Shown here in pieces: positions 1 through 64,000 of a DNA stretch of 64,000 nucleotides (within the stretch, counting starts at the first letter, position 1; each line of letters begins with the position of its first letter). The position numbers and the translations under genes are program-made. Below the pieces are notes generated by a model, which searched no databases, had not been told where the DNA came from, and saw nothing but the letters and a program-made list of their open reading frames with translations. The stretch comes from Paramacrobiotus metropolitanus (Eukaryota > Tardigrada > Eutardigrada > Parachela > Macrobiotidae): contig NW_026570221.1 of the NCBI RefSeq assembly GCF_019649055.1, positions 2,604,001 through 2,668,000 on the forward strand. The letters run 5' to 3'.

Positions 1-925
1 GATCCATTTTACGCGGCTGCCAGTGCGCCGATCGATCCCCGCGACCGGAAACAATTTAATTTGGCCATGATGGACAAAAGGCTTGGAATAATACTGGACC
101 AGTCATACAAGGGCCTGGCGCAGAACAGAAAAACGTCTTCCTGCTTTGGCGTTAATTGAAACGAGACGTGCGCTTTTCAAATCGACGATAAACACATGGC
201 GAAGCGGTTAAGCGTGATGTCAATTCTAATTAGTGTATCACGGCCGCTGCGGATAGGGCGCCGGTGTGGCGTGATCAAGCCGGTAGCTGGCATTATTTAT
301 TAGGATCAATTTTTACGTTCGATGGTGTCTCCGAAAATTGACCTCGTTTATCGGAGGAAAAAATCTGGATTATCGATAAATTGATTATGCGAAAAATTTT
401 GCTAAGCTGTTTGTTTCGAAAGCCGTGCGTAGCTGGCTTCGTATTACTACACGAGTCTTTTTAGAGAATATTTACAAAAATAAAAAAGCTGAAATAAAAA
501 ATTAGACAACAGTAAAAGTGTTCATTATTATACCTAAAATTGCGCATAAAGCAGCTATTATTTGATATCATTTTAGCATGATTCAATAAACTAAAGATTG
601 CAGATCCCATACCTAAAACAAGGTAATTTTAATGTTAACTACGATAGCAGTTATTCTTCTTTAAATACCGAAAATTATGAGCGCTGTTTTTCGGCTAATA
701 CATTTTTCTTTAAAGCATTTCTTGCTCGATCTGTTTTTAATAAAAGCGCTACGATCGCCTAAGTACGTAATCGATCTTGCCTTATTTGTGGGGATGAAAA
801 CCATGCCTTCAGCTGTTGGCACATCCCTGTCAACGTATGCAAATCGTTTGCGTATACATAGCGCTAACCCACGCTGACACAATAGTGTATATAAATTGTG
901 TATACAGTATGTTTGGTAATCGCAG

Positions 926-2978
926 CACGCTCCGCCCGCGGCTACGACGACCAGGAGGCCTGCCGTTTCCACGTCGTCAACGAGACAACCGGCCTGTACG
1001 TGTCGCACTACTTCATGTGCAAGGCCCCCTTCCCGCCCTACTGCTGCGGTACGGATACCTTCAAGGAGTGCTGCCGGTGGACGCATTATGTTATCAACCG
1101 ATTCGGAGGCGGCAGCACCGGACTCGGGTGAGCAGAGGATAATAATCGTGCTCCGCAGAAATTTACGTCATAACTATTTTTGCCAAGTTATTGTCCCGCA
1201 AGAATGCTTAATAATGCTTGCCTTTCTAATCGCAGGCAGTATAAAAGAATTTCTAAATTCCTTCTGTTTGCTTTCTCAAAATTGCTTTTCTAGTATCACC
1301 TATTATTAGAACGGATTATTTATGTTCCAAGAAATCAATGAACTGCTTATAAATTTTTCAACTAAATACAACACACCTTAGGTTATCGGATTACTAAAAT
1401 GAGGTCACTTTCCAAGCATGCATGTCTCTAAGGTTTTCTGCTGACGCTTATTAATTTAAGACTGGTTTAGTTTAAAACAGAATTTTCTTGAAGTAAATTT
1501 ACATCTACATCTATTTATAAATTTTTCCAATAATTTTAATGACGTAGCGGATTTTTCATTTGGTAAATAAAAGTCTAACAGTAAGTGATTCTTCCGGCTC
1601 TAGATTATCAATTTAAAGCCGTTTGTTTATTTTGTTATATGTTGAAAGCGGATTACACAAAATAAATTTCTATTTAGTTTTTCAGGAAATTATTTGCTAG
1701 CGCCATTTAGCCGCTTTTTAATCCATGACGTACCATGACCTTTCGGACTATAATTACTCGAGTGTAAACCCTGCTAAATAATCTCCAATTCTTCAGGGAA
1801 TCATGTAATCATCGGGTGTGCGACGTCTTAATTATTCGCCTGCGCTTGCGTTGCATACTAACCGATGCCGGGTTTAATTGTTGCAGGGTGGGTCTGCTGG
1901 TTGGACTGGGATTTGTAAGTAAGCATTAAATCTTTGAAGACCGAGGAGTGCGCTATAACCGGCGCCGCTGATTACGAACTATCTACATGATCGGCGGAAT
2001 GCCGGTTCATAGAGACATTACACGTATCACAGCTGGAGCGTAATCGAGGCGGTAGTGTGGCGCAGTGGAGCGCGAAACGCGTGCCGATCCCGGCCGCCTG
2101 GCCGGAAGTCAAGCTGTGGCGCTGGGCCGTGCGGCACGAGTGCCGGGTTGCCGAGAACGCGGGCCACTTATGCCCAATGGCAACGCCTGGCGCTGACTAG
2201 GGTGCAATTTACAAACTGAGGAGTGCTAATCGAAATAGTAGATTTCCCATTTCAAGGCCGTTAGCGTTGCCACGGGATGTAAAACAGGGAACGGGTTCAC
2301 GTGATAATTTATTAATGGAGATTGCACTTTACTTACTTCTCACGTATTGATTTTATTTCCAAGATATTTTTTATTTTTTTAACAAATGCCAGAACCATTA
2401 CTGGGATTTTTTTAATTTTTAAGGGGCCTTTCTTTTTTGCACAAAAAAAATTACGGGATAATTAACTGACATTGTGTTTAGTGTTTCTTTTACGCAGTTG
2501 GTTATTTTCGCAGAGATTATCTTTATGCAAATACTGTATTTCAATTTTCTTGTCTCGCATCCGTTGCTGCAGTTGTTTATTATTATTTTCATTAGTTCAT
2601 TAATAAATCGATACTGTCTTATAAATAATTGTTAAACACTGCATTTTAATATTTAAGATAAAATACACATATTTCTGGAGGGCAACCATGAAAAATAGGC
2701 AGGCTTTAACAGCGCCCAAGAAAAAGTTCTTGCAGCAAACATCGAATCAGTACTTTGGTTGTTGATGGCAGTGTACAAAGTTTTCACCGTTTGCAATTCG
2801 CCGATTGATTGTTGTTTCATTTTTTTTAAATTTGTTGTTTTTGCAGCTCACTGCCTTTGTGATATTTTTGCTGGTCTGCCTGGTGTTCCGGTGTTGTGTG
2901 GTGTCGCGATGGAACCAGGCCAGCGAGCGGAGTACATCGACACCACAGAAACGTCTGCACGACAACGTGGCCATGTAG
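926..2978 (+). CDS. Shisa-like single-pass membrane protein (3' three exons; 5' end not found)
   Basis: Three exons join in phase: 926-1127, 1887-1914 (28 nt) and 2847-2978 (stop TAG). Each is bounded by a plain acceptor (cgcag, ttgcag, ttgcag), and the internal donors are gtgagc and gtaagt. The first exon encodes a cysteine-rich ectodomain with single Cys residues followed by YCCGTD and ECCRW, the paired-Cys pattern of Shisa-type domains. The microexon plus the start of the last exon form one transmembrane helix of about 28 residues (VGLLVGLGF joined to LTAFVIFLLVCLVF). A short cytoplasmic tail ends in DNVAM. AATAAA lies at 2984-2989. The first exon opens in phase 1, so an upstream exon carrying the signal peptide must exist; I could not identify it in 1-925 and it may lie outside the window. 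Shisa proteins act in receptor trafficking and as glutamate-receptor auxiliary subunits, but the exact subfamily is not determinable here. WBP1/VOPP1-type proteins are the alternative. Confidence 0.78.
1887..1914 (+). other. 28-nt microexon of the Shisa-like gene
   Basis: This exon is bounded by ttgttgcag and gtaagt. It completes the split Gly codon left by the exon ending at 1127 and ends in phase 0, so it encodes the first nine residues of the membrane helix (VGLLVGLGF). Without it the helix would be too short and the frame would shift. Confidence 0.75.
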
Positions 2979-2983
2979 AATGT

Positions 2984-2989
2984 AATAAA
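2984..2989 (+). promoter_or_regulatory. Poly(A) signal of the Shisa-like gene
   Basis: Canonical AATAAA five bases after the stop codon of the Shisa-like last exon. No other canonical signal is seen immediately downstream. Confidence 0.5.
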
Positions 2990-4525
2990 CGACCTTGATT
3001 TTGTCTTTACTAAATCGAAAGGAGACTGTCGTGATTGGACCAAAGCTCTTCGGTACATTATAAGCTGTTCTTTTGAATACGAGCGTTTTGTGCCCTTGAT
3101 TTGCGTGCGTTGCATTGTTAAGCTGACAGCCGTTAATCTTTCTAGAAATATTTCGCATAATAAATTAGTCTGTTGATCTTGAACAGCGGTGAAGCGCATG
3201 AAACTGCCGGCAATAAACAGTTGGTTTGTAATCGGTACCGGTTCCCATGAACTAAATGCCGGTCAATTTAAAAAATTTTAATTAAGAACGTAAGACAATG
3301 TTGTAGAAAATATTTGTACAGAAAATGTATAAGAAAAATATGTAAAAGGATCAAATTTAAAAAACAATTCGCCAGATCCTAAATTAAAACGATTTTGCAA
3401 AAGAAATTATGTTAATAATACAGAGAGATCACGGCAAAACGGGTTTAATAATGATTAAACACATCAAAAGATAACCGAAGAAAATTATTTAGTTTTGATG
3501 TTTAAAATTAGTTAATATGACAAATACTATGCAGTTAATAAAAATTACTCGTAATATAATATATGCATCAAATAGATATATTCATTAAAATTTTTATAAT
3601 TATATTTACAAAAAGTATTATTATTTAGTGGTATTCTTAATATCTGTTAAACTGCTTTATTATTAAGCACTGCAATGTTTCGTTGCTAGATATCAGCATA
3701 TCATTTTAATTAGATTTTCCACTTTAGTAATATTCCACTAGGAATACAAATTACGCCGAGGAACAAAATGTCGGTATAAGGTGTGACACAAGTTGTGCCG
3801 GTATTATGCAAGCAGGCGCGCCGGGAGATTTTTGTCTTGCCAGATGAAAATAAAGACTTCCGCTAGTATTACACAACACATTTTGCGAGGAAGACAACAA
3901 CAATACGATGTCGCGAACTTGCTAGTAACTCGTAATGGTCTTACAATTTTATTATCGAATCCTCTTGTTAACGAACAGCATCAACTGCAACACTTGGCAA
4001 AAGCAGCACGTCAGCCACAAGCGACAGCTGGAGAAAACACATTATACAATGAATAAAAATTATTAAAGCATAATCCGCTTAACACGTAACGTAATCGAGA
4101 CACGGATATTAATTGATACTGACGTTAAGATCGATGCACATTGTCGCGATAATTAGGTTAATTAATGCGCAGCTGCGGTTTTGTAGCGCAATTAAAACAC
4201 CCGGCGTTAAATTACGCTGTGGTTTTTTATTAACAACGAAGATGCTCGATATGCGGTTAAACAATTACGCCTGGCAGCGATTAACGGCCAAGTTATGCAG
4301 TTAATTACCATTTATTAGCATGGTTTCTCAACGGAAGCTGAATTCAGTCTCCACACAGTGCCGGGTGTTTGCGCAATAATTGTATGCAGAATTTCGCCAT
4401 CAGCGATTATATGGATTAATGGCCATGGCGGTCAACAAGAACAAGAGTTTTCGCGCATTTCTGCTGTCATTCGGTGTTTCACCTGGGATCGGAATTATCA
4501 GCTGCAGTGATTGTAGAAATTTATT
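2990..4525. other. AT-rich intergenic stretch, no gene seen
   Basis: Between the Shisa-like poly(A) signal and the start of the mucin-like gene. The DNA is AT-rich with only short shadow reading frames. The promoter of the downstream gene should lie in its 3' part, but I see no convincing TATA box or initiator. Confidence 0.5.
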
Positions 4526-7500
4526 ATGCGGTTAATTTTCCTGCTGGTTGGTGTTTGCGCGTACGGCGTCGCAGGCGGTACGTTTAAGCTGAATGAGGTC
4601 ATCCCGATAACAGTCCTTATAAATCGCTCCTGCGGTTCTTTTATTCAATGCCAAACTATTTTTGTTTTATGGCTTATATTTAATTTGTTATTATTTTAAT
4701 TACATTTAATTTCTAAGGTAATCGTTTATTTATTCGTTTATTTATTTCGTTTATTTATTTCGCTTGTTATTGCAGTGCACGGAGAATGCCGGGAAGTCCC
4801 TGATGACAGTAAGTACAAGTATAATTTAATCTAACATTTTATTTTAGACCTTAACCAAATATTATTTTAAACCTGTTTGAATTTCTACTTAATTTGAACA
4901 GCTCCGAAAGCTGCCGGGAGGTTATTAAATTACATGTATATATTTAGTGGTTTAGTGGTATTTGAAACAAATGTATTACGGCATCTTTAAATTAAATACC
5001 GCCACTGCACCATACTTCTCTGTTCTTTTACATGTACAACTTTTTAATCGTCCCTAGGAACAGTGCCCCTACCTAACATATACTCCTTTGTAACATTCAG
5101 AAAGACGCTCCAGGAACAGAGGGTTTACTTAGTACTCGTACAGATGTTTCACTATATCTGTATGTCGTAAAGGTTGGCGGTGTGTAGCAATTCAGGCCGC
5201 TATTTTTCTTTTATTGTAACTTACGCCTTCGATGCCGGTCCCGGCATCGGGCTGGACCGGCATCGGGCTTGCCAGCGGTGTGAGCAATCTGGCCGGCCAC
5301 ACCATCGATCGCCGGCATCGGTGCCAATTCGGCGCGGCGCGGGTGAAGTGCCCCCCGCATTTAACTAATATCGAAATTCAATTTCAGTTTCATTAGCAAT
5401 ATAAATTATTTTTCATTATTGTTATTCCTGTAGTATTTCATGTCTCTTAAACTTTGGTGTAGAAAGCGTGACCGGTGGGCAAGATGCGGCGGGCTCCCAG
5501 ACCAAGTGGGCAGATGAGAAGGGCAACCCTTGCGAACCGGCTGAATCAACCGAGGCACCAGCCGACGCAGCCACGGACGCGGCAACCGACAGCGCCACCG
5601 AAGCCGCTAACGACACTGCTACCGAAACCACAACCGAAACTGCTACCGAAACCGCCACTGAATCTGCCACCGAAGCCGGTAGGTACTTGCTGAATATATT
5701 CTTTAGCTTTTTTTTCTTTCGCTTACTAAAATTATATAAAACGAAGACGCAAACCTGTCAAGTAAACGCGCTGTTTTTGCAGCAACAGAAGCCGGTACGT
5801 AACACAAGTTTCGTAATCAATCAAAACCGTCAACGTGTCAATATGTCCGACAGCAGTCGCAGTATCGGCGAAGAAACCTACCGGAATAATCACCCATACT
5901 ATAACCATGACGTACACCAGCGATGCACAACGCGATGCGCTGCTGCAGAAGATTCTGGCCATCTGGAAGATTGTCATTACCAGTAAAGCTTCTTTTTGAA
6001 AAATTCTGCATTTCATTTCAGTATGGTTGTTAATGTTGCGGTTAATTTGCTTGTAGCGCAATTCAAGGGTTCGGATGTCAGTATTAAATTTGTCAGCGCG
6101 AAACCCGGCGCGACGGCTAATTCCAAGACTGTCACGTACACTATCTCCTTCGCTGGACCCAAGCTCGATACACAACTGGTGCTGCAAAAATTCAAAACCC
6201 AGTTTAGTTCCAGCAAGATTGAGGGCGTGACGCTGACTGAAGACACGCCCACAACCAGTAAGAATCAGTAGTCGAAAGTCGCAGTAATCAGAGTTTCTTA
6301 ACCTTATTTCGCAAAAAAACTGAGAAAATTTATTAGACTAATTTTTTATTTAAATTCATCAAGTTAAAAAATCGGTTTAAAAAAATTAAAATTGCCGTTT
6401 TTCCAGCAAAAAAAACGTTTTCATTGGACTAACATTTTTTTCATAATTTTTCCTCAAGAAAAAACGCATTTGTCAAATAAATTTGTGACAGGCACCAGCA
6501 AAGTCGCCGTTGGTCCGCCGACCATGAAGACCCTGCGTCACACCATCTTGATTCGCTATGCGACACCGCAGCAACGCGAAAACCTGATGAAACTCGTCAT
6601 GAAACTGTGGAGCACCGTTCTCAGTTAGTCAACGCTTTAATTCGTTCTACTGAGTTTTGAGATCTGATTCGGGGTACTTGCAGCGACCTACTATCAGGCA
6701 TCAGAAGTGAACTATAACTTCATCAGCGACGCACCAACTGATATGAAAGGCTACAAAGCGGTGACATACGATGTGCTCTTCACCACCACACTGCAGACCA
6801 TCAACATCCAGGACATTCAGCTGAAATTCCAGGCCCAGTATCAAATTAAAAAGGTCCCGGGTACCATGCTGCTGGAAGGCAGTCCTTCTCTTACCGGTAC
6901 ATGTTGGCCATTTTTCAAATACAAAAAAAAGATGAAGACAAAATTATTATAAAAAAATGTATATCAGTAATGCATAGTTATATGTGTTTACTTTTAAAAA
7001 TCCAGAATAAATATTACTTAGATAAATCTAATTACAACCAAGTGTGGCGTGACCTTTAGAAATACCCGGAACAGACAGTTTTTATATCGAATAAAATACC
7101 AATAAAATTTATGAAAATTTGTGACTTTTGAATAGAAGCGAATTTGATAGCATTAACACATAAAAAATGTTCCAACAACAATTTATAAAAAAGATGCGAT
7201 GTGACCTTTAACAGGTAACGTTAAGATCGAGAACCAAACCATCATCCATACCATCATTATGAAGTATGAGACGGAAGACCAGCGCGATACCATCTTGAAA
7301 ATGATCCTGGATGTATGGAGGCTTGTCCTGTGTAAGCTCTTTGGTTAATCAGTCAATTTTTAATTATTAGAATAATAGAACTGACTTTTTTGGTTTGCAG
7401 TGAAATTCGGCGTCAAGGATGTCCGCGTGGAGTATGTGGACGAAAAGCAACAGAAGATTAGCTCGGCCAAGATTATCACCTACAAAATTATCTATATGGG

Positions 7501-8737
7501 AAAGAAGGTGAAGGTCAGCTATAAAGTCTTGCTGGACATGTTTGCGGCGCAATTTAAAATCCATTCAGTTACCGGTGTTACGCTGCTGACGGATATCGCC
7601 ACCGCTTTAAGTAAACTACCTCCCTATTACATATTACGATTATTAAAGAAATCGGCTAATTTGACATCATTATCTTTTTCGGCAATATTATCTAGGTACG
7701 CACACCGTCACACAGAGTTTATTAAATACGCTGGGCATCAGCTACACAACCGAGGAGCAACGCGATGAAAAACTGCAGCAAATTCTGCAAATATGGACGG
7801 TGATTCTCGGTTCGTACAGTATTTCGAATGTCGGCACCATCGCATGGTAAATATCGAAAGGCGACCTTCTAATAAATTACAGCCCAGTATGGCTACAAGA
7901 ATCCTCGCATCACGGTGGTCAGCGAAGAACCCGTACCCACCAAGATCCTCAAATACAAGATCGAGTACGAAGGCGACGCCATTAGCAACGTTACCGATGA
8001 GTTCAACGCCGAGTTCGGCATCAATCTTTTCCCGAATATCATGTTGGTCGAAGGCAGCAAAGGTACCAAAAGCAGCTACATACAACTCAAGAAATTATTC
8101 CCTTTCCGTCGGAGAGAGGAAATATTGCCCGAAACTGGTTGTTTCGATAATGATTGTTAATAAAATACTATATTCCACAGAAGTGAACACCACCACCCAA
8201 CCACCGCCCACAACCACCACCAAAGTCTCCATCGCGACACCGAGACGCAAACCGACCACCACCACAACCGAAGCGCCTCCTCCCGACACCGAAGCCCCAT
8301 CGCCACCTCCCGAAACCGAGGCCCCCACTACTACTCCGACGGAAGCGCCACCGCCTCCGGATACTGAAGCGCCGACCACCACGGAAGCGCCACCACCTCC
8401 AGATACCGAAGCACCAACCACCACGGAAGCCCCACCGCCGGACACCGAAGCCCCCACCACGACCGGAGCGCCTCCTCCACCCTACCCGACACCGGCGCCC
8501 CCGAAGTCTACTCCCAAGAAGACACCAGCTCCACCAAAGCCCACGGTGAAACCTACACCGAAACCGCCAGCACCGACTCCGAAACCCCCGGCTCCGACAC
8601 CGAAGCCACCGGGTCCGACGGCGAAACCGACACCGGCGAAGACCCCGGCGCCGCCACCCAAGACACCGGCTCCGCCACCCAACCCCCGTCCGACGGTACC
8701 GCGTGGCCGCCGCCGTACGGTGTTCGATCGCAAATAA
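4526..8737 (+). CDS. Secreted modular mucin-like protein with four repeated two-exon domains (13 exons, 721 aa)
   Basis: Thirteen exons join in phase: 4526-4577, 4776-4808, 5463-5678, 5783-5794, 5854-5982, 6057-6257, 6492-6623, 6684-6896, 7215-7331, 7401-7610, 7696-7809, 7883-8062 and 8181-8737. All twelve introns are phase 1. The protein starts with a signal peptide (MRLIFLLVGVCAYGVAG), so it is secreted. Residues 50-104 are rich in Ala, Thr and Glu. Four modules follow (about 105-214, 215-329, 330-438, 439-536). In each, one exon gives a strand and a helix ending in an IW/LW-V-hydrophobic motif (DAQRDALLQKIL, QQRENLMKLVM, DQRDTILKMIL, EQRDEKLQQIL). The next exon gives strand-strand-helix-strand ending GVTL, GTML or NIML. 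The predicted order beta-alpha-beta-beta-alpha-beta resembles a SEA-like ferredoxin fold, but no GSVVV-type cleavage site is visible; this is inference. Residues 537-700 are a Pro/Thr stalk with repeated TEAPPP and DTEAP units, likely O-glycosylated, followed by a basic tail ending TVFDRK. I do not recognise the exact family. Confidence 0.85.
5225..5365. repeat. GC-rich island with inverted GATGCCGG motifs inside intron 2
   Basis: A sharply GC-rich patch in an otherwise AT-rich intron of the mucin-like gene. It contains GATGCCGG-tc-CCGGCATC (5231-5248) and three further CCGGCATCGG-type copies up to about 5320. It does not fit the exon phase pattern as a coding exon, so I treat it as repeat DNA. 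Confidence 0.35.
5783..5794 (+). other. 12-nt microexon of the mucin-like gene
   Basis: The exon CAACAGAAGCCG lies between ctgtttttgcag and gtacgt. It enters and leaves in phase 1 and adds Ala-Thr-Glu-Ala, exactly extending the Ala-Thr-Glu pattern that ends the preceding exon. Skipping it also keeps frame, so it could be alternatively included. Confidence 0.7.
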
Positions 8738-8877
8738 GCCGAGGATTCGTTTGCGCGTTGGTATTAATTTTCTCGTTTCCTAAACTTTTTTGTCTGTCTT
8801 GTTAAGGGGTTCAAACTTTATTTTGGAAATGTGCCGATCAATTCACGGCATAGCAGTCGTTATTCAGTTTAATGTTC

Positions 8878-8896
8878 AATAAAACTGCACAATAAA
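8878..8896 (+). promoter_or_regulatory. Two poly(A) signals of the mucin-like gene
   Basis: AATAAA occurs at 8878-8883 and 8891-8896, about 140-160 bases after the stop codon of the mucin-like gene and ahead of any other recognised exon. Confidence 0.6.
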
Positions 8897-8899
8897 AAA

Positions 8900-10177
8900 G
8901 CTAATGCCACTACACCGCACTATAAAACACTAAAGTAGTCACTACAGGACACCACATAATTTGACTAATGGTACTACAATGGACGCCAAAATTGTCTTAC
9001 ACTTATGTAATCACAAAACGCGCGCAACCAAGCACTTTTCTGTACTCAAACAGCCAAATTTTTTACTGGCCATCGGCCTGCTGACATTTACACTTACACC
9101 TTGCGCATTTCCCAACGAAAACCATCGAACAATATCTCAAGCGAATGAGAAAAAAATTTCAAGAATTTTGATACCAAATAAAAGTTGTTCTTTATAAGAT
9201 CTAAGAGACAATCGAGGCATCTAAAGTTTCTCGTAGACATAGCACAGGTTTTGCATCCGCGGTTTGGTTTCAGTTTTCACACACAAATCGTGTGCTTTGC
9301 CTACGACAAACTAAAATGGCTCGATTTTATTCGAGATCGCATGAAGGATGATCTGTTTAATATCGAAATTCTTGAAATTTTTTTGCCTTTCGTTTGAGAT
9401 ATCGCTTGATGGTTTTCGCTGGGAAATGCGCCAGGAACAAGTGTTCGTATTCTTGCGCGTTTCCTGTTTATTGGTCATTTGGTCCTGGCCATTTATTTTT
9501 ATTGGTCATTCGGTCCCGGACCGAATGTAAGACAATTTTGACTTCCATTGTACATTTGAATCGTTTGACTTCTCTTTCATTTATACTACAAACTACAGTT
9601 GGCTATTGGCACTGCTGTCCATGCAATCAACTGACTTCCGGTCGAAAACATACCAAATGCTGAAGCTACTACACAAGTGATTCGAATGTACGAGTTAGTT
9701 ATAAAATTAATGTTAAATTAAGTGATAAATCAATGTAAGTTTATCCTTATAACGAGAATGTTAGTAATGTTAGAATGTCAGTACATGGTAAAGACACTAC
9801 AAAAGGGACTTATTGTTAGTTACAGCGGAAATGTTAGTACAGTAGGATCTGACGCTTTCGCCATGATCCCATTGACACGAGGAGATGGGGTTATCAAGCC
9901 GCTCATAAGCCCTATGGGGGTCGATACAAATTTGATAATTACGGTATGCCGACTTAGATCGACCATGCGCAAAGTGTACTGCGACAAATTTTCCTGTAAT
10001 TTGTAATCAAATCCGTAATTAGATTTTTAATTTTGTTGGTCATTGAATCCGGGAATTACCTGCAGCGAATCATTAATAAAATAAATATTGTTAATTGATC
10101 ACTAATAAATTAGAGTGCTGTAGTGCAATTAATAGACTCCAGTGTATGCGCACAACAGTCAATTAATTAGTCTACAG
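8900..10177. other. Intergenic stretch between mucin-like gene and its decayed copy
   Basis: I find no module exon of the mucin-like family here. A short imperfect direct repeat built on ttattggtcatttggtcc lies near 9470-9525, with a weaker echo near 10035. The open frames here are short and have no family resemblance. Confidence 0.45.
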
Positions 10178-10351
10178 AGGATGTTTCCGCCAACAACTGG
10201 AAGCGAACCGACCACCACCAGCGCCGAGAACGCAGTCACGGGCTCCAACGCTGCACCGGGGAAGACCCCGTCCAAGATGCCGGCTCCACCATTCAGCACC
10301 CGCCCAACTGTTGGGCGTGGCCACCGCCCTACGACGTCCGATCGCAAATAA
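10178..10351 (+). pseudogene. Partial copy of the mucin-like last exon
   Basis: After the acceptor tctacag the reading frame gives PTTT-, KTPSKMPAPP-, RPTVGRGH- and SDRK-stop. This parallels the end of the upstream 13-exon gene (KTPAPPP, RPTVPRGRRR, FDRK-stop). The long TEAPPP stalk is almost entirely missing. No signal-peptide or module exons are seen between the two genes, so this is most likely a remnant of a tandem duplication. It could instead be an alternative last exon of the upstream gene or part of a collapsed paralogue. The frame is intact over 57 codons. Confidence 0.6.
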
Positions 10352-11991
10352 ACGGAATACACGAAAAATATTCCGAAATTGGCGCAGAAAAATTTCAAGC
10401 CAACTTACAGCATAGCCTCTTAAATATTATTCCTAATGATATCTTTCCAGTCTTCTCTTTTTAAAAATGAGTCGTATCTCAACGTTGAGCTGTTAAAAAA
10501 ATTTCCGGTAACTAACAGCATTTTATGATTATTGCTTATTAAAAAGGTCAAAAAACGATTGTGAATTAACGCTCAATTTGCAATGTGTATCTGTCCACAT
10601 TATGCTACCTGTTCTGCAGCCTGCGTTGTACGTGAGCGTGCGTGTATATTTGTTCTGCAGGTAGTAGATTAAAATCGCCCACGCATGACGTAGGCTTAAT
10701 ATTAAGAAATCAGTGGGGAGCCCATTCAGCTTGCACGGCTTCTTCATTAATCTTTCATATATGCACTGCGCATGCCGAGAGCCGAACATATCACCGGCAG
10801 ATCACATGAACATCATGAGCCAATTATAACAAATCTTTACAAGAAATTAATCCTCCTTCGTGCTTCCTTTGACAATTGACACGACTGGTATGGAGCTGTT
10901 TCACCAAATTTTTACTGATGTGATTTCACGCTTTCCATACCGGCTACGGAGTGACTTGTTTTAAAAAAAATTGCCAAGTTTTCATTGAGGCTAAGTCGCC
11001 GAATGTAGCACGCTTCCAGAATAAGAGTGCTTGATTCCTAATGACTGCTTGATTAATCTTCTTAGTAATCGATCGACGCCAATATTTTTTGGGTTATTCG
11101 TTCTGTTTGTCGCGGTGGAAACTTCGGCTCGCGTTAAGGTGAGGCCCACCATTACGGAAGGTAATCTCCATAAGGGTTGAAAATGTAGACTGACCGTTTC
11201 ACATTTCTTTTTTGTCTAATGCGTTCTAGCAGCTTTACGATGGGATTTCGACTAACTTTTATAAAAAGCGAGAGGAAAGCTGCACTGTACTAAGCAAGCC
11301 GGAAGTAACAACATCGGCGAATCCTATGCGACAGAGATGGTCAGATAACATGGATCAACAATAATATTAGCCACCGTCACCGCACTGAAAGGATCAACAC
11401 GCTACGTAAAGCGTTTTTGGATTGAGAGAGCGGATCATACCAGATGAACTGGGATGATTGGCTGCTAACGTCATCCACAGCGGACGATAATTAATATACT
11501 CCAGGCTTCAGCTAATCACCAGGGTTAACGCGTACTCAACAATTCACAATCAGCGTAGACCATAAACTTCGAAAATATCCTGTTTTCGTCATTTTATTAC
11601 GCGAGGCGCTTGGTGAGAGTCTGGCTTACCTGCCGCTCCTTTGGGTAAGCCTAGAGCAAACATTTATAGGCGTCCTTATTCCTCCATTCAAAGACCCATG
11701 CAGGCTGCATTTTCTCAGCTTTGGGATTCAAAAAAACGCCTACGTTTCAGCCCGAATTACTGACAACGCCGGGTACAACGACAGTCTACGGGGACATTTT
11801 TAAGACGCTTACAGCCTGAAACGTAAACCGAGAGGAAAGCGTGACTGCGCTAAATTTTGACACATCACTAAATAGGCATTAAACACTGCGAACACGCCCA
11901 ATTTGGTCCTGGTGTACCGAGTTGTCCGATCTGAAGGATTTGGTTAAACTGAATTTATTAGTGATCCCTTTTTTTTCTCTGCAAAAAGAGC
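10352..11991. other. Intergenic stretch upstream of the first GPCR gene
   Basis: No supported gene. The short motif GAGAGGAAAGC recurs at about 11269 and 11831 within similar contexts, suggesting an old local duplication. The region just before 11992 is pyrimidine-rich (tttttttctct). Confidence 0.4.
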
Positions 11992-13421
11992 ATGAACAAT
12001 TCCACGATCGACGCTCATATTGTACAATGTACCTGGAACAACACGGCCATATTTGGATTATTTGTTTTCATTTCCGGCCTTCTCACTAACGGCACCGTCG
12101 TCCTGGCCCTCCTCAGTCGACACGCGATATGGTCACCGTTTATGGTGTACGTCTTTAATTTATTCTGTGCCAATATTCTCCAGTCGTTTACCGGGGCGCT
12201 GCTGGATTTTATTAATTCTTATTGCTCGGTTTGGTTCCTCGGCCGGACGTTGTGCTTCGTGTATAATTATGGAGAATGGACAGCGGCCATCCTGCAGATG
12301 CTCTGCCATCCGTTGATCGCTCTTAACCGCATAACGGCCATCTACGCACCGGTGTTTTACCGACACACTCACACCTACCGAAACGCGATATTATTGTGCG
12401 TGTTAACGTGGCTGTTGGCGCATATTATCACGCTACCCATGCTCATTATCAACACCGCTGTCGATGTACGGGATGTCTGTCATGTGGACCTAAACGAGCC
12501 GGTGCAGAAATGGTGGGCGTTCGTGCTGGATGTGGTGTGCGTGCTCTGCATCGGTATGGTCGCCGTGTGCTTTCCGGTTGTGTATGTGAAATATCGCCGA
12601 TCGCGTTTGCATAGCATGCGCGTCCGACCAATCAAACCGGATAACGCGTCGGACCAATCCAATCGGCTTGATATCGGTGTTATAGGGTGAGTGAAGCTCT
12701 TGCTGGATCAGCTAGGCTTCTAGAATTGAAGATGCCCTGTTCCTGTTTTTGCCGTTAACAGGCTAATATAGTTCATATTAAAAAAATACAGCCTTTAAGT
12801 TTTTAACCTCTTATGACCGGCTGAAACAAACAACCATTTATGTAGTTGCATTTTTTCTGTAACGAAAAAAAATCCATTTTTTTCAAATCTTGCTTTGGAG
12901 GTGACAGCACCGCTGTGAAGACTAAACTGAACCGAAATCAAAGCGCCAACATTTCTTAAATCTCGGAATTTATAATTACGGCAGGTATCTGTACACCTGC
13001 ACCACTCAACTTATGTATTATAAACCCGAAATCTACAATCAGTCGACGGTTTTGATAAAAGTTGTAGATTATCAAGAAAGTATATGCTGTACGTAAAATC
13101 TTGAAAAATCGGTACTGTACGGACATAATTAAATAATGGCGCTGTTCTTCCAGAGACGCTTTATCGCGTTCCCAAATGTTTTTGCTACTGCTTCTAACGA
13201 TCAGCACCCTGATATTATGGACACCGGGCAACCTTTACGCACTGTTGTCTGCAATCAACTTGTGGGCGGATCCGGCCGCCGAAGCCATCATTATTCCCTT
13301 GTTCGCCATGCAAGCCATCTTGGATCCCATTATATTTATCCTCAGTCTGCCTCCCTTACGGATGACCGTCAGAAATTTCTTCAGGTGCAATGATTCAGCT
13401 CACAGTCAGTTGAAAATTTGA
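11992..13421 (+). CDS. Orphan rhodopsin-class (class A) G-protein-coupled receptor, 2 exons, 320 aa
   Basis: Exons 11992-12686 and 13154-13421 join at a phase-2 intron (donor gtgagt, acceptor ttccag). The 320-residue product sits in the plasma membrane with seven helices. Landmarks: N-glycosylation sites near the N-terminus (NNST, NNTA); helix 1 with TNGTVV; helix 2 about 50-74; Cys88 at the start of helix 3; an NRI triplet at 112-114 in place of DRY, exactly 24 residues after the Cys; Trp140 in helix 4; ECL2 Cys163; Pro195 in helix 5; LWTPGN at 253-258 in helix 6; DPIIF at 289-293 in place of NPxxY. The ligand cannot be read from the sequence. Helix 2 carries Asn (CANIL) where most receptors have Asp, while helix 7 has Asp where most have Asn. 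A peptide or amine receptor is possible. The start is the first ATG of the open frame. Confidence 0.88.
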
Positions 13422-13579
13422 ATCAGATTTTAAATTGAGGTGGATCTGAACCGGTACTGTGATTACAAAGAGTGGTGTTTTTTATCGGGAAAACGCGTGA
13501 ACACGCAAGTGAGTAGAGTCAGCTGCTGACGTAGACGATCGGCTTGCATGGCTTTAGATAGCCGCAGATCAATTTTAGT

Positions 13580-13662
13580 CGGATATTCGCGTGATATTAA
13601 GGTAGCTTTGTGGTTCGGTCAGTTTTATTCGCGTGATATCAACTTTGTGGTTCGGTCCAACT
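13580..13662. repeat. Imperfect two-copy tandem repeat of about 40 bp
   Basis: Two adjacent copies share attcgcgtgatat and ctttgtggttcggtc, with a small length difference between them. Confidence 0.6.
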
Positions 13663-14231
13663 AATTCCATTTCTCGATAATCGGTGTTTTCTGGATATAA
13701 AGCAATGTATCGTTTGATAGATAAATGCTTTTAGCATTCCCATTTGCTGTCCTCACACACGGAAACTTTCGTTAAGTTGGTTTCGTGCAGAGTATCATAT
13801 GTTCGTCAAAACTGGGCGTCAGATGTTCAAACAAGTACTATCTCATACAAACATACTGAAACACTCAACATTACTTACATTAGCACACTTTTCTGGCACA
13901 ATAATAGTTAGCGTACTTCGTAGGGGTCCTCTAGATTTACCCTCACACGTTAGGGGAAATCTTGTCCCCCCCGCAGCTGTCGTTTACCATTAGTTGCTTA
14001 CATGCGCTGCGGCAACACGTCTGCCGTATTTCTCCGCTCACTAAAACTCTCTCATTTGGTTGCCCAACGGATATGCCGATCTGGCCAGAAACCGGTTTTA
14101 AACTGTACTCGTATTCAGTTCTAAGCTGCTTTGTGTAAGCTGCAGCTGTGCGCGGGAAAAGTAGATTTCCCCTAATGTATGGCAGTATAAGCAGAGCGCC
14201 ATCCATCGTAAACCGAGATGCATCCGAAAAA

Positions 14232-14298
14232 GGCGCCGATGCGGGAATCGAACCCCGGCTACATCGTAAGATCCGCGTAGGCAGCACCAGGGCGCAAA
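14232..14298 (-). repeat. tRNA-derived remnant (B-box and Pol III-type terminator)
   Basis: On the - strand GGGTTCGATTCCC matches the tRNA B-box/T-loop. It is followed by CGCATCGGCGCC and then a TTTTT run as in Pol III transcripts. The 5' part has GCGCC, which could pair with GGCGC. There is no acceptable A-box or clean anticodon arm and the T-stem has mismatches. It is therefore not a functional tRNA; a SINE end or tRNA pseudogene fits better. Confidence 0.35.
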
Positions 14299-15587
14299 AA
14301 GTTGAAAATCCTTGAAAAATATTGTCGCTGTACGTGTGCCGCTTCTCCGGTTACAGTAGTATGAGAGGAAAACTAGATGAAGTACGTTATTAGAAGTCAT
14401 ACCCAAGACACTTGTAAGACTACTTCATAAATAAAAAGTTCCCATTTCTCATACATTTTGACTTTAACAATACCTGTACAATTCAGTTTGGGGCGCACAC
14501 ACGGGTGAAAAATCGGTCTGCGAGCTTCATCCTCGAAATTAGGCAGAAATTCAGAAAACTAAAAAGAAAATCCCGGAATTGTTGCTTAGCTTGTTCGTCA
14601 CCTGTTATCTACATCAAGGTTCTTGTGCATACTTTGCCATTGGCGGACGTAACGAAGCATGTGACGAAAACCGGGTAAAAATAGGGCTTAATGCGCTAAT
14701 TCTAATTCCTGTACATCGCCTGGTTCGCTACAGCGACGAATTGCTAAAAATTTCGATCTAGCTTAGGGTTTACACCATTATTTTGTTTCCACGTCTGTAT
14801 CAAATGCCATAAACCTATTGACGATCATAGGCATTGTGGCTCATCGAATTCCAGCTCTTTCTCCACCGGCTGACACCGGCTGGACTCAACAACCAGCATT
14901 GTATGTCGTGCTGCTGTGTCATCCGAAATCCCAACAGAGCTAGAAACGCGCGGCATTTCACACCCGAGTAAAACGTAATTATTAACATAGTCCGGACGGA
15001 TGCACAGCTTTCGCGTAGAAGAGGCTACGACGCTAACACTTAGCACGGGACGTCTTTGTGTCGACTTCGTCACTGCTTCCCACATTAAGTCGTCATCGAT
15101 AAAAGAGCTTGGATTTCCCAGACAGCAATTTCAAGTGAACACAGAAAGGGTAAACGTGGCCTCAGTTATACCAGTTATAGGTAATCAGAAGGGGCGGAAG
15201 CTAGGTAAACTCTTGTTAGGATATCTGGAGTAGATTTTCTGTCCTCAAAAGTTTAATTTAGTGTTCAGATAGCCGCGAATTGCTAAAAAAATTGATTAAA
15301 GTAATGATACCGAACTGGGAGAGGCTGATTGCTTGTTACAAATGTCATCGAAAATTTAAAGACACTTGCCAAACATTTGGCGCAAGCGCACTTCATAAAA
15401 ACAAAGATAATACTAAAGGTAAAATTAAGGTAATGAAGGTAATAAAGCTAAAATAAAGGCAACCATAGTATGTCAAGAAAACACTTAACTTAAGCAGCAC
15501 TCGCAGAATAAATATTATGTAGACTTCACCATTTTGATACTATCTCAGCTACGGCTACGATGATTATATGACAATCCGAAAGTTTCT

Positions 15588-18372
15588 TTAAGGAACCGGT
15601 ATTCCTCGAACGCGTGAGAGCAATACGGCATCTTCGGCCAGAAGGGACGTTTCCACATCGTCTTTGTACAGTGCCGCCAAGCTTTTGCGCAGAGTATCAT
15701 TAGCACGCATCTGCCGTGTGAAGCGCCATCGTTGTATCAGGGCTTGAATGAATCCCCCGTACAGCCAAACAACCGCCACGGTCATCACACCGAGAAGGGC
15801 GGGAAATTGGAATCGTTCGGGCAGGCAGAACTTCACCAAAATCGGGGGAAGGATGTCGAACATGAGCATGTACTCCTCCGCCGCAATGAACGACGTTGCA
15901 ACATTTACCCACGCACGACACCAGCACTTCTTCGCCCTTGACCTTTATGGAAAGACACCCATGTTGAGAAAGATCGTCAGTAATGTTCATGTGTAAACAT
16001 TACCTGGTTCTGGCAGCATTAGGCTCCTCCTCGTAAGCAATTCCTTCTTTCTTGCTGATCGCATTATAGCAGCAATCAAAAACCATGTAAAAAAGCACGT
16101 AAAAGATGAAGCAGTGCATCAGGATCATCCAGACGGCAAAGGGGAAAATGCCGAGAAAATTCAGCCCGGCGGTCCAAGCGGCCAGTGCACCACGCGTTGC
16201 GGGCGACACTGAAGTGACATTGAACAATATGTCGCTTTCGGTGCTCCACTGCCAGAGAGGACCGATATCGATCCAGTACGAGAGTTTTGCCGTAATATCG
16301 TTCAGTCCCTAAACGGTGCAAAGGTCAACAATCACTGTAACTTATTCGTAGCGGAACTTCGACATTAATTATTACTACGCGGTATTTCCATTGATACTTC
16401 ACAGACGTTACGAGGTCAAGGCACATTGAGTCAGTAGCGCATTTGTTTGAGAACGCCGAGGTGAACACCAAGTCCCCTAGCGGCTGACATAACCGTCAGC
16501 CGTCATTAATAATCATTTGTACCCGTCAACCGTGGATGGCTGCCCTCTAATACAACCAACGACTGCCACGCTCCAACCATTCACGGTTGAAATTAAGTCA
16601 ACCTCAATGATCAGCTCAACGTTCTGCAATATGTGCGCTACCAACTCATTGTACCTCCTCCTCTCATGGAAATAAAGAGTACGTCAAATAAAAATCCGCC
16701 CAGTCGGAAAATTCGATGGTATGGTAATTTCAGCGTGGCGAAAGCGTCCTCTTAGCTTTGATTTAAAATTAGCTAATTGAGAAAGATTGCGTTATATCCA
16801 TACTTCATTTTGCACTGCAATCAAATTGATGCTAAACTTCAGCGCCTTTAAATTCCGCTTAACCAGTGACGCAGAAACGGTAACTAAGCTTAGCAGATAG
16901 ACAAGGGTGTACTGAAGTACGGTTGCGCTCACCTTCCAAGAGGAAGAGCGCTTGCCCGTCAGCCACTCTTCCACAAACTTATCGATATTGTCCAGGGTCA
17001 GTGGGTCATCGGGAAACACAACAGAGTACATAGGGTGAATGCTGAGCCACATGCCGGCACAGCCCAGATACAGCGCAAAATTCCTCCTTATTAACCGGTT
17101 GCGCAGGATATTTCCTCTGCGCATTAGGACTGCTTGTTCGCAAGTGCCACTGCTGTCATCCGCGTCCCCACTTGTTCTATCAAACGGCAGGAGTATTTCC
17201 GCGGTATGCTCCGGCATGTCGGTGACCAATTCGGTGCCACAGCCACTAGAAAAAAACGCAAAACACTGCGACAATTTTACACTTTCACCATTACTTTTCC
17301 TGTGCCATAGAGGGTTATGAATACGAGAGCTTCCCGAATGTGTGTGAAGTGTGAACAGAGCGCTTAAATCCCACGGGTGTTAAATAGTCGGACTAGTTCG
17401 TGTCCAACCGAACGTCTGCGCATTTAGCCTCTCCAAAAGTTTATCGACAGATGTTTGGAATTCCTTTCCATAGATTTTGTATACAGAATTCTTTGTTCAA
17501 ATCTAATGTTTTTCTGAAGGCTTGATTCATTTTAAAACAATTTATGAACCGTGGTATAATCGAATGATAGAGGGATGTCGAAATTTGGCTTTGCGTTTCG
17601 TCGGAGTGAAGGTAACAAAAATCAAGCTTTTCATATACTGTATATACAGCGGCACAATCGTGGTGAAACGTTGTGAGCTTACGACCAAGGCGGGTATTTC
17701 ATGGCATTAGGAAGTTCTCGTATTTGGCGGTTCGGTAAAATTTGGTTCTTACCGCAACTTTTCCGAGACCCATGCACGATAGCCGGTCGTCATCCACAGC
17801 CCCCACAACCTTCCGCTAGAGTAAATAGCGAACAAAACAATGAAGACGACATAACATGGAAACACCGCTTGTACGCCGTATTTAGAGATGACTGTTCGCA
17901 CGACCACCACGCCGAGAATAAGCGGCAACATGGATACCAACAACCACAGTATGAACAGAGAGATGAACAACAGTCCCGCGATGACATGGCGAAGCGAGCG
18001 CAAAGCGCCAGCGCAGTAGTTTGTTGTGGTCGAGATTCTTTCGGCACTAGTGGATTCCAGGTTGTCTTCCAAACTAGTAGAACCCGGCGCCTCAGCGTCG
18101 TTATCAGTTGGCGCTGTCCCAGGATCCTGATGGAACCAGCCACGGGCTTTATGCAGCAGAGGAACGTGCGCGGTGAAGTCTGGCAATTTCCATTCGCGAT
18201 TCACGATTATCGAGCAAAGAAGGGATACTAATAACACCGCAGTCGCCGTCAGCACACAACACGCTCCGGCGAAACCAACTTGCAGGGTTTGAGCACTGGG
18301 CATGCGGTCCAGCAATGGCAAAGAGTTGTTTCGACAGTCGGTTCCGTTATGCGATGACCAGAAGGATGTCAC
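15588..18372 (-). CDS. Multi-pass membrane protein of unrecognised family (4 exons, 573 aa)
   Basis: On the - strand exons 18372-17753, 17245-16804, 16308-16004 and 15942-15588 join in phases 2, 0 and 2, with GT-AG at each junction. The 573-residue product has hydrophobic helices at about 33-56, 130-159, 168-186, 262-282, 310-334, 400-430 (probably one long helix or two), 470-495 and 501-521, so 7-8 membrane spans. A Ser/Thr-rich loop (85-118) separates the first two, and there is a charged cytoplasmic-looking tail of about 50 residues. The intron between exons 3 and 4 is only 61 bp, and the splice that removes it restores an otherwise broken frame. I recognise no signature of the rhodopsin class (no DRY, CWxP or NPxxY). 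A gustatory-receptor-like or transporter-like protein is possible, but nothing in the sequence proves either. An in-frame Met at residue 24 is an alternative start. Confidence 0.78.
16481..16592. repeat. Two short inverted repeats in intron 2 of the - strand membrane-protein gene
   Basis: cggctgac-ataacc-gtcagccg lies at about 16480-16502. A second pair, TCAACCGTGgATGG and CCATtCACGGTTGA, spans about 16527-16592. Both lie in the intron between exons 2 and 3 and probably derive from a small fold-back element. Confidence 0.5.
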
Positions 18373-18831
18373 TTTATCCCAATAGCATCCTCTATTTTTC
18401 TGTCAAAGAATCGCCCTTCAGGTACGAAAACGTTTAGATGTACTCGTATTTAACACGGTGGTAGTACCAGCACATGCAGGACAGATACAGAGTAAAAGCC
18501 CGATGATTAATTTGCTCAGATTGTGGTTACGTAAAAGCGCAATGTCGGTAGCAAGATAGCAACACACTGAAAACTGGCTTGAAATCAAACACAAAATATA
18601 CGGAGGGAAGTGCGTATATTGGACTTGCGTTTTTCCGTATACCAGACATTGTGGCGGAAATCTATCGGGCGGTTACATTACATGTACAACTTTTACTTGT
18701 AATAATCCGGTACATTGCATCAAGTTTGTGAAGCTGCATGAAAACATTGTCATGCAATTTTCAAAGCGTTTTTGCATCCCAGTACAGTATTGTTGCGATT
18801 TATTCATACACAGACCACTGGTATGAAAAAG

Positions 18832-19316
18832 GCCTAATAATTTGTATACATTCCCGCGAAAACCGTATGCGCGTGCAACATCCGGTTGAAGAGTTAGGGC
18901 AAGGCGTCTACATGCAATCAAGTGTATTAAAAATTGGGCTTAGGTCTTACAGTCGGGGTTTAGGACCCACCTTATTCCTTTATGCATGAAAAGTAATTGG
19001 CTTATGAAGAAAAGTGACTGTTCTTACACCGAACCGGAGCAGAAACTTTTTTCGCAAATTATAAAGTGACAATAAAACATTTTTGAAACGTATAAATACT
19101 TATAATCTAAAAATATTGCTCTCATCAGGTGTAGGAGCAATCTTCTACGTTTCCGGCGCTTCTGAACAGAATTCGAAAAACAGCGACCCGAACTGAAGTG
19201 TTTTGCTCAACCTGATTTTTGCCATTTTTTCCAGCCATAACTCCCCAACCGGATGTTGGGCGCAAAACGGTTTTCTCGCCGATATATGTAAACAAATCGT
19301 TTGCTTCAAAGCCTAA
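18832..19316. mobile_element. Fold-back element, ATCCGGTTG family, copy 1
   Basis: The left arm (18832-18901: aatttgtatacatt, gaaaaccgtatgcgcg, caacatccggttg) is the reverse complement, with mismatches, of the right arm (19233-19316: aactccccaaccggatgttg, gcaaaacggttttc). The same arm recurs at 50.3, 50.95, 51.36 and 52.38 kb. There is no coding capacity, so it is probably a non-autonomous DNA element. Confidence 0.55.
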
Positions 19317-19749
19317 TGTCAAAACGTATAATTTTTAGAGTGCGCGATAGCGAACATCCTCATGCCTGAATGCAGATTTGGCACAGCGTACCAGGCAGCA
19401 TTCCTAAGTTTATTGCTTTTTCGATGCTTTAGGGAGAAAACTGATGTTCTTGCGTACTTACATAGCCAAGGATTCCGTCGATATCTACCAAACCAACACG
19501 GTAAAAAAGCGGATCCGTGCGAGTGGACCACCATGCGGGAAAAAAGCGTTCTCCAAGTTTGATGGAAATCTGAGCGCTCCACCAGGTGACTATGAGGGCT
19601 TCCAGTAGGATCTCTGGATAAGACCACGATAAATCTTGGCTTAGAGCCGAGTGCAGTCCTTTCATTATTCCCAACGCATCAAATCAAGTATTGGCGCAAA
19701 AGCTTCGATTTAGATTGTGGTTTTGAGATTTTACCCAGATTCACCCATA

Positions 19750-21060
19750 CATTGCGCCTATAGAAAGGTCAAGGTACGGTATTCCAACGCGTGGACAGCA
19801 GAGTAGAGCGATTGGCGGAATGTTATCGTAACTGCATCAAACGGGAAACCGGCACCGCATTCCGTGATTCCATATCAATGCAACTGCACCGTGAAATTGT
19901 CTGTTTGTATAATTCCAGTATGGATGTGGATGAAAAGAAATCAATAAGAGGAGATGGAGCGGCAATATAGTGATGTGGCTTGGCAAAGATTACCGTGAAC
20001 GCAGGAATCATGAGCTGTAAAGTTCAGCCGCAGGTAATCTACCAACCCTGCATGTTTCTTACCTGCGCGCCCACCCTCCTTTGACGTCAATCACCAGCGT
20101 GATGCGTCGACGCAACGATACTACGGGCTTTGTGGTAGAACAAGAAAAAGAAAATCTTTCTGTTAATCGGGTAAAAGCTCCCGCTGCTTTTGTGTTTATC
20201 ATCTTCTAATCATTTTTCGAATATGTCTCGAGAAACTGGTCACCGAGGCTTTTGTAATCCAAATGGCCTTTTTTTAATATGCTATGCTCTTAGAAAAATC
20301 AATTCACAAACTACAGACAACCAACAGTTCTTCATAGACAAACACAATAAATTTAGAAAGACGAAATACAAACTCGAGACTACTGAGTAGATGGCGAAGT
20401 ATACGTAACCGGCGATTGAGCAGGAAGCAGTTTTCAGAAAACATAGACTTAGGAGTAAGCAAAGTGACCGAAATAATTATGATAAATCAGTCGAAATATA
20501 CGCAGCAAGCAGTACGTTAAGCAATTCATTAAGATACGTTGAGACTGTTGACTAAATAAACCGTTTACGTTTAGCTGTTCACACAAGAAGTGTAAACAGC
20601 TTGTTCATGGTAAAATGCGTAAATTTATAACTAACTTGTAAATGAAAATTGATGAAATTAACCGCAGATGCCCTACTTGGAGCCTTGTCTGCTGTACTGA
20701 AGTAGTGGAGAAGGTACTCTGCATAATAAACGGTGTGCTCGGAATACCAAGCACGCTCCGTTCACGAAAGTCTGTTCCGTCAAAAATAATATTGTTTCCT
20801 CGGAATATCTCCCCTGTGGCACAGCAGAATATTAATCATAGTCAAAGATGACAACCAGTATGTCGAATCCCAAACGTGGCGGTCCTGTGTTGTCGATCCG
20901 GAAAAAGCTTGCTGGTAAAACGCGACGCCTACAGTTGGCGTAAGCAACCGGCTTGATTGACTTGAGGGTAAAGATAGATGCGCATTTATCGGAATCTCTC
21001 GGTGTAAAGTTACTGTTTGTACCCTAGGATGCAGCTAATTCCGTACTCTCATCCCCTTAA
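19750..21060. repeat. Diverged dispersed repeat, copy A
   Basis: Colinear similarity with 26185-27760 appears in at least four blocks: the ggtattccaacgcgt block, the agatggagcggcaatata block, the aactggtcaccgaggct block, and the ggtgtgctcggaata to aagcaaccggcttg block. Identity is low and spacing differs by about 300 bp. No frame is conserved between copies, so it is probably an old transposon. Confidence 0.5.
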
Positions 21061-24000
21061 TGGAAGTGATCCAGTACATGGTACACGGTACCTGTACACG
21101 GTACAATACTGCAATGTAAATGTGCATGCACCAGTGATGCACATAAACTTTGTTTCACGCACTCTCATACGCTAGAGTAGTCTACATTGTTTTATGATGG
21201 TCTAACTTTAAGCACTGTGCCACTGTGGTCTGACTTCAAACACCAACTTTAAACATTAAAATCCGGTAAACATTTTTCGTATCCAAACTCGGAAGACTGC
21301 ACAGGCGTTGCTCTTGAAAACAAGAATTTGAGCCAGGCCACTTCGTAAAAAATTGGTAAAAACTTTCCGTTAAAAAACTTGCTTGTGGATTTCATGAGAA
21401 TTCAAGATGCGCGGTGAGGAGTTCAACTGTTTTTTTGCCAAACGCAGCTGCTAAATTTCACAGGTATCTATAATAAAAAAGTCAATGGGGCCCTCTCTAC
21501 TCGTTTGAGTAACGTGACATCAAATAATCTGCTCAGCTGAGCAAAGTGCAGTGCGTAAACCGTAGAACGTTGACCTTAGGAATGCTCATGAGACGGTTTC
21601 TCAAGAGGAAAAGGCTGTAATGAGCAAGACTGTATCAGAACAGGCTATATGGTGAGACGCAGTAAAAACATCATAAGCTGCTCTTTCTTCAGAAAATTAA
21701 CTCAAAGCTCGCGATTATTTGTTACAAATTTACCAGCAGTGCTGAACGGCTACAGATTGTGATGGACACGTTCCCAGTGAAAGCATGATTATTTTTGTCA
21801 AGATAATCGCTAGAGACTATAGTGTTGTAGTTGCAGCTGTCTGGCTTTCTCAAAGATTCTCTCCCCAAATTATGGGCAATGAATTACGAAAGATCACGGG
21901 CAATGGCACGCCACGACTGAACAGTTGTACTGCGAGAACAACTGTACACACATACCTAGCTGATTTAGTTCTACAGTATAAATCATTACAACACCGAGCA
22001 ACAGACGGTATGTGACTTATGTTCATAACAGGCCTGCGTTGCAATTGTCTGGTTATACCCCGGTTTTATCAGGGCCACCGATACAGACACTTGACGACGA
22101 GGTCTTCGTCGTGAAGTGCTTAAATCAGTCGTACCGTGCTTATATCAGTCGTCACGAGAGGACCGGTGGTCAACACCTTCCACTGTTTCTGATCGTGCAG
22201 CAGGAGCCAGTCATCGTTGCACCGACATAATCTGCCTCCAGCATCCTTGTACGCAGTTGAATGCAATTTCCTCATCCAGACAGCATCCGCTTTAGAAAAT
22301 AGTGCAAATCCCACAGACCGCTCTTTACAGTCTACCGGCATCGTGCGTTGTCCATAAGACACCACGCCATACTGGCCATACTACGGCAGCCACAAAGCCA
22401 TTGTACAAGCATCATCGGCACCCAGCAGGGCCAAATGTTCGGTCCTTTCCGCGGTCGGTGCCGGGCAACGCCCACCCGGCATTGGACGCAGGCCAACGAC
22501 TGGGCGCCCTTCCTGCTACAGTGGCACTGAACGTTCGTTTGTACGATTCAGCGTACCGCCTGGTAACGACAAACAATTTCAACATAACTTCCAAAACGAT
22601 GATATTGCAGCAACAGCCTATCTGGCTGCTGTTCTAGTGGGTTGACGGTCAGCTTTACCACGATTATGCGGCTGTTGTGATGAAAGGTGGCACGACCGGC
22701 AACGATGCTGGCCGAGGACGCTCTTACGGTACTGATGTTACATAATTACACTGGTGGTTCCGATTGGGATGACACAGGTTCATCCCAAGCGGTCAAACGC
22801 AACAACGTAACTCATTAAGGCATGTTTAATGACAAGGGTGTTCAAGAAACGGAGCAAGAGTTTAGGATAAGGTTGATCAAGTAGATGCAAGCTGTAGCAA
22901 GCTGAGTACAAAACTGAATTCTAGAAATTCATGAGAAGGCAAACAAGCCGGCCGGTAAAGTGGGCATAATTCATAACGCGATGGAATGATGAATCAAAAC
23001 TGGGTGGTCTTATTGTTCGTTCAAATACTATCGCTACAATATACTGAAGTCGTTCACCATGGCCTACCGGCAGTAGCACAGGTCTTCACGGCATTGCATG
23101 ACTGTCCTGTCCTGACCATCCCGGGCCTCGGTAGAATTCCCACCGGACATCGCGTCACAAGAAAACCGCCCAACCCTGATGGGGTAATCGTCAGCCTGCA
23201 TTTAAAACTGGACGATGACTACCTGTCATGTTTGCAGCAGCGGTATAATACCTTTATTATAATGAATATTATGCGCTCGCTGGCCAAGCAAAAACCAGCT
23301 AAAATAGACATAACGTAGATATGCTGGTACTTCTACTACCGGTTACGCACACATCACAGTGGATATCGGACATTATACACATTCACAAGAATACACATCG
23401 CTGCTCTTGTACGTAAGTGTACTTGCACTGTACACTACACCACCGATTAGGTCAGTGCAAGCTGGCCAAGGCACAGAAAATGGCTTCCGGTAGGGTATTA
23501 AATCAGGCGAATTGGCCTTGAAGTGTAAAAGTCAGGTAGTGCGTAGCAAAACCGGATGTTTGCATTCCGGCGCCAGCTAACGACTTATCAGCCGAACACA
23601 TGCTACAAAAAATCATGGTTTTCATTAAAAATCACTGGATCGGCCCCAGATACCACCTGGCATAAATTCTAAGTACATCATACTCTGCTTGTAAGTACAT
23701 CGTATTCTGCAGTTTCATCCTTCTCAGCGCAAAACATATACAACTGTAAATTACCAAAATATAGACAACCAAAACAGTTTTATAATGAACACTGGGTACT
23801 CAGTTTCTCGTCAGATGCACCTTTGCGGTGCAGTTATGAAAATAGCCAAGGCAAAAGAGCACAGGTGTTACCGAACGATAGCGGAAATAACATTGACTGC
23901 TTCACAAGGGACACTTTTCTATATCCGTTCACTTATTGCAAAAAGTGCAGCCAACAAAAGATTATTCATTATGCATATTATTATTTCTCCGGCGGCAAAA

Positions 24001-24480
24001 AAACTTTGCAGGCCAGGGACGCCCCGCTTAATTCTAAAAAAACCAAGGATTCAGCGATTAGGGCTGAAATCAAAGTTCCGAACATTTTACATTTCATTCT
24101 TACATCAAAATAATATAAAATCAAACGGGGCTTTGAGCGCATGCAAGCGTCTGAAATGGAAGAAAAGGTTTTTAAAAAAAGAAATATTGTTTCAAGGTTT
24201 TCTGGGTCGCGGAGAATCTTGCGTCAACGGAAGATTCGATGTGATCGATTCACATCTAAAAAAGCATCGCTCATTGTAACAATTGAGTGGATGTGCATTG
24301 TTAGAAACAATGAAAATCTTCAAAAACAATTTCAGGTTTTAGAGATAATTAATTGTCGCTTTTTCTCACTGCTACCCAATAAGCATTTGTATTTGCAAAC
24401 ACATTGTGCAAATATGCAAATCATGAAATTGTGAGAAATAGGCAACGGCTGTTGGAACGCACTATACGGCAAGATACTGT

Positions 24481-24643
24481 AGCCGCTAGATGAAATGGCA
24501 CTACGTTTAGATCCGGCCGTAGCTTGCCACCAGATAGCGCACACGCTACTTAGAATATATTCTCGACATATCGATATATATCGAGCAGCGTGTGCCTCGT
24601 TATCCGTGCACCAGACTCTGTGCTGCCATTTCATCTAGCGGCT
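24481..24643. mobile_element. 163-bp fold-back element (MITE-like)
   Basis: Perfect 20-bp terminal inverted repeats: AGCCGCTAGATGAAATGGCA at 24481-24500 and its exact complement at 24624-24643. A further inner pair (gcgcacacgct and agcgtgtgc) gives an imperfect hairpin over most of its length. There is no coding capacity. Confidence 0.65.
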
Positions 24644-24644
24644 T

Positions 24645-24730
24645 CAGTACTATAATCTCAAAATATTCGCTATAATCGCAGTACTATAATCTCAAAATAT
24701 TCGCTATAATCGCAGTACTATAATCGCAAA
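24645..24730. repeat. 34-bp tandem repeat, about 2.5 copies
   Basis: The unit starts cagtactataatctcaaaa and ends ctataatcg. Copies are at 24645-24678 and 24679-24712 with a partial third to 24730. It abuts the 163-bp fold-back element. Confidence 0.8.
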
Positions 24731-26184
24731 ATGTACCTGGAAGCGGCGGGGCGGGTTGTCCGAGCATACGAGGGCCACATAACTGGCCACCTTATGATCG
24801 GATGACCCTCCACGCCACCATTCTGGCATCCACGGCCGATCGTGGATGCAAACTGTGCAAGTCGCCGCCGTTCGTTAGGGGCTGTTTGCACTGGCGAGTC
24901 ATCGCCCGCGATCGGCCCGGGGCAGATGACGAGCAAAAACACGCCGGTATGCTGGTGCAGAACCTCCAAAACTGCTCTCAGTTATTTGCGCAGTGCATTT
25001 GTGTAAGCACCAGCACTGCGCGGATAACTTCCGCATACATTACGCACATAACTGGTTCGTCTGTGTAGTTGTGTATATAGTATACATTAACACAACGTTC
25101 AACATGCGTTTTTCATCCTCTCTGGTCCCCCTCCCCTCGGTTAATCAGGGCCACAGGTAACACTCTGCCCATGCAGACAAGCGATCACGGGGGATCCGGT
25201 GGCCGACCCCTGCTACTGGTTTCCATCGTGCAGCGGCAGGCTGCCCGCTGTCGCTACCAGATGGAAACCAGTGGCCGGCTGCAGCCAATCATCTTTCAAC
25301 CCGGCATAATAATCTGCCGACAAAATGCGGTAAACTTATCGAAGAAAATTTTGCCCAACTGACTGAGGCAAATAAGGCCAAGGCGGCAGTGCAATCAGAA
25401 TCATACATGGCCACAAAATTACTACATTTGATTTTTATTGGGTTATTCTCATTAACATAGGTTAAATGCAAAATTACGCAGTTCATCTAAATTACTTGGT
25501 GCGCTTTAGGCTTTACGCAGTAATATGTGACGGCGGACGCAAAACATTTTTCGAAACTGTACCTGGTTGGACGACGGTGACTGTCCAAGATTCACAGGGT
25601 CCATTCAAAACTTCCGAGGCCGATTGCTGGCAATGATGCGCAGGTGCAGCGCCTTGGATGCGACACCGCGCAGTGCGAGTGCAACATCCTCGAGATACTG
25701 CATCTGCAAGACCTTACACTTGCACTGAGCGGATAACTGCCATTAACCACCCAGGGTATCCAGTTACTGTATATACCACATTACACTACAACACCGCACA
25801 ATAGGTGGCTGGCTATGCATACTCATAGCAGCTTGATTTTGCAAGGTCATGCGATTTCCGCGGATCGGAAAAAGCCGGAATATGGTTGATACTCCGGTTT
25901 TATCCATTCCGCGGATAACAGCGCGTAGATGCCTACAAATAGTCAGATGACGACGAGGAGACCGGCGGTTGATTCTGCCCCTGGTTTTTATCAGGCAGCG
26001 ACAGCCACTCATCTCACAACGCGCATAATCTGCCGAACAATCCTCATAGTGAAAAAAGGTTTCTATGCAAGCCTACACTCCGCGTGAAAATAATCAATCG
26101 ACAGAGAAGTTAAAAACTATCGATAAAGCAGTCAGAAATCGAACGTTACAATTTTAGATTTAGCCAAATGCATCCTTCCGCTGC

Positions 26185-27760
26185 GGTTATAAAGCGGTCT
26201 AGGCGAGGTATTCTAGCGCGTAAATACACGTAGCAGAAGGAAGTCAGTTGTCCAAATACCAGCACAGCTGGCATCACGCTTCACTCATATCTGAACCCGT
26301 TAAGATGTACAGGTGCACTTGCATCGTGAAATGTGGCTTCCTGTGTGTCTTTCGCTGTGCTCATGCGGAGGGATGAAAATCAATTAGGCGAGATGGAGCA
26401 ACAATATAATCTTGTAGCTTGACACAGATCTCCCTGCCGAGATCATGAATTGTTGAATCCCGGTCGTAGATCAACCCTGCTTGCTGCTTGCCCACTCACC
26501 TTTGCCATTAAACACCACTGCCGTGCATCGATGCAGTGATAATCACACTAAGCACTTTGTTGTTGAGCTAGAACAGGTCTTACTGACTCCCGATATCATA
26601 ATTAAAACTCCATCCAATTATACTCCATCCCCTTAACAGCTTATCGATTTTTGCATACATACATGTTTCCGTCTTTTACAGAATACGTCTTGATTAACTG
26701 GTCGCCCTGGTCTGCCAATCACCTGATTTTCAAAAATAGTCGTTTTTGTTAAAACCGTTGTATGCTTGTGAAATGCAACAATGCAGACTACAAGGTTGAC
26801 CAGCAATTTTTCATGAAAAAACGAATTTTGAAAAAGTAATATAAGGGGAAAGACAAACCTAGCCTAACCAGTCCCTTGTACTCTGATGTCAGCCGGCTGG
26901 CGTTTTACGTTGTGGCTGTACATGGTGCTTACGTACCCGCGCCTGATTTAACCATATGTATTGCCGTAACGTCGCACTACAGGCGGGTGACGGCAGCAGT
27001 ACAGGGAAACGGGCCGAATAGACTAGTTTTTCCCCCTATAGGAAGCTCTACACTATATGTAGAAGCTTCAGCAGTTGATGGTTGCTCAAGTAGCGCGCGA
27101 CATCGGAGGTGACTTGTGACCAATGTTTTTCAAACGTATTGGCAAAATGACCGGAATATGAGATTTAAACGAAGATCAGGCGCATGCTACCAGCAGTGTG
27201 GCGTACAGTTTTTGATTGCGTGCTGACCGAAAAAATTGCTCACTTTTAGATGCGTACGCAAGCAGAACACATGAGGGAGTTAACGGTAAAAAGTACAAGT
27301 TTATAACCAAAGAACGCATTAGTAAAGCCGCAGTGGATATGAATAGTCTCCTTGATTTGATATTCACTTCGAAATAACCCCAAACGGCCTTACATGCAGT
27401 CTTCTACTTTAGCACAAGCGGAGTACTGTATCAGTTACAATTACTTTAAGTAATGTATGGTGTGCTCGGAATATTAAAGGAATTTATAGGCACGCGTGTG
27501 TGTTCCTTCAATAATAACACGTCACCTCACCATTGCTGCAGCACAATATTTAGTAAATGGTGTCAAGCAGTAAGCCGCACCAAGCACGGGGGTGTACGGT
27601 GTCGCTGACCCGCAGAACGCTTGGAGGTATACCCCAGTAACGCTACGCCTACAATTTACGCAGGCAACCGGCTTGCTTGGCTTGCATAGTGAGTGGCAGA
27701 TCTGCAGCTACCTCGTGGTGTAACGTTTCTGATTCTACCGTAGGATGAATCTAATTTAAC
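26185..27760. repeat. Diverged dispersed repeat, copy B
   Basis: Partner of the repeat at 19750-21060, in the same orientation. The clearest shared blocks are near 26210 (ggtattctagcgcgt), 26393 (agatggagcaacaatata), 26690 (aactggtcgccctggtct), 27460 (ggtgtgctcggaata) and 27660 (caggcaaccggcttg). Confidence 0.5.
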
Positions 27761-29553
27761 TACAGAGGGTGATTTCGCAATATGCTTCCAGCACGGACAC
27801 AAAGTTGCAGTAATTCTCTCCCCTGTTCTTTCCTTCACTTCTTGTCGCTTAAAAATAATTCAATATGTGCTTTATAATTCATCATTAGTTGAATTCGAAA
27901 AAAGAAGTAAGTGGCACTCAAAAGTGATTTCAAAGCGGAACGCCCAGTTTACCAAACTAAAACAAATTTTTGACGAGGAAATCTTTTTGCCAGTTTCCTT
28001 ATTTCCTGAAATTTGACACAGACCATCGCACTGGGTGACGCGCAGATGTAGCTTCTTTATCCGGACGGGAGATACAAAATTCCGTGCTGCCACTTTTAAA
28101 TATCGTAATAACAAAAAATCAAAATTTGGTAAAAAACGAAAACGAATGATGTTTGTTTTCCGAAATTATTTACCGGGACAATAATGCAGTGCATGTAGTC
28201 TCTCCCAGTTTTAAAACCACCGTAAATATCTATACTAACAAGTCGCTTAAAAAACTCCTCAGGAAAAGCAGTCTAGATTTGCAGCTCGGGGAGGAACGCA
28301 AGGGGAACAGTCAAAATGGCTATCTTCCAGTTCACGAAGCTAACACAGCGTACCAGTGCCTAGAATCTCACGAAGCCAGATGTTTTCTGAAGGCCACATA
28401 ATGTAACAGTTCACTAAACCTGGCACCCATAGATTATGAATTGATGACGATTTTTTAGCAAATTTTTAATGGAAACCATAGGAAAACGTTTAGCGAAATG
28501 TTACAGTGTTGCGCACAGACCCTTGTCGGTTTGCAAAATCCCACCGTATTCAAATTTGTTTCATATTTCTTAAAATTAATCTGTAATGATCGCTAAGAGA
28601 AAGGGCTTTCAAACTTAACGGCTCTAAGAATAACATATGCACGGAGAGGATGGCAATAAAATCATAAATAAAGTGGAAGCATATTGCAAAATCACCCTCT
28701 GTAGTACCATCTTTTTTTTCACACAAGCAAGTTTATACAGCTTTCAGCAATTGATCCAGTCCACAATATCATTATATTTCATGCACACAAGGTCTCGCGC
28801 CTGTTTACCGTACAAATTATTTGCCAGTGCAAGACAATGTCTGGAATCGCGCTAAAGCGGACGTTGCAGTGCACGTGGCACGTACACGAAAATGTTACAT
28901 ACCAAGTACTGATAGTAATTAGTAACATAATACATAATTATTTCTTGCATAGTGCTCGTAGTTTGTGCCGCCGCACTTCCCTTTAACAAAATCCCAAACA
29001 GGCTGGGTTGTCTTTTGTGAACTGTACTGAAATCGTTTTATGTGTACAAAGGGCGTACCAACAGTAAGTTTCCCTTTTTTTGCCTCCCTGCCATTTGAAG
29101 TAACAGACATGTGATAAGTTTTTTATTGTATGAGCAATTATGTAAACCAACTAAAGAAATAAGAATCAAAAGATTCAGTGAAGAAATGAGAAAACAAAAA
29201 ATAGAATAGTGAGTGCTACTTTTGCAGCATTTTCCACGGGTTTTTTTAAGCTCTTTCTTTTTATTGCCACTTCCGTCCCTCTTACAATTTCGGCAGCAAA
29301 TTTAATTTAATTCTGTTGCTCGCGTGTGCTGTAACCGATCGACGACGGGGTTTGCCGGGTATTTTAATGGGAAAACAATGATATACACAATGAATACAAT
29401 GAATCAACAACGAAAAACACAATGATCTAACAACAAGCACAAACGCCCCCCATGGGGAATATTGAACACGATGAAAGAAAACACAATGAACCAATAACAA
29501 GCAAACACCCCTTCCACAGCCCTTCCCAGGAAAAAAGGGATATGGTGGGTGGG

Positions 29554-29779
29554 AAAATCGCGTTCGACGTGAACTACATCAAAAATCTTTGCAAATGAAC
29601 ACTGAGATGTAAAGCTGCTAAAGGCAGCATGAAACCAGAGCAATCTCAAGGAATACCATCTGACCACCCAGATGGCCAGCAATAAATCTCAACCGCGACA
29701 GCACATTAATGTCAAAGGCGAGACAAAATCATACCGCTCGCCAGAATTAACATTCATTATCTCCGATAATTCCTTTTAA
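29554..29779. repeat. R2 direct repeat, copy a (226 bp)
   Basis: Begins aaaatcgcgttcgacgtgaa and ends gataattccttttaa. It differs from 33797-34022 at about three positions by eye and has the same length. Confidence 0.85.
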
Positions 29780-30167
29780 TTCTGTTGCTCGCGTGTGCTG
29801 TAACCGATCGACGACGGGGTTTGCCGGGTATTTTAATGGGAAAACAATGATATACACAATGAATACAATGAAGCAACAACGAAAAACACAATGATCTAAC
29901 AACAAGCACAAACGCCCCAAACAAACCCCCAAACAGGAACATAAGAATATCCAATCAATGACCAACGTGGCAGCTGCAGCACTGATACGGAAACTGTAGA
30001 AAGGAAGGCAATGCTGGTAACAGACGACGCAAACTGCGCTCAAAAAAATTCCGAAATCACAGTGACCGATTATAAAGCAGAGAAATGTGCATCAGCGCCA
30101 AATGTCAATTGACAAACAATAGTAGGAATATAGAACAAATAAGTACAGAAACTGTACAAGTGAAGAA

Positions 30168-33100
30168 TCAGCAGGATTAAAATATACTGCACAACCATAA
30201 GAGAATTGGTCAGTTTTGGAAAGTAGGATTATACGGGAAACTTAATGATCGCAAAACCGTAAAATGACGAAACTTATCGTCATGACTTATCAATGAGCGA
30301 TAACGCAAATTCAGACACAATGGATTCAGATACGCTGTGTGACAATGAAGAAACCGCAATGCGGTTTCAGTAAAATACAGATGATATCCAGGGATATAGG
30401 CCGACAAAGAACTCAACAGGAACCAATCGCTGATTTCTGTAAGTGCAACATGGGAATATTTGTTCCCATACCGGTATTAACGGACGATAAATTAAACACT
30501 TCAGCTTCATTAATGAACCACGGAACACAACGTGGAAAATGTAGGAACTGCAGAAAGCGGCTCAGTGCCCCGGAATATATTTTCGGCATGGACACAAAAA
30601 CGTGATGCTGGATTACATGTCTGAAGGTAAAATTCGAAGAACTAAATAGGAATAACGTTGGCGTGCGAGATCCGGTTTGGTGATCGGCATATCCACTGCT
30701 TTCCATCTCGTCCCATTGCGAATCAGCTAATCCGAGGCGTTAGATACAGTAGGATCAAAAAGGAATTTGAGAACACCAAAACAAATCGGATACGGTTAAG
30801 TCTCTGGGATGATAACGTAAAACGATCAAAGTCATGTTTGATGTGAAAATCCCACGGAAGCAATGCAACACAAAATTAGCTGAGCAAAGATGCGAAGTAG
30901 TCAGAACGCAAACAACTGAAATCAGAATTTTACGCACCCGGCAAGTTGCCGGACTGAAAGAACAGAGCAGCCGCTGACACGCTGGCAGTCGCAAGTGAAA
31001 AGTGGAAATATAATATATACTATAATATAATATATACTGTAATAGTTCGACGTTCGACGTGAATAGCCAACAGGCTCAATACATGGTGATGGACTGTATA
31101 AGCAAAATTATGGGACGCAAATAAGATCTCGCACACAAGACGAGAACGCACTTGATATCCAACAAATGTCCAGATCGATCAGCAGGATTAAAGAACAAAA
31201 CTGTTTAATGACGAGAGAACTGGTCAATTTTAGAATTATGAATCACTGTATAAAGCGATTAGGAGAACTTTATGACTGTCATCAGGCGGCAAGTTACGTA
31301 ACTGAACAGTATGGTCATCACTGAGGATTGAAGGGAACTGAGATGCAAGCAGAAGGCAATGCATATTGTACACCCAAATAAGAAGCCATCAAAGGGAACC
31401 GAAACGACAACAAAGGAATCATGATGCGGGTTTCCACTAAACACATGTGACCAACGGATATAAGCATTAAACGATTATGAGGCATCAAGCGGAACCAAAC
31501 GACAAAATCATTGAAACACAATGAGACACAATGAAATTAAATTATACAGATAAGAACTGCGGTGCCGCCGAATATGCCGCCGAAACGTTTTCTGCGTAGA
31601 CACGGAAATGTGATGCTGGTAAACCCATTTCACGGTAAAATCTGGAAATACTAACCAAAGGCAACCAGAAAATATTGGTAATAAGTACCCAACGATAAAT
31701 ACAAGACAGATATGTTACGGAACACACCGTTAATGGCACCAGTGAAATTAATTCAAGAGAGGCGTAAAGTAAAGAAAAAGAATAATATTGAATATGAACA
31801 GAGATATAATAAATAACAGGAAAACGAAAACAGGGATAATAAAATACGATTATAGCAACAGTGGAAATGAGGATACAATAAAAAACAGCAGTAACAATAA
31901 ATGACAATGAATAACACATATAAGACTGCAAGAGTAAAGAGTGTGAACAATAAATGAATCCAGCAATATTCCAGACTGAAAGAACAGGGCAATCGCCCAT
32001 GTGGTGGTAGTCACAAATTTACTCCGATTTCGAATTATAGAGACACCGTTTACTGAAACTTCAATGAAGAGAACTTAAATAGGACGCTCTAAAGTAACAA
32101 CAAGAGCAGGGATGTAAGGATAACAGAAATAAGAATATACAAACAATAAGAACCGGGATGCAACAAACAATAGGGATAGAAATAACAGGGAGAAAGAATA
32201 AGAATCGCAATAATTATCACACGGATAACAAATATCAGGGATGACAAATAGAGAAATAAATAACAGGGTAAAGAAGATAAAAATAATTCGGATAACAATG
32301 GGGATAACAATAACAGGACGAATAAAAATTATAACAACAAACAATAGTAAAACGGGAAGATAATACAGCAATTATAACAATAACGATCATGACCACAGCA
32401 AAAGCAACGGTACATAATAATAACAATAGTGTTTTAAATAAAAATAAGAAGGGTAAAATAATAATAACTTTAATATTACCAATAACAACAAATAATGATA
32501 AAATAATAATAATAATAATAATACATAAATAATATATATAAAAATAAGGTAAAATTTTGTACACAAATATCAAATATGTATAAGATACAGTATGCATACA
32601 ATACGATAGAATACAATGCAGTAATAAAATGTAATAATACATCATAATGTAGTACAGTTTAATAATACAATATAATAATACGATAAAATAACACAATACA
32701 ATAATATATTATAATACATATACCAATAATACTGTATTATATATTATAATACACATAACAATATTTACACGCACAATAGGTACACAATAAATTGTCAATA
32801 ATAAATATGATAATGAAGTCTATAAATAACAAAATATACAATAATATAAAATATATTAATAATAAAACATAATATATCATAAAATCTATCAATAATTTGT
32901 TTGACATACCTTTTGTTAGAAATGTGTAAAACCATACACGGTATGTAATAATAGTATGACAGATCTATACATATTAAGATCAATCCCTTGAAGATTGTGA
33001 TATAATGATACAAGCAATATAATAATAATATGACAATGATATTGATAATATTATATATAATAACAATATATATAATAACAATATTATTGATGATATATAT

Positions 33101-33480
33101 AATAATAATATTTATAATCATAATAACCAATAATAAAATTTATGTTGTAATGCATATCACAAATATGTAAGCCAACAACATGTATACAATATAAAAATAA
33201 TTTAATATATAATCTAATATCTATGTGCAAATATAAAATCTATGTAATAGATCAGGAGCACACAAGCTCGTATTATATAGGAATGACCTAATGGAAATAA
33301 CAAATGTTGACATGCGAGATGGCCGTCCACGTTCTAGAATGGTAGCCAGAATGTAAGCAAATGAAGCTAGGCGTTTTGTGCACCCGACAATATGCCGGGC
33401 TGAAAGAACAGGGCAACCGCCAATATGGTGATAGTCACAAATAAAAAGCAAATATATTATGCAAATGGAAATTATTAATA
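30168..33480. repeat. A-rich core with internal about 1-kb duplicated blocks
   Basis: Diverged copies repeat at roughly 1-kb spacing. The tcagcaggattaaa block lies near 30168 and 31177. The gtgatgctgg block lies near 30600 and 31610. The gactgaaagaacag...gtagtcacaaat-type block lies near 30950, 31970 and 33395. The + strand is very rich in A and poor in T, with long aataa/ataac runs at 31.75-33.2 kb. Pyrimidine-rich - strand frames here are low-complexity and not supported as genes. Confidence 0.5.
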
Positions 33481-33796
33481 ATCCTCGATAAAGAAAACGT
33501 AAATAGGGACCTCCAAAAATTGATGTACGAAACACAAGCGGCTATATACAAATCATGAGAGACACGACGTAATAAATGTCGACAAGATATGCCGCGGAGG
33601 AGATTACGCCATAACATAATGCAGGAGCATATGGCAGTAGTAAATACACTGAAGCACAGCAACATGGAATTTCTTCCAGAAATTTTTACAAATCAACCAC
33701 TTGGTGAAATCAAGAACTTATCTGTCTGTAACTATCTATACGTGAGTACAGCAGAACAGCATGGAAGTTTAAACGCGAAAAATCGCAAAAAATCGC

Positions 33797-34022
33797 AAAA
33801 TCGCGTTCGACGTGAACTACATCAAAAATCTTTGCAAATGAACACTGAGATGTAAAGCTGCTAAAGGCAGCATGAAACCAGAGCAATCTCAAGGACTACC
33901 ATCTGACCACATAGATGGCCAGCAATAAATCTCAACCGCGACAGCACATTAATGTCAAAGGCGAGACAAAATCATACCGCTCGCCAGAATTAACATTCAT
34001 TATCTCCGATAATTCCTTTTAA
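33797..34022. repeat. R2 direct repeat, copy b (226 bp)
   Basis: Near-identical partner of 29554-29779, closing the long A-rich core on its right side. Confidence 0.85.
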
Positions 34023-34404
34023 CAGCTTACAAAACAGTTCTCAATATTACTGCGATGACAGAATGTTTTAAAAAACCCTAGCGGGGCGTCCCCCGTGGGG
34101 ACTGTTCCGAAGGACGGGTTTTATTACATAATAGCTGCAAAAAACTTCTGTTGTGGAGTTGTTTACTGGGAAGATTGCCTGAGTGCAAGCTGGACGGCTA
34201 TTTTAGCGAAATAGTCTGCGGCAAGTGCAACCACCTCGCGTACGCGCATACGTGTATTACTCTCGACTTTGGGTACCTGATTCCGACTGCCACTATCTCC
34301 AAAACTTGCAGCATCAGTTTTTCGTTGTCACTTTAACGAACCTTCCCAGTTAATGTTTCAGAGTAGAGAATAAAATTTTAGAATTTTTTGATATTTTGAA
34401 AGTA

Positions 34405-34553
34405 GGTTTTTATGGAGAACCAAGAAAGTTAGTTTTGTTTTTGTTTCTCGTAGGCTTAGCATAGGTCCGTCCGATGTAGGCGTTGCTTGCACCCTATGCT
34501 ATGTCTACGAGAAACCAAAACAAGCATAACTTTCTTGGTTCCCCACAAAAAAA
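34405..34553. repeat. 149-bp imperfect hairpin
   Basis: The left arm (34405-34465, gaaccaagaaagttagtttt and tttctcgtaggcttagcata) is complementary to the right arm (34489-34553, ctatgctatgtctacgagaa and aactttcttggttcc) around a loop of about 23 bp. No other copy was noticed. Confidence 0.75.
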
Positions 34554-36379
34554 CACTTATCAGAGATCAAAAAGCGTCAAATTTTTCTTTCTATCTTCTG
34601 AGATGTTGGTTAAGAAGTTTTATGGAAAGGCAAACGAGAAACTATTGCTTGAAACTTTGGATCAACTGACGATGACATTCAGTGCGTTCTTTCACTGTTC
34701 ACATACATGCTCCACCTCTGCCTCTGCATCTCTGCCCATCCTGAGTTACAGCATTTCTGTCTCTCTTGAGTTTACAGTAAATTTCTCTCTATTGTCAGTA
34801 AACGTTTTGTCAGTCCTCAGTTACAAGCTCAGTTTTTCCCTATCCTGTGTTACAAACTTACAAGTTACAATATGATTCGACATGGATCCATACCTACAGG
34901 TATATATATACATACATATATATATATATATACCCGTGGACGTATGCAGCGCTACGTCCTTCGGAAAATTCACAGAGTAGAGCAAACATTTTTGCTCTCT
35001 AGGACACCAGAATCTCCCTTTTCAGCCTTCTTCCTGATATGAATCCAAAGTTCTTTGCATCAATAAAACGGAAATTTTATGACCAGTTATGTGCATCTTA
35101 CACACCATGACTTCCAAGTTTTACCGACAGCAATAATGTTTTACAAGAAATTTTAAATTTTTTACCGCCTGGAACCTTGAGCAGCTTTGTGGTTTTCCCA
35201 TCTACCGGTAGTCATCGAAAGTTTTTAGTTTTCTGGAAAAGCGTTGTGAAAAATTTATTTTGTTTCGTACTTGGAATTAGGAAAGAAAAGAATTTCTAAT
35301 CTGATAAAATTTGGTGCTTTACGAAGAGTGAGCAGGAAGACTGAGAAGAAAATCAAAAACTGTCAGGGTAAAACACATGGCAAGGTGCGGAAAACCTCAG
35401 ACCGTTTTCTTGGCAGTTCTTATTCCTTTAATTGTAGTTAAGTACAGTTATATTTTATTTCAGTACGTTAATAAAGGACGTTTCTAAAAAATGGTTGATA
35501 AGGGTTACAAGCGTTCATGCCATTGCCTTAGGGAAACTTACTTTTGGTAGGGAAACTTACTTTTGGTACGCGCTTTGTATAATGTATGTGCCGTTAATAC
35601 GGCACGTTAATGTATGTGCCGTTAATGTATGTGCCGACGGGCTTGGCTACTCGAAACTAAATCAATCAATCAATCAATCAATGATGTTGGTACGCCAGAT
35701 AACGACGCTACAAAATTTTTGCTAATGTTACCATTAATTTTTTTTGTGTTCGAATCAACATGTTTAGTTTAGGTTTAGTTGTATGTACTGTACAGCCTAT
35801 GACGCGAACAGCCAATGATGCGCATGTAAACTGAATGAATCAGTATTCTGTCAAATCATTCTTAATGACAAAATAAAGAAACAAAAACGAAAGCTACAGA
35901 AAATCTTCTGTCTATCACCTGAATAATTGGATGGGTCAGTATGAATAAAAACTGAAAAGTACAAGTAAAAAAATTTGGCTTGTTTTATGTATTTTATTTA
36001 AACTTTGAAAAAATTCTCGAAAATAATTTCAGGTAATTAATTTTTGTTTATTTACAAAGTAGTTACATTTTTGAAAGTTCATTTATTTAAATTAAATTTC
36101 AAGTTTGTTGTATCAGACGTCACTGTGTTGTTATGTGTACTGACAGTTCGCAATACAGCGTTAGTGCATCGTGTGTATGGTGCGTGGGTTAGTAGCGGTG
36201 GCGTCGGCCGCTAAAGGTCAACAGGGTGCTCCGTGCAAGAGCATCCATGCGATACAAAGAACTGCTTCGGCTGAGGTAACCAGAGAAGCTAGCACTGCGA
36301 GGTGCAACTGGACCATAGAGGCCCCAAATTCGAGGAATGGCCCTCCAATTCCCAACGTCTCAAGACCCCGGATTCACCC
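34554..36379. other. Intergenic stretch with microsatellites and small tandem repeats
   Basis: No supported gene. It holds a (TA/CATA)n tract at about 34900-34932, a two-copy gggaaacttacttttggta repeat at about 35529-35571, a ttaatgtatgtgccg triplet at about 35578-35638, and a (TCAA)n run near 35661-35682. Confidence 0.5.
35529..35682. repeat. Cluster of short tandem repeats
   Basis: Three different short tandem arrays within 150 bp: a duplicated 19-20-mer with gggaaacttacttttggta, a 15-mer with atgtatgtgccgtta, and (tcaa)n. The units are unrelated to one another. Confidence 0.75.
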
Positions 36380-36439
36380 AAGAAGCAAGCACCTTCCAAC
36401 CATAGAAGTGTTCTGCTCTCACAAATTGTCAATAAACAG

Positions 36440-37135
36440 CCCCCTCCAATTCAAAAATATCTCATTTTTCTAAAGAAGTAGCATACTACTGTAGTTTTCT
36501 AAAAAAAGTATTTTCATCTGCCATCGTCAAGGGGGCGTGGCCAGACAACAATTAAAATTGCACATATTATCACATACTTGATACTGTGTAATACAGTGCA
36601 GTACTGTACAAGTTATTCGTAATTATTATGTTTACTTTTTAGTTTTTACTGCAGCACGGTGGACTTTTACAGCTGTCGAGGAGTGATGTAAAAGAGCCAA
36701 ACTTGCAGCGGCTTGTGCCACTGCTGCCCGAGTACACATTTTCGAAAATTTTTTATCGATTAGGCTTGTAAACAATAAACCGTGCAGAAAAACTTTTTTC
36801 TACTTATGAGCAGATACGTGCTGTACTTCCTAACAAATTTTCGAAATGTGCACTCAGGAAGCAAAGGCACGAGCTGCCGCAAGTTGGCTTCTTTTAATTT
36901 TATATCACTACAGGACAGCCGCAAAATTCCAAGTTGTTGCAGTAAAAAGATGCCATAATAATACTTACGAATAACTTGTACTGCACTGCATTACACAGTA
37001 TGTGACAGTATTTAAACGTTTTATTGTTGTCTGGCCACACCCCCTTGACGATGGCAGATGAACATATTTTTTTATCATACTTCAATATATACTACCTTTT
37101 TACAAAAAATGAAAAATTTTTGATTTCGGAGGGGG
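36440..37135. mobile_element. 696-bp near-continuous palindrome (long fold-back element)
   Basis: The ends are CCCCCTCC (36440) and GGAGGGGG (37135). The left arm (about 36440-36758) pairs with the right arm (about 36833-37135) almost continuously. Shared blocks include atctgccatcgtcaaggggg, gtggccagacaacaat, acaagttattcgtaa, ttttactgca and acttgc-gcggc-tgtgcc. The loop is about 70 bp. Flanking DNA also carries a gcaagcacctt block on both sides in opposite orientation (36384 and 37141), so the inverted repeat may extend further with an indel. There is no convincing frame. It may be a fold-back DNA transposon or a long-hairpin RNA locus. Confidence 0.75.
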
Positions 37136-37165
37136 TTGGTAAGGTGCTTGCTGAGCAGGTTACTT

Positions 37166-38677
37166 TTCGAACGGTTCGCAGAATACCTGCACTGATACGT
37201 AATTTCGCACCGGACCGGACTTAAACAATTTGTTGCACATTTGAAAACGAATTTTACTTTTTTGAAAGTCTTGGTTCAGTGTAGAACAATCTGCATGTAT
37301 TCGTACATGTACATGTACATGTGTATCGAAGTGCTTTGTGTGTCAAAGCCGAGGAAAATCAGCCCATTATAAGATTTTTAACACTCTTGTTAGCGTCTAA
37401 ATCTTACGTATGTACAGATACAGTATAGAGTATCTTACGTAGCCGTGCGTAACCAGAGTAATACGTTAACACAGCAGGAACAGCTTATTTTCCGGTCAAT
37501 CTACGACCTTTTCAATCTGCAAATAGCGTTATCAATGTGTTATTAATAAGAGAACGCACATTGGGAACATGGTCACACTAATCAGCTGCATGCTGATGTG
37601 TAATAATGCCGCAGTGTTCATGCAGTTTAACGTCAGGTATGTAAAATAATATTTTTGGATATCACTTTGTACTCGTATCTGTAATTTTCTTAAAATTTTG
37701 TATTTAATTTATTTAATTTTACTGAAACTGATTTCCCTTTTACGTATATCAATTTTGTCACTTTAATTCTATAACGTAACTTTACTCCAAATTTCGATAT
37801 ACTGTAGCTCTGCTCCACATTAATTTGGTGTATAATTCTATTAATTTTTATATATTAATTTAATTACTTTTTCGTATATTACTTTAATTTTATTTTATTA
37901 TAACGTCACTAAAAATTTGTGCGGTGATAATTATATTAAGTGCGTCATTCAGTCTTCTGTTCTACCCGCCAACGCGATTCACAAGCACAATATTATTTAT
38001 CTACATAATACATATAAGTGTGTATTGATTGATAGTCTGACATTTCTCATCGGTCAGGAAGTTCTCAGTGCCATAAAAAAATTTTCAGAAAAATATGTCA
38101 AGCGTTAAAAAAGTAATCTGTTGGAAATTTGGGACAGTTTACAACTGGATCGTAGGAGAAACTGCCGCCTCCAGCAAAACGCACGCTTATTAGCAAAAGT
38201 TCAAATCATTATCTGAGCGGTTTTCTCTGGCTGTTACGTATTGCCTCTATGTCGAATTTTCCCATGGTTGTGTCACTGTGATGGCTTTTATAAGCCGCTT
38301 TCAAAATATGTAGATGGGATTAAGTATGGAATTAATTTTATATATTAAATCAATCTCTGAAAGATGTACTAAAGATATAGCACGATTTAATCCGGGAATT
38401 TCGACAAGTAGAACGTAAAACATATTAATAAACCGGCAAATATATATGTATTCAAGACAAACCCAACCGGAAATCTTGAACCGGTTGCACCGATTTATCT
38501 TAACATCATTGACCTGCAAAAGATGAAACAACCGGAAAAGCGTTTTATCCGCAGCGCAGCGCGGAAGAACGCACCGGCGCCCGCTAATCATAATTAGCGG
38601 TCGGTACGGCGGAGCGCGAAAGAGCCTAGCCTGATTTCCACACGCTGAGGTGCAGCCGGCAGTCTTTCTATTAGTTA
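37166..38677. other. AT-rich intergenic stretch, no gene seen
   Basis: AT-rich DNA with only short frames. A small acatgtacatgtacatgt run lies near 37303-37321. Confidence 0.45.
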
Positions 38678-39221
38678 CACTCAATCTTCAACTCCCCGCA
38701 GGGAGTTGCAACTCCGTGGAGCTAATTGGCCCCGCCTTGCGGCTTGATTGGTCGCTGTACTCATCAGAGTTGCAACTACGGTCTACGGCGTAGACCAGCT
38801 AAATAGCTGGTGTAGCTTCACCGTGGACGCACCCCGACCAAACTAACTTGAATTTCAACTTTTGATGCCATAGAAAGGCACAAATTTATTTCGTGCATTT
38901 CCATAAAACGAAGTTCATTATAGCTATTCAAAAAAAGTAAAACTTTTCAAAAGTAAATTTTTTGTTTCTTTCATCCTATCGCGGATATACGTTGTCATAA
39001 GAAAACAGTTTTAAAATGTATGTAATAAAATTTCCTCAGAACAACTTAAAATTTTGCGTATCTTATTCCGTAAAAGAACAACTCCGGACGCGCAAAGCTC
39101 TGGAAATCTCTCTCAATCTTCGTTTTTAACTTGAACTGGGAGACGTTTTCTTATTCGCTGCTTTAAACACTCCCCCTCTCCACGGGGTTGCCAGCCCGTG
39201 CAGGGAGTGGAAGATTGAGTG
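38678..39221. mobile_element. 544-bp MITE-like element with terminal inverted repeats
   Basis: The left end CACTCAATCTTCAACTCCC (38678) pairs with the right end GGGAGTGGAAGATTGAGTG (39203-39221). Similarity continues inward for about 40 bp (gcagggagttgcaactccgt against the complement of acggggttgccagcccgtgc). There is no coding capacity. No clear target-site duplication is visible. Confidence 0.7.
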
Positions 39222-40104
39222 AGACTATTGACTTACTCCGCAGCAGCAGCAAAGTGGCAAAGCATGTAATGCTTCCGGTGAGGATCAAATAAGCCAACAT
39301 GTTGTTTCCGGTGGATCGATGGCAGACATTATGTCTTCGCTCGGCATGTCCGGCTGCTCCTTCCCATTTAACCGGTCCTATTTAATTCTCGTTAGAGCAT
39401 GTACCCGTTTCCGCTGCCGATTACGTCGCAGCCAAAGAAGACCCATTTCTCTCCGCATTGTCATCCTCCATCCTGGGTTACTGGTGCGCGACTAATTGAA
39501 TTTCGCCGTACGTAAAATTGACATATAAGTTGGGATAGCCGTCTCTGCGCTGATTAACTCGTAAAAAATCATCCAGCACATTTCCGGTACTCCAAGCGTA
39601 TTCTCCATAATTACCGAACAGGGAAATAACCGCGTGTTTTATTGCCATTGTATGTAGTTGAAGGAAACCCGGCGTGTTTCCTGTTTTCCTGGTACAACGT
39701 AGAACTGTCGTCCTGTGTTGCTACAGGGAATTTGCCAGGCTTTGATTGCCACGTTGGCGGAGAGTGTGTGTGTGGGCTGGAGGGAGGCTGGTCGATATAA
39801 CGAGATAGGCATTTGATGGAGAGACGCGCTGCTCTGAACCGACTGTCACGTCCAACAACAATCACCATATTTCTGATCAACAGCGCAACACTGCAATCTC
39901 AGTAGCCGGCATAACACGAGTTAATTTCCCCTTCGCTGTTAAGTAGCGTGCACATCAGTTCGTTTCCTGCTTGTTATTCCGTGGGAATACTCCGTTACAG
40001 TCATTTGAGCCGACAATAATCCCGGTCGGTGCAGCGACGCGCGCCGCTGCGATATTTCCAGTCGTGTTTGTTATTTTTACATTAATTTTTTTTATATTTT
40101 GATC
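39222..40104. other. Upstream region of the AKH-type receptor gene
   Basis: No gene seen. It should contain the promoter and 5' UTR of the downstream receptor. The last 40 bases before the ATG are T-rich. I see no convincing core promoter element. Confidence 0.4.
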
Positions 40105-43100
40105 ATGGACCTTACGGAAGAAGAAGCGGTATTCTACGCCAGCCTGAACTGTACGATGAATAGTTCGACGGAAGTGCTGATGTTCCTGAACCAGAGTGAT
40201 CCCGGCTACCTGGTCCAGAGATACAACTACATCAGTATCTTGCTGATTTTAGCCGGGTTTGGTGTGGTGCTGAATGCCAGTATGATTGCGTTCCTGCTGA
40301 AAAATGCCATGTACCGGCATTCGGCGCTGAGCGTTCTGGTGAGTAAACAAACAGTTTTCCTTGGAATATGCAGACAGTAAAGTAAATATCAGGTGGCGGG
40401 AAAAAATGCGCTTTTAGTCTGGCATACAATAATTATGCGGTATGGATTGATTGACGTGTGTCTATGTAAGAGAAAATTGGATAAATATTTGTACAGTTAA
40501 ACCATCCAGTCATCCGTTATAATTTTCTCGAATAAACTGGAGTGCCGGACAACAAGTTTGCAAATAAACTGCACATACGCGCTTCTGCTGCCGTTTTATG
40601 CCAGCATATTAAAACTGGAATTTTTATCAGTGTCTATCAGCTCAGGCCTGTTGTTATGTTAATTGGCTATTGCCAGAGTAAAAATAAAAATATATTGATA
40701 CAGCAGACTGTGCACTACCCGGTACCTTCTCAGCTTCGTCCTTCTGGCCCATAGGCCTCGATATTACCACTATCCGTACGTAGTAGCCACTACACTACAA
40801 TAGTTTACGAAATGACCGATTCACAACTACAAACAAATTACAAAATTATAAACTTAGTAAAAAATAATATTTAAACGAATGTATCTGTTTTCAGTATTTG
40901 GAGAGCACCAGCCAATAGCCATGCCAAATGCTTGAAACGTCGTATCGTACTTAGCGTAACCTCTATTTAATTTGTATTTTTCGCTGTTCCTTCACCCAGC
41001 CCATTTGAAATCTTGCTTGTAGGTGTAGAAAACGTGCTGCAGGGCAAGGCAACATCCTGTAGTGCAGGTGTACCTATCAGGTGTTGCTATATCCGGTTTC
41101 GGTTGAGGTTAACGGCGATAGATACCACAATATGACCCAGCGTAAACCTTTTTTCATAAAGGTTCTGAATGGAATGTTTTTCATTTTTTCAAAAAAAAAA
41201 ATAAACTTTTTTTAAAGATAGAGTATTGCAAAAATGACCATTCAGAGGGATCTTCATTTGAGGTGGGCTTCTAAAGCAGAATCTGTCAACAAATCAAACA
41301 CATGCGGTGTTAAAAAAAATAAAATTCTAATCATTATTGTGGATACAGACACAGCTATAAGTTATAGTAGCGCACTTTACAGATCTGTACTAACCGGCTT
41401 GTACTCGTACAATGTGGAATTATAAATAATTATGAAGTCTAAATTCTTTATTGCAATGGTACGCAAAAAACCACCTCTCCATTGCACCCCAGTGAAAGAG
41501 CTTTATTCGCATGGAACTTGTTCCAGTTATATAGAATTGATTTTATTTTTTACTTTTTTACCCGCCGATTTCCATTTGCTTTGATTGTTAATTGCAGAAA
41601 CATTTCGAAGTATATTGAACGTCAATCAATGGCGTTTCGTCAGCAGCTTTTGCGACCAGTGACCACTGGGCAGTACATTCATTAGACATTTAAACGTTGA
41701 ATTTTTTTTTAAATCGTAATTTAAACATTATTGGCAGTAGGTATTCCATGAAGATGTCATAGAGCTGGTATTAATAATTAATATGTAATGGGAAGAATGT
41801 GGGCGCGTTTAGAATTGCAGTGGGCTAGGTCATTGATACGATCATAAAATTATTAGCATCATGTGTCATGGGTGTGTATTACCATTGCTGTCAAAATTTA
41901 ATGTCAATCATCCCCGTTCAACCCATAAAAGTGAATTATTCAAGCGTGCGAACTACAGTACAAAACGATTCTAACGACTTTGCTTGCTTAAACGACCTTT
42001 AAATTTAAAATCATTGCAATTAGTACCCCTTCCAAGAATCACTGCCGAGTTATGCACCCAAGGAATTCTGTACATGCTTTATTTAGCTGCAATTTCGTCA
42101 GCCCTGATAGGCTGATCTTTACACACACCGCTACTACCGCAATTTTTTTTACCGTACTGTATCTGTACGCTAATTAGCGTATAATTAGAATGGTAAATAG
42201 GTGCTAAATTGTCTGTATTTTTTTTCGGCAGTTACTACAGCTGTTTGTGGCTAATCTGCTGGTCTCGGTATTCTGTCTCCTGGCCGACGGGATCTGGAAC
42301 ATCACCGTGCAGTGGCTGGGCGGGGATTTTCTCTGCCGCATCATCAAGTTCTTCCAGATGTTCAGGTGCGTCTTAACTCTTTCAACACCATCACACCACA
42401 CACGCTCCGTTGGACAATACAGTGCTGCGTGTGGATGTTGACTTCCGGGTCGTGCATGTGTGCAGTGCGGTGCAGCTGGCGCGGTTTAATGAGCGGGTGG
42501 TATTGACTACACCGAGGGTGCTGGTTCGCGCAGCGGGAGACCGCTCGGGCCTTTCTGCGGCACGGTGGGAATTCGCTGTAGAGTATAGACGGTACAGTAT
42601 ATTAATGGCGGCCGTTTGGGGAGGGTGCGTGCCCATTGTGCGCCCGGTCCCGTCTGGAGGCGTTGCTAATGGTAATCGGGCAGACAAACGCTCCGCAGGT
42701 GGGCCGTGCACGCTAAGTATCGGCATTTATCATTTTAACGCGCTTTACACTTCGTTTTTATGGTATCCGTTGCAAGATCAACATCGAGACTCGACGGGGA
42801 AATGTTTACTACGTTTATGAAGAACTACATGAAGGAACAGCAGATTAATTTCTTAGAAATCAGATTTTTGAAGAATTTAAAAGTTTTTAAGCAGTTAAGG
42901 AAAAATCTACCAAAGGCGCACAAAATAAAAAAAAGCCATTCAAATTCAAAGCGATAATATAAAAACTGCTACCGCTATTAATTTTGGCTAGTTCAGCAGA
43001 AATTTTTGTATCTCGAAGCGATAACATTTAGTTGGATTCGAAACCGCAACAAATATGCACTTGGAAAATTTTTTTTAAAAATTAGAGCACGGATTCGGTT

Positions 43101-46100
43101 TAAAAGTCATATACAAATTATTTTAAAAAATCATTTCAAAATATTATTTTTGGAAAGCACAGAAGAAAATTAGAAACTACTTTGAAAATCTCAAAATTCT
43201 CAACACCACGAAAATTATATGATAACCTAAATAAGTGCACTTTTTTGCCAATTTCAGTAAATCTTTTGTAAGATGTTTTCTTTCGGTCTGCCATACAAAA
43301 TCTATTAAAAAGCATACAGAAAATGCTTTTAAAAACTGAATCGGAAGAAAAGAAACAAACAGAAAATGAATTGTCAACCTGAAAACGTAAAGAAAGACCT
43401 GAAAAAATAAAGCGATCTAAATGACGCAGCATAAACAAGGTTGTAATAAAACAAATCATTGACGATCGTTTTGACTGATGCGCAGTATGCTAAACACCGG
43501 TAAATTAACCATAATTCAGTCAATGCGATGACATTTTGCTAATCTTTCCAAGACAATGAGGAAGTCGCCGTCCGTGTTAGCTTAATGAAATCATACACGA
43601 TTTATCCAAACAAACCCATTTTTTTCTGTCAAACGCATTAAGACAATCTGCAGTTAAGCAATTCCACCGAGACGCCGACTTAGCCCCAAAACGGGATAAA
43701 CGGCGCTTATCCCGGCACCAACGCAGCAATTAGTCGGCCGGCAAATCCCTTGCGGCCAGTACACTTACGCACACACACGCAGCGTATACATTTCGTTAAG
43801 TGCTGTTGGCCTTTACAAACGTAACGGGCGATCAAATGCGCTGCACGGATTCTTACAGTTTATACGCCACCACCTTAATCCTCACCGGGATGAGCATTGA
43901 GACCTGCATTACCGTGACCTTTCCGCTGAGTAAATCCAATAAGTCGGAGAGTCAATCGCGGGTGAAAGTCATCAGCGGATTTGCCTGGCTGGCCGCGTCG
44001 CTGTGCAGTGTGCCGCAGGTAAATTAATTATCGTTCAATAATATATTACTTTGTATATTGCAACACCAACCCGGTGTGTGTCTGTGCGTCATCCCTTCCC
44101 CTACTGTTCGGAAAGATTTTCGGAATTAAAGATTAGCGGGGTAAAGGTTACGTCAGGTGGTGGAGTACAGCTACTGGCGGTGCTTTTAAAACTGCGGGAA
44201 AAAAATCTGGAACAATTTAAAAGTGACGTCAAAACGGTTAATCTTTGATGAAGATAGAGGAAGCTTGGTGCGTCGATGTTTTCCGCAAAATATTTTCTAA
44301 CGGTCTGCTCTACCGTACTATTCTGATTTGACACACGAATCTTTCGCTTTGTTGATGAACACATGAAAAAAACCTTTTAAAAAATTTAATCCCATTAAAT
44401 TACTGTTCAGATAGGTACGCACAAGTACAGTAAAAATCTAAAAAAATTTGAATAAAATAGAGTTTTAATTCACATGGTAATTTGCGTTAATCATGTAGCC
44501 GCGCGCTACAAGGCGGAAAATTCTGTAACACAAAACAAGTTGCGGAAATATTTTTTTATGCAAAAAACATCGATACACACACGAAAAAAAATGGTTTATC
44601 GTAAATTCTTATATTATTAAATTAAATTTTCGAGTAACTGACAGCCGACAAACCGGTTTTTTTGATTAGGATCATGTTCATATGTTATCGAGTAGTGTGA
44701 CGTCGTATTTTGAGTATTCTGATTGCTTGAACGGTTTTCGATGTACATACGCTGATGATATGTCGCAAAGCGGCAATTTGGCTGACACAAATTATGGCTA
44801 ATGTTCGGCTTTTACGCAAAAATGTCTATTCTCAAGGAATGCGTTGTTGCAGAAGTGTAGTAACGTGTCCAGTAACGATCAGGATTCAACGAAGAAACAT
44901 ACCGAAAAAGTACACATTTAACGTCGACTATAATTGCAGGCGGTGATCTTCCACACGGAACGCGCACCGATTTGCGCCAAATTCTACCAGTGTGTTACGC
45001 ACGGTTTCTATTCGAGTACCGATCAAGAGCTGGCCTACACCATGGCCACGTTAATCGTCATGTGCTTGGTGCCGCTGTGCATTATTATCATCTGCTATCT
45101 GGTCATCTCCGTGGCCATCACCCACGAATCGCAGATTGCGGCCGGGAATCTCGGTAAGCACTCAATAATTGCAACCGGTAGCACTCCCTTGCGATTTCCG
45201 GCGGAGATTCCGGGATGTGTTAAATACCGGCATCAAGGGCCATTCACTGTGAATGAGGGGCCATTGACGACCAAGGTGGAGATTAGCGCGTTTTGCGGGT
45301 TGTTATATAATTATGGGTGCAAAAGAGATTCGCGCGTTGAGAACACGTATTGACGTCAGATTAATCTTAAATGTACTGAGCAGTGAGCGCACCTAAAACG
45401 TTTACGGGATTTAATTATTATTCAGGCGTAAAATAGCACTCGAAACTTCGCAGACCGTAGCAAAATCTAACAAAGCATTAGTGATATTAAACGTAATAAA
45501 ATTAGTGCTACTCAAATTATAACGGTAAAATAAGTATTAAAATAAAAATAAGTCTAAAAACTATCCTGGTTAAATCAGCATTTCCGGTTAATGATCGTTA
45601 TGATTATATAGTAAAAAAACTGGCTAATGGATTTTTTTTTGGAGAACTCGTACGCTTGTTAAGCCGAATGAAATTTTACAGGAATGAAATTTTACTTCCT
45701 ATTGGTTAGCAAAATAATTTAAATTAACGGCTGTTTGCTTAATATCTTGGCGAATAGCTAGCAGATGCAGTTCTTGCAGTAACCAGATTCTGACTTATGA
45801 AATACTTTTATTGATTTTTTTGTGTAGATTCTGGCACTAATTCGCGAATGTGTATGTGTTACCTAGAAGAGATCAGCATCTCCATGTCCAGCATGCAAAA
45901 CACGGCGATGCTGCGGCCGGCCAGTTCGGGCCAGGGAAAACGTCTATACCGCAAGACCCGGCAAATCTCCTTGTGGATGACTTTCATCACGGCTGCTAGC
46001 TTCGTTATCTGCTGGGGTGAGTTTTAATAACAGCCATATATAGCCACATCAGCACAATAACACTTCACTACGGCGTAATGATCAAAATAATACTCTTTTT

Positions 46101-46937
46101 GCCTGGATTAATACTACCACCGAAAATGACCCCCGCGTGTAATTCCTTGGGGATTAATTCACCCGTAAACAACACCGTGTCTGATTGTGTGCTCATGCAT
46201 TACAGTGCCGTACTATGTCGGAATGCTGGGGTATTTATTCCAGTGGAGCATTTCCAGTCAGACGCTGACTATTATTTTTTGTCTAGGTAAGTGCTGAGCT
46301 TAATGATAATAAAACAAATAGCAACAAATATGTATGTCAAATAAAGTTAACATAAACTGACAGCATAATAAAAAATAAACTTAATTAAACACAATAATAT
46401 GTTTCATTAAAAATATTTTCCTACACTTATTTATTATTTTAAAATGTCTAAATTTTCGCAATATTTTTAATATTTAAAAAAAATATGAATATACATATAA
46501 AAAATACAAAAAACAAAAATATCTACAAATATGTATATAAATAAATTGAAAATAAACTGACAGCATAATAAAAAATAAATTTAATTAAACACAATAATAT
46601 GTTTCATTAAAAATATTTTCCTGCACTTATTTATTATTTTAAAATGTCTAAATTTTCGCAATATTTTTAATATTTAAATCCGTTCCGTTTGCGAATAACA
46701 GTTGATCTCTAAGCAAAACGGAATTGATTTTTTAAATTAAAAAATTGTTGCAGTTCGACGTTTGATATTTTCTGTGACATTTTAGGTATGAGTTTTTCTG
46801 TTGTCAACCCCATAATTTTCGGAGGATTTTTATTAACCCGCCATTCCACCTGGAGAAATAAACAGTGGGATTACACCATAAAGAGACCTTTTGTATTCTC
46901 TTCCAATGTTTTCAAGAGAGCGTGTATCACATTTTAA
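40105..46937 (+). CDS. G-protein-coupled receptor of the AKH/corazonin/GnRH family (7 exons, 387 aa)
   Basis: Exons 40105-40338, 42232-42365, 43859-44018, 44940-45153, 45828-46016, 46206-46286 and 46786-46937 join in phases 0, 2, 0, 1, 1 and 1, and the frame ends in TAA. The 387-residue product is a seven-helix plasma-membrane receptor, expected to bind a neuropeptide of the adipokinetic hormone, corazonin or GnRH type. Landmarks: three N-terminal glycosylation sites (Asn15, 19, 29); helix 1 with Asn57; DGIWNITVQW before Cys113; IETC in place of DRY at 136-139, with Glu137 exactly 24 residues after the Cys; the family-typical ECL2 VPQAVIFH...QCVTHGFY (174-200); helix 5 with VPLCII; CWVPYY at 309-314; NPIIF at 345-349. 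ECL2, the helix 3 stretch and the CWVPYY motif are the basis of the family call. Helix 2 has Asn86 instead of the usual Asp. Which of the three ligand classes applies is not settled. Confidence 0.9.
40339..42231 (+). other. Intron 1 of the AKH-type receptor gene (1.9 kb)
   Basis: Bounded by gtgagt and tcggcag. No further exon is needed, since exons 1 and 2 join in phase 0 within the helix 1-helix 2 loop. I see no repeat or RNA gene in it. Confidence 0.7.
46323..46677. repeat. 200-bp tandem duplication in intron 6 of the AKH-type receptor gene
   Basis: 46323-46477 and 46523-46677 match with an exact 200-bp offset (e.g. tgacagcataataaaaaata, cacaataatatgtttcatta, aaaatgtctaaattttcgca). The later half of each copy is almost identical and the start more diverged. 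Confidence 0.85.
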
Positions 46938-47821
46938 ATGATTTTTTTAATTTATTGCTTAGCATAGCTTGACCTGTACATCCCGTGCGCAAACCGTTTG
47001 TGCTACAGCTGTCTGTGAATAATTTGGTGGCGACGATTACGACAAATTATTTGATGCTTGACCGTTCTTTTCTAGATGCACAGCTCGCCGAATCCGACAC
47101 AGTTTATGTATATAAAATAATTTATGTAAAAAGAGCTGGAACGCGGAAGAAAAGAGAGTAAATTTTATTTGTCGTCAGCCGGCTTTTTTAATCATGAGAA
47201 AGAAAACAGCATCAGAAATTTAGCATCTTACTCACGTTCTCACAATCGGGCTTCGTTTAAGGAGGACAACTCAACACACACGCACAGAAAATTTAATGAC
47301 CAGAACCCAACATAACAAAATCCTCTGCGTCTTTCAATCCCGAACGATGACATCAAGCGGCAGCGATATATTAATTAAATTTTACCTTGATGTAATTCCT
47401 GCACCCACAATTAATTAATAATATTATGATTTTCAGCAATGCGGTGATCAGCTTTTGTACGAGTACGTCAATATGCTCGCTGCCCTATGCGTGCAATTTC
47501 TTCATTACCGCGTAATGTTATTGCGCATTTGTACGGTACGAGTGTATGGATTTACCTAGCTTAAAAGAAATATATTTTATGATACAGAAGAAGAAGAAAT
47601 TTGCTGCAGTGAACGATGGCACACGAGTGTTAAAAACTTTTGGAATGGCCCTCGTGCACCAGCCCATCTAACCAAAAAACAGATAAACAACAACAAAACA
47701 AACAACCTCCGCCAAAATGCCTGCTTTCTACACAAATCAGATACTCGAATTCCAGCGTGATTCCAGACTGCGTAAACTGAGGTCATGTTAACTAATCATT
47801 ATTGCCATAAGTATGCAATAA
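46938..47821. other. Intergenic stretch after the AKH-type receptor
   Basis: No gene seen, and no clear AATAAA shortly after the receptor stop codon. The 3' UTR end therefore cannot be placed. Confidence 0.4.
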
Positions 47822-48208
47822 GCCGCTGAGATTCGAAAACTGGGAAAATATGAGAAGTTGAGGGATCGATACATTGTACAGCCTTTTGCTTTCGAAACTA
47901 TGGGATCCTGTGGACCAAGCACTAGTGGTTTTATCTCGGATCTGGCCAAACGTATTCGGGAGCAGACTGGAGAAACTATGGGATCCTGTGGACCTTTTGC
48001 TTTCGAAACTATGGGATCCTGTGGACCAAGCACTAGTGGTTTTATCTCGGATCTGGCCAAACGTATTCGGGAGCAGACTGGAGAAAGCCGTGCGAAGCAG
48101 TTTTTGTTGCAGCGTTGCAGTTTAGAAATACAACGGGGCAACGCTGCCTGTGTTCTTGGTACAGTCGAGTGCAGTCGCAATCTCGATGAACTGTTTTTGC
48201 TTTTCTAG
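47822..48208 (+). mobile_element. LINE 3' fragment with internal in-frame duplication
   Basis: One open frame of 128 codons ends at a stop and matches the C-terminus of the larger LINE fragment at 49023-49919 (shared landmarks: PxAFETMGSC, RIxEQTGExRA, EIQRGNAA-VLGTV, LDELF/LEELF). It begins abruptly at AAEIRKLGKYEKL, so it is 5'-truncated. A 111-bp segment is tandemly duplicated (47882 and 47993), repeating the FAFETMGSCGPSTSGF portion in frame. It belongs to the region downstream of reverse transcriptase in a non-LTR retrotransposon and has no cellular role. Confidence 0.75.
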
Positions 48209-49022
48209 AGGTTTACTTTCCTACTAGTATGCACTGCAATACATGGATATCGCAGGAATTACAAAATCACGCCATTCATTATTGCGCTTTTTTCACTGTA
48301 TAACGTCGTTCAGCTTTGGTGCTGTATCGGAATTTGGTTTCACAAGGAACACACGATAGAAATACAGTATAATGAATGCGTGATATCCAGGGCCACCCAC
48401 AAGAAAAAGTGTAGTTTATTAAGATTGCTCTGTGGCTAAGAATGTAGGATCAGAAAAAGCGGGAAACTGGTGAAAATATTGTTAAGTGGTCATTCTTTGT
48501 ACGTAGCATATCAGACAGTTTCCTTCGTGCATCCTAAATGTATTCCGTTAATTTTCGTAGGCTTCTTAGATCTTTTTAGATGTTCCTAGAACTTACTATA
48601 GCCAGAAGGACTGGGAACGGACTGTGCAACGGTCGACTACGTCATCACTGTCGCATACAGAAAGCACTGCTGGGCTAATGCTTACCATAGTCCCACAGAC
48701 TTTGTTGTCTTTTTTAATACATATTCTGAAGTTTTTTCTCCTCAAAAGCTTTCTGATATTTTTGACAGATTATATTGAATATAGAAACCTTAATTTCGGG
48801 AGCTAAAAATAGGAGAGAAGAGAACTCTGCTGAAAAAACTGACCAAAACCGTGAAAAACGCGCATCTGTCACCGTGGCAGCCGCCCTCCCGTGTATACGA
48901 CAGTGATGACGTCAAACGGTTGGTTACCAGTCCTTCTCACACTATAGTAACAGATAATGCTTTTTTATTATCAACTTGTACAAGCCAATGCCATTTACGT
49001 TAAAACTTTAAATACCCAATAA
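48209..49022. other. Gap between two opposed LINE fragments
   Basis: No gene seen. It lies between the 3' ends of a + and a - strand LINE fragment and may include their 3' tails, but no poly(A) tail or target duplication is evident. Confidence 0.4.
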
Positions 49023-49919
49023 TCAGAACAAGAAAAATAACTCTTCTAACTCTCGAGAACACCCGACCGTCCCCAGGACAGAAGCCGCGTTTCCGCGCTG
49101 AATTTCCACACTTATACGTTGCCACAAATAATGAACAGCGCGCGCTTCTCCCGTTTGTTCTTTGATACGCCGGCCGACTTCATTGATGAACTGGTGGGTA
49201 CTTTCGCTACAACTACCCATAGTTTCGAATGCCACTGGCTGGAAAAAATGCCGATCAGTGAGTTCGGAATATAGGTTCCGCTTCCGCACTTCCGCGTCTT
49301 CAGCAGCCGATCCCGCTGCTTCTGAACAGCCAGCTATATACGAAGTAGCGAATGTGTCACAAACTGTTACATCCCATATCAGAGGGAGGCCATTTCTCCA
49401 TGGGAAGAGTGATAAGCCGTCTGGCCGCTTCCCGTCCAGTCTGCACAGTCCGGGAGGCTCCAAGATTGACGGCACCTTTGCTGATCCCAGGCTACGCTGA
49501 ATCACGCTATTCAGACTCGCATGCCTCCTGAACCTTCCTTGGCTTTTGACGCACGACAATCCATGTAAGCCGCATGTATCAACCATTTCACCACACCGAC
49601 ATTTATGCTCTTTACAAATAGGCGCCCCCATCCGCAAAGCAACAGCGATCCGCAGACCGGCATCGTCCAGCAGTGTGCCAAGGCTGGCGACCGGCAATGC
49701 AAACAACCAGGCACTGGCATCCTTAGCAGAGGCAGCCAACAGACGAGCAGAGGCAATAACGTCGGCGCTTTCTTTTAAGGCTTCCAGTTTCCCGGCAGTC
49801 AGCATATCCGACCACAAGCGTTGGTTGCTCCGGTCTTCCACCGCAGGTGCACTCTTTCCTGTACGTTCTTCCCAGCACAGCTCTACGTCAGACCGCTCGT
49901 CGGGGCAATCTTCGGGCAC
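49023..49919 (-). mobile_element. LINE (non-LTR retrotransposon) C-terminal fragment, 298 codons
   Basis: The - strand frame is intact over 298 codons but 5'-truncated: no reverse transcriptase motif is present. The sequence matches the conserved tail found after the reverse transcriptase in a LINE group common in aquatic invertebrates. It has a Cys/His cluster (C-R-C-GE...C-GLHGLSC), a KRPDG...WDVTVCDTFA block, a VAFETMG block and an EIQRGNAASVLGT ending. I infer a decayed insertion rather than a host gene. It faces the related fragment at 47.8-48.2 kb. Confidence 0.75.
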
Positions 49920-50837
49920 AATAGTGCGTACTAGCTATAGTAACTACTTGGATGTTCTTATGTAATGGCACAGGTTTACTTACGCTTTCTTTAATTTCTG
50001 ATGTGATCTAACCAGAGCCACCATTTAGCAAGCTGTTCGTCTTCGGTGCGCCTTCGAGAACACCCGGCTGTTGCCTCGTATGGAAACCGAAAGCCTACAC
50101 CGAACGCAACAAGTTCCATTTCGCTGTACATTGTACTTGCAGTACGCCGTCAATGCGGGAACAGTTTGTTGATCGTTAAATTCAGCTAAGGGTAGTGACC
50201 CGGATAAATACCACCAAACGCGTGTACATGCACACCAACTTTCGTTTCGCGCACTGAAAGATTTTTTTCGTTGTTTTATAATACAATGTATTCTGTAGCC
50301 AAATGATTTGTACATACTTGCACGAAAACCGTTTGTGCGCGCCATATCCGGTTGGGGAGTTATTGAGCGAAATGAAATCCAAAAAGTTTCTGTAAGTGTA
50401 CCATAAGTCTCACCGTCGATTATAGACAGTCTTCTTAAAATTGTGCATGTAAATGCGCATTACTACGATTATACGTGAAGATTGTTTTTACATAAAGCCC
50501 AACATCTTAGCGTTTTTTCAGTTTTTAGAATGAACCGGAACATGGGGAAAAAATGTTTAGCAACAACGACTACTACTTTTATTATAGAACAATATCAAAA
50601 CACTTCAGTACTTAATAAAAAAATTATAATTTAATTAGGGAATTTTCGTTGACAGCATCAGCTGGAACGTTACGGTAGTGTGTGTCAAAACTTTTAATAT
50701 TCATTTTTGAATTAAAATGATAGTGAAATGGTGTAAACGCGATCTTTACACTGATCGCATTGTAGAATTTGAAGCAAATCGGTCAGTAATTACGAGTATC
50801 AGATTCTTTGTGCACCTCAACGCATTTTAACTGTTTT
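49920..50837. other. Intergenic stretch containing a fold-back family fragment
   Basis: No gene seen. 50295-50365 holds one arm of the ATCCGGTTG fold-back family (atgatttgtacatacttgca, cgaaaaccgtttgtgcgcgc). Its complementary arm is not evident nearby. Confidence 0.45.
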
Positions 50838-51528
50838 CTTTAAGAGAAATGGCCCGGCACATAGCGTCAAAAATGGGATACATACACTAAAACTTTCGCT
50901 TTCGCGCACTTCAAACCACTCTGTTTTAATACTTTATGGCGCTCTAAAGCGAGGTGATTTGTATACATTGTTCTGATAACCGCAACATCCGGTTGCCGAG
51001 ATATGTCGTATTAAAATGAGTGGAACGTTTAAATGCATTGTTGTGTACCAAAAGTCTCGTGTTACTCAATCCTCTTGAAACCTTGTTTAAAAAATCAAAA
51101 AGGCCATAAATTCGAAAGTGAACCAATATCAGATTCACAGCAAATTTTTTTTTTAATTTTAGAACAAATTTTTGTTGTGTACGTGTACCGAAAATCTGTC
51201 TATTACCCGACCTTCTTGAAATTATGCTGTAAAAGACAAATGGTCATAAAGTCGAAGGAGAACAAATTTCAGTTTCATATCATTTTTCCATAAATTTAAA
51301 CTGAATTTTAAAAATTTATGCATTTAAACTTTTCACCCATTTTAGTTCGCCATATCTCGGCAACCGGATTTTGCGAGCGCAAACGGTATTCGAATCAATG
51401 TACACGACTCATTAAGCTTTAGAAAGAAATAAAGTCTTACACAAAAAGTGATTCGGAGTGCGCGAAAGCGAAAGTTTTTGTGTATGTATCCCATTTTTTG
51501 ACACCATGTACCGGACCATTTCCTTTAG
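50838..51528. mobile_element. 691-bp fold-back element with about 170-bp TIRs, ATCCGGTTG family
   Basis: The left arm (50838-51015) and right arm (51345-51528) are inverted copies. Outer ends are agagaaatggcccggcac and gtaccggaccatttcc, then gggatacatacactaaaact against agtttttgtgtatgtatccc, then the ATCCGGTTGCCGAGATAT motif against its complement. Ends matching this outer sequence recur at 60.7-60.8 kb. There is no transposase, so it is non-autonomous. Confidence 0.75.
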
Positions 51529-51761
51529 TGTAGTATACTGAGTTCACGTGTTTGTTGTCCTTCTAATACTTTCCTATTTCTGTCCTTTGTCCTTGTCTTC
51601 TTAGCAACTTCTCTTCTGTTTTCCCTGTTCTCTAGTTACGATTCCTCAGTTTCCTTTCAGTTGTTTTCCTGACCAGTACGATACAATAAAGATACGATTC
51701 CTACACATGACAAAACATGACATTTAGAATCAAATTAATTGCTGTTCCAGTAATTGTATTT

Positions 51762-52367
51762 CTTGTGGCAGTTACTGCAGTTGTTCGTGGCTAACCTGCC
51801 GGTATCGGTATTCTGTCTCCTGGCCGACGGGATCTGGAACATCACCGTGCAGTGGCTCGGCGGGGATTTCTTATGCCGCATCATCAAGTTCTTCCAGATG
51901 TTCAGGTGCGTCTTAACTCTTCAACACCATCACCCCACACACGCTTGTCTGCAGGCCCGTCTTTAGCTTTTTCGAAGGGGGTGGCGCATTGCTTCGCGCC
52001 AGCTGCGCCAGTTGGAAAATGGCCGAAAATTTGAGGAAAATCGTAGAAAAGTGGTTTTTTGAGCCACTGTTCTACGATTTTCTTCGAAAATTTCGGTGCG
52101 CCCCTCTGCGCCAGTCCCATTTTCCGGCGTCTGCGCCAGTTTTCGCGCCATGCCCCAGCTCCCGGCGTAATTTTTTCAAAACTTTTCGCTCCCGAAGGGG
52201 GTGGGGTGCGCGCGCCAGTGCGCCTTCCCCCCTTAAAGACGGGCCTGCTTGTTTGGACAATATAGTGCTGCGTGTGGATATTGACTTCCGGGTCGTGCAT
52301 GTGTGCAGTGCGGTGCAGCTGGCGGATTTAATGAGCGGGTGGTATTGACCACACCGATGGTGCTGGT
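51762..52367 (+). pseudogene. Orphan duplicate of AKH-type receptor exon 2 plus flanking intron
   Basis: 51772-51905 is a second copy of receptor exon 2 (42232-42365), with acceptor gtggcag and donor gtgcgt in the same places. It is followed by about 150 bp of the same intron, now interrupted by a MITE at 51952-52247. In 134 coding bases I count ten differences, of which only one changes an amino acid (Leu to Pro in helix 2). No partner exons were found within the window: upstream is a fold-back element and downstream the 137-bp satellite. It is therefore a partial duplication, or a piece of a second receptor gene disrupted by repeats. Confidence 0.75.
51952..52247. mobile_element. 296-bp hAT-like MITE with 8-bp target-site duplication
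   Basis: Terminal repeats CAGGCCCGTCTTTA and TAAAGACGGGCCTG are exact complements. The flanks are CTTGTCTG (51944-51951) and CTTGTTTG (52248-52255), an 8-bp duplication with one mismatch. The paralogous empty site near 42404-42413 lacks the insert, which proves insertion. An 8-bp duplication and a CAG-type terminus fit the hAT superfamily. The interior contains a further hairpin (aatcgtagaa...ttctacgatt) and no coding capacity. Confidence 0.85.
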
Positions 52368-52369
52368 CC

Positions 52370-52404
52370 CCGAGATATGTCGTACTGAGTACGACATATC
52401 TCGG
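52370..52404. repeat. Perfect 16-bp-arm palindrome from the fold-back family
   Basis: CCGAGATATGTCGTAC, TGA, then the exact complement. The right arm continues into the family motif ggcaaccggatgttgcg to about 52480. It looks like a fold-back copy collapsed by internal deletion. Confidence 0.75.
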
Positions 52405-52747
52405 CAACCGGATGTTGCGCGCGCAGACGGTTTTCAGAACAATGTACACAAATCATATAGCTTTAGAGCGACATAAAGTATGGTAAAGGTAAAGATCTGT
52501 ACCAGTATGGTGCATTACATTACTGTTATGGCCTAACAGTAAACTCATTAAAATTAACATGTCGTCGTCGTCGTTGCATGTTTATTGCACTATATAGCAC
52601 CATGGTACAATAAGAAGTATTGTCACTGTTATTAAATTCATAAGACTGAACAATCTTTAATTGCATCGTCTGTATCGGTTTTTTCTGTATCGGTTTATTC
52701 GGTAAGGTAACTCTCGTACACCAGTACTTTAAAAAAATTACAACCAT

Positions 52748-55700
52748 TTCAAAGTACTGCTTTACATTACATTTAAAGTACTGCAGTACTTTCCAGGTGT
52801 CTCAGTGCTCAATCGCATGTTTCGGCCTGTTCGGGGATGTTCGGCAAGGTCACATTGGTGCATCACTACTTTGGAAGTATTACAGTACTTTCAAAGTACT
52901 GTCCTACTTTCAAAGTACTGCAGTACTTTCCAGGTGCCTCAGTGCTTAATCGGCCTGTTCGGCAAGGTCACATTCGTGCATCAGTACTTTGGAAGTATTA
53001 CAGTATTTTCAAAGCACTGTCCTACTTTCAAAGTACTGCAGTACTTTCCAGGTGTCTCAGTGCTCAATCGCCTGTTTCGGCCTGTTCGGGGATGTTCGGG
53101 AAAGTCACTTTGGTGCATCAGCACTTTGGAAGTATTATAGTACTTTCAAAGCACTGTCCTACTTTCAAAGTACTGCAGTACTTTCCAGGTGTCTCAGTGC
53201 TCAATCGCCTGTTTCGGCCTGTTCGGGGATGTTCGGGAAGGTCACTTTGGTGCACCAGTACTTTGGAAGTATTACAGTACTTTCAAAGCACTGTCCTACT
53301 TTCAAAGTACTGCAGTACTGATGCACCAAAGTGACCTTCCGAACATCCCGAACAGGCCGAAACAGGCAACTACACTGAGACACCTTGAAAGTACTGCGGT
53401 GTTTTGGAAGTATTACAGTGCTTTCAAAGTACTAAGCACTGAGACACGTTGAAAGTACTGCGGTGTTTTGGAAGTATTACAGTGCTTTCAAAGTACTACT
53501 TTCCAGGTGTCTCAGTGCTCAATCGACTGTTTCGGCCTGTTCGGGAAGGTCACTTTGGTGCATCAGTACTTTGGAAGTATTACAGTACTTTCAAAGCACT
53601 GTCCTACTTTTAAAGTACTGCAGTACTTTCCAGGTATCTCAGTGCTCAATCGCCTGTTTCGGCCTGTTCGGGGATTTTCGGGAAGGTCACTTTGGTGCAT
53701 CAGTACTTTGGAAGTATTACAGTACTTACAAAGCACTGTCCTACTTTCAAAGTACTGCAGTACTTTCCAGGTGCCTCAGTGCTCAATCGCCTGTTTCGGC
53801 CTATTCGGGGATGTTCGGGAAGGTCACTTTGGTGCATCAGTACTTTGGAAGTATTACAGTACTTTCAAAGCACTGTCCTACTTTCAAAGTACTGCAGTAC
53901 TTTCCAGGTGTCTCAGTGCTCAATCGCCTGTTTCGGCCTGTTCGGGGATGTTCGGGAAGGTCACTTTGGTGCATCAGTACTTTGGAAGTATTACAGTACT
54001 TTCAAAGCACTGTCCTACTTTCAAAGTACTGCAGTACTTTCCAGGTGTCTCAGTGCTCAATCGCCTGTTTCGGCCTGTTCGGGGATGTTCGGGAAGGTCA
54101 CTTTGGTGCATCAGTACTTTGGAAGTATTACAGTACTTTCAAAGCACTGTCCTACTTTCAAAGTACTGCAGTACTTTCCAGGTGCCTCAGTGCTCAATCG
54201 CCTGTTTCGGCCTATTCGGGGATGTTCGGGAAGGTCACTTTGGTGCATCAGTACTTTGGAAGTATTACAGTACTTTCAAAGCACTGTCCTACTTTCAAAG
54301 TACTGCAGTACTTTCCAGGTGTCTCAGTGCTCAATCGCCTGTTTCGGCCTGTTCGGGGATGTTCGGGAAGGTCACTTTGGTGCATCAGTACTTTGGAAGT
54401 ATTACAGTACTTTCAAAGCACTGTCCTACTTTCAAAGTACTGCAGTACTTTCCAGGTGCCTCAGTGCTCAATCGCCTGTTTCGGCCTATTCGGGGATGTT
54501 CGGGAAGGTCACTTTGGTGCATCAGTACTTTGGAAGTATTACAGTACTTTCAAAGCACTGTCCTACTTTCAAAGTACTGCAGTACTTTCCAGGTGTCTCA
54601 GTGCTCAATCGCCTGTTTCGGCCTGTTCGGGGATGTTCGGGAAGGTCACTTTGGTGCATCAGTACTTTGGAAGTATTACAGTACTTTCAAAGCACTGTCC
54701 TACTTTCAAAGTACTGCAGTACTTTCCAGGTGCCTCAGTGCTCAATCGCCTGTTTCGGCCTATTCGGGGATGTTCGGGAAGGTCACTTTGGTGCATCAGT
54801 ACTTTGGAAGTATTACAGTACTTTCAAAGCACTGTCCTACTTTCAAAGTACTGCAGTACTTTCCAGGTGTCTCAGTGCTCAATCGCCTGTTTCGGCCTGT
54901 TCGGGGATGTTCGAGAAGGTCACTTTGGTGCATCAGTACTTTGGAAGTATTACAGTACTTTCAAAGCACTGTCCTACTTTCAAAGTACTGCAGTACTTTC
55001 CAGGTGCCTCAGTGCTCAATCGCCTGTTTCGGCCTATTCGGGGATGTTCGGGAAGGTCACTTTGGTGCATCAGTACTTTGGAAGTATTACAGTACTTTCA
55101 AAGCACTGTCCTACTTTCAAAGTACTGCAGTACTTTCCAGGTGTCTCAGTGCTCAATCGCCTGTTTCGGCCTGTTCGGGGATGTTCGGGAAGGTCACTTT
55201 GGTGCATCAGTACTTTGGAAGTATTACAGTACTTTCAAAGCACTGTCCTACTTTCAAAGTACTGCAGTACTTTCCAGGTGCCTCAGTGCTCAATCGCCTG
55301 TTTCGGCCTATTCGGGGATGTTCGGGAAGGTCACTTTGGTGCATCAGTACTTTGGAAGTATTACAGTACTTTCAAAGCACTGTCCTACTTTCAAAGTACT
55401 GCAGTACTTTCCAGGTGTCTCAGTGCTCAATCGCCTGTTTCGGCCTGTTCGGGGATGTTCGGGAAGGTCACTTTGGTGCATCAGTACTTTGGAAGTATTA
55501 CAGTACTTTCAAAGCACTGTCCTACTTTCAAAGTACTGCAGTACTTTCCAGGTGCCTCAGTGCTCAATCGCCTGTTTCGGCCTGTTCGGGGATGTTCGGG
55601 AAGGTCACTTTGGTGCATCAGTACTTTGGAAGTATTACAGTACTTTCAAAGCACTGTCCTACTTTCAAAGTACTGCAGTACTTTCCAGGTGTCTCAGTGA

Positions 55701-58700
55701 TCAATCGCCTGTTTCGGCCTGTTCGGGGATGTTCGGGAAGGTCACTTTGGTGCATCAGTACTTTGGAAGTATTACAGTACTTTCAAAGCACTGTCCTACT
55801 TTCAAAGTACTGCAGTACTTTCCAGGTGTCTCAGTGCTCAATCGCCTGTTTCGGCCTGTTCGGGGATGTTCGGGAAGGTCACTTTGGTGCATCAGTACTT
55901 TGGAAGTATTACAGTACTTTCAAAGCACTGTCCTACTTTCAAAGTACTGCAGTACTTTCCAGGTGTCTCAGTGCTCAATCGCCTGTTTCGGCCTGTTCGG
56001 GGATGTTCGGGAAGGTCACTTTGGTGCATCAGTACTTTGGAAGTATTACAGTACTTTCAAATCACTGTCCTACTTTCAAAGTACTGCAGTACTTTCCAGG
56101 TGTCTCAGTGCTCAATCGCCTGTTTCGGCCTGTTCGGGGATGTTCGGGAAGGTCACTTTGGTGCATCAGTACTTTGGAAGTATTACAGTACTTTCAAAGC
56201 ACTGTCCTACTTTCAAAGTACTGCAGTACTTTCCAGGTGTCTCAGTGCTTAATCGCCTGTTTCGGCCTGTTCGGGGATGTTCGGGAAGGTCACTTTGGTG
56301 CATCAGTACTTTGGAAGTATTACAGTACTTTCAAAGCACTGTCCTACTTTCAAAGTACTGCAGTACTTTCCAGGTGCCTCAGTGCTCAATCGCCTGTTTC
56401 GGCCTATTCGGGGATGTTCGGGAAGGTCACTTTGGTGCATCAGTACTTTGGAAGTATTACAGTACTTTCAAAGCACTGTCCTACTTTCAAAGTACTGCAG
56501 TACTTTCCAGGTGTCTCAGTGCTCAATCGCCTGTTTCGGCCTGTTCGGGGATGTTCGGGAAGGTCACTTTGGTGCATCAGTACTTTGGAAGTATTACAGT
56601 ACTTTCAAAGCACTGTCCTACTTTCAAAGTACTGCAGTACTTTCCAGGTGTCTCAGTGCTCAATCGCCTGTTTCGGCCTGTTCGGGGATGTTCGGGAAGG
56701 TCACTTTGGTGCATCAGTACTTTGGAAGTATTACAGTACTTTCAAAGCACTGTCCTACTTTCAAAGTACTGCAGTACTTTCCAGGTGTCTCAGTGCTCAA
56801 TCGCCTGTTTCGGCCTGTTCGGGGATGTTCGGGAAGGTCACTTTGGTGCATCAGTACTTTGGAAGTATTACAGTACTTTCAAAGCACTGTCCTACTTTCA
56901 AAGTACTGCAGTACTTTCCAGGTGCCTCAGTGCTCAATCGCCTGTTTCGGCCTATTCGGGGATGTTCGGGAAGGTCACTTTGGTGCATCAGTACTTTGGA
57001 AGTATTACAGTACTTTCAAAGCACTGTCCTACTTTCAAAGTACTGCAGTACTTTCCAGGTGTCTCAGTGCTCAATCGCCTGTTTCGGCCTGTTCGGGGAT
57101 GTTCGGGAAGGTCACTTTGGTGCATCAGTACTTTGGAAGTATTACAGTACTTTCAAAGCACTGTCCTACTTTCAAAGTACTGCAGTACTTTCCAGGTGCC
57201 TCAGTGCTCAATCGCCTGTTTCGGCCTATTCGGGGATGTTCGGGAAGGTCACTTTGGTGCATCAGTACTTTGGAAGTATTACAGTACTTTCAAAGCACTG
57301 TCCTACTTTCAAAGTACTGCAGTACTTTCCAGGTGTCTCAGTGCTCAATCGCCTGTTTCGGCCTGTTCGGGGATGTTCGGGAAGGTCACTTTGGTGCATC
57401 AGTACTTTGGAAGTATTACAGTACTTTCAAAGCACTGTCCTACTTTCAAAGTACTGCAGTACTTTCCAGGTGCCTCAGTGCTCAATCGCCTGTTTCGGCC
57501 TATTCGGGGATGTTCGGGAAGGTCACTTTGGTGCATCAGTACTTTGGAAGTATTACAGTACTTTCAAAGCACTGTCCTACTTTCAAAGTACTGCAGTACT
57601 TTCCAGGTGTCTCAGTGCTCAATCGCCTGTTTCGGCCTGTTCGGGGATGTTCGGGAAGGTCACTTTGGTGCATCAGTACTTTGGAAGTATTACAGTACTT
57701 TCAAAGCACTGTCCTACTTTCAAAGTACTGCAGTACTTTCCAGGTGTCTCAGTGCTCAATCGCCTGTTTCGGCCTGTTCGGGGATGTTCGGGAAGGTCAC
57801 TTTGGTGCATCAGTACTTTGGAAGTATTACAGTACTTTCAAAGCACTGTCCTACTCAAAGTACTGCAGTACTTTCCAGGTGTCTCAGTGCTCAATCGCCT
57901 GTTTCGGCCTGTTCGGGGATGTTCGGGAAGGTCACTTTGGTGCATCAGTACTTTGGAAGTATTACAGTACTTTCAAAGCACTGTCCTACTCTTCAAAGTA
58001 CTGCAGTACTTTCCAGGTGCCTCAGTGCTCAATCGCCTGTTTCGGCCTATTCGGGGATGTTCGGGAAGGTCACTTTGGTGCATCAGTACTTTGGAAGTAT
58101 TACAGTACTTTCAAAGCACTGTCCTACTTTCAAAGTACTGCAGTACTTTCCAGGTGCCTCAGTGCTCAATCGCCTGTTTCGGCCTATTCGGGGATGTTCG
58201 GGAAGGTCACTTTGGTGCATCAGTACTTTGGAAGTATTACAGTACTTTCAAAGCACTGTCCTACTCTTCAAAGTACTGCAGTACTTTCCAGGTGTCTCAG
58301 TGCTCAATCGCCTGTTTCGGCCTGTTCGGGGATGTTCGGGAAGGTCACTTTGGTGCATCAGTACTTTGGAAGTATTACAGTACTTTCAAAGCACTGTCCT
58401 ACTTTCAAAGTACTGCAGTACTTTCCAGGTGTCTCAGTGCTCAATCGCCTGTTTCGGCCTGTTCGGGGATGTTCGGGAAGGTCACTTTGGTGCATCAGTA
58501 CTTTGGAAGTATTACAGTACTTTCAAAGCACTGTCCTACTTTCAAAGTACTGCAGTACTTTCCAGGTGTCTCAGTGCTCAATCGCCTGTTTCGGCCTGTT
58601 CGGGGATGTTCGGGAAGGTCACTTTGGTGCATCAGTACTTTGGAAGTATTACAGTACTTTCAAAGCACTGTCCTACTCTCAAAGTACTGCAGTACTTTCC

Positions 58701-58800
58701 AGGTGCCTCAGTGCTCAATCGCCTGTTTCGGCCTATTCGGGGATGTTCGGGAAGGTCACTTTGGTGCATCAGTACTTTGGAAGTATTACAGTGCTTTGAA
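52748..58800. repeat. 137-bp satellite array, about 44 copies
   Basis: Tandem monomers of 137 bp, each with tcagtgctcaatcgcctgtt, cggggatgttcgggaaggtc, actttggtgcatcagtactt and AAAGTACTGCAGTACTTT (a perfect 18-bp palindrome). Copies are very homogeneous from about 53.5 to 58.8 kb and more diverged at the left edge. A few have 1-3 base indels in the cctactttcaaag segment (57855, 57988, 58264, 58676). No stop codon occurs in any + frame of the consensus; because 137 is not a multiple of three, frames rotate from copy to copy and give overlapping reading frames up to 1788 codons. There are no promoter, splice or protein-family signals, so I read it as satellite DNA, not a gene. Inverted monomers occur at 53319-53400 and after 58820. 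Confidence 0.95.
53319..53470. repeat. Inverted satellite segment near the left edge
   Basis: The sequence turns into the complement of the monomer (tgatgcaccaaagtgacctt, aacaggccgaaacagg, cactgagacacc) for one partial unit, then returns to the forward orientation by about 53400-53500 with a duplicated gcggtgttttggaagtatta piece. Confidence 0.8.
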
Positions 58801-58819
58801 AGTTGGACGTAGGGTAATA

Positions 58820-59065
58820 CTTTCACCGTACTGATGCACCAAAGTGACCTTCCCGAACATCCCCGAACAGGCCGAAACAGATGACTGAGCGCTGAGACAC
58901 CTGGAATGTACTGTAGTACTTTGAAAGTAGAACAGTACTTTGATAGTGCTATAATACTGCCATAGTAATGATGCACCAAAGTGATTGAGACACCTGAAAG
59001 TACTGCAGTGCCGAATAAAGCAAAGTGCTGCTACGCTTTGAAAATACTATAATACTTTGCAGCTA
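58820..59065. repeat. Inverted and degenerate satellite monomers at the right edge
   Basis: An inverted monomer at about 58826-58935 (gatgcaccaaagtgacctt, ccccgaacaggccgaaacag, ctgagacacctgga) is followed by shorter, mutated pieces (aaagtactgcagtgccg, atactataatactttgcag) to about 59065. Confidence 0.8.
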
Positions 59066-59316
59066 AGTACTAGCTTTTAATGTTTACCATAAACAATCGG
59101 ATTCGAGTTAGTACTGAATAAATGTGCGATTCATTAGTAGAGTTAATCTTTGATAAAAAAACACACAATGAAACCAAATAGAAATACTGTAATTAAGGTA
59201 GACTTTTCTCGAGCTGATTGTACCTCGCTTACACATTTTTCAGGTATAGAACTACTTTCACCTTAATTTTTTTGGAAAGAATATGTTTTAGTTGTAGTGT
59301 GGTGGTACTGGAAGAT

Positions 59317-59411
59317 TATAATGTACTGCAGTACTTTGTAGCAGGGCAGTACTTGTGCAAATGCCCCATATACTGTTCGCCTGTTTCGGGATGTTCGGCG
59401 GTGTTCGGGAA
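59317..59411. repeat. Isolated degenerate satellite monomer
   Basis: aatgtactgcagtactttgt, cgcctgtttcgggatgttcg and tgttcgggaagatcacc show the monomer order but with heavy divergence, about 250 bp beyond the array. Confidence 0.7.
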
Positions 59412-60704
59412 GATCACCTTGAAAATGTATTGGTAGTACTGTATTATATTATTTTGAAATAAATACTGCAATATCTGTAGTGCGTAAGTACTTACTGTAA
59501 AGTGCTTTCGCCATCGTTCACACCACAAATCGGTCGATTTACGAGGTAATTCCGACGGCTTTCAAGTTGACTTACAAGGCGCTGCTGCAAATTATACAGT
59601 ATGCACCTTGGCCCAGTATTAATTTGTGTATAATACGCAGTGCAAGTATGGCATTAGCAGTTATTTAGCACCACATTTGTTTTACAGTAGTACTGCTACC
59701 CGTAGTACTCATCGTTGTCTTACAACCCTTTTACTAACTCACGGTTTGTTGGTGTTGTTGCTGTTGTTGCATAAACATACAGCAACTCATACTCATCCTT
59801 TTACTAACACACAGTTTGTTAACTCATCGCGACGAAAATTGACTAAGCACAAACTGTCTCCAAGCGACTGTTAAAGAAGCATGCGATATCAAAGAAACCA
59901 TTATTGTCAGTAAAAGTACTGACTAAGTTTTTGTAATAGTTAGTATGGGCTTTATGGTTGCATGAGTACTGTACTGCCCAATAATGCGCATTCTGGTTCA
60001 AATCAGTACTGTAGTTAACTATCAATCTATTAATAACAGTTTAATAAATACACTAACTATCTAAGAAAAGCAGCATGTGAATCAGTATGACTGCAGTGCA
60101 AACAGTCTGTGTAATCACAAATAAAAAAAATTCGCTGAAAAACAGGAAATATACTGTACAGAAATTTCTGTACTATGATACTGACCGAAGTTAATGGCGC
60201 CACTGTACTCTAAAATACTTAGTATGCTGCTGCCCCAAACCCCACGTGTACGACTGCGGTTGAGTGTAAAACAATGGAAGTTATTGAACTAAGGCTTTAA
60301 ATTTTAAATTGGTTTATGGGTCAGAGTTTTAGTAATGCAAAGTTATACCCTTAATATGCCCCAGTGCTCGAACACGACGTGAATTTTCTCGATGTCGATA
60401 AACAACCTGAAAAAATTTAATGAAGCGTAAATACTTGTAAATGCAATTATGCAAGTACCAGTGGTGCACAAAAATATGAACCATAATGTTCATAAACATG
60501 CACCATAATATAAGGGGCATATATGGGCAGAGTAGCAAGCGGCGAAGGGGTGACGATAGATACTATACTCTGTACAATAACTGACAATTGTGAGGTAAGT
60601 AGTGGTCAGGTTCATGGTGCACAAAACATACGGTGCATGCACCAGTGGTGCATAAATATGCACCGTTGGTACGGATCTTTACTGGTGCCTAAAGTATTAA
60701 AAAA

Positions 60705-60790
60705 AGGTGGTTTGGAGTGCGCGAAAGCGAAAGTTTTAGTGTATGTATCCCATTTTTGACGCTATATGCCGGGCCATTTTCCTTAAGTTT
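60705..60790. repeat. Solo end of the ATCCGGTTG fold-back family
   Basis: gagtgcgcgaaagcgaaagt, tttagtgtatgtatcccat, tttgacgctatatgccgggc and cattttccttaag match the right end of the 50838-51528 element. No matching left arm is nearby. A more diverged relative follows at about 60935-61060. Confidence 0.7.
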
Positions 60791-60957
60791 TTGTTTGTCC
60801 TGTAGTTTTTGTTCCTATTTCACCCATGGGAACTGCCCAACCCGATGGCACGCGCACAAACGGATTGCACGCGAATGTAGGCAATTCACCTGGCTCCAGG
60901 ATGCCATACAACCATGAGAAATGTCATAACACTTGAGTTTTGGGAGTGCGCAAAAGC

Positions 60958-61015
60958 GTCCATGTACGTATGCGTCCATGTACGTAATGTACGTTCTCGT
61001 CCATGTACATAATCT
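60958..61015. repeat. Short tandem repeat gtccatgtacgta, three copies
   Basis: The units gtccatgtacgta/ata occur at about 60958, 60975 and 60999, inside a diverged fold-back family end. Confidence 0.65.
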
Positions 61016-61861
61016 ACCCGAATTTGATGCTATGTATCCAGGTCACTTCCCTTATGCGTTTCACGGTAATATGTAGGATTTTTCGCTCCTATGTCATTTC
61101 CTCATGTTTTTTGCTTCGCCCAGTTAAGTAGAACGCATCTGTTATAGAGTACTCTATTTTAAAATCGGTCGAATCGTTTCACCGATTTTTGCGCTGTAAA
61201 AAAACCGGTGGCAGTCACCGCCACACATGTGCGGCTATACCAAACATCTGACATGTTTTTTGTTTAATTTAATTTAGCTGTTATTAGCTGGAAACTGCAT
61301 TCGAATGTAAAAACGTTTAAATTTGCCTACAATAAAATGGAGGAGTTGAATCATGCAACCGCCACTGTTTAATGGATAAATTTCCTTGCCATTTCAATGA
61401 TTAATCTCCAGCTCCAAATTATCTAAACGAGTATAGCGTGTCGTGGGCGACATCATCTCATTCTTCCATGTGTAGGTAAAGGTTAAAGCCGCGCTGTGGA
61501 CGCCATGTGATCGGGGTAGAACATAGTGAGCCTAGTAATTACCTTGCTTCTGCCGTCCGCGCTTTTCTGTGAAGCCAAAAAACAATATTTTATTCAGCGA
61601 TAATTCGAAGACGCAGGTGCGCCTTTTGCATTTATCCACCGCAAATAATCGCCGCTGTGATCGAATCCCGTGCTGACGCTTTATAAAAATTGGCTTTCGT
61701 CCTGTTGCACAGTTGGTTTATTTAGAAAAACATTTCGAACCACGGAACCGTCAGGTCGATTCGTTCTGTTTTTTGATACTTTTATTTATCCGTCATATTG
61801 AAAACGGTTTTTGCACCTACATGTTCCCGTGTGGACTGCACATACTGCGGAAAGCCGGTCT

Positions 61862-61921
61862 AGAGAGCAACAAGAATTCCGTGGAAGACAGGGGTCTTCG
61901 ACGGAATTGGTGTTGCTCTCT
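61862..61921. repeat. 60-nt near-perfect hairpin
   Basis: The arms AGAGAGCAACA/TGTTGCTCTCT, AATTCCGT/ACGGAATT and GAAGAC/GTCTTC pair around the 4-nt loop AGGG, separated only by small symmetric mismatches. The stem is 28 positions with three mismatches. Confidence 0.8.
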
Positions 61922-61977
61922 CTGCCCGGATCAATCAAGTCAGGATCAATCTGCCGGAACATCCGGCATTTATGCAA

Positions 61978-62040
61978 TCAACTGACACTTCACCGACCGC
62001 AGGAAACAGCACCGGCCTGCGGTCGTTGCTGTTTCAGTTG
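61978..62040. repeat. 63-bp inverted repeat
   Basis: The outer arms CAACTGA/TCAGTTG and inner arms GACCGCAGG/CCTGCGGTC are separated by equal-length unpaired segments. A smaller hairpin, TGCCGGA-aca-TCCGGCA, lies just upstream at about 61952-61968. Confidence 0.7.
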
Positions 62041-64000
62041 AGTGTATGTATAGAGGTTAATTTCTTATTTCTATAACATAGTTTACCGATTTGCTCATTT
62101 CCTACGTTAGATACTGTGGTATATGTACGTACAGCAATGAACCGTACAATGTCGATGTATTCTGTAGCTAGCAACCGATGTAAAAATGCCGTTATTGCAA
62201 AATTTCTAGCAAAGTCGATTACAAACGTCGGCATTTAAATTTAAAAACTCAAACATATAAATAATGATTAATAATCAAATGAATAAATAAGGAATCAAAG
62301 TAGAGGAGTAATCAGACTCAATCAGTGAGATGCGTACTGAAATTTGCAAATCAGTATCTGTGGCGTCTCTAGCGGTTAACTTATTTTTATTAACCAACTC
62401 GCGGCTAGTACGACTAATGACTAATAACAATAATTGAGTAAGAAAATAAGCCATTTGTAGATACGAATTTCATCGTATAATGCGTAATATGTAAGGAACA
62501 AACAATTATCAATGCTTTTAGTGGAAATTTTTCGAGTTGGCACAGTTACAAGCAGTTATTTTTACGCACTGACTGCTAGCACAATTTTGCAAACGAATAA
62601 TCTGGGGATGCGTAATATAATTTTTTTGTCTTTGGTTATCGCAAAACAGAACTTAATAAGACATTCTGACAGTACTTATCTGTTAATTTTTTCAATGTTC
62701 ACTTTAGACACGTTCTTGCCTTAATTTGCCTTCAATTTACGCGAATGTACAGCCGCGGCCCGGCACGAAGGGTGAGGGCTGGATGGTGGATGCTCAACGA
62801 AATCTCATACACCTCTCTGCCCAAAGTCGGTAGATTGGTGGATGAGCCGTCCACATTTTTATCAAAGGTGATCGAGTTAATTTCTACCGAAGGTGACAGA
62901 TTGTTGGTAGACCCGTCACCTTTATGCCACCTTTTTGCCACATTGCATTCATCCAAGGTTCCGCTTTCGACATGAAATTTAATACCATGCAGTCTCAAGC
63001 CATAGTTTAACGTTCATTTTCCCTAAGCACTGGGACTACGCGACAAAGCACCCCTTCGTATCGTCTACCCCGGGTAGTGCTTTCAAGAGAACGTTTTAAA
63101 TAATATTTTTTTAAACATTTTAAATAATACAGTATAATTTGATTTATTATCCTTAATATCATATACGAGTACCTTATATCCACCTATAATGCCTTTATGT
63201 GTACAGCGTTAACACCAAAAAATAGCAATTCATTTTACGGATTACGATAAAACTATTTTATGTTTTATTGCTCTTTCAGGATACTGAATTCTCCGATACG
63301 CTTCTATGTAAATTAAAAACGTGCCAGAAGAACCTGGAATAAAATGACATACCTAAATTTTTTACGTTGTTTATCCATCGGGTTTTATGAGTCAAAGCAG
63401 CATGGGATTTTTTTTAATTAATCACTCTCAAAGATGCCTCTTCTAAGACGAGTCCGCAGTATGCACTATCCATTAAAAGTTAATAATCGCAACCTAAAAT
63501 ACCGGTAAGAGGTGCATCTTTAATCCCAATCGATGGCATCAAAACAGCAGTGCTTTTCTTCTTAGCCTAATTTCGCTTTTGATGCTCAGCAAGTGCTGTG
63601 GTCAAGCCATAGCTGGGCTCTGGCATATTATCGCCCACATGCCGGCAAAATCTTTGTATGCGGCACCTGTGTGCATGATGCTGTCAACTAGAAAATCTGA
63701 TCGTGCATATTTCATTACCGCGAAACAAATCCCATGCTTTTAAAGAAATGAATGTACGTATGATTTTGTACTTTCAGTCACGCTCTGCGCAATCTTACAG
63801 TATTGTACTACGGCACTATGATGATTCAATTGAGCGCTATCTTTCTGAAAGGTGTTCGTTGACCGACAAACCGTTACCCAAAGATTGTTGAAAGGATTAC
63901 ACGATTGACAACCCTGTATAATGTGTTACGCAGCCAATGAAACGCCTACTTACGGGTTACAACGTTCATCTCCCATTCCGAATCGCGTCGTGGGCGATAT

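Follow-up and report, generated by a model that had tools for sequence, protein, structure and literature searches.

The window, by which we mean the whole 64-kb stretch of DNA that was analysed, contains a tandem array of period 137 that TRF places at 52768-58802 with 43.9 copies. Elsewhere, the open reading frame (ORF) at 11992-12690 encodes a rhodopsin-type receptor with a score above the Pfam cut-off, and the ORF at 44934-45353 gave four weak Pfam matches, the best of them to rhodopsin-type receptors and each below the cut-off; these two ORFs point to an animal genome. When 10 of the 160 stop-to-stop ORFs were compared with Pfam (E up to 1), nine had no match; a Pfam comparison of seven ORFs left three without a match besides the receptor ORF and three ORFs of the array. 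Neither Rfam at its gathering scores nor the tRNA scan gave a match over the window. Other tandem repeats lie outside the satellite. One of them, at 24645-24732, has a 34-bp unit that includes CAGTACT and shows 98% matches. A period-23 tandem pair is found twice, at 29677-29721 and 33920-33964, about 4.2 kb apart, which suggests that one segment was duplicated, with an AT-rich stretch between the two.

With a 12-base motif as anchor, 43 copies of the 137-bp unit were recognised, with 36 of the 42 spacings exactly 137, so that copies of one unit follow each other head to tail as they do in a satellite. The commonest unit, type A, is present in 16 exact copies and the second, type B, in 11; the two types differ at two sites. 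Labelling the copies by the first of these diagnostic sites revealed alternation of A and B in part of the array and runs of A elsewhere. The copies of the core (Table 1) are exactly A or B in 27 of 36 cases and those numbered 1 to 6 in none of six, and this greater likeness of core copies than of edge copies is the pattern of concerted evolution. Within the rearranged insert that interrupts the edge copies, TRF recognised a 64-bp tandem at 53373-53498. A BLASTN search of the 64-kb window detected no further copy of the unit beyond 52698-59421. An exact 24-base pattern had no match in collections of viral and prokaryotic contigs, a result with little bearing on a eukaryote.

Table 1. Components of the 137-bp array and of its edges, in positions of the window
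Feature	Position	Strand	Remarks
Decayed monomer debris, left edge	52698-52786	+	BLASTN match to the unit; 4 forward stops in 89 bases
Edge copies 1-4, diverged	52787-53315	+	Copy 2 with 19 gap positions; stops at 52947 and 53138
Rearranged, partly inverted insert	53320-53496	.	Includes a duplicated 64-bp piece; 6 stops per strand
Edge copies 5-6	53497-53760	+	Copy 5 with 10 gap positions; stop at 53611
Homogenised core, 36 copies (7-42)	53761-58692	+	A and B alternating in part; stops at 55698 (copy 21) and 56250 (copy 25)
Hairpin of one typical copy	53975-54031	+	16-bp outer stem and inner stem of 5+3 bp; three 19-bp near-palindromes
Last forward copy (43), truncated	58693-58802	+	Stop at 58797
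Inverted decayed copies, right edge	58803-59065	-	5 stops in the monomer orientation (263 bases), 22 on the other strand
Separate decayed monomer fragment	59322-59421	+	BLASTN match to the unit; 1 stop in 100 bases

The feature that had drawn attention to the array is its lack of stop codons. Read as a circle, neither the A nor the B unit contains a forward stop triplet, and the opposite strand of the type A unit contains eight, in agreement with the original prediction that this strand is not open. The length of the unit equals 2 modulo 3 and the frame rotates with each copy; for this reason a perfect array is open in all forward frames and specifies in each of them the same 137-residue periodic sequence, shifted only in phase. 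The prediction of a satellite devoid of stops in all three forward frames holds for these typical units and fails for the interval 52748-58800 to which it had been applied, where 14 forward stop triplets were counted. Two of these fall in the homogenised core, one each in copies 21 and 25. The other 12 comprise the three of the edge copies, seven that lie at or inside the rearranged insert, from 53319 to 53450, one in the left debris at 52774 and one in the last copy. Any one stop interrupts a single frame, and both core stops share the same one, so that the remaining two frames run uninterrupted from stop to stop for 1793 and 1732 codons. The predicted overlapping frames of up to 1788 codons, kept open by frame rotation, are indeed present; the largest of them starts with TTG, and the longest ATG-started ORF has 1628 codons.

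These frames raise the question of whether a transcript of the array could be translated with a rotating frame into a polymer, three copies encoding a 137-residue periodic peptide, identical in the three frames save for its phase. The stop-free commonest unit, the ORFs of 1788 and 1706 codons, the one ATG that each unit supplies and the two frames that pass through the core without any stop would all be expected of such a product, although the two longest ORFs listed start with TTG and run to the end of the array, and stops have entered core copies 21 and 25 as well as edge copies. From the alignment of the copies, 24 substitution events that distinguish them were picked by hand, seven of them in the core. 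The choice excluded the truncated copy 43, every gap position and the insert at 53320-53496; changes common to copies 1 and 2 were counted once, as were the two recurrent A/B differences, and the change at position 23 was counted twice since copies 2 and 25, which carry it, are far apart. In the type A unit, 65 of the 411 possible single substitutions create a stop. Among the 24 events, five do so, against 3.8 expected under uniform substitution and 4.6 when the expectation is matched by type of change. The probability of finding none among 24 was 0.003, and a complete avoidance of stops would therefore have shown up. For the core alone, where two of seven events create a stop, the test has little power (probability of none, 0.19). 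Over the three frames the 24 events have 72 effects, of which 18 are synonymous, 49 nonsynonymous and five stops, with 20.1, 47.4 and 4.6 expected, which leaves no excess of synonymous change. Small as these numbers are, they contain neither the selection against stops nor that for synonymous change by which a gene for a repeat protein would be recognised, and nothing suggests selection on the peptide.

The three largest ORFs of the array matched several Pfam families, among them RICTOR_M, otospiralin and LktC, and the whole-protein scores exceeded the curated cut-offs for RICTOR_M in all three ORFs, for otospiralin in two and for LktC in one. In every row, not a single stretch passes on its own, and these identities were rejected as chance resemblance summed over copies. 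Scores beyond the cut-offs, even if reached only through summed copies, nevertheless count against a non-coding array, as do the two frames open for more than 1,700 codons. The suggestion that a rotating-frame repeat might be translated thus found no support in the substitutions, and it is extremely improbable that under some condition the array is transcribed and translated into a periodic 137-residue polymer containing cysteine and aromatic residues. Were it to do so, most frameshifts would leave the kind of product unchanged.

If the open frames are not maintained for translation, the question becomes how readily a stop-free unit arises. The original prediction had guessed a chance of one in several hundred to a thousand, and the simple null models make it rarer than that. 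Stop-free sequences made up a fraction of 0.00017 of the mononucleotide shuffles of the unit (0.017% of 200,000) and of 0.00023 of the dinucleotide shuffles (0.023% of 40,000, about 1 in 4,400), and Markov models (orders 2-4; training on the window's first 50 kb; 20,000 samples per order) gave 0.00015-0.0006 (0.015-0.06%). With values near 0.0002 in the shuffles, base or dinucleotide composition alone was rejected as the source of the openness. The internal structure of the unit changes this estimate. Of its 137 bases, 67 are taken up by a 19-bp near-palindrome repeated 3.5 times, at eight differences from a perfect repeat. Two null models kept this arrangement but with a random 19-bp palindrome, one of them shuffling the remaining half of the unit, the other using a guessed 12-mer structure; they were stop-free on a given strand in 0.44% and 0.75% of 60,000 cases (1 in 130-230) and on either strand in 0.84% and 1.47%. 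Compared with the dinucleotide shuffle, the palindromic sub-repeats thus raise the chance of a stop-free unit roughly 19-33 times. The unit also lacks 15 of the 64 triplets, and it is thus common here for particular triplets to be missing.

Among 56,827 overlapping 137-bp pieces of real sequence from the window outside the array, 0.62% are stop-free on the forward strand and 0.37% on the reverse, and tiling of the 52.6 kb to the left of the array gave 0.54% per strand (about 1 in 190). This left-hand region holds 18 separate places where a 137-bp piece lacks stops on at least one strand; some of them may be coding, and their presence means that suitable founders exist. Even the palindrome models seldom give a unit without stops (0.4-0.75% per strand), and this is a point against a non-coding origin of the openness. 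Many satellites exist, and a stop-free founder is uncommon, yet not startling for one satellite among many.

The same near-palindromes also give the array the potential to form hairpins. A hairpin sequence is present once per typical copy, and folding of the 58-base segment 53975-54032 as single-stranded DNA gave -15.9 kcal/mol with a z of -6.3. The corresponding segments in edge copies 1-3 reached z values of -7.1, -6.4 and -3.3, and in copy 1 a single change makes the inner stem continuous. The whole 137-bp unit folds with a z of -3.8. In the outer debris, folding does not clearly exceed that of shuffles, either in the left piece at 52741-52784 (44 bases; z 0.36) or in a piece of one inverted right copy (z -1.76). 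The hairpin may matter in chromatin, or it may aid amplification by slippage, help of this kind being speculation. As a separate observation, copies 36, 37, 39 and 42 (57734-58692) carry small length changes (135, 138 and 138) and one substitution, all at the same CTACTTTC site, which lies within the hairpin and is a possible slippage hotspot. A strong hairpin shared by the typical copy and edge copies 1-3 would be expected if it were the selected feature, with the array working as structured DNA, for instance in (peri)centromeric chromatin, and the absence of stops a by-product; satellites that can fold into hairpins or cruciforms have been reported at the (peri)centromeres of Tribolium madens (PMC13081366). 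Against this, tandem near-palindromes yield hairpins without any selection, the outer debris folds weakly or not at all, and the array was seen over only about 6 kb, so that a selected structural role appears improbable.

The edges of the array bear on its history. The right-edge debris is still poor in stops in the monomer orientation (Table 1), and in its best-kept part the difference is one stop against 15 on the other strand. This asymmetry weighs against a purely accidental openness and is also expected if the founder was stop-free; alone, it does not tell constraint from descent. The original prediction named related monomers elsewhere with ordinary stop codons as evidence that would speak against it, and such monomers were found in part, as edge copies and debris of this same array that carry stops.

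The most convincing account of these observations is that the array is a local, homogenised, non-coding satellite whose openness was an accident of its founder, spread by homogenisation and not maintained for translation; we hold this with considerable confidence. The founder would have arisen when near-palindromic 19-bp units (CAGTACTTTCAAAGTACTG) became joined to a TGTTCGG-rich segment. It would have lacked forward stops by chance, eased by the palindromic sub-repetition. A head-to-tail duplication could then have been amplified, probably recently and in part as A/B dimers, through unequal exchange, gene conversion or replication slippage, and homogenisation would have copied the openness of the founder through the array, while decayed and inverted copies remained at the edges. 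The array itself, its A/B pattern, the decay of its edges, its potential for hairpins and the lack of a measurable avoidance of stops are observed; the founder, the mode of exchange, the recent amplification and the absence of translation we infer. Coincidence preserved by homogenisation and constraint by the repeated AGTACTTT motif, put forward at the outset as alternatives, fit the data when they are combined. A giant ORF can accordingly arise without coding: a single unit that lacks stops opens every forward frame when its length is not divisible by three, and automatic annotation could predict genes of more than 1,600 codons in a stretch whose sequence itself looks ordinary.

Where the founder came from is a separate matter. 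The array might have begun as an internal tandem repeat within a mobile element (foldback-, MITE- or retroelement-like) and have expanded in place later, an origin that concerns the founder and is compatible with the non-coding satellite. Forward copies on the left and inverted copies on the right would suit such an element, but matching outer ends were not recognised on inspection by eye. Dispersed repeats adjoin the array, yet BLASTN places no copy of the unit itself in the 64-kb window outside 52698-59421. A precedent is provided by Lathyrus, in which satellites are reported to have grown from short tandem arrays within LTR-retrotransposons (PMC7004042). Taken together, a mobile-element origin is an unlikely though reasonable option. 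By BLASTN, a dispersed repeat roughly 100 bp long flanks the satellite on both sides and in both orientations (50840-50936, 51430-51529 and 60690-60788). Another repeat is nearly continuous at 42214-42525 and split at 51755-51945 and 52253-52367, the 307 bases that split it resembling an insertion and bearing an inverted repeat at 52023-52096. At 47882-48086, TRF detected an exact tandem duplication of period 111 (1.8 copies), which encodes a phrase that by eye resembles one in the minus-strand ORF at 49023-49919. That ORF has no Pfam match and looks like the end of a retroelement.

The logic of the open frames recalls the coding by oligomer repeats that Ohno and Epplen reportedly proposed in 1983, according to which a stop-free repeat of a length not divisible by three keeps all frames open and specifies one periodic peptide. 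The array shares with that idea the stop-free repeat and the single periodic peptide, whereas the idea is said to concern primordial coding repeats and the present array gives no sign of coding. In the open-access literature, no satellite free of stops in three frames was mentioned among the matches listed, as far as their titles and the openings of their abstracts go, which does not prove that none exists. The internal organisation has closer counterparts. Tandem arrays with A/B dimers are described for diverse animals and plants (PMC4053949), and they resemble the present array in their head-to-tail units, their two alternating diagnostic variants and their homogenised copies; here, in contrast, the alternation is irregular and only about 6 kb is seen. 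In Tribolium madens, the (peri)centromeric satellites are organised in macro-dyad symmetries with hairpin or cruciform potential (PMC13081366), and the present array resembles them in its hairpin potential and its switch of orientation. The macro-dyads of Tribolium madens extend over tens of kilobases, whereas here a few decayed inverted copies lie at the edge and the hairpin resides inside each typical unit.
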